Origin: a virus
DNA length: 53,092 nucleotides
Virus record (IMG/VR): IMGVR_UViG_3300025294_000135
Coordinates: 1 to 53,092 of that record
Strand: one strand, 5' to 3'
The notes beneath the pieces are model-generated. The model worked only from the letters and a program-made list of their open reading frames with translations. It did not search any database and was not told the origin of the DNA. How positions within the stretch are numbered: the stretch's first letter is position 1; the number at the start of each line of letters is the position of its first letter. The position numbers were made by a program, and so were the translations under genes. Below are positions 1 to 53,092 of the stretch, in pieces.

Positions 1-2
1 TG

Positions 3-191
3 ACCAACGTGCGCGCGTCGGGTACCGACGAAGCGGTGCGCCTGGTGCCGCCGATCCAGATGTCGCTGGAATACGCGGTGGAATTCATCGCCGACGACGA
101 ACTGGTGGAAATCACGCCGAAGAGCATTCGTCTGCGCAAGCGTCACCTGAAGGAGCACGAGCGCAAGCGTGCTTCGCGCGACGCGAACTGA
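3..191 (+). CDS. typA: GTP-binding protein TypA/BipA, C-terminal end (partial)
   Basis: Only the last ~62 codons are in the window; the gene enters from the left. The residues seen (ending [19 protein letters not shown], with [16 protein letters not shown] before it) are the conserved C-terminal end of TypA/BipA, a ribosome-associated translational GTPase involved in stress growth and 50S assembly. The GTPase and elongation-factor domains lie outside the window. A terminator follows 35 bases after the stop. The family call rests on recognition of this C-terminal signature. Confidence 0.9.
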
Positions 192-226
192 TCTGCGTTC
201 GGCCGGACACCCGGCTGGCATGCAAG

Positions 227-255
227 AACCGCGCCCCTTGTGGCGCGGTTTTTTT
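227..255 (+). terminator. Rho-independent terminator after typA
   Basis: An AACCGCGCC / GGCGCGGTT stem with a short CCTT-containing loop is followed by seven T. It ends typA transcription. The stop codon of the convergent sterol desaturase gene lies at its foot (254-256), so it may act in both directions. Confidence 0.85.
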
Positions 256-1213
256 ATAGGCTTCCGGTTTGCTCGGCGGGCTCGCCGGTGGGCGAGTGGC
301 TGGCATGGCCGGGCGTTTCCATTGTGGACGCCGCCGAGCGGGGGCTGCGCCACGCTGGCGGCTTCCAGAGGTATCGGATATCCCGATCGCGCCACGCGTC
401 GGCAAACATGTCGCGCCACTCGTGGAACGTCAGGGTCAGCGGGTTGTGGGTGCGGATCTGCCGCGTAATGCCGTACTCGGGCGCTTCGTCCTCGGGCACG
501 AACGTGCCGAACATCCGGTCCCAGATAGTGAGCACCCCGGCGTAGTTGCGATCGATGTACTGCGGATTCCGGGCGTGATGCACGCGGTGCACGCTGGGCG
601 TGTTCATCACGGCTTCGACGGCCGGCCAGCGGCGCCCAAGCCGCGTGTGGACGAAGAACTGGAACGCCAGGTTCAGGCCCACGGCCAGGATCACCCAGTT
701 GGGCGTGAATCCGATCAAGGCGAGCGGAATCCAGAACAGCCACATGCCCGAGATCGGGTAGGTCAGGCTCTGGCGGAACGCCGTGGAGAAATTCATGCCT
801 TCCGACGAGTGGTGCGCCACGTGCGAGGCCCACATCCAGCGCACCCGATGGCTGGCCCGGTGAAACCAGTAATAAAGAAAATCCTGCAGTAGCAACAGCA
901 GCGCGAACGACCACCACGTCTCCGGCACGGCCCGCAGCCCGTGCGCGTAGCACCAGGTGTACACGGTGCGAATCATCAGCCAGAGGAAGAAGGCATCGGA
1001 CGCCTGATGCATGAGCGCGAGCGTGGCGTTCGATGCGGTGTCGCGCCAGCGATAGATCGAGCGGTCGCGCTTCGACCAGTACCAGGCCTCCCAGGCGATC
1101 GTCAGTAGAAAAACTGGCGTAAAGGCCATGAGGATCAAGCCCGGGTCGAAGTTTCCCGAGGCAGTGGCAGTTGCAGCAGGGGCGGTAGCGGAGACCGGAG
1201 CGTTTGGCGTCAT
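254..1213 (-). CDS. Sterol desaturase / fatty acid hydroxylase family membrane protein
   Basis: A predicted 319-aa integral membrane protein of the fatty acid hydroxylase superfamily, which uses a di-iron centre held by histidine clusters to hydroxylate or desaturate lipids. Three clusters are visible in order: HRASH, HVAHH and HRVHH (HxxxH, HxxHH, HxxHH), followed by a fourth region with NYAGVLTIWDRMFGT, typical of the family. Several hydrophobic segments flank them. The start at 1213 (MTPNAP) is chosen because the N-terminal extension further upstream is Cys-rich and unlike the family. Substrate is unknown; bacterial members act on sterol-like, hopanoid or carotenoid lipids. It is convergent with typA and divergent from the chemotaxis receptor. 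Confidence 0.85.
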   Translation of the reverse strand: MTPNAPVSATAPAATATASGNFDPGLILMAFTPVFLLTIAWEAWYWSKRDRSIYRWRDTASNATLALMHQASDAFFLWLMIRTVYTWCYAHGLRAVPETWWSFALLLLLQDFLYYWFHRASHRVRWMWASHVAHHSSEGMNFSTAFRQSLTYPISGMWLFWIPLALIGFTPNWVILAVGLNLAFQFFVHTRLGRRWPAVEAVMNTPSVHRVHHARNPQYIDRNYAGVLTIWDRMFGTFVPEDEAPEYGITRQIRTHNPLTLTFHEWRDMFADAWRDRDIRYLWKPPAWRSPRSAASTMETPGHASHSPTGEPAEQTGSL

Positions 1214-1424
1214 GGCGCAAGTGTGCACATTTCCGATGGCTTCGCACTGAGGATTTCCTCCATACGCGCAGAAAGTGAAGCATTCGACGCGCGTCATCGG
1301 TCATCACAAAAATGCACGGCTGAGTATCACCGCGATGCAATCAAGTCTGCCGCGTCGATGCCGTTCATTGGAGCGACGGCCATGGAGGAGTGGCCGTTTT
1401 TCACGTCACGGAGAGACTGCCCCC

Positions 1425-2993
1425 ATGTTTCGCAACACTACGATCGGAGCCAGGTTGTGGCTCCTCACGATTGTCACCAACTTGTTGCTGCTGATTGTCG
1501 GCGCCGTAGGCTGGTTCGGCATGTCGCGCAGCAACGATGCCACGCACCAGATCTACGAGCAGCAATTGTCGGCCGCCACCCATCTGGCGGAAGCGCGTTC
1601 CAACCAGCTGCTGGTGCGTGTGCTGCTGGACCAGGCCGCATTTGCCACCGACGCCGCCGACGCCAAGGCCCGCGCGGCCACGGCGCAGGATTTCATGCGG
1701 CAGTCGAACGCCGCGTGGCAGGCCTACCTGGCCATTCCGCGCAGTGCCGAGGCGACCCGCGCCACGGAAGATGTGTCGGAAAAGCGCAAGGCGCTGTTCG
1801 AGCAGGGCGTGGCGCCGATGATTGCCGCGCTCAACGCCGGTAACCGCGACGCGATGATGAACGCCGTCATGGAGACGATTCCGAAGCTCGACATCGCGTT
1901 CACAGCCGTGAATACTGAACTGGCGCGGCTGCAGGTGGCCAGCGCGAAGTCGGTGTATGAGTCGTCGCAGCACCGCTATGGCCGCCTGCTGACGATCTCG
2001 ATCGCAGTACTGGTGCTGGGTCTCGTATTCAGCACCGTGGTGGCCTGGCGCCTGCGCGCGTCGATCGTCGGTCCGCTCGATATCGCCATTGCGCGCTTCG
2101 CGCGCATGGCCGATGGCGACCTGGGCGCCGTGCGCGGCCGCGATGCGAGCGCGCTGGCCGACGAACATGCCAAGAGCGAGACCAGCCGCATGCTGGGCAT
2201 GCTCGATCGCATGCAGGCGCGCCTGGCCGGCATGGTGGGCGAGGTGCGCAGCGGCGCCGATTCGATTGCCGCCGCCAGCCAGCAGATCGCCAGCGGCAAC
2301 ACGGACCTTTCGCAGCGTACCGAGCAGCAGGCGGCCTCGCTGGAAGAGACGGCGTCCAGCATGGAGGAGCTGACCAGCACGGTACGCCACAACGCCGACA
2401 GCGCCCGGGAGGCGAGCGCCCTGGCGGTGGATGCGCGCAAGCTGGCCGAACACGGCAGCGAGGCGGTGTCGCGCGTGCAGGCGACCATGCAGCATATCGA
2501 CACCGGTGCCAACAAGGTCGTGGACATCATCGAGGTGATCGAGAAGATCGCGTTCCAGACCAATATCCTGGCGCTGAACGCCGCAGTGGAAGCGGCGCGC
2601 GCCGGCGAGCATGGCCGCGGGTTCGCGGTGGTGGCTGGCGATGTGCGCGACTTGTCGCAACGATGCGCGGCGGCGTCGAAGGAGATCCGCACGCTGATCG
2701 GTGCCTCGGTGGCCAACGTGCGCGAGGGGACATCGCTGGTGGACGACGCCGAACGCGCCATGCAGGACATCGTCGACGCGGTGCGTCGCGTGAGCGACAT
2801 CGTGGGCGGCATCAGCGCGGCATCGGACGAACAGTCGCGCGGCATCGAGCAGGTAAATGTGGCGGTCTCTCATATGGATGGCATGACTCAGCAGAACGCT
2901 GCCTTGGTGGAGCAAGCCGCGGCGGCGGCCGGCTCGCTGGAAGACCAGGCGCAGCGACTGACGGGGCTGATGGCGGCGTTCCGGCTGGCCTGA
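1425..2993 (+). CDS. Methyl-accepting chemotaxis protein
   Basis: A 522-aa chemoreceptor of the Tsr/Tar type. Order: short cytoplasmic N-terminus, TM1 (about residues 11-32), periplasmic four-helix-bundle sensor (about 33-190), TM2 (about 190-212), HAMP domain, then a long cytoplasmic coiled coil with the conserved hairpin tip ([20 protein letters not shown], then [11 protein letters not shown]) that binds CheA/CheW. Conserved Gln/Glu methylation regions flank the tip. No C-terminal CheR-tethering pentapeptide is present; the protein ends in MAAFRLA. The start at 1425 has a GGAGAG ribosome site and begins directly before TM1; longer starts upstream add a non-membrane extension. Ligand unknown. 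Confidence 0.93.
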
Positions 2994-3121
2994 GCAGCGT
3001 GTTGATGCAGGATATCCGCCGGCGCGTGGTCGGCGATTGAGACGATTCTGAAAAGCCGCCGTCATCGAATCCGGGCAAGGTAGCTGGCGTAAAATTGCCG
3101 CCTACAGAACTGGAGACGGAA

Positions 3122-4204
3122 ATGACGGAGTTTGTATCGACGGCCGTGCAGGGCGGCGTGGCGTATCTGACGCTGAGCCGCCCACAGGCGCTGAATGCCT
3201 TGTCGCTGGACATGATCCGCGCGCTCACCGACGCGCTGCGTGGCTGGGAGCAGGACGCGGCGGTGCACGCGGTGGTAGTGGTGGGCGCGGGCGGCAAGGC
3301 GTTCTGCGCAGGAGGCGACATTCGCTGGTTCCACCACGCGCATCACGCTGGCGATCCGTTGCTGGACCAGTTCTTCGTCGAGGAATACGCACTCAACTAC
3401 CTGATCCACCGCTACGGCAAGCCTTACATCGCGCTGATGGATGGTGTGGTGATGGGCGGTGGCATGGGCATCTCGCAAGGCGCGAGGCTGCGCATCGTTA
3501 CCGATCGCACGAAGATGGCGATGCCCGAGACCAATATCGGCCTGTTCCCTGACGTGGGCGGCGGCTGGTTCCTGGCGCGCACGCCGGGGCATATCGGCGA
3601 GTATCTTGGCCTGACCGGCGTGGTAATCCATGCCGCTGACGCGTTGTACGCCAAGCTGGCGGATGCCTATCTGCCCGCCAACGCCGTGGCGGAAATGGTG
3701 GCTTCGCTCCAGGCGCACACGTTTGGCGATGGCGCTGACGTACTCGCGCATATCGCTTCGTTTACGCAGCAGCATGCCGGGGCCTGCACCCCGCAGGAAA
3801 GCCAGCTGGCCCGCCAGGCGGAGCAGATCGACGCGCTCTTTGGACGCGGCAGCGTGCCGGAGATGCTGGCCGCTGTGAGCGACGCGGAAGGCGATTGGGC
3901 CGCGCAGACCGCCGCCACGCTGCGCAGCCGCTCGCCGCTCATGCTGTGCGTGACGCTGGAGCAGATTCGCCGCGCCCGTACGATGTCGCTGGAAGACGAA
4001 CTTCGCATGGAACTGGGCATGATGCATGACGTATTCCGTCACGGTGATGGCATCGAAGGCATCCGTGCGCTGGTCATCGACAAGGACCACAAGCCGAAGT
4101 GGAACCCGGCGCGGCTGGACGATGTCACGCCGGGACGCATCCGCGCATTCTTCGATAGCAAGTGGCGCCGCGAGGAACATCCGCTGGCCTCGCTGGGCCG
4201 TTAG
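3122..4204 (+). CDS. Enoyl-CoA hydratase/isomerase family, 3-hydroxyisobutyryl-CoA hydrolase-like
   Basis: A 360-aa crotonase-fold enzyme. The length and the segments GKAFCAGGDIRWF, DGVVMGGGMGISQGA, and MAMPETNIGLFPDVGGGWFLAR match the 3-hydroxyisobutyryl-CoA hydrolase branch (ECH_2), which works in valine catabolism, rather than the ~260-aa hydratases. The oxyanion-hole glycines (CAGGD and GGGMG) and the acidic residue in MPETNIG are present. Start at 3122 is preceded by GGAGACGG. The hydrolase assignment is family-level; another acyl-CoA substrate is possible. Confidence 0.85.
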   Translation: MTEFVSTAVQGGVAYLTLSRPQALNALSLDMIRALTDALRGWEQDAAVHAVVVVGAGGKAFCAGGDIRWFHHAHHAGDPLLDQFFVEEYALNYLIHRYGKPYIALMDGVVMGGGMGISQGARLRIVTDRTKMAMPETNIGLFPDVGGGWFLARTPGHIGEYLGLTGVVIHAADALYAKLADAYLPANAVAEMVASLQAHTFGDGADVLAHIASFTQQHAGACTPQESQLARQAEQIDALFGRGSVPEMLAAVSDAEGDWAAQTAATLRSRSPLMLCVTLEQIRRARTMSLEDELRMELGMMHDVFRHGDGIEGIRALVIDKDHKPKWNPARLDDVTPGRIRAFFDSKWRREEHPLASLGR

Positions 4205-4318
4205 CGAGCGGGGCGGCTGCCCGGCAAGTCGAGTAGAGTGACGGCTGGACCGGCCCGCTGGCCATGGCGGACCGGCCTCCGTTTGACTTCGATCCGCTGA
4301 ACAGGGAAAGGAACCGTA

Positions 4319-4879
4319 ATGAGCAATCCTCGTGATGTCGCCGTACTGGTGGGAAGCCTGCGCAAGGAATCCCTGAACCTGAAACTGGCCAAGGCGCTGG
4401 CCGCACTGGCGCCGCCGCAACTCAAGCTTGATGTGGTCGAGATTCGCCAGTTGTCCCACTACAACCAGGATGACGATGACAATCCGCCGGCGGAGTGGAA
4501 AGCGTTCCGCGACCGCATTCGCCGGGCCGACGCTGTGCTGTTTGTCACGCCCGAGTACAACCGTTCGGTGCCGGGCGTCCTGAAAAACGCCATCGATATC
4601 GGATCGCGCCCGTACGGGCAGAGCGCATGGGACGGCAAGCCGGGTGGCGTGATCAGCGCATCGCCAGGCAATATCGGTGGCTTCGGCGCCAACCACCATC
4701 TGCGGCAGTCACTGGTGTTTCTGAATATCCCGGTCCTGCAGCAACCCGAAGCCTATATCAGCGGTGCCGACAAGCTGTTCGACGCGCAGGGCGGTATCGC
4801 CAACGAGTCCACACGCGGTTTCCTGAGCAAGTACCTGACCACCTTCGCAGCCTGGATCGAACGCAACGCCGCCAGTTGA
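4319..4879 (+). CDS. NADPH-dependent FMN reductase (ChrR/YieF-like)
   Basis: A 186-aa flavodoxin-fold reductase. The phosphate-binding loop GSLRKESLN near residue 13 and the PEYNRSVPGVLKNAID segment near residue 79 are the signatures of the NADPH-dependent FMN reductase family, whose members reduce quinones and, fortuitously, chromate or azo dyes. Length is typical (~185 aa). A strong ribosome site GGAAAGGA lies just upstream of the start. Located in the cytosol; physiological substrate cannot be read from sequence. Confidence 0.88.
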   Translation: MSNPRDVAVLVGSLRKESLNLKLAKALAALAPPQLKLDVVEIRQLSHYNQDDDDNPPAEWKAFRDRIRRADAVLFVTPEYNRSVPGVLKNAIDIGSRPYGQSAWDGKPGGVISASPGNIGGFGANHHLRQSLVFLNIPVLQQPEAYISGADKLFDAQGGIANESTRGFLSKYLTTFAAWIERNAAS

Positions 4880-4996
4880 TTCAAACGCCGGTCAGCCCCG
4901 TCCTACAAAGCATCGCGGAAGCGACCTGACACCGACGCGAAGCCCTCCTTTCTATAGTGGAGTCATGCTCACTACATATAGACAAGGAGGAACATC

Positions 4997-5071
4997 ATGC
5001 CGTATATCATCGCTTGGCTGCTTGGCGTACCGGCCTTTGTCCTGATCCTGATCTGGCTGTTCATGCGCTAG
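4997..5071 (+). CDS. 24-aa hydrophobic small membrane protein
   Basis: ATG followed by 24 codons reading MPYIIAWLLGVPAFVLILIW then LFMR and a stop. The whole peptide is a single transmembrane helix with a charged C-terminal Arg. An excellent ribosome site (AAGGAGG, six bases upstream) and a terminator 26 bases downstream mark it as a real, separately transcribed mini-gene. Function unknown; small single-helix membrane peptides often modulate larger membrane proteins or respond to stress. Confidence 0.7.
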   Translation: MPYIIAWLLGVPAFVLILIWLFMR

Positions 5072-5097
5072 CCCGCGCATTCCTCAATACAAAGACA

Positions 5098-5120
5098 CGG
5101 CGCTTTCGGGCGCCGTTTTT
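5098..5120 (+). terminator. Rho-independent terminator after the 24-aa gene
   Basis: CGGCGC / GCGCCG stem with a TTTCGG loop followed by five T. It separates the small membrane gene from dusA. Confidence 0.8.
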
Positions 5121-5250
5121 CGTGCTGCCGAGTAGTCGTTGCATGACGGAAGCACGGCCCTGCCTGCGGCGGGCATCTCGCGTATACTTCTGGGTCTTCC
5201 GCCGTCCGCGCCCCTTGCGCGAATCTGGCCGCACATACCACGCCACACCC

Positions 5251-6255
5251 ATGACAGTAAATCCGCGCCGCATCTCGGTTGCTCCGATGATGGACTGGAC
5301 CGATCGCCATTGCCGCATGTTTCACCGTTCGCTGAGCCAGCACACGTGGCTCTATACCGAAATGGTGACGACTGGCGCGTTGCTGCACGGCGACGTGGCG
5401 CGACATCTCGATTTCAATGCTGCTGAGCATCCCGTGGCACTTCAACTCGGCGGCAGCGAGCCGGCCGATCTGGCGCAGGCTGCCAGGCTGGGCGAGCAGT
5501 GGGGTTACAAGGAAATCAACCTGAACTGCGGATGCCCGTCCGAACGGGTCCAGCGTGGTGCTTTTGGCGCCTGCCTGATGGCGGAGCCGCAACTCGTGGC
5601 CGATTGCGTCAAGGCGATGCGTGACGTGGTGACGGTGCCGGTGACCGTCAAGCATCGGATTGGTATCGATACGGTCGAGCATTATGGTTTTGTGCGCGAT
5701 TTTGTCGGCACGATTGCCGATGCCGGATGCACGACCTTTGTGGTCCATGCACGTAATGCGATTCTGAAAGGACTGAGTCCGAAGGAGAATCGTGAAATTC
5801 CGCCGCTGCGTTATGAGGTGGCCTACCAGTTGAAGAAGGAATTTCCGCAGCTGGAAATTCTCATTAATGGCGGCATTATTTCGTACGACGAAATCGCGGC
5901 GCATTTGCAGCATGTCGACGGAGTGATGATCGGCCGGCAAGCCTATCACGACCCTTATTTCCTGGCGGAAATGGATACCCGGTTTTACGGCGCAGATACC
6001 GAGCTGCCGACCCGGGAAACTGCGGAGTTGTTCATGCAGGCCTATATTGGCCGGTTGGTCGAGCAGGGCGGTTATATGGGAGCCGCCACCCGCCATATGC
6101 TTGGACTCCATCGTGGCGTCTACGGGGGCCGAGGCTGGCGTCGCGTGCTTTCCGATGCCCGGCGCATGAATGCCGCGCGCACGGCCGCGGATGTCGAGGC
6201 GCTTTTTGTGGAGGCGCGTTCCCACTTGCGCCCGGACCTGCTCGAGGCCGCGTAG
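5251..6255 (+). CDS. dusA: tRNA-dihydrouridine(20/20a) synthase DusA
   Basis: A 334-aa FMN enzyme that reduces U20/U20a in the tRNA D-loop with NADPH. The N-terminal RISVAPMMDWTDRHCR and TEMVTTGALLHGD are DusA signatures; the catalytic cysteine sits in NLNCGCPSERVQ; VTVKHRIGID and VVHARNAILKGLSPKENR line the active site; LINGGI and GVMIGRQAYHDPY bind the FMN phosphate. Start 5251 gives the usual N-terminus; the reading frame stays open upstream (to 4957) but that part contains the preceding terminator and has no family similarity. Confidence 0.95.
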   Translation: MTVNPRRISVAPMMDWTDRHCRMFHRSLSQHTWLYTEMVTTGALLHGDVARHLDFNAAEHPVALQLGGSEPADLAQAARLGEQWGYKEINLNCGCPSERVQRGAFGACLMAEPQLVADCVKAMRDVVTVPVTVKHRIGIDTVEHYGFVRDFVGTIADAGCTTFVVHARNAILKGLSPKENREIPPLRYEVAYQLKKEFPQLEILINGGIISYDEIAAHLQHVDGVMIGRQAYHDPYFLAEMDTRFYGADTELPTRETAELFMQAYIGRLVEQGGYMGAATRHMLGLHRGVYGGRGWRRVLSDARRMNAARTAADVEALFVEARSHLRPDLLEAA

Positions 6256-6300
6256 ATGACAATCGGTCGCGATCAGGGGTGGAAGAAAGACTCTAATTCC

Positions 6301-6312
6301 GAACGATCGTTC
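6301..6312. promoter_or_regulatory. 12-bp perfect palindrome GAACGATCGTTC
   Basis: A perfect palindrome of the size and pattern bound by TetR-family dimers, 46 bases after dusA. No repressor gene is adjacent, so its role is unproven. Confidence 0.3.
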
Positions 6313-6472
6313 TATGCAGGTTGCCGGAAATGTATGCCCCAGCGGCGTTTGCGGCAGTTGGGGCGGCTGGAAACCCGCGCCGGCAAAGGGATTCCCCTAA
6401 TTCGCCAGGTCCGCCCCATGTTCTTACACTGTGCCTGCCCTCGAATACAGGGCTTTCTTCAACTGATTTTTG

Positions 6473-6497
6473 AGCCCGCCGTGTGCGGGCTTTTTTT
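6473..6497 (+). terminator. Rho-independent terminator downstream of dusA
   Basis: AGCCCGC / GCGGGCT stem, loop CGTGT, followed by a run of seven T. It is more than 200 bases after dusA, so it may end a long dusA 3' UTR or a separate small RNA. Confidence 0.8.
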
Positions 6498-6606
6498 CTC
6501 GGTTGTCTCGCTTCGGCGACACTAGACCGTGGGTTTGCCCGGATGGTGCACCCCGATTTCGGCGACTACATTGGTAATGCCTTCAGGGCATTGAGATCGC
6601 TAATTT

Positions 6607-6636
6607 AAGAGTCCGCTACGGCGGGCTCTTTTTTTT
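6607..6636 (+). terminator. Second Rho-independent terminator downstream of dusA
   Basis: Ten-pair stem AAGAGTCCGC / GCGGGCTCTT (one T-G pair) with a TACG tetraloop, followed by T through 6636. Confidence 0.8.
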
Positions 6637-7061
6637 GCGCGCGTCGAAGCGTGTTTGGTGGCGTACCGCCCCGAATACAAGCGCTCGAAAAAAAAGCAGG
6701 CGATGCTCGTCGGGAGGATCGCCTGTCGGGAATGTCGAGGGGGTCAATTGCCCTCGGGGAAGAGTATCCAGTAGCGCCATAAGCGGTAGAACCCCGCATT
6801 GGTAGGGCAGTGCGGCAACAGGCTGCTTGGATATGCCAATGCTGGTCGGGATGGTGATCGCTTAAAGCCTTGATCCCGGGAGGCGGGGAAGGCACGCTGG
6901 CATGTTAGGATTCGCCGCAAGCATCGCGACAGTCGATGCAGGTATGAACCGCGGGAAGCTGACACGGTTCAAGTGGGGTGGAAAAGCAGTAGGGCCGGCG
7001 GCTCCGAATGCGCGTCGAAAGACGGCAACAGTCAGCAAGAGCCAGCCCAAGGGAAAACGAA

Positions 7062-7322
7062 ATGAATGCGGAAGAGCCGTTCGGAGAAGTCTTCGAGGAC
7101 TACCGGTTGATCTGGGTGGCGGAGCAACTGCAGGACGGAAAGTGGACGGCGCGGTATTGCTGGCACCCCGGTACGTCGGAGGAGGCAGGCAAGGCGTTGC
7201 AACGCGATGTGCTGAACGGCAAGTCGAAGCGATTGCTGGGACTCTTTCCGACCGAGGCCGAAACGATCGCTGCGATCAAGGAGGCAGTGCTGCTGGAAGC
7301 GAAGTGGGTTGGACCACGCTGA
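7062..7322 (+). CDS. Hypothetical 86-aa protein
   Basis: Small soluble protein starting MNAEEPFGEVFEDYRLIW, with segments DGKWTARYCWHPG and LGLFPTEAETIAAIKEAVLLEAKWVG. It is amphipathic with evenly spread charge and no low-complexity, so it looks like a real gene, but no family was recognised. It lies just upstream of tRNA-His and outside the prophage. The start is placed at the ATG at 7062; a purine-rich stretch lies upstream but no strong ribosome site. Confidence 0.6.
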   Translation: MNAEEPFGEVFEDYRLIWVAEQLQDGKWTARYCWHPGTSEEAGKALQRDVLNGKSKRLLGLFPTEAETIAAIKEAVLLEAKWVGPR

Positions 7323-7359
7323 ACCCCGTCAGAAGCCGCGAATTTTTTGTGCGGAATAC

Positions 7360-7388
7360 TAGCCATCTCCTGAGAATCCTTGTATAGT
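7360..7388 (+). promoter_or_regulatory. Possible tRNA-His promoter
   Basis: TAGCCA (-35-like) and TATAGT (-10-like) separated by 17 bases, ending ~45 bases before the mature tRNA 5' end. Only the -10 is a good match. Confidence 0.4.
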
Positions 7389-7433
7389 CTTGTTCTTCGC
7401 TGATCGACAAGTCGGTTGGCAGGAAATCTCTAC

Positions 7434-7510
7434 GGTGGCTGTAGCTCAGTTGGTAGAGTCCAGGATTGTGATTCCTGTCGTCGTGGGTTCGAGTCCCATC
7501 AGCCACCCCA
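7434..7510 (+). tRNA. tRNA-His (anticodon GTG), hybrid of host and phage DNA
   Basis: Complete cloverleaf: acceptor GTGGCTG/CAGCCAC, the extra G-1 opposite discriminator C73 that marks tRNA-His, D-arm GCTCAGTTGGTAGAGT, anticodon GTG at 7468-7470 in stem CAGGA/TCCTG, T-arm GTGGG/CCCAT, and encoded CCA at 7508-7510. It is the prophage insertion site. If the crossover fell in the anticodon-arm identity block (7463-7478), the part 3' of it is phage-supplied: the displaced copy at attR carries a C in the variable region's place of T and a C-G rather than U-A second T-stem pair. Confidence 0.95.
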
Positions 7511-7511
7511 A
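7463..7511 (+). other. attL core (tRNA-His 3' half)
   Basis: 49 bases repeated at 52704-52752 with three mismatches (7479, 7484, 7498). The longest identical run, GGATTGTGATTCCTGT, covers the anticodon loop and is the likely strand-exchange site. Confidence 0.88.
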
Positions 7512-7558
7512 AGAATTAAAGGCTTCGCAGGTCTGCCACGACTAACTTGCGAGGTATT

Positions 7559-7589
7559 TTGGAAGATGACTTTCCAAAATTGGAAGATG
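7559..7589. promoter_or_regulatory. Candidate integrase arm-type sites (left)
   Basis: TTGGAAGATG occurs at 7559-7568 and 7580-7589 as direct repeats 21 bases apart, with an inverted TTCCAA at 7572-7577 between them. TTGGAAGAT and inverted TTCCAA copies recur near attR. This placement beside the core, between att and int, is what arm sites of tyrosine integrases look like. Confidence 0.45.
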
Positions 7590-7614
7590 CCCGCCAAACT
7601 GAGCGGGCATTTTT
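7587..7614 (+). terminator. Terminator between tRNA-His and integrase
   Basis: ATGCCCGC / GCGGGCAT stem followed by TTTT. It would stop tRNA-His transcription before the convergent int gene. It overlaps the right arm-type repeat. Confidence 0.65.
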
Positions 7615-7618
7615 CATT

Positions 7619-8716
7619 TCAGCGCGTGGCTTTTACTTTGCGCTCACGCCGCCGGTCGTACACCTTGGCGACCATTTTCCCATCCGTGTGGCCCGTCGCA
7701 TCAATGATCTTGGTATCACCGCCATCCATCCGATCCGTTACCGCGCTGGGGCGCATATCGGCCAGGGCGAAACGTCGAAATGCAACCTCCCTCCTTGCAG
7801 CCTCTGCTTCGCAATAGGTCATCAAACGCGTCCAGATCGTCGTCCAGCCGCTACGGCTATATTGCTGGCCCGAAGTGTTCCCGAAAACGTACATTCCTGC
7901 AGTGCGCTGCAAAGCCATGGCTTCGTCGATCGCTGCACGCAGCTCGGGCGACCAGTGGACCAATTTCCAGCGCTGTGCTTGGCCAGCCTTGCGCTTCCCG
8001 ATCGGCACCTGCAATCCCTCTGGCAGAATCCGCTGACGCAGCAGCCCTCGCATCTCGTCGGGCCGGCTGACGGTCAGGAATGCGGTGTAGGCGCACAGCG
8101 CCATGATCTGGTAGCTGCCGCCACGCTGGCGCGCGACATCGCGCATCAGTGACATCTCGGCCTCGGTTACCACTCGGTCCTTCGGCTTCGTCGGGTTGTA
8201 CTTGATGCCGCGGCACGGGTTCTCTTCCAGATCCCCCTGTCGGCGGCCGTACTCGAGCACGGCAGAGAGCAGGGCGATTTCCTTGTTCGCCTTTGCCGGC
8301 GCCCCCTTCTTGGCCCGATCCGCCAGGTAGCGGTAGATGTGAACCGGCTTGATCGAGGCAGGGCGCACCTTCCCGAATACGGCCACGAGGCGCTTCGCTT
8401 CGTTCCTGTTCTCGTCCAGCGTGCCCTGAGCCTTTCGCAACTCACTGTTACGCGGCAGCGAGTCCTGCCAGTCGAAGTAGCCTTCGAACAGTGCTTCGGT
8501 CGTGCCCGATCGGACGACGTTGCCGTTCAGCTCGTTCGCTCGGCGGATTGCTTCGTCCTTGATGGCAGCCACGGCTTCGGCGTCGCGCGTCGGCGCCGAC
8601 AGGCGGAATGCCCATTTACCGTCAGTCAGCTTGTAGCCGAAACTCGTCGTGCGATCGCCGTACCGCGCGTAGAGGCGAAAGGGCAGCCCATCGGGCCGCT
8701 TGCGTCGTCCAATCAT
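7619..8716 (-). CDS. int: Tyrosine integrase
   Basis: A 365-aa tyrosine recombinase that integrates and excises the phage at tRNA-His. Start 8716 gives MIGRRKRPDGLPFRLYARYG, a usual arm-binding N-terminus for this group. The catalytic domain shows the first Arg in TVSRPDEMRGLL, then ADMRPSAVTD where most integrases have HxxR (His replaced by Ala), ATGHTDGKMV and the nucleophile in AKVYDRRR near the C-terminus. The gene ends beside attL, as expected. It follows the DUF4224 gene by two bases, so the two are co-expressed. Confidence 0.92.
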   Translation of the reverse strand: MIGRRKRPDGLPFRLYARYGDRTTSFGYKLTDGKWAFRLSAPTRDAEAVAAIKDEAIRRANELNGNVVRSGTTEALFEGYFDWQDSLPRNSELRKAQGTLDENRNEAKRLVAVFGKVRPASIKPVHIYRYLADRAKKGAPAKANKEIALLSAVLEYGRRQGDLEENPCRGIKYNPTKPKDRVVTEAEMSLMRDVARQRGGSYQIMALCAYTAFLTVSRPDEMRGLLRQRILPEGLQVPIGKRKAGQAQRWKLVHWSPELRAAIDEAMALQRTAGMYVFGNTSGQQYSRSGWTTIWTRLMTYCEAEAARREVAFRRFALADMRPSAVTDRMDGGDTKIIDATGHTDGKMVAKVYDRRRERKVKATR

Positions 8717-8718
8717 AT

Positions 8719-8952
8719 TCAGATAGCAGAGAAGTCGGGTTCGGCCTCGGCGGCCGTTTCGGAAGACACAGCCTGCGCCACACCGCGCATTCTTGCCTCG
8801 AAGTAGGTTCGATCGACCTGCGGAAAGCCACGCAGGTTCGGGATGAAAGGTACGCCATTGCGTGTCAGGTGGCGGCGCATACAGGCATAGCTGTTGCTCG
8901 CGCAGCCGATCACGTTGGCTAGTTCTTCTGCTGTGAGGAATGCGCCGGTCAT
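8719..8952 (-). CDS. DUF4224 protein, candidate excisionase
   Basis: A 77-aa protein whose FLTAEELANVIGCASNSYAC and GVPFIPNLRGFPQVDRTYFEARM match the DUF4224 domain, a small winged/HTH-like fold typically encoded next to phage integrases. Start 8952 has a GGAGAG ribosome site. Position directly upstream of int supports a role in directing excision, but this is inferred from position, not shown for this protein. Confidence 0.8.
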   Translation of the reverse strand: MTGAFLTAEELANVIGCASNSYACMRRHLTRNGVPFIPNLRGFPQVDRTYFEARMRGVAQAVSSETAAEAEPDFSAI

Positions 8953-9030
8953 GGTGCTCTCCCAATGCGCCGCGGTCACGGCGATGATTCGTTGTCCTGC
9001 TGCTTCGATCATTCGTCGATTTATGGTGAC

Positions 9031-9465
9031 TTATTGATTCTGAATAATTTGGGATAAAACGTCGGCCGGCACGTCGAAGAACCCCAAGCGACCGGCCAGC
9101 GGAGTGAAGGGCAGCGGCTGGGCGGCGCGCAGGGCAAAGCCGTGGCAGCCCTCCATGTGCCAGCGCGACGTCCGGCGCTCGGGCGGCACGCAGGCGGCGA
9201 CCTCGGCCAGGCCGACAATGCCGCCGCGCGCCAGCTCATCGATCGCCGGCACCTTGACGTACCCGACGCTGATCTCGGCCATGTAATCCTGCACGGCGCG
9301 ATGCTCGGCTACTGTCATGCCCTTGGCCGCGTGGATCAGCACCGGGCCGCGGAACCGAGTAGCCCACGACCGGTTCTCGATGTCCTTGTGGCCGTTGACG
9401 ATCAGCCAGGCCCAAGGCTGGCGGATGGACAGGGCCTTGCCGGGAAGGGGGCGGGTCAGGGTCAT
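9031..9465 (-). CDS. ASCH-domain protein
   Basis: A 144-aa protein with the ASCH fold (PUA-related, nucleic-acid binding). Visible signatures: ALSIRQPWAWLIVNGHKDIENRSW near the N-terminus, GPVLIHAAKG, and RGGIVGLAEV. Some ASCH proteins bind RNA or hydrolyse modified nucleosides (the YqfB ac4C amidohydrolase). It overlaps the end of the helicase-methyltransferase gene by four bases (ATGA), so it is translationally coupled to the DNA-modification genes. The exact activity is unknown. Confidence 0.85.
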   Translation of the reverse strand: MTLTRPLPGKALSIRQPWAWLIVNGHKDIENRSWATRFRGPVLIHAAKGMTVAEHRAVQDYMAEISVGYVKVPAIDELARGGIVGLAEVAACVPPERRTSRWHMEGCHGFALRAAQPLPFTPLAGRLGFFDVPADVLSQIIQNQ

Positions 9466-11963
9466 GCCGCGCGCTCAACGTCTTCGAAGTCAAACAGGCT
9501 GGGCATGGAAACCTCTCGCTCGGCCGCCTTCAGGTAGTGAACGCCGTCCAGGAAGTAGGCTGGGTTGAGCTCGCTGGCCGCGCCGTGCCGCCCCTTCAAA
9601 ATCGCCCGGTAGGGCACCGTCATCAGGCCGCCGAACGGGTCATAGACCAGGTCGCCGGGGTTGCTATAGCGCTCGATCAAGCGGTCCACGATGTCGAACT
9701 GCAGCGGGCAGACGTGTTGCTCGACATTGCGCCGGGCCTGGTCGCCATTGAGCGTTCGCATGCGGTTGATGTCGTGCCAGACCTCCGGGTGATGGCTGCC
9801 GGGCGCCAGGCTCATGAACGTGGACGGCAGGGCGCCCCGCGCCTCCAGTTCCTCGCCGATGCGCACGTGCGTCTCGTAGTCGTAGACGCTGGCCAGGCTC
9901 TGCTCGGTGAACAGCTTGGCCAGTTTGTCCGGGCCCAGCTTGCCCAATTCCTCGGCCGTCATCTGGCGATTCCCGCTCGAGCGCCAAAAGGCATGTGCAT
10001 CGACCTGCCAACGCGCGCGGGTGTAGTCAGCCTTGTCCTTGCGCACGGGCGCGTCCGCGTAGCCCTTCGATCGGTCGCTTTGCGGCTTGCGGAAGATCAG
10101 GATGTATTCCGGGCTGCCGACGCCCATCTTCGTGCCGTCCTTGCATTGTTCCGACCAGCCCAGGCGGTATGTTTGGTTGTTCTCGCGCACGACGTCGGTC
10201 ACCACGGTGATCATGCCCATGTAATCGAACCCGTGTTTCTGGCCATGGAACAGCGCCTCGGCGTGGAAGGGGCTAACAGTGGGCGCGCCGGCGCCGGTGA
10301 CATTGCCGAACAGGATCCGATCCTTCACGTGGCAGCAGTAGATCCGGCCCGGCTTCAGGATGCGCAGCAGCTCGGGCGTCAGAAAATCCATCTGCGTCCA
10401 GAAGTGGGCGTTGTCCTCGGTGTGGCCGAAGTCGTTGTAGGAGGGCGAGTACTCGTAGTGGTTCGCGAAAGGAATCGAGGTCACGATCAGGTCGACGGAC
10501 GCCTCCGGCTGCCGGCGCGCCTCCTCCACGCAGTCGTTGTTCGCCACTCGGAAGTACTCGCCGGCCGCCTCGATGCGCTCCACGCCGATGGAACGAGCCA
10601 GCGTCTCCTGCATGGCCAACTGGCTGAGGCCGTATTGCTTGATGATGTCGGTCATTTTCTGCACCATTTCGTCGTGCTGGCGCCACTTCTCCTGCAGGGT
10701 GCGCAGGATCTCCCGCTCGGCTTCCGAATGGATGATGTCGACGCGGCAGGCGTGGGGTTGCTGAAACCGCTGGATGCGGTGAATCGCCTGGATGAAATCG
10801 TTGAACTTGAAGCCGATGCCCGCGAAGATTGCGCGGTGGCAGTGCCGCTGGAAGTTGCAGCCGCTGCCGGCGATGATCGGTTTCGTGGACAGCAGGCGAT
10901 ACTTGCCGTCGCCGAAGTCGATGATCCGCTGTTCGCGCTCTTCAAGTTCTTGGCTGCCCCAAACGCTCACCGCATCCGGCAGAGCCTCCTGAATCGCATG
11001 GCGTTCCATCTCGAGGTCGTGCCAGATCACAAAGTGGTCAGCTGGATCGGCATCGATCAGCTCAACTGCCTTGGCCACCCGCGCGTTCAGGCTATTGCGC
11101 TTCTCGGCGGATGCGGCCTGCACGCCGAGGGCTGGATCGTTGAACATCAGAGCTTGGCCGATCTTGTCCGTGCCGGCCGTGCTGTAGTCGGTAGGGACCT
11201 CGTGGTACCGAACGTCGAGCGGCGGCAGCGCGTAGCCTTCATCGCTGTAGCCGAGATCGGACGGCTTCTGGATGAAGACGGCCCAACTGCTCACCCACAA
11301 CCAGAATTCCTGTTCCTTGTGGGGATAGAGCGTCAGGTTGCCAGCCTTCTCGCTATCGCGTTGGAAGAAGCGGGTTAGCGCTTGGCCGGTATCCATCTGG
11401 CCGAGAAAGCCGGCGTAGTGAATCAGTTCCTTGAAGCGGTTCGGGCTCGGCGTCGCGGTGTTGACCAGCTTGTACGGCACGCCCTCAAACAGCGGCAGGA
11501 ACTCCTGGTACGTCTTGCTCCCGAAGGAACGCAGCACGGACGCCTCGTCGAGGCTGACGGCCGTAAACCTGCGCGGGTCGAGCTTTCCGTCTCGCACCGA
11601 CTCGTAGTTCGTCAGGTAGAAGCGGTGGCCAGCATCCACTTCTGCGTCCGTCCGGATGAACTGCAGGTCGATGCCCAGCATGCGCGCGTCGCGGATCAGT
11701 TCCTGGCGCACGCCCAGCGGCGCTACGAGCAGCAGGTCGCCTCCGGCGTGCTCGACTGTGAGCCGGCCCCATTCGCACTGCATTACGGACTTGCCCAGGC
11801 CGAACGATGCGAAGATGCCGCGGTTGCCGCCCTTTACCGCCCAGCGGACGATGTCGCGCTGGTGTCCGAACAGAATCGGATTGACCTCAGCCGGATCCGT
11901 GTCGAAGCCGTCGAAGCGGGCCATCTTGATCTTGGCGCGCAGGAACTCGTCGTAGCGGTCCAT
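9462..11963 (-). CDS. Helicase/ATPase-DNA methyltransferase fusion
   Basis: An 833-aa two-part protein. Residues ~28-430 are a superfamily 2 DNA translocase: Walker A ASFGLGKS (52-59), DEAS box (139-142), TATPSPN (169-175) and motif VI QAIHRIQRFQQ (392-402). Residues ~470-810 are an amino-methyltransferase in permuted order: motif IV TSIPF (495-499) first, then the SAM-binding motif I DPFGG (775-779) followed by ELNPAYF. Motif IV departs from the usual (D/N/S)PP(Y/F). Start 11963 follows the C5 methyltransferase stop by two bases. Probably modifies phage or host DNA; no restriction nuclease domain is visible. Confidence 0.85.
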   Translation of the reverse strand: MDRYDEFLRAKIKMARFDGFDTDPAEVNPILFGHQRDIVRWAVKGGNRGIFASFGLGKSVMQCEWGRLTVEHAGGDLLLVAPLGVRQELIRDARMLGIDLQFIRTDAEVDAGHRFYLTNYESVRDGKLDPRRFTAVSLDEASVLRSFGSKTYQEFLPLFEGVPYKLVNTATPSPNRFKELIHYAGFLGQMDTGQALTRFFQRDSEKAGNLTLYPHKEQEFWLWVSSWAVFIQKPSDLGYSDEGYALPPLDVRYHEVPTDYSTAGTDKIGQALMFNDPALGVQAASAEKRNSLNARVAKAVELIDADPADHFVIWHDLEMERHAIQEALPDAVSVWGSQELEEREQRIIDFGDGKYRLLSTKPIIAGSGCNFQRHCHRAIFAGIGFKFNDFIQAIHRIQRFQQPHACRVDIIHSEAEREILRTLQEKWRQHDEMVQKMTDIIKQYGLSQLAMQETLARSIGVERIEAAGEYFRVANNDCVEEARRQPEASVDLIVTSIPFANHYEYSPSYNDFGHTEDNAHFWTQMDFLTPELLRILKPGRIYCCHVKDRILFGNVTGAGAPTVSPFHAEALFHGQKHGFDYMGMITVVTDVVRENNQTYRLGWSEQCKDGTKMGVGSPEYILIFRKPQSDRSKGYADAPVRKDKADYTRARWQVDAHAFWRSSGNRQMTAEELGKLGPDKLAKLFTEQSLASVYDYETHVRIGEELEARGALPSTFMSLAPGSHHPEVWHDINRMRTLNGDQARRNVEQHVCPLQFDIVDRLIERYSNPGDLVYDPFGGLMTVPYRAILKGRHGAASELNPAYFLDGVHYLKAAEREVSMPSLFDFEDVERAA

Positions 11964-11965
11964 GG

Positions 11966-13750
11966 TTACGCTGCCTCCGTTTGCTGCGCCACAGACAGCG
12001 CCAGGGCCACCGGCCGCACCCACACCGGCGTCGACGACAGCATGAACGTCTCGCCCGTCTCAGCAAGCATCAGCGTGGTCCCCATCACCTCGGCGATCGC
12101 CACGGCCGCGTCCGGCGGCACGGCGTTGCCGATGCGCTCGCGCCAGGCCTGATCGCTCAGGCCATCCAGTTCGAGGTATTCCTCCGGCTCGATCAACGAC
12201 TGCAGCGCAGCCAGTTCCAGCGTGGTGAAAGGGCGGTGCCACGTGCCGTCCAGCGCGCGGATGATCGCGACCACCTTCTCGTTGGCGGCCGGCAGGCGCG
12301 GGTCTGCCACCGACCACCGGCCGTTGTCGTGGCCGGCAGCTGCTGACACAGCGCCGCTGGGCTGATCCCATCCGACCACGCCGTAGTGGCCACCCGTCAG
12401 GTAGTTGTCGCCGCGCTCGCGCCGCATGCCTGGCCGGGGATCTGCCACAGCGAATGCACCTTGGCCGGTGGTGCTGCCGGCAATCACCGTGCCGGTGGCT
12501 TCGTTCCAGGGCGTCACAGCGTATTTGCCAAACGTGGGGCCGTCGCGGCGCTGGTCGGCCACACACTGGCCGGTGCCATGCGCGCTGGTGACGGCGCCGG
12601 CGGCGTCCGACCAAGGCACGATGCGGTATTCGTTGTTGTGCTTGGCTGGGCCGGCGTGGCGCGGGTCAGCGACGCTGAATGACCCCTGGCCCGGCGACTT
12701 CACTCCGATGATCGCGCCAGACGGCTCGGCCCATTGCAGCACGCCGTACTGCTGGTATTGCGCCGCGCCGGCGGCATGCCGGGGGTCGGCCACCGAGAAT
12801 GCGCCGTTCGTAGGCAGCGACTCGCCGGCCACGGTGCCTGCGGGCTCATGCCACTCAAGCACGCCCAGATGGCCGCCGCGGCGCTCGGGCAGGATCAGGT
12901 AGTCCCGAAGGTAGCCGTCTTGCACCGCCAGCTTGTTCAGGCTGCGCCAGTCGCTACCGGCCTCGACGAAGGCCAGACGCACCCACGTTTTCCATTGCAG
13001 CGCCGGCACGCGGTGCATAGGGCCACCGGCTGCTGCGCCTGGCAGAGGCATGCGGCCAAGCACGGTGCCGACACCCTGCAGGCGGCGCACGGGCGGCTCG
13101 TACAGGAACGCGGGCACCTTGGCCGTGTGGCGCGCGACCAGCAGGAAGCGCTTGCGGCTCTGCGCCAGCCCGCCGATCACGCCGCAGTCGTGCGTGGTCT
13201 CGTTCACGGCGTAGCCGTAGTGCCTCAGGATCTGGCCAATCTGGTCCAGCAGGTGCCGGCCTCGCGTGGCCAGGCGTGGCACGTTCTCGAACACGATCAG
13301 TTCGACGGGGTCATCCTTCCATGCCTCACACATCAGCCAGACGCAGCGCAGCGTCAGCTCGTTCAGCGCCTGGTACTTCGGCGTGCGGCTCAGCGTCTCC
13401 GACAGGAGGCCTGACGCGCCCTTGCACGGGCTGGAAATGAACACGCAGTGCGGGTGCTGGTGGCCAGCCGCGCGCACGATGTCGTTGGGGGTGGCCTCGC
13501 GCCAGCCCGACGGCGGTTCGACGCCGTGGAAAGCGGTGTACTGCTCGCGGGTGAACAGGTCCATCACCGTGCAGGGCACGCCCACCAGCGTCTCAAAGTC
13601 GCGCGCCGCGGCCGGATCGTTGTCGATGCCGCCGATGCAGCGCCACGTGCCGATCATGTTGCCGACGCGGGAGACGGCCTTCTTGAAACCCTTGGCGCCG
13701 CCGCCTAGGCCACAGCAGAAGCCGAAGCTGTTGTATTCGCGGCGGATCAT
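11966..13750 (-). CDS. C5-cytosine DNA methyltransferase with repeat-bearing recognition region
   Basis: A 594-aa enzyme. Motif I CCGLGGGAKGF (12-22), catalytic Cys109 in SSPCKG, motif VI FENVPRL (154-160), motif VIII AQSRKRF (196-202), motif IX-like HRPFTTLELAALQ (505-517) and motif X RIGNAVPP (539-546) are all present, so it should be active. Between motifs VIII and IX, where the target recognition region lies, are five tandem ~35-46-residue repeats (about 294-490). It overlaps the upstream gene by ATGA and precedes the helicase-methyltransferase. No cognate restriction enzyme is seen, so phage DNA protection or regulation is likely. Confidence 0.92.
   Translation of the reverse strand: MIRREYNSFGFCCGLGGGAKGFKKAVSRVGNMIGTWRCIGGIDNDPAAARDFETLVGVPCTVMDLFTREQYTAFHGVEPPSGWREATPNDIVRAAGHQHPHCVFISSPCKGASGLLSETLSRTPKYQALNELTLRCVWLMCEAWKDDPVELIVFENVPRLATRGRHLLDQIGQILRHYGYAVNETTHDCGVIGGLAQSRKRFLLVARHTAKVPAFLYEPPVRRLQGVGTVLGRMPLPGAAAGGPMHRVPALQWKTWVRLAFVEAGSDWRSLNKLAVQDGYLRDYLILPERRGGHLGVLEWHEPAGTVAGESLPTNGAFSVADPRHAAGAAQYQQYGVLQWAEPSGAIIGVKSPGQGSFSVADPRHAGPAKHNNEYRIVPWSDAAGAVTSAHGTGQCVADQRRDGPTFGKYAVTPWNEATGTVIAGSTTGQGAFAVADPRPGMRRERGDNYLTGGHYGVVGWDQPSGAVSAAAGHDNGRWSVADPRLPAANEKVVAIIRALDGTWHRPFTTLELAALQSLIEPEEYLELDGLSDQAWRERIGNAVPPDAAVAIAEVMGTTLMLAETGETFMLSSTPVWVRPVALALSVAQQTEAA
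12281..12871 (-). repeat. Five tandem protein repeats in the C5 methyltransferase
   Basis: Each unit reads roughly Y-x-V-x-x-W-x-x-(P/A)-(S/A/T)-G-(T/A)-(V/I), a Gly-rich stretch, then (F/W)-(S/A)-V-A-D-P-R. Starts at about residues 294, 335, 375, 410 and 456. The third is the most diverged (ending CVADQR). The units resemble the conserved stretch before motif IX, copied several times. Confidence 0.85.
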
Positions 13751-14493
13751 TGGTCCACCTCCGCCAGAAACTCGGCCTTCGTGATCCGCTCGCCCTCGTA
13801 GAACATGACGCCGGACGTTAGCTGCTCGGGCCAGTGGCGGCCGTGCGCGGAGACAGCCCGGGCGATGATCTCGGCGCGCTGGCTATTCACCGCAAAATTT
13901 GCGGCGATCGCGGCCGTATTCTCGGCGCGGGCCTCGAGCAGGGCTTCGATCTCGGTTCCTGGGGCGGGGGACATGGCGGCCATCTGCGCATCAATAGCTG
14001 CGCGCGGAGTGCAATACCATGCGCGCTGCGATTCATCTAAGCCTGGCCAATACAGGTGATACCGCTTCTCGCCTTCACCGTTGGTGATCGTGTCAACGAT
14101 CGCGCCATCCTCAAGTAGGAAATCCAGTCGCTTCACGTCCCACGGATCGTTCGCACCTTGTGCCAAGGCGGCAAGAATGGCGCGGACTGCAGCGACGAAT
14201 GCTGGCTCTGCCTTCGGGTCGTGCCCGGGGCGGAAGTGCTGGCGACCAATAGCCAAAATCTGCTCGTCCGTCAGCACCATACCGTCACCGTTTCCGGCCG
14301 CCGAATCGTTGTCCTTTTGGCGATTAACGCTCTCCAGCACATCGCTCTGCGCCCATTCCGTTTCGCGGTCAAGGAAGCTCCGGCCGAGCGGGTGGCCGGC
14401 GCCAAGCCCGTCGTTGAAGGCCAATTGCCAAGCCTCGTCCCACGCGGACTTGGCGACCTCGGTCAGCACACCACCTGCGTCATTGGTAGTCAT
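13747..14493 (-). CDS. Hypothetical 248-aa phage protein
   Basis: Soluble, acidic protein beginning MTTNDAGGVLTEVAKSAWDE. The central part (LTDEQILAIGRQHFRPGHD) resembles short segments common in phage/prophage accessory proteins, followed by DVKRLDFLLEDGAIV and a C-terminal helical part. Start 14493 has a preceding GAAACC only. Coupled to the downstream C5 methyltransferase by an ATGA overlap. No catalytic motif recognised. Confidence 0.6.
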   Translation of the reverse strand: MTTNDAGGVLTEVAKSAWDEAWQLAFNDGLGAGHPLGRSFLDRETEWAQSDVLESVNRQKDNDSAAGNGDGMVLTDEQILAIGRQHFRPGHDPKAEPAFVAAVRAILAALAQGANDPWDVKRLDFLLEDGAIVDTITNGEGEKRYHLYWPGLDESQRAWYCTPRAAIDAQMAAMSPAPGTEIEALLEARAENTAAIAANFAVNSQRAEIIARAVSAHGRHWPEQLTSGVMFYEGERITKAEFLAEVDQ

Positions 14494-14601
14494 CACGGTT
14501 TCCTGTAGGGGTGGGCGGACTGGCGACTGTCCCAACCAGGAGATGGCGTCGCGCGCTGTTTTTCGGGACTCGGCGTTGTCCCGCCGCCGTCCGCCCGTTG
14601 A

Positions 14602-15105
14602 TCAGTCGTCGACGCTCTCTTGCGCGTCTTCGTCGATGCCCAGGCTCATGTGCACTTCCTGGCCAAGCAGAGCCAGCAGCTTCGCCGACGTCTTTTCGTC
14701 CGGGTGCGCCTGCACGCGGAAGTTCACGAAGACGGTGCCGCCCTCCTGGAAGTCGAACGTCAGCTTGTTGATCTTCGCGTCGGCCAGCACGATGTCGTCC
14801 TGTGCGCGCACGCCGTTGTGGATGGCCAGGCGCTGGTGGTCCCAATCGCCCGCCCACTTCACCGGGCCGAGGCTCGGGTGCTTGAGGTTCGGCAGATAGC
14901 CGGCATCCGTCACGAGGTCGCCCTGCACGGACTCGTCCTTGTGATAGAAGCTCTGCTTCAGCATGGGCGAGAACAGGGACAGCACGTCGTTGGACATGCG
15001 CGCCTGCAGCTTCAGGTCTACGGCCAGCACCGCGTCCTCGCCGTGCTTCTCGTTGCGCGCGTTGATGTGGTTGATCTTGACCAGTTCGGTGTCGAGTTCG
15101 AGCAT
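14602..15105 (-). CDS. Hypothetical protein of the recombination cluster
   Basis: A 167-aa protein starting MLELDTELVKINHINARNEK. Phages of this type often carry a relative of this protein beside YqaJ/ERF genes. The N-terminal half contains DAVLAVDLKLQARMSNDVLSLF and FYHKDESVQGDLV; the C-terminal half FDFQEGGTVFVNFRVQAHPDE is beta-rich. It is acidic and soluble. It lies 26 bases after the exonuclease gene and is probably co-transcribed. Possible role in ssDNA handling, from context only. Confidence 0.6.
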   Translation of the reverse strand: MLELDTELVKINHINARNEKHGEDAVLAVDLKLQARMSNDVLSLFSPMLKQSFYHKDESVQGDLVTDAGYLPNLKHPSLGPVKWAGDWDHQRLAIHNGVRAQDDIVLADAKINKLTFDFQEGGTVFVNFRVQAHPDEKTSAKLLALLGQEVHMSLGIDEDAQESVDD

Positions 15106-15131
15106 TCGTGTGGCTCCGGTGGTGGTGGGGA

Positions 15132-16748
15132 TCAGGCTGCCGAGAAATCCATTTCGCAGATCCAGCCGATAACCTGTTCCTCGGTGGCTTCGAAATGGCT
15201 GACCAGCGCGGCGATGATCTGCGCGTCGGTCGGACGGGAGGGATTCGCGGCGGGGCGGCGCGCGGCCTGCGCGGCAGGACGGGTGGCTACTGGAGTGGGG
15301 CGCTCGGCTGTCGCTGGTGCGGACGCTCGATCGGCGGCCTGTTCGTCGTGAGCCGCGGCGGCTTGCGCAGCCTGCTCGGCGGCGAGCTTGGCGGTGGCTT
15401 CGCGCTCGGCCTTGGTCTGTTCCTCACGGCGGATGCGCTCGCGCGTCGCTTCTTCCTCGCGCTGCTTGTCCAGCTTGTGCTTCTCGATGCGGTTCGAGAC
15501 CACCATCTTGATGTCGTCGAGCTGGCGAGTGCACAGGCCAAGTCGGTCGGCAAACAGGAACTCGAAGCCCTTGATCGCCTCGTCCAGGTAGGCGATGTTG
15601 TCGCGGATGCGCTTCGCCGCGGCGTCGGCATCGATCTTCGAGTTCGCCAGCAGCGTGTCGACGGCATCCTGGATGCTTGCCACCGAACGCTTGCCCTTCG
15701 CCGCGCCGGCGAAGTCTGGCATGCCCATCTGGACAAAGGCGCCGCCGGTTTCATCTTTCAGCGCCTGCACGTGTACTGCAAACGCGTCACGGCCGCCCTT
15801 GATGATGGCTTCCTTGACTTCCACCTTGCGACGCGTCACCAGCTTGTCCAGGTCCAGCCGCACGCGGCGGGCCTCGGCGCTGATGTCGTCGATCGTACGG
15901 AACAGCTCGTCGATGCTCTTCGTCTGCGACAGCGCATGCTGCTTGGCGGCGGCCAGACGGTCCTCGACCATGCCGCACCACTTGACGGTCTTCTCCGCGT
16001 CTGCGAAGTCCTGGTCGGACTGCAGGTCCTTGTTGATGCCGGCGAACACCGCCAGCGCGTGCTCGCGGTACTCGCGCAGGTTGCTCGCGGTCACCTGTCC
16101 CGTGACCTCGACGAACAGCGCGGGCAGCGTCTCGGGCGTGCGGCCCTCGGGCTTGGCCTCGATCTCGCTCGGCTCATACTCGGCAAGATCCTTATCGAAC
16201 TGCGCCCAGCCATCACGGATGCGCTCGAACCACACCGGGTCGGGCGTCACGTCAGTCCAGACGAAGCGATCGCGGGTCCCATCAGAGACCGTGAAGCGCA
16301 CGCGCGAGACGCCGGTGACCATCGCGATCTGCTGGCACTGCGGCATATGGTGGTCGGGCACTATGCCCTGGCGCACGAGAGCGGCCAGTTCCTCGTTCCA
16401 CTGCTTGTGCTCGAAGGCGATGTCGTTGCCCATCGTGATGCCGTCGAGCGACGCCGATTCCTTGCCCAGCGAGCAGGTGACCGGGTACAGATCCTCGCCG
16501 AGGTCTTCCTCCACCAGCGGCCGCGCCAGCGCTTCGACCTCGTGCCCGCGGTCCAGAATGCGCTCCTGGACGAAGCGGCTGAACTCCTTCGGCATGGCCG
16601 TCTTCTTCATGTGCAACAGCTCGTTGCGCTTCATGTAGGGAGACAGGCCGAGCATCGCGGCCGCTTCGCTGGCGCCGTGATATTTGAAGCGGAAGGCCTC
16701 CCACTCGGGAGAGCCCTGCACCAGGTCGTGGACGACGTAATCAGTCAT
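15132..16748 (-). CDS. YqaJ-family phage exonuclease with long coiled C-terminal extension
   Basis: A 538-aa protein. Residues ~1-200 form a YqaJ/lambda-exonuclease-type nuclease: GSPEWEAFRFKYHGASEAAAMLG, LDRGHEVEALARPLVEE, SASLDGITMGNDIAFEHKQW and PDHHMPQCQQIAMVTG carry the acidic and Lys/Gln core residues. Residues ~240-440 are helical, followed by a Glu/Arg/Ala coiled coil and a Pro/Ala-rich linker. It makes 3' single strands for the ERF protein, whose gene overlaps it by eight bases. The fused C-terminal part is longer than the nuclease itself and may mediate the partner contact. Confidence 0.85.
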   Translation of the reverse strand: MTDYVVHDLVQGSPEWEAFRFKYHGASEAAAMLGLSPYMKRNELLHMKKTAMPKEFSRFVQERILDRGHEVEALARPLVEEDLGEDLYPVTCSLGKESASLDGITMGNDIAFEHKQWNEELAALVRQGIVPDHHMPQCQQIAMVTGVSRVRFTVSDGTRDRFVWTDVTPDPVWFERIRDGWAQFDKDLAEYEPSEIEAKPEGRTPETLPALFVEVTGQVTASNLREYREHALAVFAGINKDLQSDQDFADAEKTVKWCGMVEDRLAAAKQHALSQTKSIDELFRTIDDISAEARRVRLDLDKLVTRRKVEVKEAIIKGGRDAFAVHVQALKDETGGAFVQMGMPDFAGAAKGKRSVASIQDAVDTLLANSKIDADAAAKRIRDNIAYLDEAIKGFEFLFADRLGLCTRQLDDIKMVVSNRIEKHKLDKQREEEATRERIRREEQTKAEREATAKLAAEQAAQAAAAHDEQAADRASAPATAERPTPVATRPAAQAARRPAANPSRPTDAQIIAALVSHFEATEEQVIGWICEMDFSAA

Positions 16749-17583
16749 TCTCGTGGCTCCATGAATCGATCGTGTTCTTCTGCGCGTCGGTCAGGGGCAG
16801 TCCCTTGGACTCGATGAAGGTGATCATCTGAGCGACGGTCTTCTTCTTCGAGACGACCAGCTCGCGCCACGCCGCCTTGTTGGCGTCGAAGCGTTCCTGC
16901 GGGTAGCTCTCGGTGCTGGTTTGGCGCGGGCGTGGGTGCTGCTCGGTCTCGCCCGGCGCGTCACCCGCACCACCGTCGCCGTCGTCGTCCATGCCCTTCG
17001 TGGACATGCCGGTCACGGCGAGCAGCGTGTAGCGCTGGAGATAGGTGACCGTCGAGGCGGTCTGCTGGATGACGTTCTTCTTGCCTGAGTTGTCGGGGGG
17101 GCCGGACATCACCACCTTCTCGGAGTGGCCGAGTTCGTGGGTGACCACGCATTCCACCGTGATCAGCCCGTTGCCCTGCAGGATGTTCCACGCGAAGCTC
17201 AGTCCGTGGCGGGCCATGGCTGGACCTACGGCGTCGGTCACGTCCGAAAGCTCGGCGTGCGAGTAGCCCACCAAGTCGCCTTCCTTGGTGCGGTAGCCCA
17301 CCTCCTTGCTACGACGGATCGTCACCGGCTCGGTCTTGAACCCGGCCATCGCCTTCACGTAGGCCTGCCGGGCTGCCATCGCCATGCCCCGCTCGCGCAG
17401 GTCGAGCAGCTTGCCGATGTACTCCGGGTCGGCGTTCTTCTCCACTGCGATCAGCAGCAGCGTGTCGGGTGTGACCGGGGCAGGTGCGGCGATCGCGCCG
17501 GTAGGGCGCTGCGCGGGGAGCGTCGCGGCGCGCGGCGTTTCCTGCGGCTGGACGTCGATGACGTCTTCAACAGCGGTGGACAT
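16741..17583 (-). CDS. ERF-family single-strand annealing recombinase
   Basis: A 280-aa protein of the Erf superfamily, which anneals complementary single strands for phage circularisation and recombination. Family features: LLDLRERGMAMAARQAYVKAMAGFK, GYSHAELSDVTDAVGPAMARHGLSFAW, then VIQQTASTVTYLQRYTLLAVTGM and the acidic GMDDDGDG. A P/A-rich N-terminus and a C-terminal helical tail flank this core. AGGAGAG ribosome site upstream of 17583. Works with the adjacent YqaJ exonuclease. Confidence 0.92.
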   Translation of the reverse strand: MSTAVEDVIDVQPQETPRAATLPAQRPTGAIAAPAPVTPDTLLLIAVEKNADPEYIGKLLDLRERGMAMAARQAYVKAMAGFKTEPVTIRRSKEVGYRTKEGDLVGYSHAELSDVTDAVGPAMARHGLSFAWNILQGNGLITVECVVTHELGHSEKVVMSGPPDNSGKKNVIQQTASTVTYLQRYTLLAVTGMSTKGMDDDGDGGAGDAPGETEQHPRPRQTSTESYPQERFDANKAAWRELVVSKKKTVAQMITFIESKGLPLTDAQKNTIDSWSHEND

Positions 17584-17608
17584 GTGTCTCTCCTGAGAGC
17601 GGGAGGGG

Positions 17609-17755
17609 TTAGAACAGGGCGTCGGCTGGGATGGCGACGGCCAGGTACCAAAGCAGCGGCGCGCAGATGACGAACCCGGCAGCGCACGCGTATTCGATGG
17701 AGCGCTTGCGCTTCGCGAGCGCCAGCAATTGATTGGTGTCGGGGTCGTAGGTCAT
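17609..17755 (-). CDS. 48-aa single-TM peptide
   Basis: Reads MTYDPDTNQLLALAKRKRSI and then a hydrophobic helix (about residues 24-44) ending ADALF. Basic KRKR before the helix suggests N-in topology. Its start overlaps the stop of the next upstream small gene (ATGA), so it is translated by coupling. Function unknown. Confidence 0.6.
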   Translation of the reverse strand: MTYDPDTNQLLALAKRKRSIEYACAAGFVICAPLLWYLAVAIPADALF

Positions 17756-17865
17756 GCCAGCAGCTCCACGGCGATCTTCACCAGGGCGAAGCCGAGCGCT
17801 ACCAGCGCGGCCACGGCAAGCCGTTGGTTGTTGCGATTGATGGCGGTCTGGTCGCGCGGCTTCAT
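17752..17865 (-). CDS. 37-aa single-TM peptide
   Basis: MKPRDQTAINRNNQRLAVAA followed by LVALGFALVKIAVELLA: a polar basic N-terminus and one transmembrane helix. An alternative ATG at 17877 would add MGDP; 17865 is preferred because its ATG overlaps the TGA of the upstream small gene. Confidence 0.55.
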   Translation of the reverse strand: MKPRDQTAINRNNQRLAVAALVALGFALVKIAVELLA

Positions 17866-17957
17866 CGGATCACCCATGCCGCAAAGAGCATCAGGGCCAG
17901 CGCGAGCAGCGGCGCGACCAGATAGAGCGCGAATGCAACGGCTGCCGCGCGCTTCAT
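17862..17957 (-). CDS. 31-aa single-TM peptide
   Basis: MKRAAAVAFALYLVAPLLAL then ALMLFAAWVIR: almost entirely one membrane helix with Lys-Arg at the N-terminus. ATGA overlaps on both sides place it in the same translational chain. Confidence 0.55.
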   Translation of the reverse strand: MKRAAAVAFALYLVAPLLALALMLFAAWVIR

Positions 17958-18049
17958 GGCGCCACCATCGACAGGACGGCGCCGGCCAGCACCACCAGCG
18001 GCGGCGCGACGCAGATCAGCAGTGCCGTATAGAAGAAGTCGCGGCTCAT
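17954..18049 (-). CDS. 31-aa single-TM peptide
   Basis: MSRDFFYTALLICVAPPLVV then LAGAVLSMVAP: one membrane helix containing a Pro-Pro kink. It overlaps the upstream 210-aa gene by ATGA. Unrelated in sequence to its small neighbours. Confidence 0.55.
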   Translation of the reverse strand: MSRDFFYTALLICVAPPLVVLAGAVLSMVAP

Positions 18050-18678
18050 AGGTGCACTCCGCGGGCGGCGAGCAGGTCGCGGTGCTTCGCCTTGATGGCG
18101 GCGATCAGCGATTTCCGTCGAGCCTCTTCGTGGTAGAGGCGGCTCGACAGCCTCTTGCGCATGTCGTCGTACTTGATGACCTTCTCATAGTCACCGTACG
18201 GGTAGACGCAGCCGGTATAGGCTGCACGCAGCGCGGCCAAGTCGGATGGCTCGATGCATGCGCCTCCGTAGAAGACGTAGCACTTTTTCAACGTCTCGAC
18301 GTCCGAGTAGGTTGCCGATTCGTAGCCCTTCAGATGGCTGTGCCACCAGTGGTCCTTGACCTTCGTGACAGAGCCGTCGCGCATCTGCAGCGTCAACTCG
18401 CGTCCAGCGAAAGCCACGAAACGTCCATGTCCGCGCGAGTAGGCGAGGACATCACGGAACGGCCCGTCGGAGCCGATAAAGCCGCCGCGACCATCAGGCT
18501 CATAGATGAAACTGAGCGGGCGATTCAGGACGAGGGCTTCGCGCTTGTTCATCGAGACAAGGGCCACGATGGCAAGCGGTACCGCAACGCTCTCGCTCGC
18601 TACGGCGCACGCTCCACCGCACTCGCCGGCCGGGTAGTCGCAGCCGGGCGCCGCGTGTTTGCAGGTGCCGGCGCTCAT
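18046..18678 (-). CDS. Hypothetical 210-aa phage protein
   Basis: N-terminus MSAGTCKHAAPGCDYPAGEC holds four Cys in a short span, then AVPLAIVALVSM, a basic middle part, WWHSHLKGYESATYSDVETLKKCYVFYGG and a Lys/Arg-rich C-terminal helix. The Cys cluster could bind metal. ATGA overlaps with both neighbours show it belongs to the left operon. An internal ATG in LVSMNKREALV is a possible later start. Not assigned to a family. Confidence 0.6.
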   Translation of the reverse strand: MSAGTCKHAAPGCDYPAGECGGACAVASESVAVPLAIVALVSMNKREALVLNRPLSFIYEPDGRGGFIGSDGPFRDVLAYSRGHGRFVAFAGRELTLQMRDGSVTKVKDHWWHSHLKGYESATYSDVETLKKCYVFYGGACIEPSDLAALRAAYTGCVYPYGDYEKVIKYDDMRKRLSSRLYHEEARRKSLIAAIKAKHRDLLAARGVHL

Positions 18679-18914
18679 GCTGCCCTCCCCACGCGGGTCG
18701 CCGTATGAGCTGCTGCCTGGGCATTTCCCAGCATCAGCCCGGCGTATTCAATGACGTGCTCGCGGTTGATCGCGCCCCAGCTCACGCGCTTGTGCGCGGC
18801 GGCGACATAGTTCGAGAGCAGCATGGTGGCCTGCGGCTTGCGCGCCAGGTCGTCGATGAAAGCGATCTCGGCACTGGTGCCGTAGGCGTTGAGGGTGTTG
18901 TCGGTCGTCGTCAT
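18675..18914 (-). CDS. Hypothetical 79-aa protein
   Basis: MTTTDNTLNAYGTSAEIAFI followed by DDLARKPQATMLLSNYVAAAHKRVSWG, largely helical and soluble. Overlaps the downstream 210-aa gene by ATGA. Unknown function; short proteins of this character are common in phage early-left operons. Confidence 0.6.
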   Translation of the reverse strand: MTTTDNTLNAYGTSAEIAFIDDLARKPQATMLLSNYVAAAHKRVSWGAINREHVIEYAGLMLGNAQAAAHTATRVGRAA

Positions 18915-18926
18915 GGCGTCCGTCCC

Positions 18927-19199
18927 TCAGTTCGCGTTGTAGTAGCGCAGCACGCTGACCCACTCTTGGCCGTCAAGCCGTGACATCTTCACTGCTGGCG
19001 AGCGATATGCATCGATGCCGCTGGCATGCCGTTCGGCGGCGCGTTGCACGGCATCGCGATCTGCACCGCGGTACTCGATTTCCGTGATGGCACTGCCAGC
19101 AGGGCGGCGCAGCGTGCGCTGGCGGACACCGGCCGGGATTGCCGAACGACGGGGCAAGGGGATGTCGACGCGCGGGGCGCTCAGGCGGATGGCGCTCAT
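18927..19199 (-). CDS. Hypothetical 90-aa basic protein
   Basis: Begins MSAIRLSAPRVDIPLPRRSA and contains EIEYRGADRDAVQRAAERHASGIDAYRSPAV and GQEWVSVLRYY. Strongly basic N-terminal half, predicted alpha/beta. Start 19199 overlaps the stop of the first gene of the left operon. Unknown function; charge suggests nucleic-acid contact (inference). Confidence 0.55.
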   Translation of the reverse strand: MSAIRLSAPRVDIPLPRRSAIPAGVRQRTLRRPAGSAITEIEYRGADRDAVQRAAERHASGIDAYRSPAVKMSRLDGQEWVSVLRYYNAN

Positions 19200-19318
19200 T
19201 GGCGGCTCCCGAACGGGCCACCGCATACGCCGATGCCGAAGAACACGACAGCGACGTACAGGAAGATTGCGAGGGGCAGTGCCACTGGGACCTCCATCGG
19301 TGAGTTGATGGAGTCCAT
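19196..19318 (-). CDS. Small membrane protein, first gene of the left operon
   Basis: Up to 40 aa: MDSINSPMEVPVALPLAIFL, YVAVVFFGIGVCGGPF, ending GSRQ; one membrane helix. The first ATG (19318) lies inside the -10 box of the leftward promoter, so the second Met at 19297 (33-aa product, nearly leaderless to a short leader) is the more probable start. TGA overlaps the next ATG. Confidence 0.5.
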   Translation of the reverse strand: MDSINSPMEVPVALPLAIFLYVAVVFFGIGVCGGPFGSRQ

Positions 19319-19358
19319 TAAACATGACGTTTAAGAAAACGTCAAACAAAATGTTTAA
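19317..19358 (-). promoter_or_regulatory. Leftward early promoter PL with two operators (OL)
   Basis: On the minus strand TTGACG (19340-19345), 17 bases, TTTAAT (19317-19322). Two 17-bp operators of pattern TTAAAC-N5-GTTTAA overlap it: TTAAACATGACGTTTAA at 19318-19334 on the -10, and TCAAACAAAATGTTTAA at 19342-19358 on the -35. Centres are 24 bp apart. The same arrangement exists at PR. Binding by the CI and/or Cro proteins would shut off the recombination/modification operon. Confidence 0.8.
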
Positions 19359-19366
19359 TCACGCGC

Positions 19367-19393
19367 GAAAAAAATGCCCGCGCTGTGGCGGGC
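19367..19393 (-). terminator. Terminator after the repressor-lipoprotein operon
   Basis: Read on the minus strand: GCCCGC / GCGGGC stem with CACAGC loop followed by ATTTTTTT. It lies just after the lipoprotein stop and isolates this operon from PL. Confidence 0.75.
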
Positions 19394-19399
19394 GTGGTC

Positions 19400-19765
19400 T
19401 CAGGACCGGGATTCGTATCGGGAGGGCTCAGGCGGCGGTTCAGGTTTCACCGTCGTGCACCCCTTGTCATAGGCCGCGACTTCGAGTTGGTAGTACCGCT
19501 GCTGCGCGCTCTCGATGGCGGCCGAGCGAGCGGCGGAGTTGCCGATGCCGAAGTCCCCGAACGCGGCAAGGACGTCGCGCCCGTCGAACTGGCTCTGCTT
19601 GTCGACGTGCTGGGCAAAGCCCATAACCTTGGCCTGTTCCATCTGGATGTCGCTGCAGCTGAGATTCTGCCGCTCGTAATCAGTGAGCGGAGGCTGAGTG
19701 CCGAAGTTCTTCGTTGCGCATCCCGCCAGCGTGAACGCCAAAGCCATCAGGGATAGTCGTCGCAT
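19400..19765 (-). CDS. Lipoprotein expressed with the phage repressor
   Basis: A 121-aa protein with a clear lipoprotein signal: MRRLSLMALAFTLAGCATKN (lipobox LAGC, Cys16). The mature part is soluble and helical with one pair of further Cys (NLSCSD and KGCTTV) and ends in a Pro/Glu-rich tail. +2 Ala suggests outer-membrane sorting. It starts eight bases after the repressor stop and both precede one terminator, so it should be made in lysogens. This position is typical for lysogenic conversion or superinfection-exclusion genes; the function itself is not shown. Confidence 0.8.
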   Translation of the reverse strand: MRRLSLMALAFTLAGCATKNFGTQPPLTDYERQNLSCSDIQMEQAKVMGFAQHVDKQSQFDGRDVLAAFGDFGIGNSAARSAAIESAQQRYYQLEVAAYDKGCTTVKPEPPPEPSRYESRS

Positions 19766-19773
19766 GGTTTGCC

Positions 19774-20754
19774 TCACAACCTTGTTTTGATCTTCCGAGC
19801 CGGAACTGGGTGAGCGACGTAGTACATCCACGTCACAGCATCCGGATCGAAGGTGAACACCTCTGGGTCGTTGTAGCTGCCCAGGCGGATGCCTTGGCGG
19901 CGAGATAGCAGGCGCTTGATCATGGTCTCGCCGGTGTTGAGGCGGACCAGGACGTCGTCTTCCAACTCCGGCTCTGTGCCAGGCTCCACGAGCGCAAATT
20001 CCCCCGGATTGAAACGCGGAATCATCGAAAGCCCGACCACGGGTGTCAGAAATGCGAGCGGGTCGGCGCTGGCCACCTCTGCGAACTGCTGTGTTGCTTC
20101 CACCGGATAGTCTCCATCCGTCCATATCCGCTCCGGCAGGCCGCCCTGGGCGCGTCCGATCACCGGAATCTCACGGTACTTTGCGACGTTGGCCTGGTAG
20201 GTGAGCGGGGTGGCGTCTGCTGGTTCGGGATCTTTCTTCTTCGGTTTTGCTGTCTTGGGTGGTACCGGGCGTGGACGCGGGTCGTCGTAGACCGCGGCGC
20301 GCGGCATTCCCTTGCCCATCACCAACCACACGGCGTTGAAGCCGAACGCTTCCTGGATGCCCACCGCCTGGTCCAGCGAGATCGTCTTGATCTCGCCCGA
20401 TCTCCATCCGTTGACTGTCTCTTGCGTCACCCCGGCGGCCCTCGCGAGCGCGGCGGGGCGCACATCCGGGTCTTGAAGGACCAAGTTGATTCGCTCGCTC
20501 AGGCCGTCGACCGAATCGTTCGCGGTCCGAATCGATTCGTCGTAGGTCATTGACCCCTTGCCAGTCTGCAACCAGGTCGCACTGCAGCCGATGTGCTTCT
20601 GCGCCTCGATCATGCCCGGCCGCGACATGCCGCGGCGCTCCCAGTTGTTCACCGTCTGCTGGGATTGGTTCAGCGCCCGAGCAACGTCGGTTGGCGTCTC
20701 AAGTTTCTTGAGGATTCGTGCGGCCTCGTAGAGGCGGACCATGGTTGGATGCAT
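19774..20754 (-). CDS. cI: CI-type repressor with two tandem HTH domains and a S24 peptidase domain
   Basis: A 326-aa protein (from Met at 20754). HTH-1 (about 20-63: TDVARALNQSQQTVNNWERRG, ATWLQTGKG) and HTH-2 (about 98-149: AALARAAGVTQETVNGWRSG, AVWLVMGKG) look like copies of one CI-type domain. After a P/K-rich linker comes a LexA/S24 domain: RAQGG (201-205) at the expected cleavage position, Ser243 in GLSMIPRF and Lys280 in MIKRL. The scissile pair would be Gly-Gly instead of Ala-Gly, so RecA-driven cleavage may be altered. Start is uncertain: 20742 is possible, and the longer frame to 20838 would run through the operators. Confidence 0.88.
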   Translation of the reverse strand: MHPTMVRLYEAARILKKLETPTDVARALNQSQQTVNNWERRGMSRPGMIEAQKHIGCSATWLQTGKGSMTYDESIRTANDSVDGLSERINLVLQDPDVRPAALARAAGVTQETVNGWRSGEIKTISLDQAVGIQEAFGFNAVWLVMGKGMPRAAVYDDPRPRPVPPKTAKPKKKDPEPADATPLTYQANVAKYREIPVIGRAQGGLPERIWTDGDYPVEATQQFAEVASADPLAFLTPVVGLSMIPRFNPGEFALVEPGTEPELEDDVLVRLNTGETMIKRLLSRRQGIRLGSYNDPEVFTFDPDAVTWMYYVAHPVPARKIKTRL

Positions 20755-20773
20755 GCGCGCGATGGTCTCATAT

Positions 20774-20830
20774 GTAAACGGCCCGTTGATAAACAGCGTG
20801 TTTGCCTTTTCGTTAAACGTAGTGTTTAAT
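20774..20830 (+). promoter_or_regulatory. Rightward promoter PR and operators (OR)
   Basis: TTGCCT (20802-20807), 17 bases, TTTAAT (20825-20830). Operators: TTAAACGTAGTGTTTAA (20813-20829) on the -10; ATAAACAGCGTGTTTGC (20789-20805) on the -35, 24 bp centre to centre; a weaker GTAAACGGCCCGTTGAT (20774-20790). The first two copy the PL geometry exactly. The repressor promoter must run the other way from this region; a weak TTAACG/TTTATC pair on the minus strand (20811-20816 and 20788-20793) is the best candidate. Confidence 0.8.
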
Positions 20831-20836
20831 GTGGTC

Positions 20837-21052
20837 ATGGAACCCGACGCCTCTATCGCTATGGACCGTGAACTCATTGATCGCCTTGGCGGCCCCGCCA
20901 AGGTCGCTGAACTGCTTGGCTTCGACAAGAAGGGAGGCGTTCAACGCGTCCACAACTGGAAGGAGCGGGGGATTCCTCCTGCCGTGAAGCTGGCCTACCC
21001 GGACATCTTTCTGCATCCCCCGAAGGCCGACGAGCCAGCCGTCCCGGTCTGA
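20837..21052 (+). CDS. cro: Cro-like repressor
   Basis: A 71-aa HTH protein: MDRELIDRLGGPAKVAELLG then GVQRVHNWKERGIPPAVKLAYPDIF, the pattern of Cro/YdaS-type phage proteins (GGxxKVAxxLG-x-W-xxRGIP). It is divergent from cI and follows OR. ATG 20837 lies only six bases after the -10 box and has no ribosome site, so the message is probably leaderless; the Met at 20861 is an alternative start, also without a ribosome site. Confidence 0.85.
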   Translation: MEPDASIAMDRELIDRLGGPAKVAELLGFDKKGGVQRVHNWKERGIPPAVKLAYPDIFLHPPKADEPAVPV

Positions 21053-21055
21053 TCC

Positions 21056-21081
21056 AAAGGCGTCTTCTCGACGCCTTTATT
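21056..21081 (+). terminator. Terminator after cro (tR1-like)
   Basis: AAAGGCGTC / GACGCCTTT stem with TTCTC loop followed by ATTT. Its place directly after cro, before the replication genes, corresponds to lambda tR1 and implies some readthrough or antitermination. Confidence 0.7.
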
Positions 21082-21148
21082 TGGCCCCCACGCCGACTGT
21101 GGTGGCAACTGTGGTTTCGATTGAATTTTCCAATCAGGAGAAGAAGAA

Positions 21149-21535
21149 ATGCGGGTAGCCGAACAGCCGCAAACCGGCACAGGCAAAGGGTTTCAAGGTT
21201 TTTCGACGGGTGGTGCAGGTCGCTTTTTCCCCGATAGCGTCATCGCTGGCCTCGGCACGTTCCGGGATGCCTGCGCGCTGGCCTGGGAACACCGCTCCAA
21301 CGAGAGCCTGACGTTCCAGATGCTGGCCGTGATGGCTGACCTGCAGCCCCAGCATGTGGGGGAGTACTTCCAGCGCGAACCCCTCAATTCGAAGGGCAAT
21401 CCGCGTCGGCCGCTGCCGGCCGAGAAGCTGCACGCCGTCGAGGCCGTGCTGGGCAACAGGATTCTGAGCCAGTACCTCATGCACCGCGGGGCCCTGACCA
21501 TCATGGAAGCGGTGCTGGCAGCGAGGGGTGCATGA
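21149..21535 (+). CDS. Hypothetical 128-aa protein at the cII position
   Basis: Starts MRVAEQPQTGTGKGFQGFST with a good AGGAGAAGAAG ribosome site. The middle LTFQMLAVMADLQPQHVGEYFQRE and AEKLHAVEAVLGNRILSQYLMHRG are helical and could form an HTH-like fold. It sits between cro and the replication genes, as lambda cII does, so a regulatory role is possible, but no family was recognised. Overlaps the next gene by ATGA. Confidence 0.6.
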   Translation: MRVAEQPQTGTGKGFQGFSTGGAGRFFPDSVIAGLGTFRDACALAWEHRSNESLTFQMLAVMADLQPQHVGEYFQREPLNSKGNPRRPLPAEKLHAVEAVLGNRILSQYLMHRGALTIMEAVLAARGA

Positions 21536-21717
21536 CGTATCTGGAAGCGATCGAAGTGGCCACGAAAGCCATGCAAGACGCGGTGGGGAAGAGCGGGGGA
21601 GACGACATCCGGTTGACCAAGGCCATCGCCGAGGCTCAGCAGGATCCGCACATCGCTGAAGCATTCGCCACGGTGGGTCTGCACGACCTGCTGGCCGAAC
21701 AGAACACGCAGCACTGA
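21532..21717 (+). CDS. Hypothetical 61-aa protein
   Basis: MTYLEAIEVATKAMQDAVGK, then an acidic helical protein ending LLAEQNTQH. Translationally coupled to the preceding gene by ATGA. No recognised family. Confidence 0.55.
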   Translation: MTYLEAIEVATKAMQDAVGKSGGDDIRLTKAIAEAQQDPHIAEAFATVGLHDLLAEQNTQH

Positions 21718-21724
21718 GGCATCC

Positions 21725-21898
21725 ATGGACGCACAACAGGCACTCCAGGCACAGCGCCGCTACATCAACGAGCTTTTGCACCGGATGACGGTGGCCGAGA
21801 CGCGCGGCGCCCGGCTGTACCTGGTTGCCGAGACGAAGCGGGCGATCGACGAGCTGGAAAGCATGCTGTTGGCGCGCGCGGCAGGGACGCACCCATGA
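21725..21898 (+). CDS. Hypothetical 57-aa helical protein
   Basis: MDAQQALQAQRRYINELLHR followed by MTVAETRGARLYLVAETKRAIDELESMLLARAAG: continuous amphipathic helix, likely coiled coil. Seven bases after the previous stop; its stop overlaps the start of the replication gene. Unknown function. Confidence 0.55.
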   Translation: MDAQQALQAQRRYINELLHRMTVAETRGARLYLVAETKRAIDELESMLLARAAGTHP

Positions 21899-22782
21899 AC
21901 TACTACGAGCGCCACATCGGCGACTACATCCGCGACACGGTCAGCCTGACCATGCTCGAGGATGGCGCATACAACCGCCTGCTCGACCAGTACTACCAGA
22001 CCGAGCGGCCTTTGCCCGCCGACAAGAAAGAGATCTACCGCCTGGCCCGCGCCAACAGCGCGCCGGAGCGCAAGGCTGTCGACTATGTTCTGCAACGCTA
22101 CTTCGAAGCCACGTCGGAGGGTTACCGTCAGAAGCGGTGTGACGAAGTGATCGAGGATTTCTGGGAGCGCGATCACGGGAAGGAATCCAAGCGGGAGAAC
22201 GACCGCGAGCGCCAGCGCCGCGCGCGAGAGCGCCGGGCGAACCTGTTCGACGAGCTTCGCAGTCACGGTATTGTCCCTGCGTTCAATACACCGACACGCG
22301 AGCTGCAAACACAGTTGTCACGCGTGACAGAGCGTGACGAGTCGAAGAATGTCACGCGTGACAACACGGCTACCCAGACGCCACTCCCCAATCCCCAAGA
22401 TATAACCACCACTGACGTGGTGGTCGTCGACAGCGTGGCTGCCGACCCGACTTTGACCCCGGCCAAGCCTGCAAAGCCAGACTGCCCGCATCAGGCCATC
22501 GTGGCGCTGTACCACGAGCTGCTGCCCATGTGCCCTGGCATCCGAGATTGGACGCCGGCCCGTGCGCAAGCCCTGCGTGCCCGGTGGAACGAAGACCCGA
22601 AGCGGCAGGACCTGGCCTACTGGCGCAAGTTCTTCGGCTACGTTGCCGAATCCGACTTCCTGACCGGGCGCAGCAGCAGCGCTGGCCGCAAGCCGTTCCT
22701 GGCCAGCCTGGACTGGATCGTGAAGGCCGAGAACTTCACGAAGATCCGTGAGGGCCGCTACCACGAGCAGGTGACCGCATGA
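21895..22782 (+). CDS. DUF1376-type phage replication initiator
   Basis: A 295-aa protein. The N-terminal ~110 residues (MNYYERHIGDYIRDTVSLTM, LEDGAYNRLLDQYYQTERPLP) are the DUF1376 domain found in phage replication proteins; a basic RERQRRARERR stretch and a low-complexity linker follow; the C-terminal ~90 residues (LPMCPGIRDWTPAR, LAYWRKFFGYVAESDFLTGR, FLASLDWIVKAENFTKI) resemble the helicase-loading end of such initiators. It overlaps dnaB by ATGA. Two identical 14-bp palindromes in the linker-coding part suggest that the origin is within the gene, as in lambda O. Confidence 0.85.
   Translation: MNYYERHIGDYIRDTVSLTMLEDGAYNRLLDQYYQTERPLPADKKEIYRLARANSAPERKAVDYVLQRYFEATSEGYRQKRCDEVIEDFWERDHGKESKRENDRERQRRARERRANLFDELRSHGIVPAFNTPTRELQTQLSRVTERDESKNVTRDNTATQTPLPNPQDITTTDVVVVDSVAADPTLTPAKPAKPDCPHQAIVALYHELLPMCPGIRDWTPARAQALRARWNEDPKRQDLAYWRKFFGYVAESDFLTGRSSSAGRKPFLASLDWIVKAENFTKIREGRYHEQVTA
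22316..22424. other. Candidate replication origin inside the initiator gene
   Basis: TGTCACGCGTGACA occurs as a perfect palindrome at 22316-22329 and again at 22350-22363 (34-bp spacing), with a half site GCGTGAC at 22333-22339 between. They are followed by an AT-richer stretch and an 8-bp hairpin ACCACCAC/GTGGTGGT at 22405-22424. The encoded protein part is a low-complexity linker, so the DNA sequence rather than the protein seems to be conserved here. Confidence 0.55.
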
Positions 22783-24167
22783 ACGCGCCCGACGATTTCC
22801 CGCAGGCGCGCGTGTTGCACAGCATCGAGGCAGAACAGGCTGTGCTGGGTGGGCTTCTGCTTGACAACGACGCGGTCGATCGCCTCAACGGACTCGACGC
22901 TGCGCACTTCTGGCGCGAGGACCACCGCACAGTGTTCTCGCAGATCGTGCGGCTCGTGTCGGCCAACCGCCCAGCCGACGTGATCACCGTCTTCGAGGCC
23001 TTGCAGTCGCAAGGACAATCCGAGCGCGTCGGTGGTCTGGCATACCTGAACTCGCTGGCGCAAAACACGCCGAGCGCGGCCAACATCGCGCGCTATGCCG
23101 ACATCGTGCGTGACCGCGCGCTGATGCGCGACACAGCGGCCGCTGCCCGCAAGGTGCTCGAGTTGGTCGAGACGCCCGGGCCGATGAAGGGTGCAGAGAT
23201 CGTCGACAAGGCGCAGGCACTGCTCGGCCAGATCGCGCAGGTGGGCGTGCGCCGCGAGCCGAAGATGCTGCGCGACCTGATGACCGCGTTCGTGGACGAG
23301 GTCGACGCGCGCTACCACAGCGACGCTCCGACGGGCATTTCCACGGGCATCGCCTCGCTCGACCAGGCGCTCAACGGCGGCCTGCACGATGGAAATCTCG
23401 TGATCGTGGCGGGTCGCCCGTCGATGGGAAAGACCGCGCTGACGACCGACATCGGCCTGAACATCGCCGCCGAGCACAGCGTGCTGCTGCTGTCGATGGA
23501 GATGTCGGACAGGGAGATCGTAGCGCGCGCCACGGCGAATCGCGGTGGCCTGCATCTGGGCGCGCTGTTGCGTGGGCAGATGGGCGATAAGGACTGGCCA
23601 CGTCTGACACACGCGATCCAGCGCATCGATGACTTGCGTTTCGCGGTAGATGACACGCCAGCCCTTTCGCTGATGGACGTGCGCATGAAGGCGAAGGGAC
23701 ACCAGCGCCGGCATGGCCTCGACGTGCTGATCGTCGACTACCTCGGCCTGATGTCCGGCGGCGAAGAGAAGCAGCGGACGCAGCAGATCGGTGCCTACTC
23801 GCGCGGGCTGAAAAGCTTGGCCAAGGATCTGAACATCCCTGTCGTTGCGCTGGCGCAGCTCAGCCGCAAAAACGAGGACCGGCCCGACAAGAAGCCGATC
23901 CTGTCCGATCTGCGCGACTCGGGCGACATCGAGCAGGACGCCGACGTCGTGATGTTCGTGCACCGCCCCGAAATGTACGACCCAAGCAACGAAGAGCTGA
24001 AGGGCTACGCCGAGGTGCTGATCCGCAAGCAGCGCAACGGCGCGCTTGGCGATGTTCCTCTGCGCTATCTCGGCGCCCAGACCAAATTCGATGAATGGAC
24101 CGGGCCGCTGCCGATGCTGAGCTACGGCCCGGCCGTCCGCAAGCGCGGCATCGCCGCCGATCTGTGA
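22779..24167 (+). CDS. dnaB: Replicative DNA helicase DnaB
   Basis: A 462-aa RecA-fold hexameric helicase. N-terminal domain HSIEAEQAVLGGLLLDNDA; linker; Walker A GRPSMGKTA (212-220); LLSMEMSDREIVAR; Walker B VLIVDYLGLM; ALAQLSRKNEDRPDKKPILSDLRDSGDIEQDADVV, the arginine-finger region. Length and order are those of bacterial DnaB, so the phage carries its own replicative helicase. The neighbouring DUF1376 protein likely loads it. Overlaps that gene by four bases. Confidence 0.95.
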   Translation: MNAPDDFPQARVLHSIEAEQAVLGGLLLDNDAVDRLNGLDAAHFWREDHRTVFSQIVRLVSANRPADVITVFEALQSQGQSERVGGLAYLNSLAQNTPSAANIARYADIVRDRALMRDTAAAARKVLELVETPGPMKGAEIVDKAQALLGQIAQVGVRREPKMLRDLMTAFVDEVDARYHSDAPTGISTGIASLDQALNGGLHDGNLVIVAGRPSMGKTALTTDIGLNIAAEHSVLLLSMEMSDREIVARATANRGGLHLGALLRGQMGDKDWPRLTHAIQRIDDLRFAVDDTPALSLMDVRMKAKGHQRRHGLDVLIVDYLGLMSGGEEKQRTQQIGAYSRGLKSLAKDLNIPVVALAQLSRKNEDRPDKKPILSDLRDSGDIEQDADVVMFVHRPEMYDPSNEELKGYAEVLIRKQRNGALGDVPLRYLGAQTKFDEWTGPLPMLSYGPAVRKRGIAADL

Positions 24168-24174
24168 GACCGAC

Positions 24175-24741
24175 ATGACAGACCTGTTCGAGACCATCGC
24201 AAAAGCTGAGGCCGAAGTTTCGCGCGCGGCTGGCCAGATGCTCGCCGCATTTTCGTCCGCAGAAGTAGGTACGCCTGCCTGCAACGCCAACATCCTGGCC
24301 ATCGACATCGGCACTACGACCGGCTGGGCGCTCGGTCTACGCGACGGAAGGCTGCACAGCGGCAGCGAGTCGTTCGCGCCGCGCCGCAACGATGGCCCGG
24401 GCCAGCGCTGGCTGAAGTTCCAGGCTTGGCTGGGCCAGCGCGCCCAGATCGCCGGCGAGATCCAGGCCATCTACTACGAGCGGGTGCTGCGCCACACCGC
24501 AGTGCAGGCGGCGCACGTCTACGGCGGCTTCGAGGCGCACCTGCAGGCTTGGGCCGACCGCAACCGCGTCCGCCTGGTCGGCGTGCCGGTGTCCGTCATC
24601 AAGAAGTCGGCGACAGGGAAGGGCAACGCGAACAAGGACGCCATGGTGGCGGCCATGCGCGAGCGCGGCCACCGCGTCGTCGACGACAACCACGCAGACG
24701 CGCTGGCGCTGCTCGAATACGCACAAAAGCAGGAGGCATGA
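24175..24741 (+). CDS. RuvC-like Holliday junction resolvase
   Basis: A 188-aa RNase H-fold nuclease. Acidic residues at the expected places: Asp44 in LAIDIGTTTGWAL, Glu102 in YYERV, and Asp171/Asp175 in DDNHADALALLEYA. The SVIKKSATGKGNANKD segment is typical of phage RuvC relatives. It should resolve branched DNA before packaging. An N-terminal ~38-residue extension precedes the first strand. Seven bases separate it from dnaB. Confidence 0.85.
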   Translation: MTDLFETIAKAEAEVSRAAGQMLAAFSSAEVGTPACNANILAIDIGTTTGWALGLRDGRLHSGSESFAPRRNDGPGQRWLKFQAWLGQRAQIAGEIQAIYYERVLRHTAVQAAHVYGGFEAHLQAWADRNRVRLVGVPVSVIKKSATGKGNANKDAMVAAMRERGHRVVDDNHADALALLEYAQKQEA

Positions 24742-24845
24742 TGGAGAAGAACTGGAACGGCTACTGCACCTACTGCGGCGGCTTCGGTCACCGCGCTTCG
24801 AGTTGCACGCGGTGGAAGAGCATTCGATTGGCGAGGCCGGCATGA
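24741..24845 (+). CDS. 34-aa zinc-knuckle peptide
   Basis: MEKNWNGYCTYCGGFGHRAS followed by SCTRWKSIRLARPA. CTYCGGFGHRASSC fits the CCHC zinc knuckle C-x2-C-x4-H-x4-C exactly, and a basic tail follows; it probably binds single-stranded nucleic acid. AGGAGG lies four bases before the ATG at 24741 (a further ATG at 24738 overlaps the resolvase stop). It overlaps the next gene. Confidence 0.7.
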   Translation: MEKNWNGYCTYCGGFGHRASSCTRWKSIRLARPA

Positions 24846-25045
24846 GCGCACACCCGAACGGAAACTGCCTGAAGTGCCGGAAGCCATGCCAGGTGTTTGG
24901 CTGTCGGTGGTGCGCGGCTTGCTATTACCCCGGGATCGACGAAACCTACCAGCGCTACCGCGACATGATCGAGGAAGGCTATACGCGCTATCAGGCGAAG
25001 GTCATGTCTGGCTGGGGCGATCCGGACGAGGCAAAGGGGGATTGA
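24842..25045 (+). CDS. 67-aa Cys-rich protein
   Basis: MSAHPNGNCLKCRKPCQVFG then CRWCAACYYPG: six Cys in 20 residues (C-x2-C-x3-C-x4-C-x2-C-x2-C), a probable zinc or Fe-S cluster module, then a helical tail with Tyr/Arg. Coupled to the zinc-knuckle gene by ATGA. Unknown role, in the nin-like region. Confidence 0.6.
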   Translation: MSAHPNGNCLKCRKPCQVFGCRWCAACYYPGIDETYQRYRDMIEEGYTRYQAKVMSGWGDPDEAKGD

Positions 25046-25048
25046 GTG

Positions 25049-25468
25049 ATGGCGCTCTACCGCGAGTTCACCCTGAAGTCGCCGGGCATCTGGCCCACGG
25101 TGCTGGCCTTCATCAAGGCCAACGCCGCGGCATGCGCGGAGAAGGGCACGCCCATTCGGCTGATCGTCACGTCGGAAGAGCGGAGGCGCACCGCGGAGCA
25201 GAACGCCTACTACTTCGGCGTGGTCCTGCGCGACATCGCCGAACAGGCATGGGTGGATGGCGAGCAGTTCGGCACGGCCGCCTGGCACGAGCACTTTGCG
25301 GAGCAGTTCGCGCCGCGCGAAGAACTGCGTCTGCCCAGCGGCAGGCTGGTAACGCGTCGCAAATCCACGAAGGACTTCACCGTTGCCGAGTTCAGCGAGT
25401 ACCTGACCAAGGTGCAGGCCAGCGCGGCAAACGACTATGGCGTCTCGTTCGATGGAGTGATGACATGA
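25049..25468 (+). CDS. ninB: NinB-like recombination protein
   Basis: A 139-aa protein resembling lambda NinB/YbcN (Orf), which binds ssDNA-SSB and helps RecBCD-independent recombination. Matching points: EERRRTAEQNAYYFGVVLRDIAEQA, AWHEHFAEQFAP, LPSGRLVTRRKSTKDFTVAEFSEYL and a C-terminal ASAANDYGVSF. A near-standard length. ATG 25049 is used; a GTG three bases earlier is possible. Confidence 0.85.
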   Translation: MALYREFTLKSPGIWPTVLAFIKANAAACAEKGTPIRLIVTSEERRRTAEQNAYYFGVVLRDIAEQAWVDGEQFGTAAWHEHFAEQFAPREELRLPSGRLVTRRKSTKDFTVAEFSEYLTKVQASAANDYGVSFDGVMT

Positions 25469-25710
25469 CGTTGCCAAGGACCACGCAGTTCGGCGCGCGG
25501 CTCAAACGAGCGCGGCTGGAGAAGGGCTGGGGCGTGCGGCAACTGGCCAAGCTCTCGGGCGTCGACTTCCGCACCATCTACCTCTACGAGGATGAAGGCC
25601 GCTCGCCCAACATCGAAGGCGCCGCGCGTCTGGCCCTGACGCTCGACTGCTCGCTGGATTGGCTCTGTGGGCTGGACGAACAGGTCATGGTCACAACCGA
25701 TGCGCTGTAA
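25465..25710 (+). CDS. XRE-family HTH regulator
   Basis: An 81-aa protein consisting of one Cro/C1-type HTH: GARLKRARLEKGWGVRQLAKLSGVDFRTIYLYEDEGRSPNIEGAARLALTLDC condensed over residues 10-62, then SLDWLCGLDE. Coupled to ninB by ATGA. It may tune late transcription or host genes; target unknown. Confidence 0.8.
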   Translation: MTLPRTTQFGARLKRARLEKGWGVRQLAKLSGVDFRTIYLYEDEGRSPNIEGAARLALTLDCSLDWLCGLDEQVMVTTDAL

Positions 25711-25726
25711 AACGGAGATACAACCG

Positions 25727-25933
25727 ATGCGTTGTCAGCAGCAACAGATCAAGGATTGCCACGACGTCGACCGCGAAGCCACTGCGGCAATGCAAGCGCT
25801 GGGCCGGATGCTGCAGCCGGCGTTTGATCTCGGCCTGCTGGCTGAGCTGCGGGACGTGCGTGACGCGCTCAATGCTCCGCACACCGCCGCTACAGTCAAG
25901 TACAACGCGTTGACCGGAAAGGTGCCGAATTGA
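25727..25933 (+). CDS. Hypothetical 68-aa protein
   Basis: MRCQQQQIKDCHDVDREATA then MQALGRMLQPAFDLGLLAELRDVRDAL, helical and soluble. Ribosome site GGAGATA. The DNA around its start (ACAACCGATGCGTTGT) repeats, with one change, the 3' end of the preceding gene (ACAACCGATGCGCTGT), a short local duplication. Confidence 0.55.
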   Translation: MRCQQQQIKDCHDVDREATAAMQALGRMLQPAFDLGLLAELRDVRDALNAPHTAATVKYNALTGKVPN

Positions 25934-26130
25934 CCCTTCCGGCCTACATGTTCCGCGACCCGGCCGAAGTCTACGAACAGACCGAGGCGCGCAGTTGCAA
26001 GGGCTGCATTTACGAGAAGTCCGCCCGGCTGATGCGCACCACGCACACGGTATGCACGAAGCTGCTGCCGGGCGGGAAACGGCGCCAGCACGGCCGGCGC
26101 TGCCAAAGTTTCAATGACGGGGAGAAGTGA
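25930..26130 (+). CDS. 66-aa Cys-containing protein
   Basis: From a TTG overlapping the upstream stop (TTGA): MTLPAYMFRDPAEVYEQTEA, then SCKGCIYEKSARLM, VCTKLLPGGKRRQHGRRCQSF. Four Cys (C-x2-C ... C ... C) suggest a small zinc ribbon; similar Cys-motif proteins occur in nin regions. An ATG at 25948 is the alternative start. Confidence 0.6.
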   Translation: MTLPAYMFRDPAEVYEQTEARSCKGCIYEKSARLMRTTHTVCTKLLPGGKRRQHGRRCQSFNDGEK

Positions 26131-26786
26131 TGGAAGCAGTCTTCATGGATACGCGGCAAGCATTGTCGATGGCCTATATGGTGGCGTCGCTGGAGCCACG
26201 GCAGCCGGCGCCGTTCCGGAGGGCGCTTATACAGGCGATGGAATGCCAGGACCATCTGACTGGCATCCAGGCAGCATGGCTCAACCAGTTGCGCGGCACA
26301 CCGAGCGAAAGCACTGTCAACTTCAGCGGTCTGTCTAGCGACGAGGTGCGCGCGCAGTGCTCGGCGGTGATCTCCGCCGTGAATTCCAAACTGCCGGCGC
26401 CGGAGCAATGGGCGGTGCGCGCCCGGTTCATTCCCGTCGAGTTCGAGGACATCCGTGAGGGCGAGTCGCGGGGGAAGCGGTTCTTCTATTCGCGCGAGCG
26501 CGTCGAGGCGATCCAGCAGCTTTCTCGCTGGCTGCCCGCTCGGCTGTCCACCGTGACCGGCTTGGCCTTGGACATGCTGACCGCGCGGGTGTACGCCGAT
26601 GGCGAGAAGCTGGCCATCAGCTTCCGAGACATGGAGACCACCTTCGGCGGAAGCCGCATGACCTATGCACGGGCCTACCCGAAGGTGCGGGCGCAACTCG
26701 TGGAACTGGAGCGCGTCGCAGTCGGACGGCTGGCGACCTACTTCGAGCGCACGGGCCTGATCGAGCCCGCGGAAAGTGCAGCTTGA
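26130..26786 (+). CDS. Hypothetical 218-aa protein, last gene of the early-right operon
   Basis: Begins MEAVFMDTRQALSMAYMVAS and includes QPAPFRRALIQAMECQDHLTGIQAAWLNQL, a middle alpha/beta part, RFFYSRERVEAIQQLSRWLPARL and a C-terminal helical ISFRDMETTFGGSRMTYARAYPKVRAQL that could be an HTH. It is followed by a terminator and lies where lambda Q sits, so a late-gene antiterminator or activator is a reasonable guess from position only. Start 26130 has a GGAGAAG ribosome site. Confidence 0.6.
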   Translation: MEAVFMDTRQALSMAYMVASLEPRQPAPFRRALIQAMECQDHLTGIQAAWLNQLRGTPSESTVNFSGLSSDEVRAQCSAVISAVNSKLPAPEQWAVRARFIPVEFEDIREGESRGKRFFYSRERVEAIQQLSRWLPARLSTVTGLALDMLTARVYADGEKLAISFRDMETTFGGSRMTYARAYPKVRAQLVELERVAVGRLATYFERTGLIEPAESAA

Positions 26787-26838
26787 CAGGGTGTGACAGC
26801 GACCCTAAAATTTTCCCAAATTGCAGAGTTGCACCCAA

Positions 26839-26869
26839 AGCCCGCACGGTTCGCGCCGCGCGGGCTTTT
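26839..26869 (+). terminator. Terminator at the end of the early-right operon
   Basis: AGCCCGC / GCGGGCT stem with a loop of about fourteen bases followed by TTTTT. It separates early from late genes; late transcription would have to start after it or pass it by antitermination. Confidence 0.7.
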
Positions 26870-26900
26870 TCGTTTCCGGCTGGTGCCAACACCCTATGGT

Positions 26901-27188
26901 TCAAGGACGATGAGACCGGAGCCAGTCCTTCAGGGCTTCGTTCATCTTGGTCTGCCATCCGTCGCCGCTCGCGCGGAATGCGTCGAGTACGTCCGCGTCA
27001 TAGCGGATGCTGACCAATTCTTTCGTGCTGGCCAGCTTGGGCCTACCGCGACCGCGCTTGCCCAGCGGCTGCATTGCCTGCATCTGTTCGGCAGACACCT
27101 CGAAGGTGTCCGGGTCGGCCGCGATACCGCGGTTGATTGCCGCGTCTTCCTCGTCCGTCGGCATGACGATTTTAGGTTTGGTGGACAT
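26901..27188 (-). CDS. brnA: BrnA-family antitoxin
   Basis: A 95-aa antitoxin. The C-terminal half VSIRYDADVLDAFRASGDGWQTKMNEALKDWL is the ribbon-helix-helix DNA-binding domain typical of BrnA; the N-terminal DEEDAAINRGIAADPDTFEVS binds the toxin. Its start overlaps the end of brnT by 17 bases, the usual toxin-first order. BrnA represses the operon with BrnT. Confidence 0.92.
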   Translation of the reverse strand: MSTKPKIVMPTDEEDAAINRGIAADPDTFEVSAEQMQAMQPLGKRGRGRPKLASTKELVSIRYDADVLDAFRASGDGWQTKMNEALKDWLRSHRP

Positions 27189-27441
27189 AGTTGGTCACCT
27201 CACGTTTGTTTGCCTTGCGCAGGCTGATGATGTGCATTGCGTCGCCGCGCTGGGTGAACACCACACAGTAGAGACGATCACCGATGACGCCGAAACCGAT
27301 CTCGCGCACTTCGCGGTAGTCGCGGCGGTCATCAACGCCCGCCATCACGTTCGGCCAGTCGAGCATTGCGGCCAGCGCGAGCGACACGCCGTGCTTGGCT
27401 TGGTTGCTGGCGTCTTTGGAAGGGTCGAAGGTGATGTCCAT
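27172..27441 (-). CDS. brnT: BrnT-family ribonuclease toxin
   Basis: An 89-aa toxin of the RelE-like fold: MDITFDPSKDASNQAKHGVS (DxxK-N-KHGVS signature), DRRDYREVREIGFGVIGDRLYCVVFTQRGD, and IISLRKANKREVTNY carrying the conserved active-site Arg/Lys/Glu. In other bacteria BrnT cleaves mRNA until neutralised by BrnA. The pair is inserted in reverse orientation between early and late phage genes and is likely active in the lysogen. Confidence 0.93.
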   Translation of the reverse strand: MDITFDPSKDASNQAKHGVSLALAAMLDWPNVMAGVDDRRDYREVREIGFGVIGDRLYCVVFTQRGDAMHIISLRKANKREVTNYVHQT

Positions 27442-27448
27442 GTAGATA

Positions 27449-27501
27449 ATTGTAGCTACGAATATTCGACTGAGCAAGGAATATTTGCAGCTACGAAATA
27501 T
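27449..27501 (-). promoter_or_regulatory. brnTA promoter and repeat operator
   Basis: On the minus strand TTGCTC (27472-27477), 17 bases, TACAAT (27449-27454), with brnT's ATG seven bases further on, so the transcript is nearly leaderless. Direct repeats AGCTACGAATAT (27454-27465) and AGCTACGAAATAT (27489-27501) bracket the -35 and are a likely BrnA operator. Confidence 0.6.
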
Positions 27502-27514
27502 AGGGCTTTCCCCC

Positions 27515-28030
27515 ATGCCATCGAAAGTCATGTTTGCCCAGGGCAATCCCTTCGTGCTGGCTCTGCAGGACGCGCTGGGCTTGCCCAAGACGACGCAATG
27601 GTTCGAGCTGCGCTGCGCGGTCGACGAGGCCGTGGTGGTCCGGTGCGCGTATCTGCCGCGGGCTGATGGCGTGGAAGGCTTCGATGCGCGGCCGCTGATC
27701 GCCGGGTACAGGTTGGTGCCGGCGAGCGCCGTCACGGCGGGCGACCCGGCGGAGGCATTCGCTGATGAAGATCCCGTCGGCGCTGTCAAGGTGGTCCAGC
27801 ACATCAATCTGGCGCCCGGCGCCGATGCCGCCGCCATTGCTGAAGCGATGCGCCGAGCGAAGGACGCCACGGTCGCGGAGATCGAGGCGAACCTTGCGCG
27901 GCCTGCCGTTCCCGAGCCTCAGCCGGTGCGAGGCCGGACGGCTATCTCGGCTGCCGCTGTCGGCTGGGGCATCTTCGGTATGGCGTGCGCTGGTGCAGCA
28001 CTGTCCTACGCCTTTGGGCTCTGGCCGTGA
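27515..28030 (+). CDS. C-terminally membrane-anchored protein sharing a tape-measure segment
   Basis: A 171-aa protein: MPSKVMFAQGNPFVLALQDA, a soluble domain, then residues 93-129 (VVQHINLAPGADAAAIAEAM, RRAKDATVAEIEANLAR) that match the C-terminus of the tape measure protein in 22 of 37 positions, a Pro linker, and one TM helix (about 148-168) at the end. It is the first rightward gene after brnTA and overlaps the HNH gene by GTGA. Function unknown; it may be a membrane or packaging accessory factor. Confidence 0.65.
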   Translation: MPSKVMFAQGNPFVLALQDALGLPKTTQWFELRCAVDEAVVVRCAYLPRADGVEGFDARPLIAGYRLVPASAVTAGDPAEAFADEDPVGAVKVVQHINLAPGADAAAIAEAMRRAKDATVAEIEANLARPAVPEPQPVRGRTAISAAAVGWGIFGMACAGAALSYAFGLWP

Positions 28031-28422
28031 CCAAGCGCGGGCGCCTGCCGACGCTGGGTGCCCGAGTGGCGCAGGCCAGCCCTCGCACGCCAACCATGCA
28101 GCCGGGTTCGTGGCGCACCAGCGCCCAGACCAGCAGCCAGCGCGGGTACGACTACCGCTGGCAGAAGGCGCGCGCAGCCTTTCTGCGTGAGCACCCGTTC
28201 TGTGTGTACTGCCTGCGCGAGCGGCGCATTGCCGCCATGGCAGTGGCCGACGTGATCGTGGAATGCGCGGCGCGCGGTATCCCGCTGCCCTATGGCAACG
28301 TGGTCGACCACGTGGTGCCGCACCGTGGCGACGAGTCGCTGTTCTGGGACAGGTCGAACTGGCAGACGCTGTGCCAGACGCACCACAGCCGCGACAAGCA
28401 GCGGCAGGAGAACGCGCCATGA
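28027..28422 (+). CDS. HNH endonuclease (packaging-associated)
   Basis: A 131-aa HNH protein: FLREHPFCVYC (first CxxC), NVVDHVVPHRGDESLFWDRSNWQTLCQTHHSRDK (H-N-H core with second Cys). HK97-group phages carry such an enzyme next to the terminase, where it is needed for cos cleavage and packaging. Starts with GTG at 28027 overlapping the upstream TGA; no better ATG precedes the domain. Confidence 0.9.
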   Translation: MTKRGRLPTLGARVAQASPRTPTMQPGSWRTSAQTSSQRGYDYRWQKARAAFLREHPFCVYCLRERRIAAMAVADVIVECAARGIPLPYGNVVDHVVPHRGDESLFWDRSNWQTLCQTHHSRDKQRQENAP

Positions 28423-28601
28423 CTACGTCCTCAGGCGAACGTCTGGTCCTCGACTATCCGTCGGGGAAGTGGAGGCTGTACCAGCCGTCCCCGCTTTGCC
28501 TACCTGAGTTGCAGCGAGAGTGGGTCGCACACACCGAGCCTGACGGCTTGAGCGGCAAGGTCTGGCTAGCCGCTCACTCAGCACGAGAGTCCGCGCCATG
28601 A
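28419..28601 (+). CDS. Hypothetical 60-aa protein
   Basis: MTTSSGERLVLDYPSGKWRL then YQPSPLCLPELQREWVAHTEPDG. Coupled by ATGA to HNH before and to the next gene after. Small beta-rich protein, no family recognised. Confidence 0.55.
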   Translation: MTTSSGERLVLDYPSGKWRLYQPSPLCLPELQREWVAHTEPDGLSGKVWLAAHSARESAP

Positions 28602-28852
28602 TGCCCCCTTTGAAGACCCGCCACACCAACGCCATGCTGGGCGCCCCTGTGGACTGGGACCCCGCAGTGCACGGTGAGTGCATCGGCCTGCCTGTTCACC
28701 GTGACAGAGAGCACGGCGTCTGGCTGTCGTGGTACCAGCCCACGGAGCAGGACATCGCCAACATCCTCGCGGGCGTGCCCATCCGCCTGTCCGTCTTCGG
28801 TAATGGACACCCGCCCGTGGCCATAGCCGTCACGGCAGGCACGGAGCCCTGA
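28598..28852 (+). CDS. Hypothetical 84-aa protein
   Basis: MMPPLKTRHTNAMLGAPVDW, then DPAVHGECIGLPVHRDREHGVWLSWYQPTEQDIANILAG and a C-terminal RLSVFGNGHPPVAIAV. This pattern is often seen in small phage proteins upstream of terminase genes. ATGA-coupled to the preceding gene. Function unknown. Confidence 0.6.
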   Translation: MMPPLKTRHTNAMLGAPVDWDPAVHGECIGLPVHRDREHGVWLSWYQPTEQDIANILAGVPIRLSVFGNGHPPVAIAVTAGTEP

Positions 28853-28935
28853 CGAATGGGCCGTTTACGCACCACGACGGCACAGAAATGCGTCGATACG
28901 TGCACAAAGGACAGCATGGGGAGGGTGGGTCGAAA

Positions 28936-28961
28936 GTCTAGGTGACCTTTTCGGCCTAGAC
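28936..28961. other. Candidate cos/packaging region
   Basis: Within the 187-base non-coding gap between the HNH-linked genes and terS lies a perfect inverted repeat GTCTAGG (28936-28942) / CCTAGAC (28955-28961) with a 12-base loop, directly followed by the C-rich CCGCCCGTTCCCCCACGCAG. HNH-containing HK97-like phages have their cos site just upstream of terS, so terminal cleavage may occur here. Confidence 0.45.
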
Positions 28962-29039
28962 CGCCCGTTCCCCCACGCAGAGGTTTTTTTCTCCGGCGGG
29001 AATTTCAGCCCGACCGGGTTATTGCGCAAATTTCGAAAT

Positions 29040-29450
29040 ATGGCGAGACCGACATACAAACCGACCGTGGCGACGCGGCGGAAGGTCGCTATTGCCGCTG
29101 GCGCAGGCATGTCGCACGAGGAAATCGCCATCGGCTTGGGCATTTCCCGCAACACGCTGGAAAAGCACTTCGAGGCCGAGCTGTCGCATGGCGCGTATGC
29201 CAAGCGGCTCGAGGTGCTGGTGGCCATGCACGTCGCCGCGAAGAAGGGCAACGTGGCCGCGCAGAAGGCATACACCTCGATGCCCATGCCGCGCGCCGCT
29301 GCTACGCCGCTGCCGGCTGATGAAGCTGGCGCGCCGAAGACCAAGGCAGCCGCCAAGGGCAAGAAGGAGCAGGCGCGCGCTGACGCGATCGGCGCGCAGG
29401 CCGGTACCGACTGGCAAGACCTGTTGCCCGGCTCGTCCGCATTGCAATGA
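29040..29450 (+). CDS. terS: Terminase small subunit
   Basis: A 136-aa DNA-binding packaging protein. N-terminal MARPTYKPTVATRRKVAIAA with GMSHEEIAIGLGISRNTLEKHFEAEL is an HTH that recognises the packaging site; the middle forms a coiled coil and the Ala/Lys-rich C-terminal region contacts TerL. Its stop overlaps the terL start. Confidence 0.88.
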   Translation: MARPTYKPTVATRRKVAIAAGAGMSHEEIAIGLGISRNTLEKHFEAELSHGAYAKRLEVLVAMHVAAKKGNVAAQKAYTSMPMPRAAATPLPADEAGAPKTKAAAKGKKEQARADAIGAQAGTDWQDLLPGSSALQ

Positions 29451-31150
29451 CGTGGGATCTATCCTGCCCGGACTGGGAAGACCGTCTGCGGACTGGCCGC
29501 TCGCTGGTGCCGAACCTGCCGATCGACGTCGCGCGCGGCGATCGCGCGGTGGCGGTCTTCAACAAGCTGCGCCTGGCGGATGTGCCGGGCACGCCGACGC
29601 TGGCCGAGGCCGGCGGCGAATGGTTCCGCGATATCGTGCGCGCGCTCTTCGGCTCGCTGGATCCGGTGACGCGCGAGCGTGCCATCCGGGAACTGTTCTT
29701 GCTGGTGCCGAAGAAGAACAGCAAGACGACTAACGGCGCGTTGCTGATGCTGACGGCGCTGCTGCTCAACGAGCGGCCGAACGCCTCGCTGATCATGACC
29801 GCGCCCGTGCAGGACGTCGCGCAACTCGCGTTCGATGCCGCGGCCGGAGCGATCGCGCTCGATGACGTGCTCGCAAAGAAGCTGCACGTGCGAGAGCACC
29901 TGAAGACGATCGTCCACCGGGAGACGAAGGCCGAGCTGCAGATCATGTCGTTCGATCCCGCCGCGCTGACCGGGCAGAAGCCGGTAGCGGCGCTGATCGA
30001 TGAGGTGCACGTCGTCGCCAAGATGAGCAAGGCCGCGAGCGCGATTCGTCAGTTGCGCGGCGGCATGCTGCCGTACCCCGAGGCGTTCCTCGCCTTCATC
30101 ACCACGCAGAGCGAGGAAGCGCCGGCCGGTGTGTTTCGTGCGGAGCTGCTGAAGGCGCGCGCGATTCGCGACGGGCGCCAGCAGGGCGCCATGCTGCCTG
30201 TGCTGTACGAGTTCCCCGAGGCGACGCAGAAGCGGCTGGACGCGTGGCAGGACCCCGCGAATTGGTCGATGGTCACGCCGAACGCTGGCCGATCGATCAC
30301 GATCGACCGTCTGGTGCAGGAATTCGAGACCGCTCGAAGCACAAGCGAGGAAGAACTGCGCGCCTGGGCGTCGCAGCATCTGAACGTCGAGATCGGCCTG
30401 GCGCTGCGGTCTGACAGCTGGGCCGGAGCCGAGCAGTGGGAGAAGCAGGCCGCGCCGAAGCGCTGCACCCTCCCTGCGTTGCTGCGCAGCTGCGAAGTGA
30501 TCGACGTGGGCGTGGACGGCGGTGGGTTGGACGACTTGCTCGGGCTGGCCGCCGTGGGCCGATGCCGGGAAACCGGGGACTGGCTCGCGTGGTGCAAGGC
30601 TTGGGCGCATCCGATCGTGCTCGAGCGCCGCAAGTCGGAGGCCGCGAAGCTGCTGGACCTGTCTGCCGCCGGTGATCTGGTGCTCGTCGACGAGATCGGC
30701 GAGGACGTCGAGCAGCTCGCGCAGGACGTGCTGAAGATCTACGACGCTGGTTTGCTGGACAAGATCGGCGTAGACCCTAGCGGTATCGGCGCTGTACTCG
30801 ATGCGCTCTCCGCTGCTGGCATACCGGAAAAGAACGCCAAAGGCGAGGACATGATCGTGGGCATCACGCAGGGCTATAAGCTGAATGGCACGATCAAGAC
30901 CACGGAGCGCAAGCTGGCCGAGGGCACGCTGTGGCACGGTGGCTCCGCGCTGATGAACTGGTGTGTGGGCAACGCCAAGGTGGAGCCTCGCGGTAACGCC
31001 ATCCTGATCACGAAACAGGCCAGCGGCACGGCCAAGATCGACCCGCTGATGGCACTGTTCAACGCCGTCGCGCTGCTGTCGCTAAATCCTGAAGGGATGG
31101 GCTCCATGGACGACTGGCTGAGCAATCCCATTATGGCGGGCCACGCATAA
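29447..31150 (+). CDS. terL: Terminase large subunit
   Basis: A 567-aa packaging motor of the HK97-like Terminase_1 family. Walker A variant VPKKNSKTT (87-95), Walker B ALIDEVH (182-188), coupling motif ITTQSEEAP, then an RNase H-type nuclease with Asp in VIDVGVDGGG and GVDPSG. It cuts the concatemer at cos and pumps DNA into the head. Overlaps terS (ATGA) and portal (TAATG). Confidence 0.96.
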   Translation: MTWDLSCPDWEDRLRTGRSLVPNLPIDVARGDRAVAVFNKLRLADVPGTPTLAEAGGEWFRDIVRALFGSLDPVTRERAIRELFLLVPKKNSKTTNGALLMLTALLLNERPNASLIMTAPVQDVAQLAFDAAAGAIALDDVLAKKLHVREHLKTIVHRETKAELQIMSFDPAALTGQKPVAALIDEVHVVAKMSKAASAIRQLRGGMLPYPEAFLAFITTQSEEAPAGVFRAELLKARAIRDGRQQGAMLPVLYEFPEATQKRLDAWQDPANWSMVTPNAGRSITIDRLVQEFETARSTSEEELRAWASQHLNVEIGLALRSDSWAGAEQWEKQAAPKRCTLPALLRSCEVIDVGVDGGGLDDLLGLAAVGRCRETGDWLAWCKAWAHPIVLERRKSEAAKLLDLSAAGDLVLVDEIGEDVEQLAQDVLKIYDAGLLDKIGVDPSGIGAVLDALSAAGIPEKNAKGEDMIVGITQGYKLNGTIKTTERKLAEGTLWHGGSALMNWCVGNAKVEPRGNAILITKQASGTAKIDPLMALFNAVALLSLNPEGMGSMDDWLSNPIMAGHA

Positions 31151-32439
31151 TGAAATTCAACCTCACACGCGTCGCTCACGGCGTCCGCGCGGCCATCGAC
31201 GGCTTCGTTCGGTCGTTTTCCCTGACCGACCCTGAGCTGTACAACCGCACCGCGGCGATCGAGGCGGGCGTCGAGGTCACGCCCAAGGCCGTGATGCAGT
31301 TGGACGCGGTCTGGAGCTGCGTGCGCCTGATCTCGGAGACGATCGCGACGCTGCCGCTGGCCATGTATGAGCGCACGTCGGCCGGAAAGCGCGTGTCGCC
31401 CCAGCATCCGCTGCATTTCGTCATCCACGACCAGCCGAACGCCGACTCCACGGCTTCGGTGTTCTGGGAAGCGATGGTGGCGGCAATGCTGCTGCGCGGC
31501 GCCGGCAGAGCCGAGAAGCTGTATGTCGGCGACCAACTCGTCGGTCTGGCTTACCTCGACCCCGACAAGCTGGTGTGCACGCGCGACTTCAACACCGGGC
31601 GTAAGAAGTACACGTATCCGCGCCCGAACGGTACGCTGCGCGAGATTCCGGAGGCCCGCGTCTGGACGATCCCGGGCTTCACGCTTGACGGCGTCAACGG
31701 CGTGTCGGTGATCGCGTATGGCGCCAAGGTGTTCGGCAACGCGATGGCGGCGGATAAGGCCGCCGCGCAGACGTTCAAGTCTGGCTTGCTGCAGACCGTC
31801 TACTACAAGATGGCGGCGTTCCTCAGCCCCAAGCAGCGCGCGGAGTTTAAGGCGAACCTTCAAGGCTCTGTAGAGAGAGGCGAAACGCCACTGCTCGAAG
31901 GGGGCAGCTCGGTTGAATCGATCGGTATCAAGCCATCCGACGCGCAGTTGCTAGAGTCGCGCGGCTACTCGGTCGAGGCCATCTGCCGCTGGTTTCGCGT
32001 GCCGCCATGGATGGTGGGGCACACGGAGAAATCCACCAGTTGGGGCACCGGCATCGAGCAGCAGATGATCGGGTTCCTGACGTTCACGCTGGCACCTTGG
32101 CTGAAGCGGATCGAGCAGGCGATCAGCAAGGATCTGCTCCGGCCCGGCGAGCGTGCGCGCTACTACCCGAAGTTCTCCGTCGAGGGGTTGCTGCGTGCTG
32201 ACAGCGCCGCGCGCGCTGCTTTCTACGCCGCGATGGTGAACAACGGCATCCTCACTCGCGACGAGGTGCGCGAGCTCGAAGACCGCGAGCCGATGGGTGG
32301 AAACGCCGCGGTGCTGACCGTCCAGTCGGCTATGACCACGCTCGACGGGCTCGGCACGGCTGACGCCAGCGACGCCAACAACGCGAGGGCGGCCATTCGC
32401 GCCTTCCTCGGCTTCGAAGACGACCAGAAAAGGGATTGA
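31150..32439 (+). CDS. Portal protein, HK97 family
   Basis: A 429-aa portal. Family signatures include VMQLDAVWSCVRLISETIATLPLAMYE at the N-terminus, YGAKVFGNAMAADKAAAQTFK, ESRGYSVEAICRWFRVPPWMVGHTEKSTSWGTGIEQQMIGF and the C-terminal NGILTRDEVRELEDREPMGG. It forms the dodecameric vertex for DNA entry and tail attachment. Confidence 0.96.
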   Translation: MKFNLTRVAHGVRAAIDGFVRSFSLTDPELYNRTAAIEAGVEVTPKAVMQLDAVWSCVRLISETIATLPLAMYERTSAGKRVSPQHPLHFVIHDQPNADSTASVFWEAMVAAMLLRGAGRAEKLYVGDQLVGLAYLDPDKLVCTRDFNTGRKKYTYPRPNGTLREIPEARVWTIPGFTLDGVNGVSVIAYGAKVFGNAMAADKAAAQTFKSGLLQTVYYKMAAFLSPKQRAEFKANLQGSVERGETPLLEGGSSVESIGIKPSDAQLLESRGYSVEAICRWFRVPPWMVGHTEKSTSWGTGIEQQMIGFLTFTLAPWLKRIEQAISKDLLRPGERARYYPKFSVEGLLRADSAARAAFYAAMVNNGILTRDEVRELEDREPMGGNAAVLTVQSAMTTLDGLGTADASDANNARAAIRAFLGFEDDQKRD

Positions 32440-32443
32440 TCCC

Positions 32444-33313
32444 ATGAGCAAGAAGACGCTTCCGGGTGCGCCGGAGGGGCGCCCCTGCGCCGGAATTTCG
32501 AGCCAGCTGCAACCGCGCGCGCTCGACCGCTGGCATGCCAACGTGCGCGCCGCCTCTGACGACAACGCCGAGCGCACGATCAGCGTCTATGACGTGATTG
32601 GCTATGACTACTGGTCAGGCGACGGGGTGACTGCGAAGCGCATTGCCGGCGCGCTGCGCGGCATGGGCGCCGGGCCGGTGACGGTGAACGTCAACTCGCC
32701 GGGCGGCGACATGTTCGAGGGCCTGGCGATCTACAACCTGCTGCGCGAGCACGATGGCGAGGTCACGGTCAAGGTGCTCGGCCTCGCTGCGTCGGCCGCC
32801 TCGATCATCGCGATGGCCGGCGACACGGTACAGATCGCCCGCGCGGGCTTCCTGATGATCCACAACGCGTGGGTGATGGCCATCGGCAACCGGAACGATC
32901 TGATCGAGGTCGCCGCGACGCTGCAGCCGTTCGATGATGCGATGGCCAGCATCTATGCCGCGCGCACCGGGCAGGACATCAAGGCAATGGCGAAGCTCAT
33001 GGACGCCGAGACGTGGATCGGCGGACAGGCCGCGATCGACGATGGCTTTGCCGACGATTTCCTGCCTTCCGACCAGGTGAAGAAAGGCGAGGGCAAGGCC
33101 AGCGCCTCGGCGATCCGTCGAATTGAGGCCGCGCTGCGCTCCAGCGGCTTGCCCAAATCCGAGGCCATGCGCCTCATCAGTGAATTGAAGTCCAGCTCGG
33201 GCGATCCGGCTGGCAGCGGTGAGGGAGATCCCACCGAACGAGTCGAGCCTCGGCCCGATTCCCTCAGTAGTGCCGCGGCATTGGCCGCATCCCTCATCTC
33301 AATCAACGCTTGA
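32444..33313 (+). CDS. ClpP-like head maturation protease
   Basis: A 289-aa S14-type protease: VNVNSPGGDMFEGLAIYNLL, nucleophile Ser117 in GLAASAAS, His140 in MIHNAW. The C-terminal ~80 residues are a charged, disordered scaffold-like tail (SGEGDPTERVEPRPD). It trims capsid N-termini during maturation. It sits between portal and capsid as in HK97-like phages. Confidence 0.93.
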   Translation: MSKKTLPGAPEGRPCAGISSQLQPRALDRWHANVRAASDDNAERTISVYDVIGYDYWSGDGVTAKRIAGALRGMGAGPVTVNVNSPGGDMFEGLAIYNLLREHDGEVTVKVLGLAASAASIIAMAGDTVQIARAGFLMIHNAWVMAIGNRNDLIEVAATLQPFDDAMASIYAARTGQDIKAMAKLMDAETWIGGQAAIDDGFADDFLPSDQVKKGEGKASASAIRRIEAALRSSGLPKSEAMRLISELKSSSGDPAGSGEGDPTERVEPRPDSLSSAAALAASLISINA

Positions 33314-33323
33314 AAGGCACACC

Positions 33324-34517
33324 ATGTCGCAAATCGAGAAGGACATCGAGTCGATCAACGCCAGCCTGTCGAAGGTCAGCGATCAGATCAAGACCCATGC
33401 CGAGGCGTTCGTAAAGAACGCGAAGCAAAGCGAGGAAGCCGTCGCAAAGGTGGACGAGCTGCTGAGCAAGCACGGCGAACTCCAGAGCAGCCTGACGGCA
33501 ACCCAACAGGCGCTGGCTAAGCTGGAAGCGAACGGCGCAGGCGGCGACGTCCAACACCTGTCGTTCGGTGCGCAGTTTGTCGAAGGCGAGAAGTTCAAGG
33601 CGCTGGCCGAGCAAGCCACGCCCCGCGGCCGCGCCGATATGACGTTCCACGCCGCGATCACGAGTCTGACGACCGACGCCGACGGCTCGGCCGGTGATCT
33701 GGTGCAGACGACCCGCCTCCCTGGCGTGCTGCCGCTGCCCCAGCGCCGCATGACGGTACGCGATCTGATCACCCCGGGCACGATGGACGGCAACACGCTG
33801 GAGTATGTGAAGGAAACCGGCTTCACAAACAACGCCGGCATGGTGGCGGAAGGCGCGAAGAAGCCGGAATCGTCGATCAAGTTCGACCTGGTGAACACGT
33901 CGGCGAAGGTCATCGCGCACTTCGTGAAGGCGTCCCGCCAGATTCTGAGCGACGCGTCGCAACTGGCCAGCATCATCGACGGCCGCCTGCGCTACGGTCT
34001 GGCGTTCAAGGAAGAACAGCAGCTGCTGAACGGTGACGGCACCGGCCAGAACCTGCTGGGCATCATCCCGCAGGCATCTGCCTTCGCCGCGCCATTCGAC
34101 CCGGCCGGCACCGAGACGAACATCGACAACATCCGTCTGGCGATGCTGCAGGCTTTCCTGGCCGAATACCCGGCCACCGGCCACGTCATGAACCCCATCG
34201 ACTGGGCGCGCATTGAGCTGCTGAAGGACACCACGGGCCGCTACATCATCGGCAACCCGCAGGGCAGCATCGGCGCCACGCTGTGGAATCTGCCGGTGGT
34301 CGAGACGCAGGCCATCCCCGTGGACAAGTTTCTGACCGGCGCGTTCAAGCTCGGTGCCCAGGTCTTCGACCGCTGGCTGGCCCGGGTGGAAGTGGCGACC
34401 GAGAACGAAGACGACTTCGTGAAGAACATGGTCACCATCCTGGCCGAAGAGCGCCTGGCTCTGGCGGTGTACCGCCCGGAGGCGTTCATCTACGGCGACT
34501 TCGGCAACGTGGCCTGA
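33324..34517 (+). CDS. Major capsid protein, HK97 fold
   Basis: A 397-aa capsid protein. Residues ~1-85 (SQIEKDIESINASLSKVSDQ) form the coiled-coil delta/scaffold domain that the ClpP-like protease removes; the remainder holds TTRLPGVLPLPQRRMTVRDLI, ETGFTNNAGMVAEGAKKPESS and VMNPIDWARIELLKDTTGRYI, all typical of HK97 coat proteins. Start 33324 follows GAAAGGCAC; upstream frame is the protease tail in another frame. Confidence 0.96.
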   Translation: MSQIEKDIESINASLSKVSDQIKTHAEAFVKNAKQSEEAVAKVDELLSKHGELQSSLTATQQALAKLEANGAGGDVQHLSFGAQFVEGEKFKALAEQATPRGRADMTFHAAITSLTTDADGSAGDLVQTTRLPGVLPLPQRRMTVRDLITPGTMDGNTLEYVKETGFTNNAGMVAEGAKKPESSIKFDLVNTSAKVIAHFVKASRQILSDASQLASIIDGRLRYGLAFKEEQQLLNGDGTGQNLLGIIPQASAFAAPFDPAGTETNIDNIRLAMLQAFLAEYPATGHVMNPIDWARIELLKDTTGRYIIGNPQGSIGATLWNLPVVETQAIPVDKFLTGAFKLGAQVFDRWLARVEVATENEDDFVKNMVTILAEERLALAVYRPEAFIYGDFGNVA

Positions 34518-34540
34518 TCGGCGTCAGCCGACCAGCAGGG

Positions 34541-34561
34541 GCCCGCTTCGGCGGGCTTTTG
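34541..34561 (+). terminator. Stem-loop terminator after the capsid gene
   Basis: GCCCGC-TTCG-GCGGGC followed by TTTTG. A UUCG-type loop; likely reduces but does not abolish readthrough, giving more capsid than connector message. Confidence 0.65.
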
Positions 34562-34581
34562 TCACTTCCGTGGAGATCATC

Positions 34582-35091
34582 ATGAAGATCAAGTTCAAGG
34601 CGCCGGATCCGCGCGCCGGCACGGTCGTCCAGCTGGACAGCAGCCGTGCACAGCATTTCATCGACACGGGCGCCGCCGAGCTGGTGAAGGACGACGAACA
34701 CCGCTCGACCGTGGCCCGTGCCGAGCTGGACAGGGCGCTGGCCAGCATCCCGCAGGACGAAACGGATGCCGACTACCTTGTGGGCGCGTTGCGCGCGCAC
34801 TTCAAGGGCGTCTTCACCGACGCCGACGAGGCGAAGGTGAGGGGAGTGGTGGACGCCAATGCCGCTGCGCAGGCCGAAGCCAGGGCGAAGCGGGAGGCCG
34901 AAGACCTTGCCGCCGCGGAGTCGAAGGCAAGGCAAGAGGCCGAGGAACAGGCTGCGCGCGACAAGGCCGCTGCCGAAGAGCAAGCTCGGAAGGAAGAGGA
35001 AACGCGTCTCGCTGCCGAGGCCGCAGCTGCCGCCGAGAAGGAGAAGGCGGCCGCCGAGGCGAAGACGAAAGCCAAGGCCAGGGGAGCCTGA
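34582..35091 (+). CDS. Head-associated protein with long Ala/Glu/Lys coiled coil
   Basis: A 169-aa protein. Residues 1-85 are globular (MKIKFKAPDPRAGTVVQLDS, AQHFIDTGAAELVKDD), a pattern often seen in phage head proteins; residues ~90-169 are a continuous charged helix rich in EAE/KAR. Start 34582 has GGAG upstream; GTG at 34570 is less likely. Probably head assembly or decoration; exact role unknown. Confidence 0.65.
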   Translation: MKIKFKAPDPRAGTVVQLDSSRAQHFIDTGAAELVKDDEHRSTVARAELDRALASIPQDETDADYLVGALRAHFKGVFTDADEAKVRGVVDANAAAQAEARAKREAEDLAAAESKARQEAEEQAARDKAAAEEQARKEEETRLAAEAAAAAEKEKAAAEAKTKAKARGA

Positions 35092-35092
35092 C

Positions 35093-35437
35093 ATGCCGAT
35101 CCTCGCTATCGACATGGTGAAGTCGCACCTGCGGGTCACGTGGACGAACGAGGACCAGTTGATCGGGATCTACCACGCGGCGGCTGAGGGCGCCGCGATG
35201 TCATTCCTGAACCGGAAGGTCTACAGCGACGAGGCTGCGATGGCGGCAGCGGTCGAAGCTGGGACCGCTGGTGACGACCCGATGGTCGCGAACGCCGAGT
35301 TTCATGCCGCTGTGCTGCTGACGGCGGGCCATCTGTACGTCAACCGCGAGGAGGTGGTGCTTGGCGTCACGGCTGTCAACTTGCCGATGGGCGCGCGAGA
35401 CTTCCTCCAACCCTACCGCGTGGGGCTGGGCGTATGA
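35093..35437 (+). CDS. Head-tail connector (gp6-like)
   Basis: A 114-aa protein of the HK97 gp6-type connector family: MPILAIDMVKSHLRVTWTNE, DQLIGIYHAAAEGAAMSFLNRKVY, and AVLLTAGHLYVNREEVV. Helical; forms a ring under the portal. Coupled to the next gene by ATGA. Confidence 0.88.
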   Translation: MPILAIDMVKSHLRVTWTNEDQLIGIYHAAAEGAAMSFLNRKVYSDEAAMAAAVEAGTAGDDPMVANAEFHAAVLLTAGHLYVNREEVVLGVTAVNLPMGARDFLQPYRVGLGV

Positions 35438-35769
35438 GGGCCGGCCAGCGCAGCGAGCGCGTAGAGATCCAGCGCCCTGCCGATGGCCAGGACGATCTGG
35501 GACAGCCGATCATCGGCTGGGTGACCGTCCGGCCGGTGTGGGCCAACATCCTGCACCGGAGCGGCATCGAGGCGATCCGTTCCGACGCGCCGACGTCGAT
35601 CGTGCAGGCCAGCGCGCGCATTCCATGGCCAGCGGCCGAGGGCGTGACCACCGCTATGCGCATTCTGTGCGCCGATGGCACTGCATACGGGATCAAGGCG
35701 ATCCTGCCGGACCGCGTGAAGCGCGAGTTCGTCGATCTGGTCTGCGAAACAGGTGGCTCCGATGGCTAA
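35434..35769 (+). CDS. Head closure / head-tail joining protein
   Basis: A 111-aa beta-barrel protein: MRAGQRSERVEIQRPADGQD, GQPIIGWVTVRPVWANILHRSGIEAIRSDAP, and YGIKAILPDRVKREFVDLVCE, the pattern of the phage head-tail joining family (gp7/SPP1 gp16). Overlaps both neighbours. Confidence 0.88.
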   Translation: MRAGQRSERVEIQRPADGQDDLGQPIIGWVTVRPVWANILHRSGIEAIRSDAPTSIVQASARIPWPAAEGVTTAMRILCADGTAYGIKAILPDRVKREFVDLVCETGGSDG

Positions 35770-36112
35770 CTCCGCTGAGAAGGTGGTTGCGGAAGCCCTG
35801 AAGACGATCGCCGGGCTCAAGATTTTCCCCGACGTGGCGCCCACCGGAACGGTCGGGCCTTACGTCACGTATCAGGCCGTTGGCGGTCAGGACGTCAACG
35901 GGCTGGACGGACCCGCTGACCTCGAGAACCAGCGTATGCAGATCACAGCGTGGTCGCCGACTCGCGACGCCTCGGGGGAAACCATGCGTGCCGCGCGTAC
36001 GGCGATCGCGGCGGCCGGCGGCATCCCCATTGGCGCGCCGGTGAGCCAGTACGAATCGGACACCAAGCTGTACGGGAGCCGGCTGGATTTCTCGGTTTGG
36101 TTCCGGCCCTGA
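35762..36112 (+). CDS. Tail terminator / DUF3168 protein
   Basis: A 116-aa protein: MANSAEKVVAEALKTIAGLK, PYVTYQAVGGQDVNGLDGPADLENQRMQITAW, LDFSVWFRP at the end, matching DUF3168 tail completion proteins that cap the tail tube before joining the head. ATG 35762 overlaps the previous gene. Confidence 0.88.
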   Translation: MANSAEKVVAEALKTIAGLKIFPDVAPTGTVGPYVTYQAVGGQDVNGLDGPADLENQRMQITAWSPTRDASGETMRAARTAIAAAGGIPIGAPVSQYESDTKLYGSRLDFSVWFRP

Positions 36113-36129
36113 TTGATTGATTTTCCCTC

Positions 36130-36151
36130 GCCCGCCCTGCGCGGGCATTTT
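36130..36151 (+). terminator. Stem-loop before the tail tube gene
   Basis: GCCCGC / GCGGGC stem with CCTGC loop then ATTTT. Similar in form to other weak terminators flanking highly expressed structural genes here. Confidence 0.55.
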
Positions 36152-36168
36152 CATCTGAAGAGGTCAAC

Positions 36169-36810
36169 ATGCCATCTACCGCAATTTCCGCGCAGGGCTC
36201 GAAACTGGAAATTTCCAGCACCGCAGGCGCGGCCAAGACCCTCACCGCCATCGCGCTGGGCTTTCCGACGATTCTGACGTCCGCTGCCCACGGCTTGGCG
36301 AACGGTGACGTCGTCACGCTGGCCGGCCTTACCGGCGCCGACGCGGCGCTGCTCAATGGGCAGACCGTGGTGGTGAAGAACAAGACCCCCAACACGTTCG
36401 CCGTAGACATCGACACGACCGGCAAGACCGTCACCGCTGCCGGCAATGCCACGCCGCTGAACTGGACGAAGATCGAGAACCTGGTCTCGTTCAACGGCTT
36501 CGACGGCCAGGCCAGCGAACTGGATGTGACCGATCTTGACTCGACGGCCAAGGAATTCATGCTCGGCCTGCAGGACTGGGGCACCTTCAGCTTCGATGTG
36601 AACCGGGACTTCAACGACGCTGGCCAGCAGGCGGTCGATGCAGCCAAGCGCGCGGGTTCGCAGAAGTCGTTCAAGCTCACGCTGCCCAACGGCAAGACGA
36701 AGACCTTCAACGGCTACGTGAAGAACAGCCCCTTGGAAGGCGGCGTCGATCAGGTGCTGAAGACCTCGGGCGTGACGCTGCGCATCACTGGCGACGTGGT
36801 GGACGCATAA
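36169..36810 (+). CDS. Major tail tube protein
   Basis: A 213-aa tail tube protein of the lambda V/HK97-like group. N-terminal SAQGSKLEISS, an inserted domain (SAAHGLANGDVVTLAGLTGA), then NLVSFNGFDGQASELDVTDLDSTAKEFMLGLQDWGTFSFDV and a C-terminal FNGYVKNSPLEGGVDQVLKTSGVTLRITGDV. The central DVTDLDSTAKEF is the strongest family mark. It is directly before the tail chaperones, as usual. Confidence 0.9.
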   Translation: MPSTAISAQGSKLEISSTAGAAKTLTAIALGFPTILTSAAHGLANGDVVTLAGLTGADAALLNGQTVVVKNKTPNTFAVDIDTTGKTVTAAGNATPLNWTKIENLVSFNGFDGQASELDVTDLDSTAKEFMLGLQDWGTFSFDVNRDFNDAGQQAVDAAKRAGSQKSFKLTLPNGKTKTFNGYVKNSPLEGGVDQVLKTSGVTLRITGDVVDA

Positions 36811-36811
36811 C

Positions 36812-37216
36812 ATGGCCCTCTTGTCGAAAGCAGCAATTCTGGCCGCCGTGGACCTCCAGTCGGAAGATGTGGAGGTCCCGGAGTGGGGTGGCACGGTGCG
36901 TGTCGCCATGATGTCCGGCAAGGCGCGCGACGAGTTCTTCGGCCGCCAGGGCGAGGACAAGGTGCCGTATAGCCAGTTCGCGGCGAGCGTGCTGGTGTCC
37001 ACCGTGATCGACGAGGACGGCAATCCGGTCTTCGACGAGACCGATGTCGCGGCGCTGCGCGCAAAGAGCCAGGCCGCAATGGACCGCGTACTGGCAGTGT
37101 CGCTGCGGCTCAACGGTATCGGCCCGAGCGCCGCGGAGGCTGCGGAAAAAAACTCCGCCGCCGCCCCGAGCGGCGATTCTGGTTCCGCCTCGCCCTCGCC
37201 CTCGGAAAGTCAGTAG
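36812..37216 (+). CDS. Tail assembly chaperone (gpG-like)
   Basis: A 134-aa chaperone: MALLSKAAILAAVDLQSEDV, EVPEWGGTVRVAMMSGKARDEFFGR and VALRAKSQAAMDRVLAVSLRLNG, typical of lambda gpG-type proteins. The C-terminal ~20 residues (SAAAPSGDSGSASPSPSESQ) are low-complexity because they are read after the slip site in the zero frame. Confidence 0.88.
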   Translation: MALLSKAAILAAVDLQSEDVEVPEWGGTVRVAMMSGKARDEFFGRQGEDKVPYSQFAASVLVSTVIDEDGNPVFDETDVAALRAKSQAAMDRVLAVSLRLNGIGPSAAEAAEKNSAAAPSGDSGSASPSPSESQ

Positions 37217-37506
37217 CAGAGGCTCAGGCGACCATCGACGCGGCCGAGTTCAACGAATGGATGGCGTTCTATCGGCTGGAGCCGTGGGGCAGCCACTACG
37301 ACGACCTCCGGGCCGGTGTGGTGGCGTCGATGATAGGCAACGTCCACCGCGACCGGCAGAAGCAGGCCACACCGTTCGGCGACCTTGACTTCATTCCGTG
37401 GAATGAGCACGGGCGCGCGGCGCGCTCCGCAGAGCCGATCTTGCTCGATGACGCCGACGCGCAGTCTGACCTGATCGCGCGAACGATGTTTCCCCCGAGG
37501 ACGTGA
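36812..37506 (+). CDS. Tail assembly chaperone fusion (gpGT-like), by -1 frameshift
   Basis: Ribosomes slipping back one base at 37147-37153 pass the gpG stop and read to 37506, adding about 117 residues: FWFRLALALGKSVAEAQATI, then DAAEFNEWMAFYRLEPWGSHYDDLRAG and QKQATPFGDLDFIPW. This T part has the family's E-F-x-E-W and EPWG signatures. The final join is 36812-37153 plus 37153-37506. The fusion binds the tape measure protein during tail assembly. Confidence 0.88.
37147..37153 (+). other. Programmed -1 frameshift slippery site A AAA AAC
   Basis: The heptamer lies in the codons Glu-Lys-Asn of gpG (GA A AAA AAC), exactly in the X XXY YYZ phase. The T frame is open from before the site to 37506 and lacks its own start with a ribosome site before the conserved part. 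Confidence 0.9.
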
Positions 37507-37946
37507 TGGCGAAGCCCAGATCAGTAACGGTCGAGAACCCGGGCGGCCTGAAGGCAGCCCTGAACGCGCTCGACGAAGTCGCCAGCGAATCGGTGCTTCG
37601 TCAGGCGGCCGTCGCCGGCGCGCGCGTGATCCACACGGAGGTGAAGCTGCGCGCGCCAGTGGACAAGGGCATCTACGAGGGCAAGTCGAGCAAGCGGCCG
37701 TTCGGATTCTTGCGCGAGCACATCATCATCGCCTACGACGACGAGCAGTCGGTACCCGGGCGGCTGGCTTCGTATCTCGTGACCTGGTCGAAGGAAGCGT
37801 TCTACGGGCGCTTCCTCGAGTACGGCACGTCGAAAATGGCCGCGCAGCCTTTCCTGCGGCCGGGCTTCGAGGCAAAGCGCAAGGCCGCGGCCGCAGCGGT
37901 CGGTGAAGTGATTCAGAAGAAGGCGAAGGAGCTTACCGGTGGCTGA
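37506..37946 (+). CDS. HK97 gp10-like tail completion/neck protein
   Basis: A 146-aa protein of the HK97-gp10 family: LKAALNALDEVASESVLRQAAVAGARVIHTEVKLRAPVD, then EAFYGRFLEYGTSKMAAQPFLRPGFEAKR, the family's F-x-E-(Y/F)-G-T-x-x-x-x-A-x-P-F-x-R-P pattern. ATG overlaps the gpT stop. Unusually it lies after the chaperones rather than between the joining and terminator genes. Confidence 0.9.
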   Translation: MAKPRSVTVENPGGLKAALNALDEVASESVLRQAAVAGARVIHTEVKLRAPVDKGIYEGKSSKRPFGFLREHIIIAYDDEQSVPGRLASYLVTWSKEAFYGRFLEYGTSKMAAQPFLRPGFEAKRKAAAAAVGEVIQKKAKELTGG

Positions 37947-40689
37947 TGAAACCGTTGTCCGCGTCACTGCCGACGCCAGTGGCTACAAGGCCGAACTCGA
38001 CAAGGCGCGCAGCAGCGCCGACGCCTTCATTGCGAAGCAGGAAGAGGCAGCGCGGCGCACGAAGGCCGCGCAGGAGGCCGTTGCCGAAGCCGCACGCAAT
38101 GGCTCCGACGCCAGCGCGCGGGCGATCAATGCGTTCGTGCAACAAGTGGCGCGGATCTCCGACTCGGCGGGCAAGACGCGCACGCAGCTGCTCGAGCAGA
38201 AGGCCGCGCAACTCGGCGTGACCGAGGCGGTGGCGGATTACCTGAACAAGCTGAAGGAAGTCGACCGCACTGCCAGTGGCGGCAAGAAGGTGCAGGAGGC
38301 CTTGGACAACGTCGGTGCGTCCGCGCGCCAGACGGCGGCCGCCATGCGGATGGTGCCGGCCCAGATGACCGACATCGTCACGCAGCTCGCCGGGGGCCAG
38401 AGCCCGCTGCTGATTCTGACGCAGCAGGGCGGCCAGTTGAAGGATATGTTCGGCGGCGTCGTGCCGGCCGTGCGCGCCGTCGGCACGTATGTGGCCGCCC
38501 TGATCAATCCGTTCACGCTGACGGCCGCCGCGGCTGCCGCGCTGGGCTATGCGTTCTACGCGGGCACCAAGGAAGCCAAGGAATTCAACAATACCCTGGT
38601 GCTGACCAGCAACTACGCTGGCCAGACTGCCACTTCGTTCCAGGCGCTGGCCAGCCAGGTCGCCGTGGACGCGACATCGTCGTTCGGCGACGCGCGCGAC
38701 GTGCTGCTCGACCTGACGAAGACGGGGCGCTACACCTCTGGCGAGATGGAAGGCCTCGCCAATGTGATCATCCGCACGTCGCGGCTGTCTGGCGAGTCGC
38801 TGGAAAATGTCAGCAAGGACTATGCGAAGCTGGCCGAGGACCCCGCGAAGTGGGCGGCAGAGCATAACCAATCCATGCACTTCATGGATGTGGCCACGTA
38901 TCAGCACATCGCGGCGTTGCAGGAGGCTGGCGACAAGCATGCGGCCATTCAGGCGGTCATCGACGCCGCGACGGCGCAGGTCGCGAACTCGACGGTAAAG
39001 AACCTCTCCGCGGCGGGGCAGGCGTGGCGTGACCTGACGCAGACGGTCTCCCGGTTCTGGGAAGAGACGAAGAAGGGCCTGTCGACCGGCCCGACGCTGC
39101 AGGATCGCATCGATACCCTGATGGGCGAGCGCAGCGACATCCAGGGTAATCGGCTGGCGGCCGGGCGTGTTGCGCAGATCGATCAGCAGGTGGCCATGTT
39201 GCAGGAACAGCAGCGCATGGAGCAGCGCGCGGCGGAAACCTCGGCAGCCAACGCACGTCGGCAGGAAGCAGCGATCTCCGCGCAGCAGCGCATCGACAAA
39301 ATGGCCGACACGGTCATGTCGAACGCCCAGCGACGTCAGAAGGAGCTGGAGAAGCTGCAGAAGGACCGCGAGGACATCCTTGCTGCGGGCGGCAAGTTCT
39401 CGGACGAGGACTATGCCAACCTGGTCGCGGGCATCAACTCCAAGTACAAGGATCCGAAGACCCCGAAGCCGAAGAAGGAAAAGGCGTATCAGGACGACGC
39501 TGCGACGCGGTTCCTGCAGCAGCTGCGCGACCAGGACGCCGCCACGCGCGCAGCACTGGATTCATCCGAGAAGCTGACGGGCGCCGAGAAGCAACAGGCC
39601 GAGTTCCTGCAGAAGCTTGCGGACCTGAAGGGCAAGGACATCCTGACGGCCGACCAGAAGAGCCTGCTGGCCAATCAGGACGCGATCAAGGCGCAGTTCG
39701 CGCAGAACGTCGAGCACGAGCGCGCGCTCAAGTACAAGGAAGACATCGTCAAGCTGGAAGAGCGGTCCGCCGCGGTCAACGCGCAGATCGGCAACTACCA
39801 GAAGTCGCAGGCCGAGCAGTACCAGCGGCAACTCGATGCCATCGGGCGCGGCAGCGATGCGCAGCGGCAGGCCGAGCAGGTCAAGTCGATCTATGCGCAG
39901 TACGAGAACCTGCAGCTCCAGCTCGAGAAGGCCACGCCGGAAGCGGCGCGGGGCTCCGAGGCGTATCTGAAGGCCCAGCAGGACATCAGCGCAGGGCTGG
40001 AGCGGTCGTTGCAGGACTACGACGCCTACTATGCGGCGCTGCGGGAGAAGCAGTCCGACTGGGTGAACGGGGCCACCGAGGCCATGGCCAACTACGCGGA
40101 TTCCTCGCGTAACGCCATGGCGCAAGCCAGCGGGGCGGCCACGAACGCCTTCAGGCGCATGGAAGACGGCATCGTGTCGTTCGCCACGACGGGCAAGTTC
40201 AACTTCGGCGACTTCGCGCAGGCTGTCATTGCTGACCTGATCCGCATCCAGGCGCGCGCGGCGCTCTCGGGCCTGTTCGGGCAGTTGGTTGGGATGGCCA
40301 CTGGCGCGCTGGGCGGCGCGGGAGGTGTGGACACCGGAACGGCGGGAATTTCAAGCACGTCGCCTGTCGACATGTCGTCAGTGCAGGGCATTGAGCTGCG
40401 CGCGGCAGGCGGCCCGGTGAATGCCGGGCAGCCGTATATCGTGGGCGAGGTTGGCCCGGAACTGTTCGTCCCGCCGGCGTCTGGAAGTATCGCGCCCAAC
40501 AGCGCGCTGAGCGGATTGGGGGCTGCCGGCGGCGGTGATGTAACTGTTGTGCAGCACATCAGTGTCGACAGCCGCGCCGACCAGGCATCCATTCTTCAGG
40601 CGATGAAGGTAGCAAAAGATGCCGCCGTGGCGGAGATCAAACAGAACCTGTCGCGAGGCGGGGACATCCAGCAACTGGTCCGGAGGTAA
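37939..40689 (+). CDS. Tape measure protein
   Basis: A 916-aa protein that sets tail length and guides DNA ejection. GTG start at 37939 overlaps the gp10 stop region; N-terminal MADETVVRVTADASGYKAEL is typical. Around residues 135-210 are RMVPAQMTDIVTQLAGGQSP and LTQQGGQLKDMFGG, the lambda gpH tape-measure signature, and a membrane segment (NPFTLTAAAAAALGYAFYAG). A long coiled coil (about 400-720) follows, then a Gly/Ala hydrophobic region and a C-terminal tail ending VVQHISVDSRADQASILQAM plus KVAKDAAVAEI. One residue of tail-length inference: about 140 nm if the usual ~1.5 angstrom per residue holds. Confidence 0.95.
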   Translation: MADETVVRVTADASGYKAELDKARSSADAFIAKQEEAARRTKAAQEAVAEAARNGSDASARAINAFVQQVARISDSAGKTRTQLLEQKAAQLGVTEAVADYLNKLKEVDRTASGGKKVQEALDNVGASARQTAAAMRMVPAQMTDIVTQLAGGQSPLLILTQQGGQLKDMFGGVVPAVRAVGTYVAALINPFTLTAAAAAALGYAFYAGTKEAKEFNNTLVLTSNYAGQTATSFQALASQVAVDATSSFGDARDVLLDLTKTGRYTSGEMEGLANVIIRTSRLSGESLENVSKDYAKLAEDPAKWAAEHNQSMHFMDVATYQHIAALQEAGDKHAAIQAVIDAATAQVANSTVKNLSAAGQAWRDLTQTVSRFWEETKKGLSTGPTLQDRIDTLMGERSDIQGNRLAAGRVAQIDQQVAMLQEQQRMEQRAAETSAANARRQEAAISAQQRIDKMADTVMSNAQRRQKELEKLQKDREDILAAGGKFSDEDYANLVAGINSKYKDPKTPKPKKEKAYQDDAATRFLQQLRDQDAATRAALDSSEKLTGAEKQQAEFLQKLADLKGKDILTADQKSLLANQDAIKAQFAQNVEHERALKYKEDIVKLEERSAAVNAQIGNYQKSQAEQYQRQLDAIGRGSDAQRQAEQVKSIYAQYENLQLQLEKATPEAARGSEAYLKAQQDISAGLERSLQDYDAYYAALREKQSDWVNGATEAMANYADSSRNAMAQASGAATNAFRRMEDGIVSFATTGKFNFGDFAQAVIADLIRIQARAALSGLFGQLVGMATGALGGAGGVDTGTAGISSTSPVDMSSVQGIELRAAGGPVNAGQPYIVGEVGPELFVPPASGSIAPNSALSGLGAAGGGDVTVVQHISVDSRADQASILQAMKVAKDAAVAEIKQNLSRGGDIQQLVRR

Positions 40690-40692
40690 CTG

Positions 40693-41286
40693 ATGGCGAC
40701 ACTCGACTGGCCGGTGGATCTCGTGCCGTCGAAGGCGACGTGGGGCCTGCAATCCAACACGGAAAGCTTCTCGTCGCCATTGAATCGGTCCGTACAAACC
40801 GTTGAGCGGCCCGGTACCCGATGGAAGGTGACGCTGGAGTTCCCACCAATGGATGCTATTCAATCCGGTCGGCTTCAGGCGTTCCTTGCTTCGCTCGGCG
40901 GGATGGCTGGCCGCTTCACGCTGTGGCCACATGGCCGGCCGGGGGCGTCCGCCTATGCGCCGCTCGTCAACGGCACCATGTCCAACTTTAAGGCGCTGCC
41001 CACGAAAGCGTGGCCGGCCAGCACGCTCGTTTTGCGTGCTGGCGATTACCTTGCGGTGGGCGGCGAACTGAAGATGGTGATCTCCGACGTCACCAGTGAT
41101 TCGGCTGGGCTGGCCACTGTTTCCGTGGCACCTGCCTTCCGTAGCGCGCCGGCCAACAATGCTGCCATTACGTTAAACAGGCCGCGTGCAACGATGATGT
41201 TGACGACCGACGAATACGCGGTGTCCGTGCTTCCAGGTCGAATCTCCGATAGCGTGGTGATTTCCTGCGCGGAGGCTTTCGGATGA
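40693..41286 (+). CDS. Distal tail / minor tail protein (gpM-L region)
   Basis: A 197-aa beta-rich protein: MATLDWPVDLVPSKATWGLQ, SPLNRSVQTVERPGTRWKVTLEFPPM, FTLWPHGRPGASAYAPLVNG. These are found in siphophage proteins directly after the tape measure and are thought to form the distal tail ring. Coupled to the next gene by ATGA. Confidence 0.75.
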   Translation: MATLDWPVDLVPSKATWGLQSNTESFSSPLNRSVQTVERPGTRWKVTLEFPPMDAIQSGRLQAFLASLGGMAGRFTLWPHGRPGASAYAPLVNGTMSNFKALPTKAWPASTLVLRAGDYLAVGGELKMVISDVTSDSAGLATVSVAPAFRSAPANNAAITLNRPRATMMLTTDEYAVSVLPGRISDSVVISCAEAFG

Positions 41287-41834
41287 ACCGCGTCATCGAC
41301 AGCGCAACGGCAGCGGCAGTGCAGGCCGGCCATGTTCCTTATCTGTTCTTCGTGCAGCTGGACTTCTCGGCGCCCTTACGCGTCTGCAGTTCGGGGTATG
41401 ACATTGCGTGGAACGGACAGACGTGGATGGGCCTCGGAGCGCTCGGGGGCCTTGAGCCGATTGAGGAACAGGCCAGTCTGGAAGCGACAGGGGTAAGGCT
41501 GACCCTTACTGGTGTTCCCGTCGACATGGTCGCTATCTCTCTGACAGAGCAGTACCAGGGCCGGGCGTGCCAGATATGGTTTGCGCCGCTGCGCGAGGAC
41601 CTGCAACTCGTGGTGCAGCCGATCCGCCTGTTCTCGGGTCGGATGGACACTATGGATACGGAAGTCGGCGACACGGCCACTATCACGCTCACGGCTGAGT
41701 CGCGAATGGTCTCGTGGGACAAGGCGCGCGTGCGCCGCTACAACAACGAGGACCAGCAGAGCCGCTATCCCGGCGATCGAGGCTTCGAATACGTGGCCCA
41801 GATGGTAGAGAAAAACCTTCTTTGGGGGCGTTGA
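41283..41834 (+). CDS. Minor tail protein (baseplate hub region)
   Basis: A 183-aa protein starting MNRVIDSATAAAVQAGHVPY, then LFFVQLDFSAPLRVCSSGYDIAWNGQTWMGLGALGGLEPIEEQASLEATGVRLTLTGV in shortened form and a C-terminal SRMVSWDKARVRRYNNEDQQSRYPGDRGFEYV. This last part is a recognisable tail-hub signature in lambdoid-like phages (gpL analog). Coupled by TGATG to the next gene. Confidence 0.75.
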   Translation: MNRVIDSATAAAVQAGHVPYLFFVQLDFSAPLRVCSSGYDIAWNGQTWMGLGALGGLEPIEEQASLEATGVRLTLTGVPVDMVAISLTEQYQGRACQIWFAPLREDLQLVVQPIRLFSGRMDTMDTEVGDTATITLTAESRMVSWDKARVRRYNNEDQQSRYPGDRGFEYVAQMVEKNLLWGR

Positions 41835-42235
41835 TGCAACGTATGAGTGACTGGCCAGAGCGCCTGGCCGCGTTTGTCGAAGCCCGCCGTGAGCGGGCTT
41901 TTTCATGGGGTGAGTCTGACTGTTGCCTCTTCGTCTGTGACGGAATCGAGGCAATGACGAGCACCGACCCGGGCGGGCGCTGGCGCGGGCTGTACCAGAC
42001 CGAAAAGGGCGCGCGTCGGGTGCTACGCGACAACGGCGGCGTCTCCGGGCTGGCCACGCTGATCCTCGGTCCCCCGATTCCCGCGGCACTCGCAGGGCGC
42101 GGCGATGTGATGCTAATTGACACGCCGACCGGCGAAGCGCTGGCACTGAACATCGGTGCTGCCATTGCGGCCCAAGGCGAGCTCGGCATTGAATTTCATC
42201 CTGTTGGCGTCGCAAAGGCGGCCTGGAAAGTTTAG
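41834..42235 (+). CDS. NlpC/P60-like tail peptidoglycan hydrolase (DUF6950-like)
   Basis: A 133-aa protein: FSWGESDCCLFVCDGIEAMT with the catalytic Cys30 in GESDC, GRGDVMLIDTPTGEALALNIG in the middle where a His would be expected, and VGVAKAAWKV at the end. It occupies the lambda gpK position and may open peptidoglycan during DNA injection. Active-site His is not obvious, so activity is uncertain. Confidence 0.75.
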   Translation: MQRMSDWPERLAAFVEARRERAFSWGESDCCLFVCDGIEAMTSTDPGGRWRGLYQTEKGARRVLRDNGGVSGLATLILGPPIPAALAGRGDVMLIDTPTGEALALNIGAAIAAQGELGIEFHPVGVAKAAWKV

Positions 42236-42246
42236 GAGACCCCGTT

Positions 42247-45200
42247 ATGCCAGCAGCAGCTGCCGCCGCCGTCGCAACTGCCATCCTCGCAGCCGGTTCA
42301 ACGGTGGCTGTCGCGACGGCGGTCGGGATGCTCGTGTATGCCGTCACGGCCTTTGCGATCTCGTTCGCGATCGGCTCCATCATGGGGGCAATCTTTAAAC
42401 CCAAGTCCAACAATGGGTTCGCAGCGGAAGCGCAAGGTCGCACTCAGGTCGTTCGCTCCAACGTCCAGCCACGGAACATCATCTACGGGCGCGCAATGAC
42501 GTCTGGCCCGCTGATCTTTGCGGCCAGCACAGATGGTCCCAGCAAGAAGAACCAGTTCATGCACCTGGTTATCGCATTGGCTGATCACGAATGCGACGCC
42601 ATCGAAGAGGTTTATCTGGGTGAGGATCCCGTCGGCACGCTCGACGAGTTTGGGCAGCCGACAAATGGCAAGTTTCTGAAGACTTGGGGAGAGAGCCAGA
42701 CAAAGAGCTTCCCCATAACGCCAGGCGCGCACGCGAGCATTACCTTTGATGTCGGCAACGTGATTTGGAGGGTCAATTCCGCGGTTGCGTCATGGCCCTT
42801 AAATGTGCAGGAGAACGCGTATAACAACCAGACGTTGCGATTCGACTACCTCGAAGGTGGCACGACCGTCAACGTCTACGGCATTGATCCAAATGCCACG
42901 GCGATCGACATCACGTTTGAGGGGCGCGCTTGGCATCGGTACGTCCGCGTTAAAAAGCACTTGGGACATGTCGATCAGCAGGCGGATGGGGATTTGGTGG
43001 CGGAGGTGCCAGGTTGGACGTGGGATCACCGCTTGCGCGGCGTCTGCTATCTGTACTTGCGGCTTGAGTACAACGCCGACCTATTTCCCAACGGCCTGCC
43101 GAACGTCAAGGCATTGGTGCGGGGGAAGCGGCTCTGGGATCCCCGAACCGGTGTCACTGCGTGGACGAACAACTGGGCGCTGTGCGTGTACGACTACTTG
43201 CGCGACGAACGCGGCTTCGGGTGTGTCGATGCGGACATTGACCAGCAGTCGGTGATCACGGCGGCGAACATCAGCGATGAATGGTTGGATCTGGGTAGCG
43301 GGATCTTCCAATCCAGGTACCGCTGCGACGGTATCGTGATGAGTGATAAGTCGCCGCGCGACAATCTGACGGAAATGGCGACGGCCGGTGGTGGCCCCAT
43401 CGTGATTTCGGGCGGCGTGTTTCGCGTATTCGCTGGCGCATACGAGACGCCGACGGTGACGCTCACCGAATCGGATCTCCGTGGCCCAGTAAAGGTGTCA
43501 CCGCGGATCTCGCGCAAGGACCTTTTCAACGTCGTCAAAGGCACTTTCATTAACCCTGCCAATGCGTGGCAGCCGTCGGACTTCCCGGCGGTGAAGAATC
43601 CGACCTACGCAGGGTATGACGGCGAGGTGATCGAGCGGGACATCGAGCTGCCGTACACCACGGATTCGATCATGGCGCAGCGCCTCGCCAAGATCATCTT
43701 GGAGCGATCGCGCCAAGGCATCGTGGTGAACTTCCCGGCGAAGCTGACGGCATTTCAGCTCACTGCCTACAGCACGGTCTATCTCTCGCTCGCCAAGTTC
43801 GGCTGGTCGAACAAGGTCTTCCGGGTGATGTCGTGGAAGATGAGCGACGACGGCGGAATCGATCTGATCCTGAACGAAGAAGCGGCGGCCGTCTACAACT
43901 GGAACTATGGTGACGCGACGGTCAACGACCCTGCACCAGACACAAACCTGCCGAATCCGTTCGCGGTTGAGAACGTAGGTCAGATTTTCATCGACTCGGG
44001 TGAGCAGCACCTGATCGTCACCGACAGTGGCGTGGTGGTGTCACGTGCATACGTAACATGGCCGGCGCCGCGCGAGCAGTCCCTGGAACAACTGGGGCGC
44101 GTCGAGTTGCAATATCGGCGCTGGGACACCGACTGGATGACGCTGACCACCTTGGCGGCTGACGCTACGAGCGTCTATATCTCGCCGGTGGAAGATGGCA
44201 TCGCGTACCAGGTGCGGGCGCGATTCGTGTCCTCGCTAGGCGTGCGCAGCCCGGAATGGAGTTATTCGACGGCCCATGTCATCGTCGGGAAGTTGGCGCC
44301 GCCCGGGAACCTGACGGGGCTGTCGCTGACCGTCCTGAACGGCTTCGCCAATCTGACCTGGGATCCTGCAACCGATCTCGACGTCCGCAACGGGGGGCAG
44401 GCCCGCATTCGGCACACAACGGACCTCGTGCAGCCCACGTGGGGCAGTGCCATCGACATTGGCGGTCTCGTGTCCGGCGCTGCGAACTCAGTGCAACTGC
44501 CGTTGCTGCAAGGCGTGTACCTGGCGAAATGGGTCGATTCGACTGGGCACGAGTCGCCCGCCGCTGCGATGGTCGTTACGACCGCGCCTGCGCTGATCGA
44601 TCTGAACATCGTTGCCACGGTTACCGAACACCCGGCCTTTGCCGGCGTGAAGACGAACGTGGTCAGGGACCCGTCGCTGAACGGCATCAAGCTGATCAAC
44701 CTCGGCATGATCGACGATCAGGGGCTGAGCGACGCGACAGGCTTGTGGGACTCTCAGCTGGCCATCGACGGGCTTGGCAAGATCGACGACGTCATTGGGC
44801 AGGGCGGTTGGGGGCTGATCGACTCGATTGGCGGCATCGTTGATAGCGGAACGTACTTCTTCGCGAACTCGCTAGACCTTGGCGCGGTGGAGAAGTCGCG
44901 CCTGACGGCGACCATCGATTCCGTGTCGTTCGACACCGGAGACATGATCGACGGTCGGTTGGATTACCTCGACAACTGGTCGGACATCGATGGAGGGCTA
45001 ATCGAGGATACGTCTGTCGCGTTGTTCGTGCGGACCACGGCTGATGACCCCGTCGGCACGCCGACATGGACAGAGTGGCAGCGTTTCTCGATGGGCGACT
45101 ACGAAGCGCGAGCGTTCCAGTGGAAGGTCGATCTGACCAGCGCGTCGGCAAACCACAACGTCGTGGTGTACGGGCTAACAGTCAGCGTCGATATGCCTGA

Positions 45201-45432
45201 TCGCATCGACTTCGGCCGCGGCGTCGTGTCGGCGGCTGGGCCCACCACTGTGACGTTCGAAAAGCCGTTCCGGATCGTGCCCGCCATTGGCATCACGGCG
45301 CAAAACATGCAGCAGGGCGACTGGTTCACGATCAGCCCCACGCCTACCACTGCCGGCTTCACGGTGAATTTCTTCAACAGCGCAGGTACGCCGATCTCCC
45401 GCAGGTTCGACTGGGACGCGAAAGGCTATTAA
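42247..45432 (+). CDS. Tail tip attachment protein J (host specificity)
   Basis: A 1061-aa tip protein. Two hydrophobic segments near the N-terminus (VATAILAAGSTVAVATAVGM and VTAFAISFAIGSIMGAIF) resemble those of lambda gpI/J fusions; next RSNVQPRNIIYGRAMTSGPLIFA, HLVIALADHECDAIEEVYLGED and the large hub domain with VKNPTYAGYDGEVIERDIEL. Fibronectin-III-like repeats (about 580-800) and a C-terminal receptor-binding part follow (TVTFEKPFRIVPAIGITAQN). The C-terminal ~200 residues usually set receptor choice. Confidence 0.92.
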   Translation: MPAAAAAAVATAILAAGSTVAVATAVGMLVYAVTAFAISFAIGSIMGAIFKPKSNNGFAAEAQGRTQVVRSNVQPRNIIYGRAMTSGPLIFAASTDGPSKKNQFMHLVIALADHECDAIEEVYLGEDPVGTLDEFGQPTNGKFLKTWGESQTKSFPITPGAHASITFDVGNVIWRVNSAVASWPLNVQENAYNNQTLRFDYLEGGTTVNVYGIDPNATAIDITFEGRAWHRYVRVKKHLGHVDQQADGDLVAEVPGWTWDHRLRGVCYLYLRLEYNADLFPNGLPNVKALVRGKRLWDPRTGVTAWTNNWALCVYDYLRDERGFGCVDADIDQQSVITAANISDEWLDLGSGIFQSRYRCDGIVMSDKSPRDNLTEMATAGGGPIVISGGVFRVFAGAYETPTVTLTESDLRGPVKVSPRISRKDLFNVVKGTFINPANAWQPSDFPAVKNPTYAGYDGEVIERDIELPYTTDSIMAQRLAKIILERSRQGIVVNFPAKLTAFQLTAYSTVYLSLAKFGWSNKVFRVMSWKMSDDGGIDLILNEEAAAVYNWNYGDATVNDPAPDTNLPNPFAVENVGQIFIDSGEQHLIVTDSGVVVSRAYVTWPAPREQSLEQLGRVELQYRRWDTDWMTLTTLAADATSVYISPVEDGIAYQVRARFVSSLGVRSPEWSYSTAHVIVGKLAPPGNLTGLSLTVLNGFANLTWDPATDLDVRNGGQARIRHTTDLVQPTWGSAIDIGGLVSGAANSVQLPLLQGVYLAKWVDSTGHESPAAAMVVTTAPALIDLNIVATVTEHPAFAGVKTNVVRDPSLNGIKLINLGMIDDQGLSDATGLWDSQLAIDGLGKIDDVIGQGGWGLIDSIGGIVDSGTYFFANSLDLGAVEKSRLTATIDSVSFDTGDMIDGRLDYLDNWSDIDGGLIEDTSVALFVRTTADDPVGTPTWTEWQRFSMGDYEARAFQWKVDLTSASANHNVVVYGLTVSVDMPDRIDFGRGVVSAAGPTTVTFEKPFRIVPAIGITAQNMQQGDWFTISPTPTTAGFTVNFFNSAGTPISRRFDWDAKGY

Positions 45433-45447
45433 CAAGAGAGGAAGAGC

Positions 45448-46128
45448 ATGTCACAACACGACATGGACATCGCCAATCAGGCGGGGGCGGCGTTTCGCGC
45501 CGACCTGAATCTGGCGCTTTTGGCGCTCGTGGGGAACAACAACGGCACGTCTGCGCCGACGGTGACGTTTCCCCATATGTTCTGGGCGGACACCAGCGCC
45601 GGTGTACTCAAGATGCGAAACGCCGCAAACACGGCGTGGGTGAGTCTCGGCCTGCTGGGTGTCCAGAACCTCGGACATCTGCTTCCGGGCAGCATCGTCT
45701 ACCACGCCAAGAGCGCCGCGCCGTCGGGCTTCCTGAAAGCGAGTGGCGGGGCCGTTTCGCGCATCACGTACGCGGACCTCTTCAACGAGATCGGCACCAC
45801 ATTCGGCGCGGGCGATGGATCGACAACGTTCAACCTGCCGGAATTGCGCGGCGAGTTCATCCGGGTCTGGGACGACAGCCGCGGCGTCGACAGCGGCCGG
45901 GGCTTCGGCAGCACGCAGGCGCAGCAGATGCCACAGCACAGGCACGTCAACGATCCGGGCGGGAATAGTTGGTGGCATGACGCGCCGGGCCTCGGGATCA
46001 TCAACATTGGCGGTTCCACTCTTCAGATCAACCGTTCGACCACCACGGGCGATGTCGGCGTCGGTGTGGCTGTGGGGGCGGAGAACCGCGTTCGCAACGT
46101 CGCGCTGCTTGCGTGTATCAAGTACTGA
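45448..46128 (+). CDS. Tail fibre protein with phage collar domain
   Basis: A 226-aa fibre: N-terminal attachment part (MSQHDMDIANQAGAAFRADL), central LLPGSIVYHAKSAAPSGFLK with GGAVSRITYADLFNEIGTTFGAGDGSTTFNLPELRGEFIR, the collar-domain signature, then a tip with a HRHVNDPGGNSWW His-rich turn. Probably a receptor-binding side fibre. AAGAGAGGAAG ribosome site. Confidence 0.88.
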   Translation: MSQHDMDIANQAGAAFRADLNLALLALVGNNNGTSAPTVTFPHMFWADTSAGVLKMRNAANTAWVSLGLLGVQNLGHLLPGSIVYHAKSAAPSGFLKASGGAVSRITYADLFNEIGTTFGAGDGSTTFNLPELRGEFIRVWDDSRGVDSGRGFGSTQAQQMPQHRHVNDPGGNSWWHDAPGLGIINIGGSTLQINRSTTTGDVGVGVAVGAENRVRNVALLACIKY

Positions 46129-46138
46129 GAGGCTACAC

Positions 46139-46810
46139 ATGGAAGACCTGAACGCCGGAGTTGAGAGCTCCAACCAGCCCATCGCCGAGGCCAGTCCCGC
46201 GCCGCGACGGGAAATCTTCAACTATCACCCGATCACTGGAGAGTTTCTTTCGACAGGCGTGGCCGACGATAACCCGCTGCAGCCTGACGACCCCATTGTT
46301 CCTGGGTTCGCGACGCCCAGCGCGCCCCCGGCATGCGGCGAGCGCCAGGTAGCCGTCTATCGTGACGAACAGGGGAAGGCGCCACAGAACTGGCCGCAGG
46401 GGAGTTGGACGCTCGTGCCCGACTACCGCGCGGTGCCGCTGTTTCGCACTGCCGACGGATCCCCGTTCACGATCGACGACACGTATAGCGGCCTCGGCGA
46501 TCTGCCCGTGTTCCTGACCGACGAGGCACGCCCGTCCGCGGCGCATGTGTGGCAGAACGACGAGTGGACGCTCGACATCGCGCTTGAGACCGACCTTCTC
46601 GCAGCTCGCGCACGCGCGCAGCAGGCGACGCTGCTCGCTGAGGCAGACCAACGTGTCGCGCCGCTGATGGACGGATTCGTTCTGGGCGAGCTCTCGACCG
46701 ATGAGGAAGCGTTGCTGAAGGCGCTAAGCCAATACCGCAAGGCGTTGCGCGCGGTGACGTCGCAACCCGGGTTTCCGCGCACGATCGACTGGCCGGTAAA
46801 GCCGGCATAA
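46139..46810 (+). CDS. Tail fibre assembly protein
   Basis: A 223-aa protein: IFNYHPITGEFLSTGVADDNPLQPDDPIVPG, EQGKAPQNWPQGSWTLVPDYRA, ARAQQATLLAEADQRVAPLMDGF and PGFPRTIDWPVKPA at the end are the marks of tail fibre assembly chaperones (Caudo_TAP). It follows the collar fibre whose trimerisation it likely aids. Confidence 0.85.
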   Translation: MEDLNAGVESSNQPIAEASPAPRREIFNYHPITGEFLSTGVADDNPLQPDDPIVPGFATPSAPPACGERQVAVYRDEQGKAPQNWPQGSWTLVPDYRAVPLFRTADGSPFTIDDTYSGLGDLPVFLTDEARPSAAHVWQNDEWTLDIALETDLLAARARAQQATLLAEADQRVAPLMDGFVLGELSTDEEALLKALSQYRKALRAVTSQPGFPRTIDWPVKPA

Positions 46811-46828
46811 CCGACAGGCGGTGCCCAG

Positions 46829-47149
46829 ATGACAACGGACTTCAAGCGCGGCCAGGACTTCGCCTATGCGGGCCAAATTCTGAACAGCGGTTCGGTGATG
46901 GACTTCACCGGCTGGAGCATCGCTTCGCAGCTGCGCACCGCGCTTACCGGCGCGCTTGTGCAGGATCTGAGTGCTGAATTTGTCGATGCAGCGACGGGCC
47001 TTGTCTCGCTATCGGCCAGCGCTCAGCAGTCGACCGTTTGGCCGCTGGAACTGCTGGTGATGGATATTCGGCTGCAAAGCCCTGCGGGACAGGTGGTGTT
47101 GTCCAACACCGAGACAATCAATGTGGTGGAGCGCGTGACCCATGCCTGA
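46829..47149 (+). CDS. Hypothetical 106-aa beta-rich tail protein
   Basis: MTTDFKRGQDFAYAGQILNS, VMDFTGWSIASQLRTALTGALV, then LVMDIRLQSPAGQVVLSNTETINVVERVTHA. This resembles the Ig-like N-terminal domain of BppU-type adaptor proteins in other phages, which attach fibres to the tail; family assignment is tentative. It overlaps the SGNH protein gene by eight bases, suggesting a shared structure. Confidence 0.65.
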   Translation: MTTDFKRGQDFAYAGQILNSGSVMDFTGWSIASQLRTALTGALVQDLSAEFVDAATGLVSLSASAQQSTVWPLELLVMDIRLQSPAGQVVLSNTETINVVERVTHA

Positions 47150-48854
47150 CCTGACGCCAATCAATCTGTCACTGAAGCTCGTAAGCGCCAGCGCGGCGCC
47201 AATGGAAGCCACCTTTGCACCGTTCTTCAAGGGCGACCCCGGAAAACAAGGTCCTCCTGGCGCTGACGGCATGCCTGCGGACGTGCGCGCGAACATGAGC
47301 AAGCTGGAGGGCAAGCACAACCTGCGCGACCTGAGCGCCGCGCTATCGGCCTATCATCCATCGCCGACCGTGACGGGCGACCCACAGACCATTGTCGGCA
47401 TCGGCTGCTGGGGCGATTCGGTCTCGCCGCACGTCTGGTCGCAGATCCTGCTGCTATTGTTCCAGTCGCACCAGCAGGCCGGCTACGTGCAGCAGACCAT
47501 CATGAGCGTGCCCGGCATCGATCCGCCAGTCACGACGGGCTCGGTGTTCGACAGCGGCGCGGCGCCGGTCGATCAGAACGTCTATGACGGCGCCGGTGGC
47601 AACGCCGATTTCACCTATCTGCCGGGAGGCGACCACTACAGGCTGTCCAATGCGGCCACGATCACCATCAGCGCCAGCGCCAATCGCGGCTGGGCAACGG
47701 CGCGCGCCTACCTCGCCAAGGGGCCGGGCATGGGATCGGCGACGGTCGACTTGCTGGACGCCGACAACGGCGATGCACTGCTGCTGACGCAGACGGTCGA
47801 CCTCGCGGATACCCAGCTTGGCGCGACCAAGGTGCAATTCACGGCCGATCCGACCAAGGCGCTGAAACTGCGCATCACGGCGACCGGCACCGTCGTGTAT
47901 CTGCGCGGCGGCTTCTTTCGCGCCTACGGCCTGCAACCGATCACGTTCGGGCGCGGCGGCTCGACGCTGGCGCAGCAGAACTACGCCAGCACGGCGATCA
48001 CGTCGTACCTGATGGGCGACCTGAACGTGAAGCTCATGGTGGTGCAGGCCAAGGAGGAAGATGCCGAGACGAGCGTGCCGCTCATGTTCGCGCGCTTCGC
48101 CAGCCTGCCGCCGTGCAGCAAACTGGTGGTCGGCAGCCTGCCGGACAACAGCGACGCCGCGATGCAGATCGCCAACAATGCCGTCTTCCGCACCCGGGCG
48201 CTTGCCAACGATGCCGCGTACTTCGATGGATACAGCGCGTGCAAGAACTTCGCCGAACTGGTCCGGCTGGGCTGGGATGGCGACGGCACGCACCCGGCCG
48301 ATGAGGCCAACCGATTCGTCGCCGGGCTGATCCTTGGCGAACTGAACTGGCAGCACGTCTTCGGATCGGCGGAGATGCGCGACGTGCGCGCGACGCGCAT
48401 GATCGGCGATCTTTACATATCGCATCCAGGCGGCATCTCGAAAATCATCGAGTCGTACGGTGGCAGCAACGCCGACAAGGCCAAAATCGAGAACGTGGCC
48501 GAACTGCACTTCGGGCCCGAGGGCAGCGCGCCGCGCCTCATGCAGCGGTCGCCGAACAGCATCCAGATTCTGGACAGCACTGGCGGGACGCTGGGCAGCT
48601 TCTTCGTCGGAAACGTTGAACAGGCCGCCGACAACCAGCAGAACTACTGGGCGGGCAACCACATTTTCGACAATGTCGTGCAGGTCCGCGGCTATAGCGT
48701 CGACGAGTTGCCCGGCGTTGGTGACCGAAACATCGCCTTTGCTCTCAACGGCCGCAAGGCAGGAGAGGGCGCCGGCGCGGGTACCGGCGTGCCAGTCTAC
48801 CGAAAGGACAGCGTCTGGTATTCGTTCGCCACTGATCAGCCCGTGCAGGCGTAG
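47142..48854 (+). CDS. Tail fibre/spike protein with SGNH (GDSL) hydrolase domain
   Basis: A 570-aa protein. Residues 30-45 contain a collagen-like GDPGKQGPPGADG. An SGNH hydrolase fold follows: block I GDS (91-93, nucleophile Ser93), block II-like GRGGST (270-275), block V DGTH (381-384: Asp381-x-x-His384). Where block III normally has GxND there is VVQAKEEDAE, so the third oxyanion residue is changed. A jelly-roll-like insert lies at ~135-265. The C-terminal ~160 residues are a beta-rich tip. Such enzymes deacetylate surface polysaccharide during adsorption. Confidence 0.75.
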   Translation: MPDLTPINLSLKLVSASAAPMEATFAPFFKGDPGKQGPPGADGMPADVRANMSKLEGKHNLRDLSAALSAYHPSPTVTGDPQTIVGIGCWGDSVSPHVWSQILLLLFQSHQQAGYVQQTIMSVPGIDPPVTTGSVFDSGAAPVDQNVYDGAGGNADFTYLPGGDHYRLSNAATITISASANRGWATARAYLAKGPGMGSATVDLLDADNGDALLLTQTVDLADTQLGATKVQFTADPTKALKLRITATGTVVYLRGGFFRAYGLQPITFGRGGSTLAQQNYASTAITSYLMGDLNVKLMVVQAKEEDAETSVPLMFARFASLPPCSKLVVGSLPDNSDAAMQIANNAVFRTRALANDAAYFDGYSACKNFAELVRLGWDGDGTHPADEANRFVAGLILGELNWQHVFGSAEMRDVRATRMIGDLYISHPGGISKIIESYGGSNADKAKIENVAELHFGPEGSAPRLMQRSPNSIQILDSTGGTLGSFFVGNVEQAADNQQNYWAGNHIFDNVVQVRGYSVDELPGVGDRNIAFALNGRKAGEGAGAGTGVPVYRKDSVWYSFATDQPVQA

Positions 48855-48876
48855 CCCGCCGACATCGCAGCAATGC

Positions 48877-48900
48877 AGCCCGCCTTGAGCGGGCTTTTTC
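48877..48900 (+). terminator. Terminator between tail and lysis genes
   Basis: AGCCCGC / GCGGGCT stem with CTTGA loop followed by TTTTTC. Confidence 0.75.
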
Positions 48901-48915
48901 GTTTCTGGAGGCTAG

Positions 48916-49449
48916 ATGGACAAACAGACATTCAGGCTGGCCAGCGGCCTGACGCAGTCGATGGCCGACCGGTGGTGGCCACATGTCGACGCGGCGTGGC
49001 GCGAGTACGGCATTGATTCGGCGGCGCGCCAGGCCGCATGGCTCGGCCAGATCGGACACGAGTCCGGCGGCTTCGTCTACACGCGCGAACTCTGGGGCCC
49101 GACGCCGGCGCAGCAGCGATACGAGGGGCGTGCGGATCTTGGCAACACGCAGCCGGGCGACGGAAAGCGCTACATGGGCCGCGGCCTGATTCAGATCACC
49201 GGGCGCGCCAACTATAGGGCGTGCGGCGCGGCGCTCGGTGTCGACCTCGAAGCCAGCCCCGAGCTGCTGCAGGGCGACGCGTTGGCCGCGCGTTCGGCAT
49301 GCTGGTTCTGGCAGCGGAAGAACCTGAACGCGCTGGCCGATGCCGGCGATTTCGTAACGCTCACCCGCCGGATCAACGGCGGCACCAACGGCCTGGCCGA
49401 CCGGCAGCAGCGTTGGGAACGCGCCAAGCGCGCACTGGGAGTCGTGTGA
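48916..49449 (+). CDS. Endolysin, glycoside hydrolase family 19
   Basis: A 177-aa muralytic enzyme: AAWLGQIGHESGGFVYTREL has the catalytic Glu49 (and Glu58), KRYMGRGLIQITGRANYRACGAALGVDL is the GH19/chitinase-like substrate cleft, and RINGGTNGLADRQQRWERAK closes the domain. No signal peptide, so it needs the holin for export. TGGAGG ribosome site. Overlaps the holin gene. Confidence 0.93.
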   Translation: MDKQTFRLASGLTQSMADRWWPHVDAAWREYGIDSAARQAAWLGQIGHESGGFVYTRELWGPTPAQQRYEGRADLGNTQPGDGKRYMGRGLIQITGRANYRACGAALGVDLEASPELLQGDALAARSACWFWQRKNLNALADAGDFVTLTRRINGGTNGLADRQQRWERAKRALGVV

Positions 49450-49682
49450 TGCAGATCGTCGAGAACTGGAACAAGTTGTGGAAGAGCACCACGGTGCTGC
49501 TGTCGGCGCTGCTGGCCATGCTGTCGGCGGCGCAGCTGCTGCTGCCGTCGCTGCAGGCGGTGATGGAGCCGAAGCTGTTTGCCCAAATCACGCTGGCGCT
49601 GGCCGTGCTGATTGGCGCGCTGCGCTACGTCGCCCAGCAGTCCATCAAGCCGGACGACGCGACGCCGACTGACCAACCGTGA
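49449..49682 (+). CDS. Holin, two TM segments
   Basis: A 77-aa protein: MQIVENWNKLWKSTTVLLSA, then LLAMLSAAQLLLPSLQAVM and LFAQITLALAVLIGALRYVA, two hydrophobic helices and a polar C-terminus (SIKPDDATPTDQP). The size, topology and position after the endolysin mark it as a class II-like holin. Coupled to the endolysin by TGATG. Confidence 0.82.
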   Translation: MQIVENWNKLWKSTTVLLSALLAMLSAAQLLLPSLQAVMEPKLFAQITLALAVLIGALRYVAQQSIKPDDATPTDQP

Positions 49683-49717
49683 ACTGCCAACAGAGCAGCA
49701 CGACCAACGGAGCCGTG

Positions 49718-50056
49718 ATGGACCTATCTGTGATCAATGTGCCGGGGGGCATTGCCGGAGCGCTTGGCTACGTCGTGGCCGCCATCGGCGGGGCTATCTG
49801 GTTCATCCGCGGCGCGTGGCGCAAAGACCGTGTAGTCGGCGCGCAGACTCAGGCGGAGATCGACATCATCGCGCGTCTGTCCGAACAGCTCGATAAGGCA
49901 AATGCGCGCGCCGATCTTGCTGAGAAGCGGGCAGACGCGGCCTACAAGGAACGCAACGACGCGTTCCAGATGATGGGCGAACTCAAAGCGAAGATCAGCG
50001 GCCTCGAAACTCAGGTCCAGATGCTTCGGGAGAAACTCGATGGCAAAGCTACGTGA
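49718..50056 (+). CDS. Membrane-anchored coiled-coil protein (second holin/antiholin or lysis accessory)
   Basis: A 112-aa protein: MDLSVINVPGGIAGALGYVV with one TM helix (about 10-31) then WFIRGAWRKD and a long coiled coil (about 45-105, EQLDKANARADLAEKRADA). ATG 49718 follows GGAG; a GTG at 49679 is the alternative. Overlaps the next gene by 17 bases. Could be an antiholin or part of a spanin-like pair. Confidence 0.65.
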   Translation: MDLSVINVPGGIAGALGYVVAAIGGAIWFIRGAWRKDRVVGAQTQAEIDIIARLSEQLDKANARADLAEKRADAAYKERNDAFQMMGELKAKISGLETQVQMLREKLDGKAT

Positions 50057-50462
50057 TTGGCTCGCGCGGTACCGGGCGAAGTTCATCCTCGTGGGCCACA
50101 GGATGGAGGCCGTGACGGTGCTGATCCTGCTGCTTGGCGGCGGGATGGGCACCGGCTACCTGTTCTGCGTCTGGCAATACCGCGAACTGATGGCCCAGCA
50201 GCGCGACGACCACCAGGCCGAGATCGGCCGGCTGCAGGAAGCCTACACGCAGACGCTGGCGGCGCTGACGCCCAAGGTCGCTGCCGCGGCCAATGCGTCG
50301 GCTCAGGCGGCCGAGGCGTCTGTGGAAGCAGCCAAGTCCGTGAAGCGTGCAGCGCGCCCGGCGGCCGCAGCAGCGCCGCGCCCGCTCAGCGAGGCCGAGC
50401 GACAGGGCGTGAACCGGGACATCGAGGCGGCGAATCGGAAGGTGAGGGAGGCCCGGAAATGA
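50040..50462 (+). CDS. TM plus coiled-coil lysis protein (i-spanin-like)
   Basis: A 140-aa protein: basic N-terminus, TM helix LILLLGGGMGTGYLFCVW (about 28-45), coiled coil (YRELMAQQRDDHQAEIGRLQ), Ala/Lys/Pro-rich spacer and a helical end. This topology (N-in, periplasmic coiled coil) is that of an inner-membrane spanin. It is followed at once by a lipoprotein gene. Confidence 0.6.
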   Translation: MAKLRDWLARYRAKFILVGHRMEAVTVLILLLGGGMGTGYLFCVWQYRELMAQQRDDHQAEIGRLQEAYTQTLAALTPKVAAAANASAQAAEASVEAAKSVKRAARPAAAAAPRPLSEAERQGVNRDIEAANRKVREARK

Positions 50463-50647
50463 GGATCCTGCTGTTCTGTCTGTTGCTGGCTGGCTGCGCT
50501 GCGGCCGAGCCGCCCGCCGCGCCGGCGCACCAGCCGCGCCACTGCGACACGCTGCCGACCCTGAAGCCGGGCGCCACGCGCGCCGACATGCTCGAGCACA
50601 TCCGAGTGACTGCGGATCTCTACGCGCGCTGCGCGGCCACGCCATGA
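50459..50647 (+). CDS. Small lipoprotein, spanin-like partner
   Basis: A 62-aa protein with a clear lipobox: MRILLFCLLLAGCAAAEPPA (LAGC, Cys13) and Pro-rich APAHQP after it, then a short Cys-containing domain. The Pro-rich linker and size fit an outer-membrane spanin. ATGA coupling to the preceding gene. Confidence 0.68.
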   Translation: MRILLFCLLLAGCAAAEPPAAPAHQPRHCDTLPTLKPGATRADMLEHIRVTADLYARCAATP

Positions 50648-51027
50648 TCGCACTACCGTTCGCATTGCCGTGGCGCGCGATCGCCGCGGCCGCGCTGGCC
50701 GCCGCCGCCTTCGCCGCCGGCTGGACTGCCAACGGCTGGCGCAAGGATGCCGAGATAGACCGGATGAAGACCGCCAGCGCTCAGGCCGACCTGGCCAGCG
50801 CCAACAAGGCGATCGAGAACCTGGGTGCGGCCAGTCAGACCATTCGCACCAAAGCCGACGAGTTCAACGCCAGTCAGGCCACGCTGACCGCCAAGGTCGA
50901 CCAAGCCGTGAAGGAATTCCGAAATGCGAAGAAGCCTCTGCCTGTGGATTGCCGCCCTGACGATTTCCGGGTGCGCAAGCTGTCCGATGCCGTCGACGCG
51001 GCCAAGCAAGCCGCCGCCGCTCGATAG
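50644..51027 (+). CDS. Rz-like inner-membrane spanin
   Basis: A 127-aa protein: signal-anchor AIAAAALAAAAFAAGWTANG (about 12-31) followed by a periplasmic coiled coil (AQADLASANKAIENLGAASQ) and a C-terminal LPVDCRPDDFRVRKLSDAVDAA, a pattern common to Rz proteins. Rz1 is read in another frame from inside its 3' end, which is the classical arrangement. Confidence 0.85.
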   Translation: MIALPFALPWRAIAAAALAAAAFAAGWTANGWRKDAEIDRMKTASAQADLASANKAIENLGAASQTIRTKADEFNASQATLTAKVDQAVKEFRNAKKPLPVDCRPDDFRVRKLSDAVDAAKQAAAAR

Positions 51028-51175
51028 CGCGCTGGCTGCGCCGTGCCGAATACCGGACGCGCCAGCCAGTGCCGACTATGACGCCTGGCAGGAATGGGTG
51101 ATGGCAGACGTGCTGAAGGCGCTGGGGGAATGTGCGGCGAAACACCGAAAAACGGTTGAGGCGTGGCCCGCTTAG
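50924..51175 (+). CDS. Rz1-like outer-membrane lipoprotein spanin
   Basis: An 83-aa lipoprotein starting inside the Rz-like gene in the +1 frame: MRRSLCLWIAALTISGCASC (lipobox ISGC, Cys17) then a Pro-rich PSTRPSKPPPLDSALAAPC and a helical end with EWVMADVLKALGEC. Completes the spanin complex that fuses the inner and outer membrane at lysis. Confidence 0.85.
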   Translation: MRRSLCLWIAALTISGCASCPMPSTRPSKPPPLDSALAAPCRIPDAPASADYDAWQEWVMADVLKALGECAAKHRKTVEAWPA

Positions 51176-51256
51176 TCAATCAAGCTATGAGGTAATGTAA
51201 AGTTCGGATAAGGGACCCGGATTTATACGAGGTCTTCCACGAATCGGGGAGCAACT

Positions 51257-51469
51257 ATGAACTTGGTGTTTGATGCGCCAAATGCGGCAGAAGAAGGCGA
51301 AGTCAGGGCGGCGCTTTTGAGCCTGGAACGGCTTGGGATGTTGAGGGCTTGGCAGCAGCAGTCTGACGGATCGTTCCTTATCGAGGTTGACCGCGAATTC
51401 GTTGGCGAACTTTCTCGACTGGATGAGATACGCTCCCTCGGGGGCCTTAACCGACGCACCCTCCAATAG
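51257..51469 (+). CDS. Hypothetical 70-aa protein
   Basis: MNLVFDAPNAAEEGEVRAAL then LSLERLGMLRAWQQQSDGSFLIEVDREFVGEL. Ribosome site GGGGAGC upstream. A small alpha/beta soluble protein, outside the lysis cassette; no family recognised. Confidence 0.6.
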   Translation: MNLVFDAPNAAEEGEVRAALLSLERLGMLRAWQQQSDGSFLIEVDREFVGELSRLDEIRSLGGLNRRTLQ

Positions 51470-51529
51470 GGAGAGAACCCCTCGACAGTTTGCGGGAGGT
51501 CAGAAAAGGGTGCTCCAAAGCATGCCCTC

Positions 51530-51748
51530 TCAGGGAATGCGCTCCCAGCCTGGACGCACGACGCTGGAGGTGCGACTTTCGTCCCTTAGCCGTTGGATCG
51601 GTGCCAAGTAATCCGCCGCCTCCTTCATGGTCTCTTCGGCCAGGCGACGTGAAACGTCATCTAGGCCAGAAGAAAGGATCGAAGACAGGGCTGCATAAAG
51701 TGCTAACAGATGCTCATGGGCTTCGTCAGACGCCGATGTACCGGTCAT
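51530..51748 (-). CDS. Hypothetical 72-aa protein
   Basis: MTGTSASDEAHEHLLALYAA then LSSILSSGLDDVSRRLAEETMKEAADYLAPIQRLRDES: a helical, soluble protein. A GAGGTGAG ribosome site lies at the right distance, which supports it. No family recognised. Minus strand, like the following DUF2188 genes. Confidence 0.55.
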   Translation of the reverse strand: MTGTSASDEAHEHLLALYAALSSILSSGLDDVSRRLAEETMKEAADYLAPIQRLRDESRTSSVVRPGWERIP

Positions 51749-51866
51749 TGCTCACCTCGAAAAAGACGCCAAAGTCGACACTTAACCAGTGTAGCAATTG
51801 CAAGCGACGTTTTTGCAGACAATGCCGATTGTGCAAATTCCCTGCCGGGGGAATCACCCGAAGGGG

Positions 51867-52055
51867 TTACGGAAACGCAGCATCAATCCCGCCGCAGCTC
51901 TTCAGTCGAGCGGTGGACCCGGTACTGGCCAAGACGCGGTATCCGTCGAACTTGATCTCGTAGAGCCAGCCGGCCTCGAGCGGTATGGCCTTTCTCTCGA
52001 CCAGCAGCATGGGCGAAAGCTGATCCAGCGTCGGCGCGGGCGTGCCGCGCGGCAT
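51867..52055 (-). pseudogene. Truncated ATP-dependent DNA ligase (LigD-type) fragment
   Basis: 62 aa: MPRGTPAPTLDQLSPMLLVE, then GWLYEIKFDGYRVLA and a short end. EIKFDGYR is ligase motif I, whose Lys takes the AMP, and the preceding segment is that of LigD/LigC ligase domains. The reading frame stops ~20 residues after motif I, and translation of the DNA beyond it shows no ligase sequence. A full enzyme needs more than 250 residues. It overlaps nothing but begins five bases after the DUF2188 stop. Confidence 0.65.
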
Positions 52056-52060
52056 GGCGA

Positions 52061-52282
52061 TTAGCCCTTGATGCTGCGCGGATCATGGCCGAACGAATTT
52101 CGCTTGCGGATCTGACCGTCGCGGCCATGGATCAGCAGCTCGACCTTGTCCCGTTTGGCCCGCTCCGTGCCTGCCGCTATCGCTTCTTCCTGTGTGAAAA
52201 ATAAGGTCCGGTCGCCGCCGCCGGCTGCTTCGACGGCCCATTCGTTGCCCGCGGGCACCACGTGAATTTCCTTGTTTGCCAT
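52061..52282 (-). CDS. DUF2188 protein
   Basis: A 73-aa protein: MANKEIHVVPAGNEWAVEAA, then LFFTQEEAIAAGTERAKRDKVELLIHGRDGQIRKRNSFGHDPRSIKG. It matches the whole DUF2188 domain (HVVP, A-x-K-x-E-L-x-I-H-G-x-D-G-x-I, DP). AGGAGA ribosome site. Small bacterial stress-related protein of unknown mechanism; here it is coupled with a ligase remnant, as DUF2188 genes often neighbour Ku/LigD genes in this group (from memory of the family). Confidence 0.85.
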   Translation of the reverse strand: MANKEIHVVPAGNEWAVEAAGGGDRTLFFTQEEAIAAGTERAKRDKVELLIHGRDGQIRKRNSFGHDPRSIKG

Positions 52283-52362
52283 GACTGTCTCCTGATGGTG
52301 TGAGGACAGTTTGTGGCGGTGGTATCGGCAGCGCTATCGGGAAGCGTCCGACATGTCGCATA

Positions 52363-52382
52363 TACTGTACGGATATACAGTA
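52363..52382. promoter_or_regulatory. LexA (SOS) box
   Basis: TACTGTACGGATATACAGTA: CTG-N10-CAG with an almost complete match to the consensus TACTGTATATATATACAGTA (16 of 20, all outer bases identical). It ends six bases before the start codon of the 67-aa gene at 52389. No other box of this quality was seen in the prophage. Confidence 0.85.
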
Positions 52383-52388
52383 CTTGCC

Positions 52389-52592
52389 ATGTCGACCGGA
52401 TTCCAACCACCCCCTCCGCCAATGCCCAAATACGTCGTTTCAGACGAGTGGGTGTGCCGCACATGCTCGCGGCTCGTCATCACGATGGTGCAGGAATACC
52501 CCCATCCGCGGATGCGCCTCGACTGCAAGCTGGGCCGTGTCTGCCCGGTAGCGACGTGCGAAGAATGGGAGCGGGAGATCGGGGTGGAGTGA
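52389..52592 (+). CDS. SOS-controlled Cys-rich 67-aa protein
   Basis: MSTGFQPPPPPMPKYVVSDE then WVCRTCSRLVITMVQEYPHPRMRLDCKLGRVCPVATC and EEWEREIGVE. Five Cys including C-x2-C and a later C-x4-C; the Cys spacing suggests a zinc ribbon. The Pro-rich N-terminus is likely flexible. The ATG follows the LexA box by six bases and there is no ribosome site, so translation is likely leaderless. Function unknown; position beside attR hints at induction or excision. Confidence 0.65.
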   Translation: MSTGFQPPPPPMPKYVVSDEWVCRTCSRLVITMVQEYPHPRMRLDCKLGRVCPVATCEEWEREIGVE

Positions 52593-52603
52593 GGAAAAAT
52601 CGT

Positions 52604-52690
52604 TGGAAGATCCCGAAAACGGCCACGTATCTTCGCGGTATGTGGCGGGGACCATATTCCAACGAACTGAGCCAAGCTATTGATTTCCAA
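52604..52690. promoter_or_regulatory. Candidate integrase arm-type sites (right)
   Basis: TTGGAAGAT at 52604-52612, inverted TTCCAA at 52658-52663 and 52685-52690. They match the repeats near attL, and all lie on the phage side of the core. Confidence 0.4.
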
Positions 52691-52703
52691 TGATATTGGT
52701 GGC

Positions 52704-52752
52704 GGATTGTGATTCCTGTTGTCGCGGGTTCGAGTCCCGTCAGCCACCCCAA
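52704..52752 (+). other. attR core (displaced tRNA-His 3' half)
   Basis: Copy of the anticodon arm to CCA of tRNA-His, with T at 52720, and C/G at 52725/52739 forming a C-G T-stem pair in place of U-A. The acceptor 5' strand and D-arm are missing, so it is not a tRNA gene. The 3' part is probably the original host sequence. Confidence 0.88.
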
Positions 52753-52762
52753 GTTTTCGCAG

Positions 52763-52791
52763 AAAGGCTGCTTGAAAAAGCGGCCTTTTTG
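52763..52791 (+). terminator. Original tRNA-His terminator, now downstream of attR
   Basis: AAAGGCTGCTT / AAGCGGCCTTT stem (one T-G pair) followed by five T. It would have ended tRNA-His transcription before the phage inserted. Confidence 0.75.
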
Positions 52792-52936
52792 TTTTGGTTC
52801 GCGACATTACAAGATGTCCGATGCCTGTGCGAGCAAACAGCTCGTGCATCCTCTGATGCAATGCCTCCGCGAGAGTGGCCCACGCGAGACGGCCAGCGCA
52901 CCGCTGGCCTTTCGGGGGCCAGCAATGCCAGGTTTG

Positions 52937-53092
52937 TCAGTCGAGCTTCGTGCTCGGTTCGGCAAGTTCGAGCATGCGACAGATGGCAGCCATGTTGCCG
53001 ACCATCGTACGGCGCTGGGCACCCTGATAGACGCGCACGCCCTTGATTTGCCGGAACGGGACTGGCTTGACCGGGCGGCGGGAAGCGGTGGG
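52937..53092 (-). CDS. C-terminal end of an unrecognised host protein (partial)
   Basis: Read on the minus strand the frame is open from the window edge to TGA at 52937-52939: 51 residues, PTASRRPVKPVPFRQIKGVR then VYQGAQRRTMVGNMAAICRM and LELAEPSTKLD. The composition is protein-like, basic, and convergent with the tRNA. No family was recognised. Bases 52792-52936 show nothing. Confidence 0.55.
   Translation of the reverse strand, partial: PTASRRPVKPVPFRQIKGVRVYQGAQRRTMVGNMAAICRMLELAEPSTKLD

Follow-up and report, generated by a model that had tools for sequence, protein, structure and literature searches.

Replication origins placed inside the gene of their own initiator are already known in principle from phages lambda and SPP1. 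In lambda, as also in Stx phages, ori is found in the middle of gene O, where repeated initiator-binding sites are followed by an AT-rich region (PMC7466680), and oriL of SPP1 lies inside gene 38 and combines initiator-bound direct repeats in that initiator's own gene with an unwinding element (PMC6316719). An active origin, oriJ, is also present in the Rac prophage (PMC3945230). Within the open-access literature, no paper on DUF1376 origins was found, and a search for the sequence GTCACGCGTGAC returned one paper only, which was unrelated.

The locus analysed here belongs to a stretch of 53,092 nt (referred to as the window), comprising positions 1 to 53,092 of IMG/VR virus record IMGVR_UViG_3300025294_000135. 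The record also encodes an Erf recombinase, an S24-type repressor and a terminase, which makes a temperate phage likely. The following features were recognised:

21895–22782, plus strand: replication initiator gene of the DUF1376/YdaU type, 295 aa (PF07120, E = 5.1e-28; PHROG primosomal and replication initiation families)
21898–22152, plus strand: DUF1376 domain (Pfam residues 2–86; AF2 pLDDT above 90 over most of the domain)
22207–22236, plus strand: basic segment ERQRRARERR, residues 105–114 (AF2 model; co-variation with the half-site)
22316–22329, no strand assigned: palindrome 1, TGTCACGCGTGACA, codons L141–T145, with inverted half-sites GTCAC at 22317 and GTGAC at 22324
22333–22338, no strand assigned: isolated half-site CGTGAC (GTGAC at 22334), 10 bp past the right half of palindrome 1 (spacing peaks of relatives)
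22350–22363, no strand assigned: palindrome 2, TGTCACGCGTGACA, codons 152–157 in another frame, with half-sites at 22351 and 22358
22364–22404, plus strand: CA-rich, G-poor tract (C 44%, A 32%, G 12%; composition and linkers of relatives)
22405–22424, plus strand: hairpin ACCACCAC-TGAC-GTGGTGGT, stem of 8 bp, TGAC loop with C-G as closing pair (compensatory changes across relatives)
22483–22770, plus strand: C-terminal helical domain of the initiator (CPHQ...), found in relatives with quite different N-domains
22779–24167, plus strand: DnaB-type replicative helicase, the next gene (PF03796, E = 1.6e-86; PF00772, E = 3.7e-30)

Region 22316–22424 consists of three parts, namely GTCAC/GTGAC half-sites phased at ~ 11 bp (7 bp when inverted), a CA-rich tract and a hairpin, all contained in ORF 21895–22782. 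Judging from sequence comparison, we consider it probable that this element represents the theta-type replication origin of the phage inside its own initiator gene, with initiator binding, melting, helicase loading and replication start being inferred. Initiator molecules would bind the phased half-sites through a basic helix past the DUF1376 winged helix, and the ~ 11-bp repeat would place them on one face of the DNA. The initiator complex would then open the adjoining G-poor CA-rich tract, a candidate single-strand region, whereupon the hairpin could form on the single strands and the C-terminal domain of the initiator may recruit DnaB from the next gene, either at the opened region or at the hairpin.

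As in lambda, the window has repeated sites in the middle of the initiator gene, and the C-terminal half of its protein matches the ‘O-like’ PHROG phrog_345, albeit over residues 140–291 only. No homology to lambda O was found over the DNA-binding N-domain, which in Pfam matched PF07120 only (97.7 bits, cut-off 30.1) and identifies the protein as a member of the DUF1376/YdaU family. Unlike lambda, the window carries a DUF1376 N-domain with a basic helix, half-sites of about 6 bp phased at ~ 11 bp, a tract that is CA-rich and not strongly AT-rich, a covarying hairpin and, as the next gene, the DnaB helicase itself. SPP1 differs from the window in having a loader (gp39), a helicase (gp40) and a second origin (oriR). 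What the window shares with origins of the lambda/SPP1 type is an initiator gene that contains several putative binding sites. E. coli Rac ydaU belongs by annotation to the same family (DUF1376) and has phased linker repeats as in the window, but its repeat word is different and its next gene encodes an ATPase (ydaV), not DnaB. In the K-12 copy (L288:6472–6577), TGTTCAA-type repeats lie 33, 33 and 12 bp apart and are accompanied by an inverted copy; they are candidates for binding sites related to oriJ, the coordinates of which were not found.

The DUF1376 domain was modelled by AF2 with a winged-helix-like fold, with the basic segment lying within one long helix (residues 80–123) that extends from it. 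The codons that make up the palindromes correspond to the end of the helix that follows and to a disordered linker. From this model and from the co-variation reported below, we propose ERQRRARERR as the putative reader of the half-sites, its binding being inferred, and the C-terminal helical domain as the helicase-recruiting part. An NCBIfam search gave no match, and neither the PDB fold search nor the PDB sequence search gave a significant one, which was counted against an in-gene origin. GC skew within the window showed no switch at 22.4 kb. Elsewhere in the window, a terminator-like hairpin with a 9-bp stem, AAAGGCGTC-TTCTC-GACGCCTTT, was seen at 21056–21078, directly past a Cro-like ORF (20741–21052).

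The original prediction had described two perfect copies of the 14-mer TGTCACGCGTGACA 34 bp apart, with a half-site between them and an 8-bp hairpin downstream, and all of these were confirmed, 34 bp being the distance from start to start, with 20 bp between the copies. No further copy exists in the window or in the whole record; the chance expectation for a given 14-mer in 53 kb is about 2e-4 occurrences. When up to three mismatches were allowed, ~ 4 matches were expected in shuffled sequences, and only the two perfect ones were observed. The 50 bp concerned also form the densest GTCAC/GTGAC cluster of the window (5 of 111 sites), with spacings of 7, 10, 17, 24 and 34 bp between half-sites. 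Not covered by the prediction were the additional half-site classes, the connection with the basic helix, the CA-rich tract and the occurrence of similar sites in non-DUF1376 initiators.

Relatives were collected by protein searches of viral contigs and bacterial genomes, giving 122 unique DUF1376 genes, which were classed by the segment past the DUF1376 domain: RQRRxRERR followed by LF (the basic helix), NRLKRHREER followed by LF, SANARW and GGRP. In this set, picked by protein alone, the palindrome was present in 16 of ~ 19 RQRR-type genes vs none of 71 genes of the GGRP, SANARW and NRLKRH types. Eight of the ~ 19 RQRR-type genes, including five of the 16 palindrome carriers, were left as ‘other’ by regular expression and assigned by eye. 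The condition set for refuting the prediction, absence of the palindromes in close relatives with the same initiator, was not fulfilled, most genes of this type having retained the palindrome; many relatives carry a single palindrome only. The palindrome was found alongside several different C-terminal domains and was mostly missing from relatives that share the C-terminal domain of the window and have another N-domain, suggesting that it follows the N-terminal/basic part; one exception, L022, has GTCAC repeats behind a different N-domain that likewise includes a ERKRDQRERERQ segment.

The two copies in the window are read as LSRVT and NVTRDN, i.e. in different codon frames, so that a repeat in the protein does not explain them, and the half-sites of relatives are likewise read in several frames. 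If linker peptides such as VTRD, SRVT and PAT were themselves selected, the DNA repeats could be a by-product of low complexity at the protein level, as would agree with the recurrence of VTRDNT in the same frame in many relatives. Identity of DNA across frames speaks against this, as do spacings of 10–11 bp, which are not multiples of 3, and word counts several-fold above those in synonymous-codon shuffles, in which protein and codon usage were kept. In RQRR-type linkers, CGCGTGAC was counted 60 times vs 8.7 in shuffles and CACGCGTG 26 times vs 1.1; SANARW linkers had 54 occurrences of CGAACGCA vs 4.3 (25 of 30 genes), GGRP linkers 150 of AACCCA vs 34 (39 of 40 genes), and GTCAC and GTGAC together reached 499 (shuffle mean 291, maximum 311). 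On account of the two frames and the shuffling results, a protein-level repeat was rejected as a sufficient explanation, and we give it next to no credence.

Same-orientation spacings of GTCAC/GTGAC in 66 genes peaked at 10–12, 21–24, 33–35 and 43–45 bp (e.g. 33 vs 2.1 at 10 bp and 32 vs 1.8 at 22 bp) and inverted spacings at 7, 17–18 and 28–29 bp. Nearly half of these genes had been picked as palindrome holders, which inflates the count for inverted sites at 7 bp. AACCCA showed peaks at 11 (39 vs 0.8), 22 and 33–34 bp, with inverted peaks at 7, 18 and 29 bp, and GAACGCA at 11, 22–23 and 35 bp. Individual GGRP- and SANARW-type genes with linker repeats of AACCCA or GAACGCA at ~ 11-bp phasing include L222, L231, L161 and L235. 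Different words in a similar geometry have the look of an array of putative sites on one DNA face.

The half-site word also changed with the basic segment: ERQRR was accompanied by GTCACG, ERVRR by GTAACG and NRLKR by GCAACG/GAAACG. In LF-type segments the word is associated with the residue that comes after the initial Arg, which is Q107 in the window protein: GTCACG was dominant in 28 of 29 genes with Q or K at this position and in none of 18 with V, L, M, T or S (Fisher p = 4e-12, without correction for kinship). The latter 18 had GTAACG, GCAACG or GAAACG instead, one of them with GTCACG tied with GCAACG. A tree built from the DUF1376 domain only (149 rows) required no fewer than 24 changes of the basic class and 23 of the motif; only seven independent pairs lay on supported branches, and in these the motif went along in 5.5 on average and never in the opposite direction (p about 0.03). 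Segment and half-sites are neighbours in the DNA and would be co-inherited even without recognition, and the case against mere linkage rests on no more than a few point variants, L225 among them.

These data also bear on whether the sites might belong to a host factor or another phage factor, for instance a ParB/parS-like or nucleoid protein, and merely hitch-hike in a tolerant linker. TGTCACGCGTGACA does loosely resemble the parS sequence, TGTTTCACGTGAAACA. Such a factor would not be expected to have half-sites that change with the initiator's own basic segment among phages, nor spacing rules common to three half-site families, and we regard its involvement as very unlikely.

The tract between palindromes and hairpin is a candidate melting region, its melting being inferred. 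The linkers of the three large DUF1376 classes all dip in G content and rise modestly in AT, in both cases beyond synonymous expectation, and have tandem CACCAGACA-like repeats. Every one of the 25 loci that share the C-terminal domain of the window had the hairpin, its stem constant at 8 bp and its loop at 4 nt. Across 14 distinct hairpin sequences, Pseudomonas phage phi297 included, all 112 of 112 cells were Watson-Crick paired, with double changes in seven of the eight pairs (31 double-change cells) and no one-sided or G-U change. A bare 8-bp hairpin is fairly likely by chance in this protein family, arising in 10% of synonymous shuffles owing to amino-acid context; a fixed stem length, loop and position, in contrast, are rare. 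Hairpins of the form C-TRR(C/A)-G with stems of at least 6 bp were found in 26 of 178 initiator genes vs 0–5 in synonymous shuffles, with none on the opposite strand and 0–6 for control loops. Two of the 26 sit in non-DUF1376 initiators, and the strict hairpin is limited to ~ 15% of initiators. Where both features were present, 73 half-sites preceded the hairpin and three followed it, at a median distance of 53 bp that is CA-rich in between. Aeromonas phages phiA005 and 4_L372X (L374 and L380) have two 6-bp hairpins in tandem, AGATAC-TAAC-GTATCT and GTCTAC-TGAC-GTAGAC, just ahead of the C-domain match; the loop is again of the C-TRRC-G form.

A hairpin of this kind could in principle act in mRNA, together with the palindromes, through folding or control of translation. 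The two palindromes could pair into a 16-bp stem with a 20-nt loop, and the hairpin is always on the coding strand. However, an RNA hairpin between palindromes was dropped as a general reading since many relatives have a single palindrome, the half-site spacing has a helical period, and neither a T-run nor a start codon is nearby. The 31 double changes without any G-U or one-sided change are atypical of RNA, and the absence of G-U points to DNA instead. We find an RNA element very hard to reconcile with this record.

A scan of viral contigs for the 14-mer, based on DNA only, gave at least 120 stretches, compared with 17 for a control palindrome of the same composition (full scan). Among the matches listed, 23 loci had a DUF1376 gene, and the palindrome lay inside that gene in 23 of 23. 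After removal of near-identical lineages from the matches listed, a strongly basic segment was found within 70 residues upstream in 45 of 84 loci, compared with 193 of 1680 random positions (p = 2e-19) and with none of 15 loci of the control palindrome. The pair of basic segment and palindrome recurs in phage replication proteins without DUF1376; 17 of 20 non-DUF1376 carriers examined matched PHROGs, 16 of them replication initiation, replisome organiser, DnaD-like or primosomal families. In one such initiator (L088:4382–4440) a 45-bp unit with the palindrome is repeated in tandem (VSRVTSRDCHGVVTD twice). Gram-positive replisome organisers (PF09681) were matched in only four of 149 genomes, and the one match inspected was partly masked. 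One lineage of a short conserved phage ORF (~ 138 codons), represented by L041, L042, L044, L050 and ~ 26 further loci, has the exact palindrome fixed, probably as a chance match and without a half-site cluster. The notion that the palindrome marks any phage gene was dropped, as ~ 30 of the at least 120 matches listed belong to this lineage and others are scattered. An exact match alone is therefore not diagnostic, whereas the basic segment and half-site cluster are.

Recurrence of the same words inside unrelated initiator genes also weighs against an autoregulatory role, in which the initiator or another phage regulator would bind the palindromes and repress the initiator-dnaB operon without any direct part in replication start. 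The palindromes do form a dimer-type site inside the operon, and many plasmid initiators are autoregulatory too. The sites, however, lie ~ 420 bp into the gene and not at a promoter, and several half-sites in helical phasing, followed in fixed order by a CA-rich tract and a hairpin, fit an origin better. We consider an operator without origin function improbable.

The original proposal of an in-gene origin of a DUF1376-type initiator is accordingly supported by comparison, through retention of the palindrome, phasing, synonymous excess and hairpin covariation, with origin activity and binding remaining inferred. Anatomy, order, DNA-level constraint, phasing, co-variation of half-site and basic segment, and covariation in the hairpin were all read from sequence; binding of the initiator to its own half-sites, melting of the tract, guidance of helicase loading or priming by the hairpin, and replication start were inferred, and no replication, binding or marker-frequency data stand behind them. 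Plasmids with YdaU-type genes were considered as a natural replication test and were not decisive: pSWBY1 encodes a RepM of its own, and a 52.8-kb Pseudomonas ‘plasmid’ with a YdaU-type gene looks like a circularised phage. The former (L382), a resistance plasmid from Acinetobacter, carries a YdaU-family gene and an ATPase gene beside RepM.

As a broader hypothesis, which we take seriously without yet expecting it to hold, the basic segment and its cognate half-site would form a swappable self-addressing cassette on several unrelated initiator scaffolds. The half-site would be determined by a few residues (GTCACG by Q, GTAACG by V, GCAACG/GAAACG by L), and the spacing would be invariant at 11 bp for direct and 7 bp for inverted sites. 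The place of helicase loading would be marked by a DNA hairpin of the C-TRRC-G type with a defined strand orientation. Within the open-access papers searched, this lineage of initiators, the common geometry in which half-sites can be exchanged, their connection with a basic helix and the covarying DNA hairpin appear to be new.

To our knowledge, the origins of most temperate phages are unknown. If the origin reading is true, those of many DUF1376-type and related phages could be read from sequence, and low-complexity linkers such as VTRD, NANAMRTH, ETQEKP, PATAPAT and QTPDT would represent origin DNA that is translated incidentally. Coordinated changes in segment and half-site would offer a natural set for decoding a rule of protein-DNA recognition, and the hairpin would be a testable helicase-loading signal.
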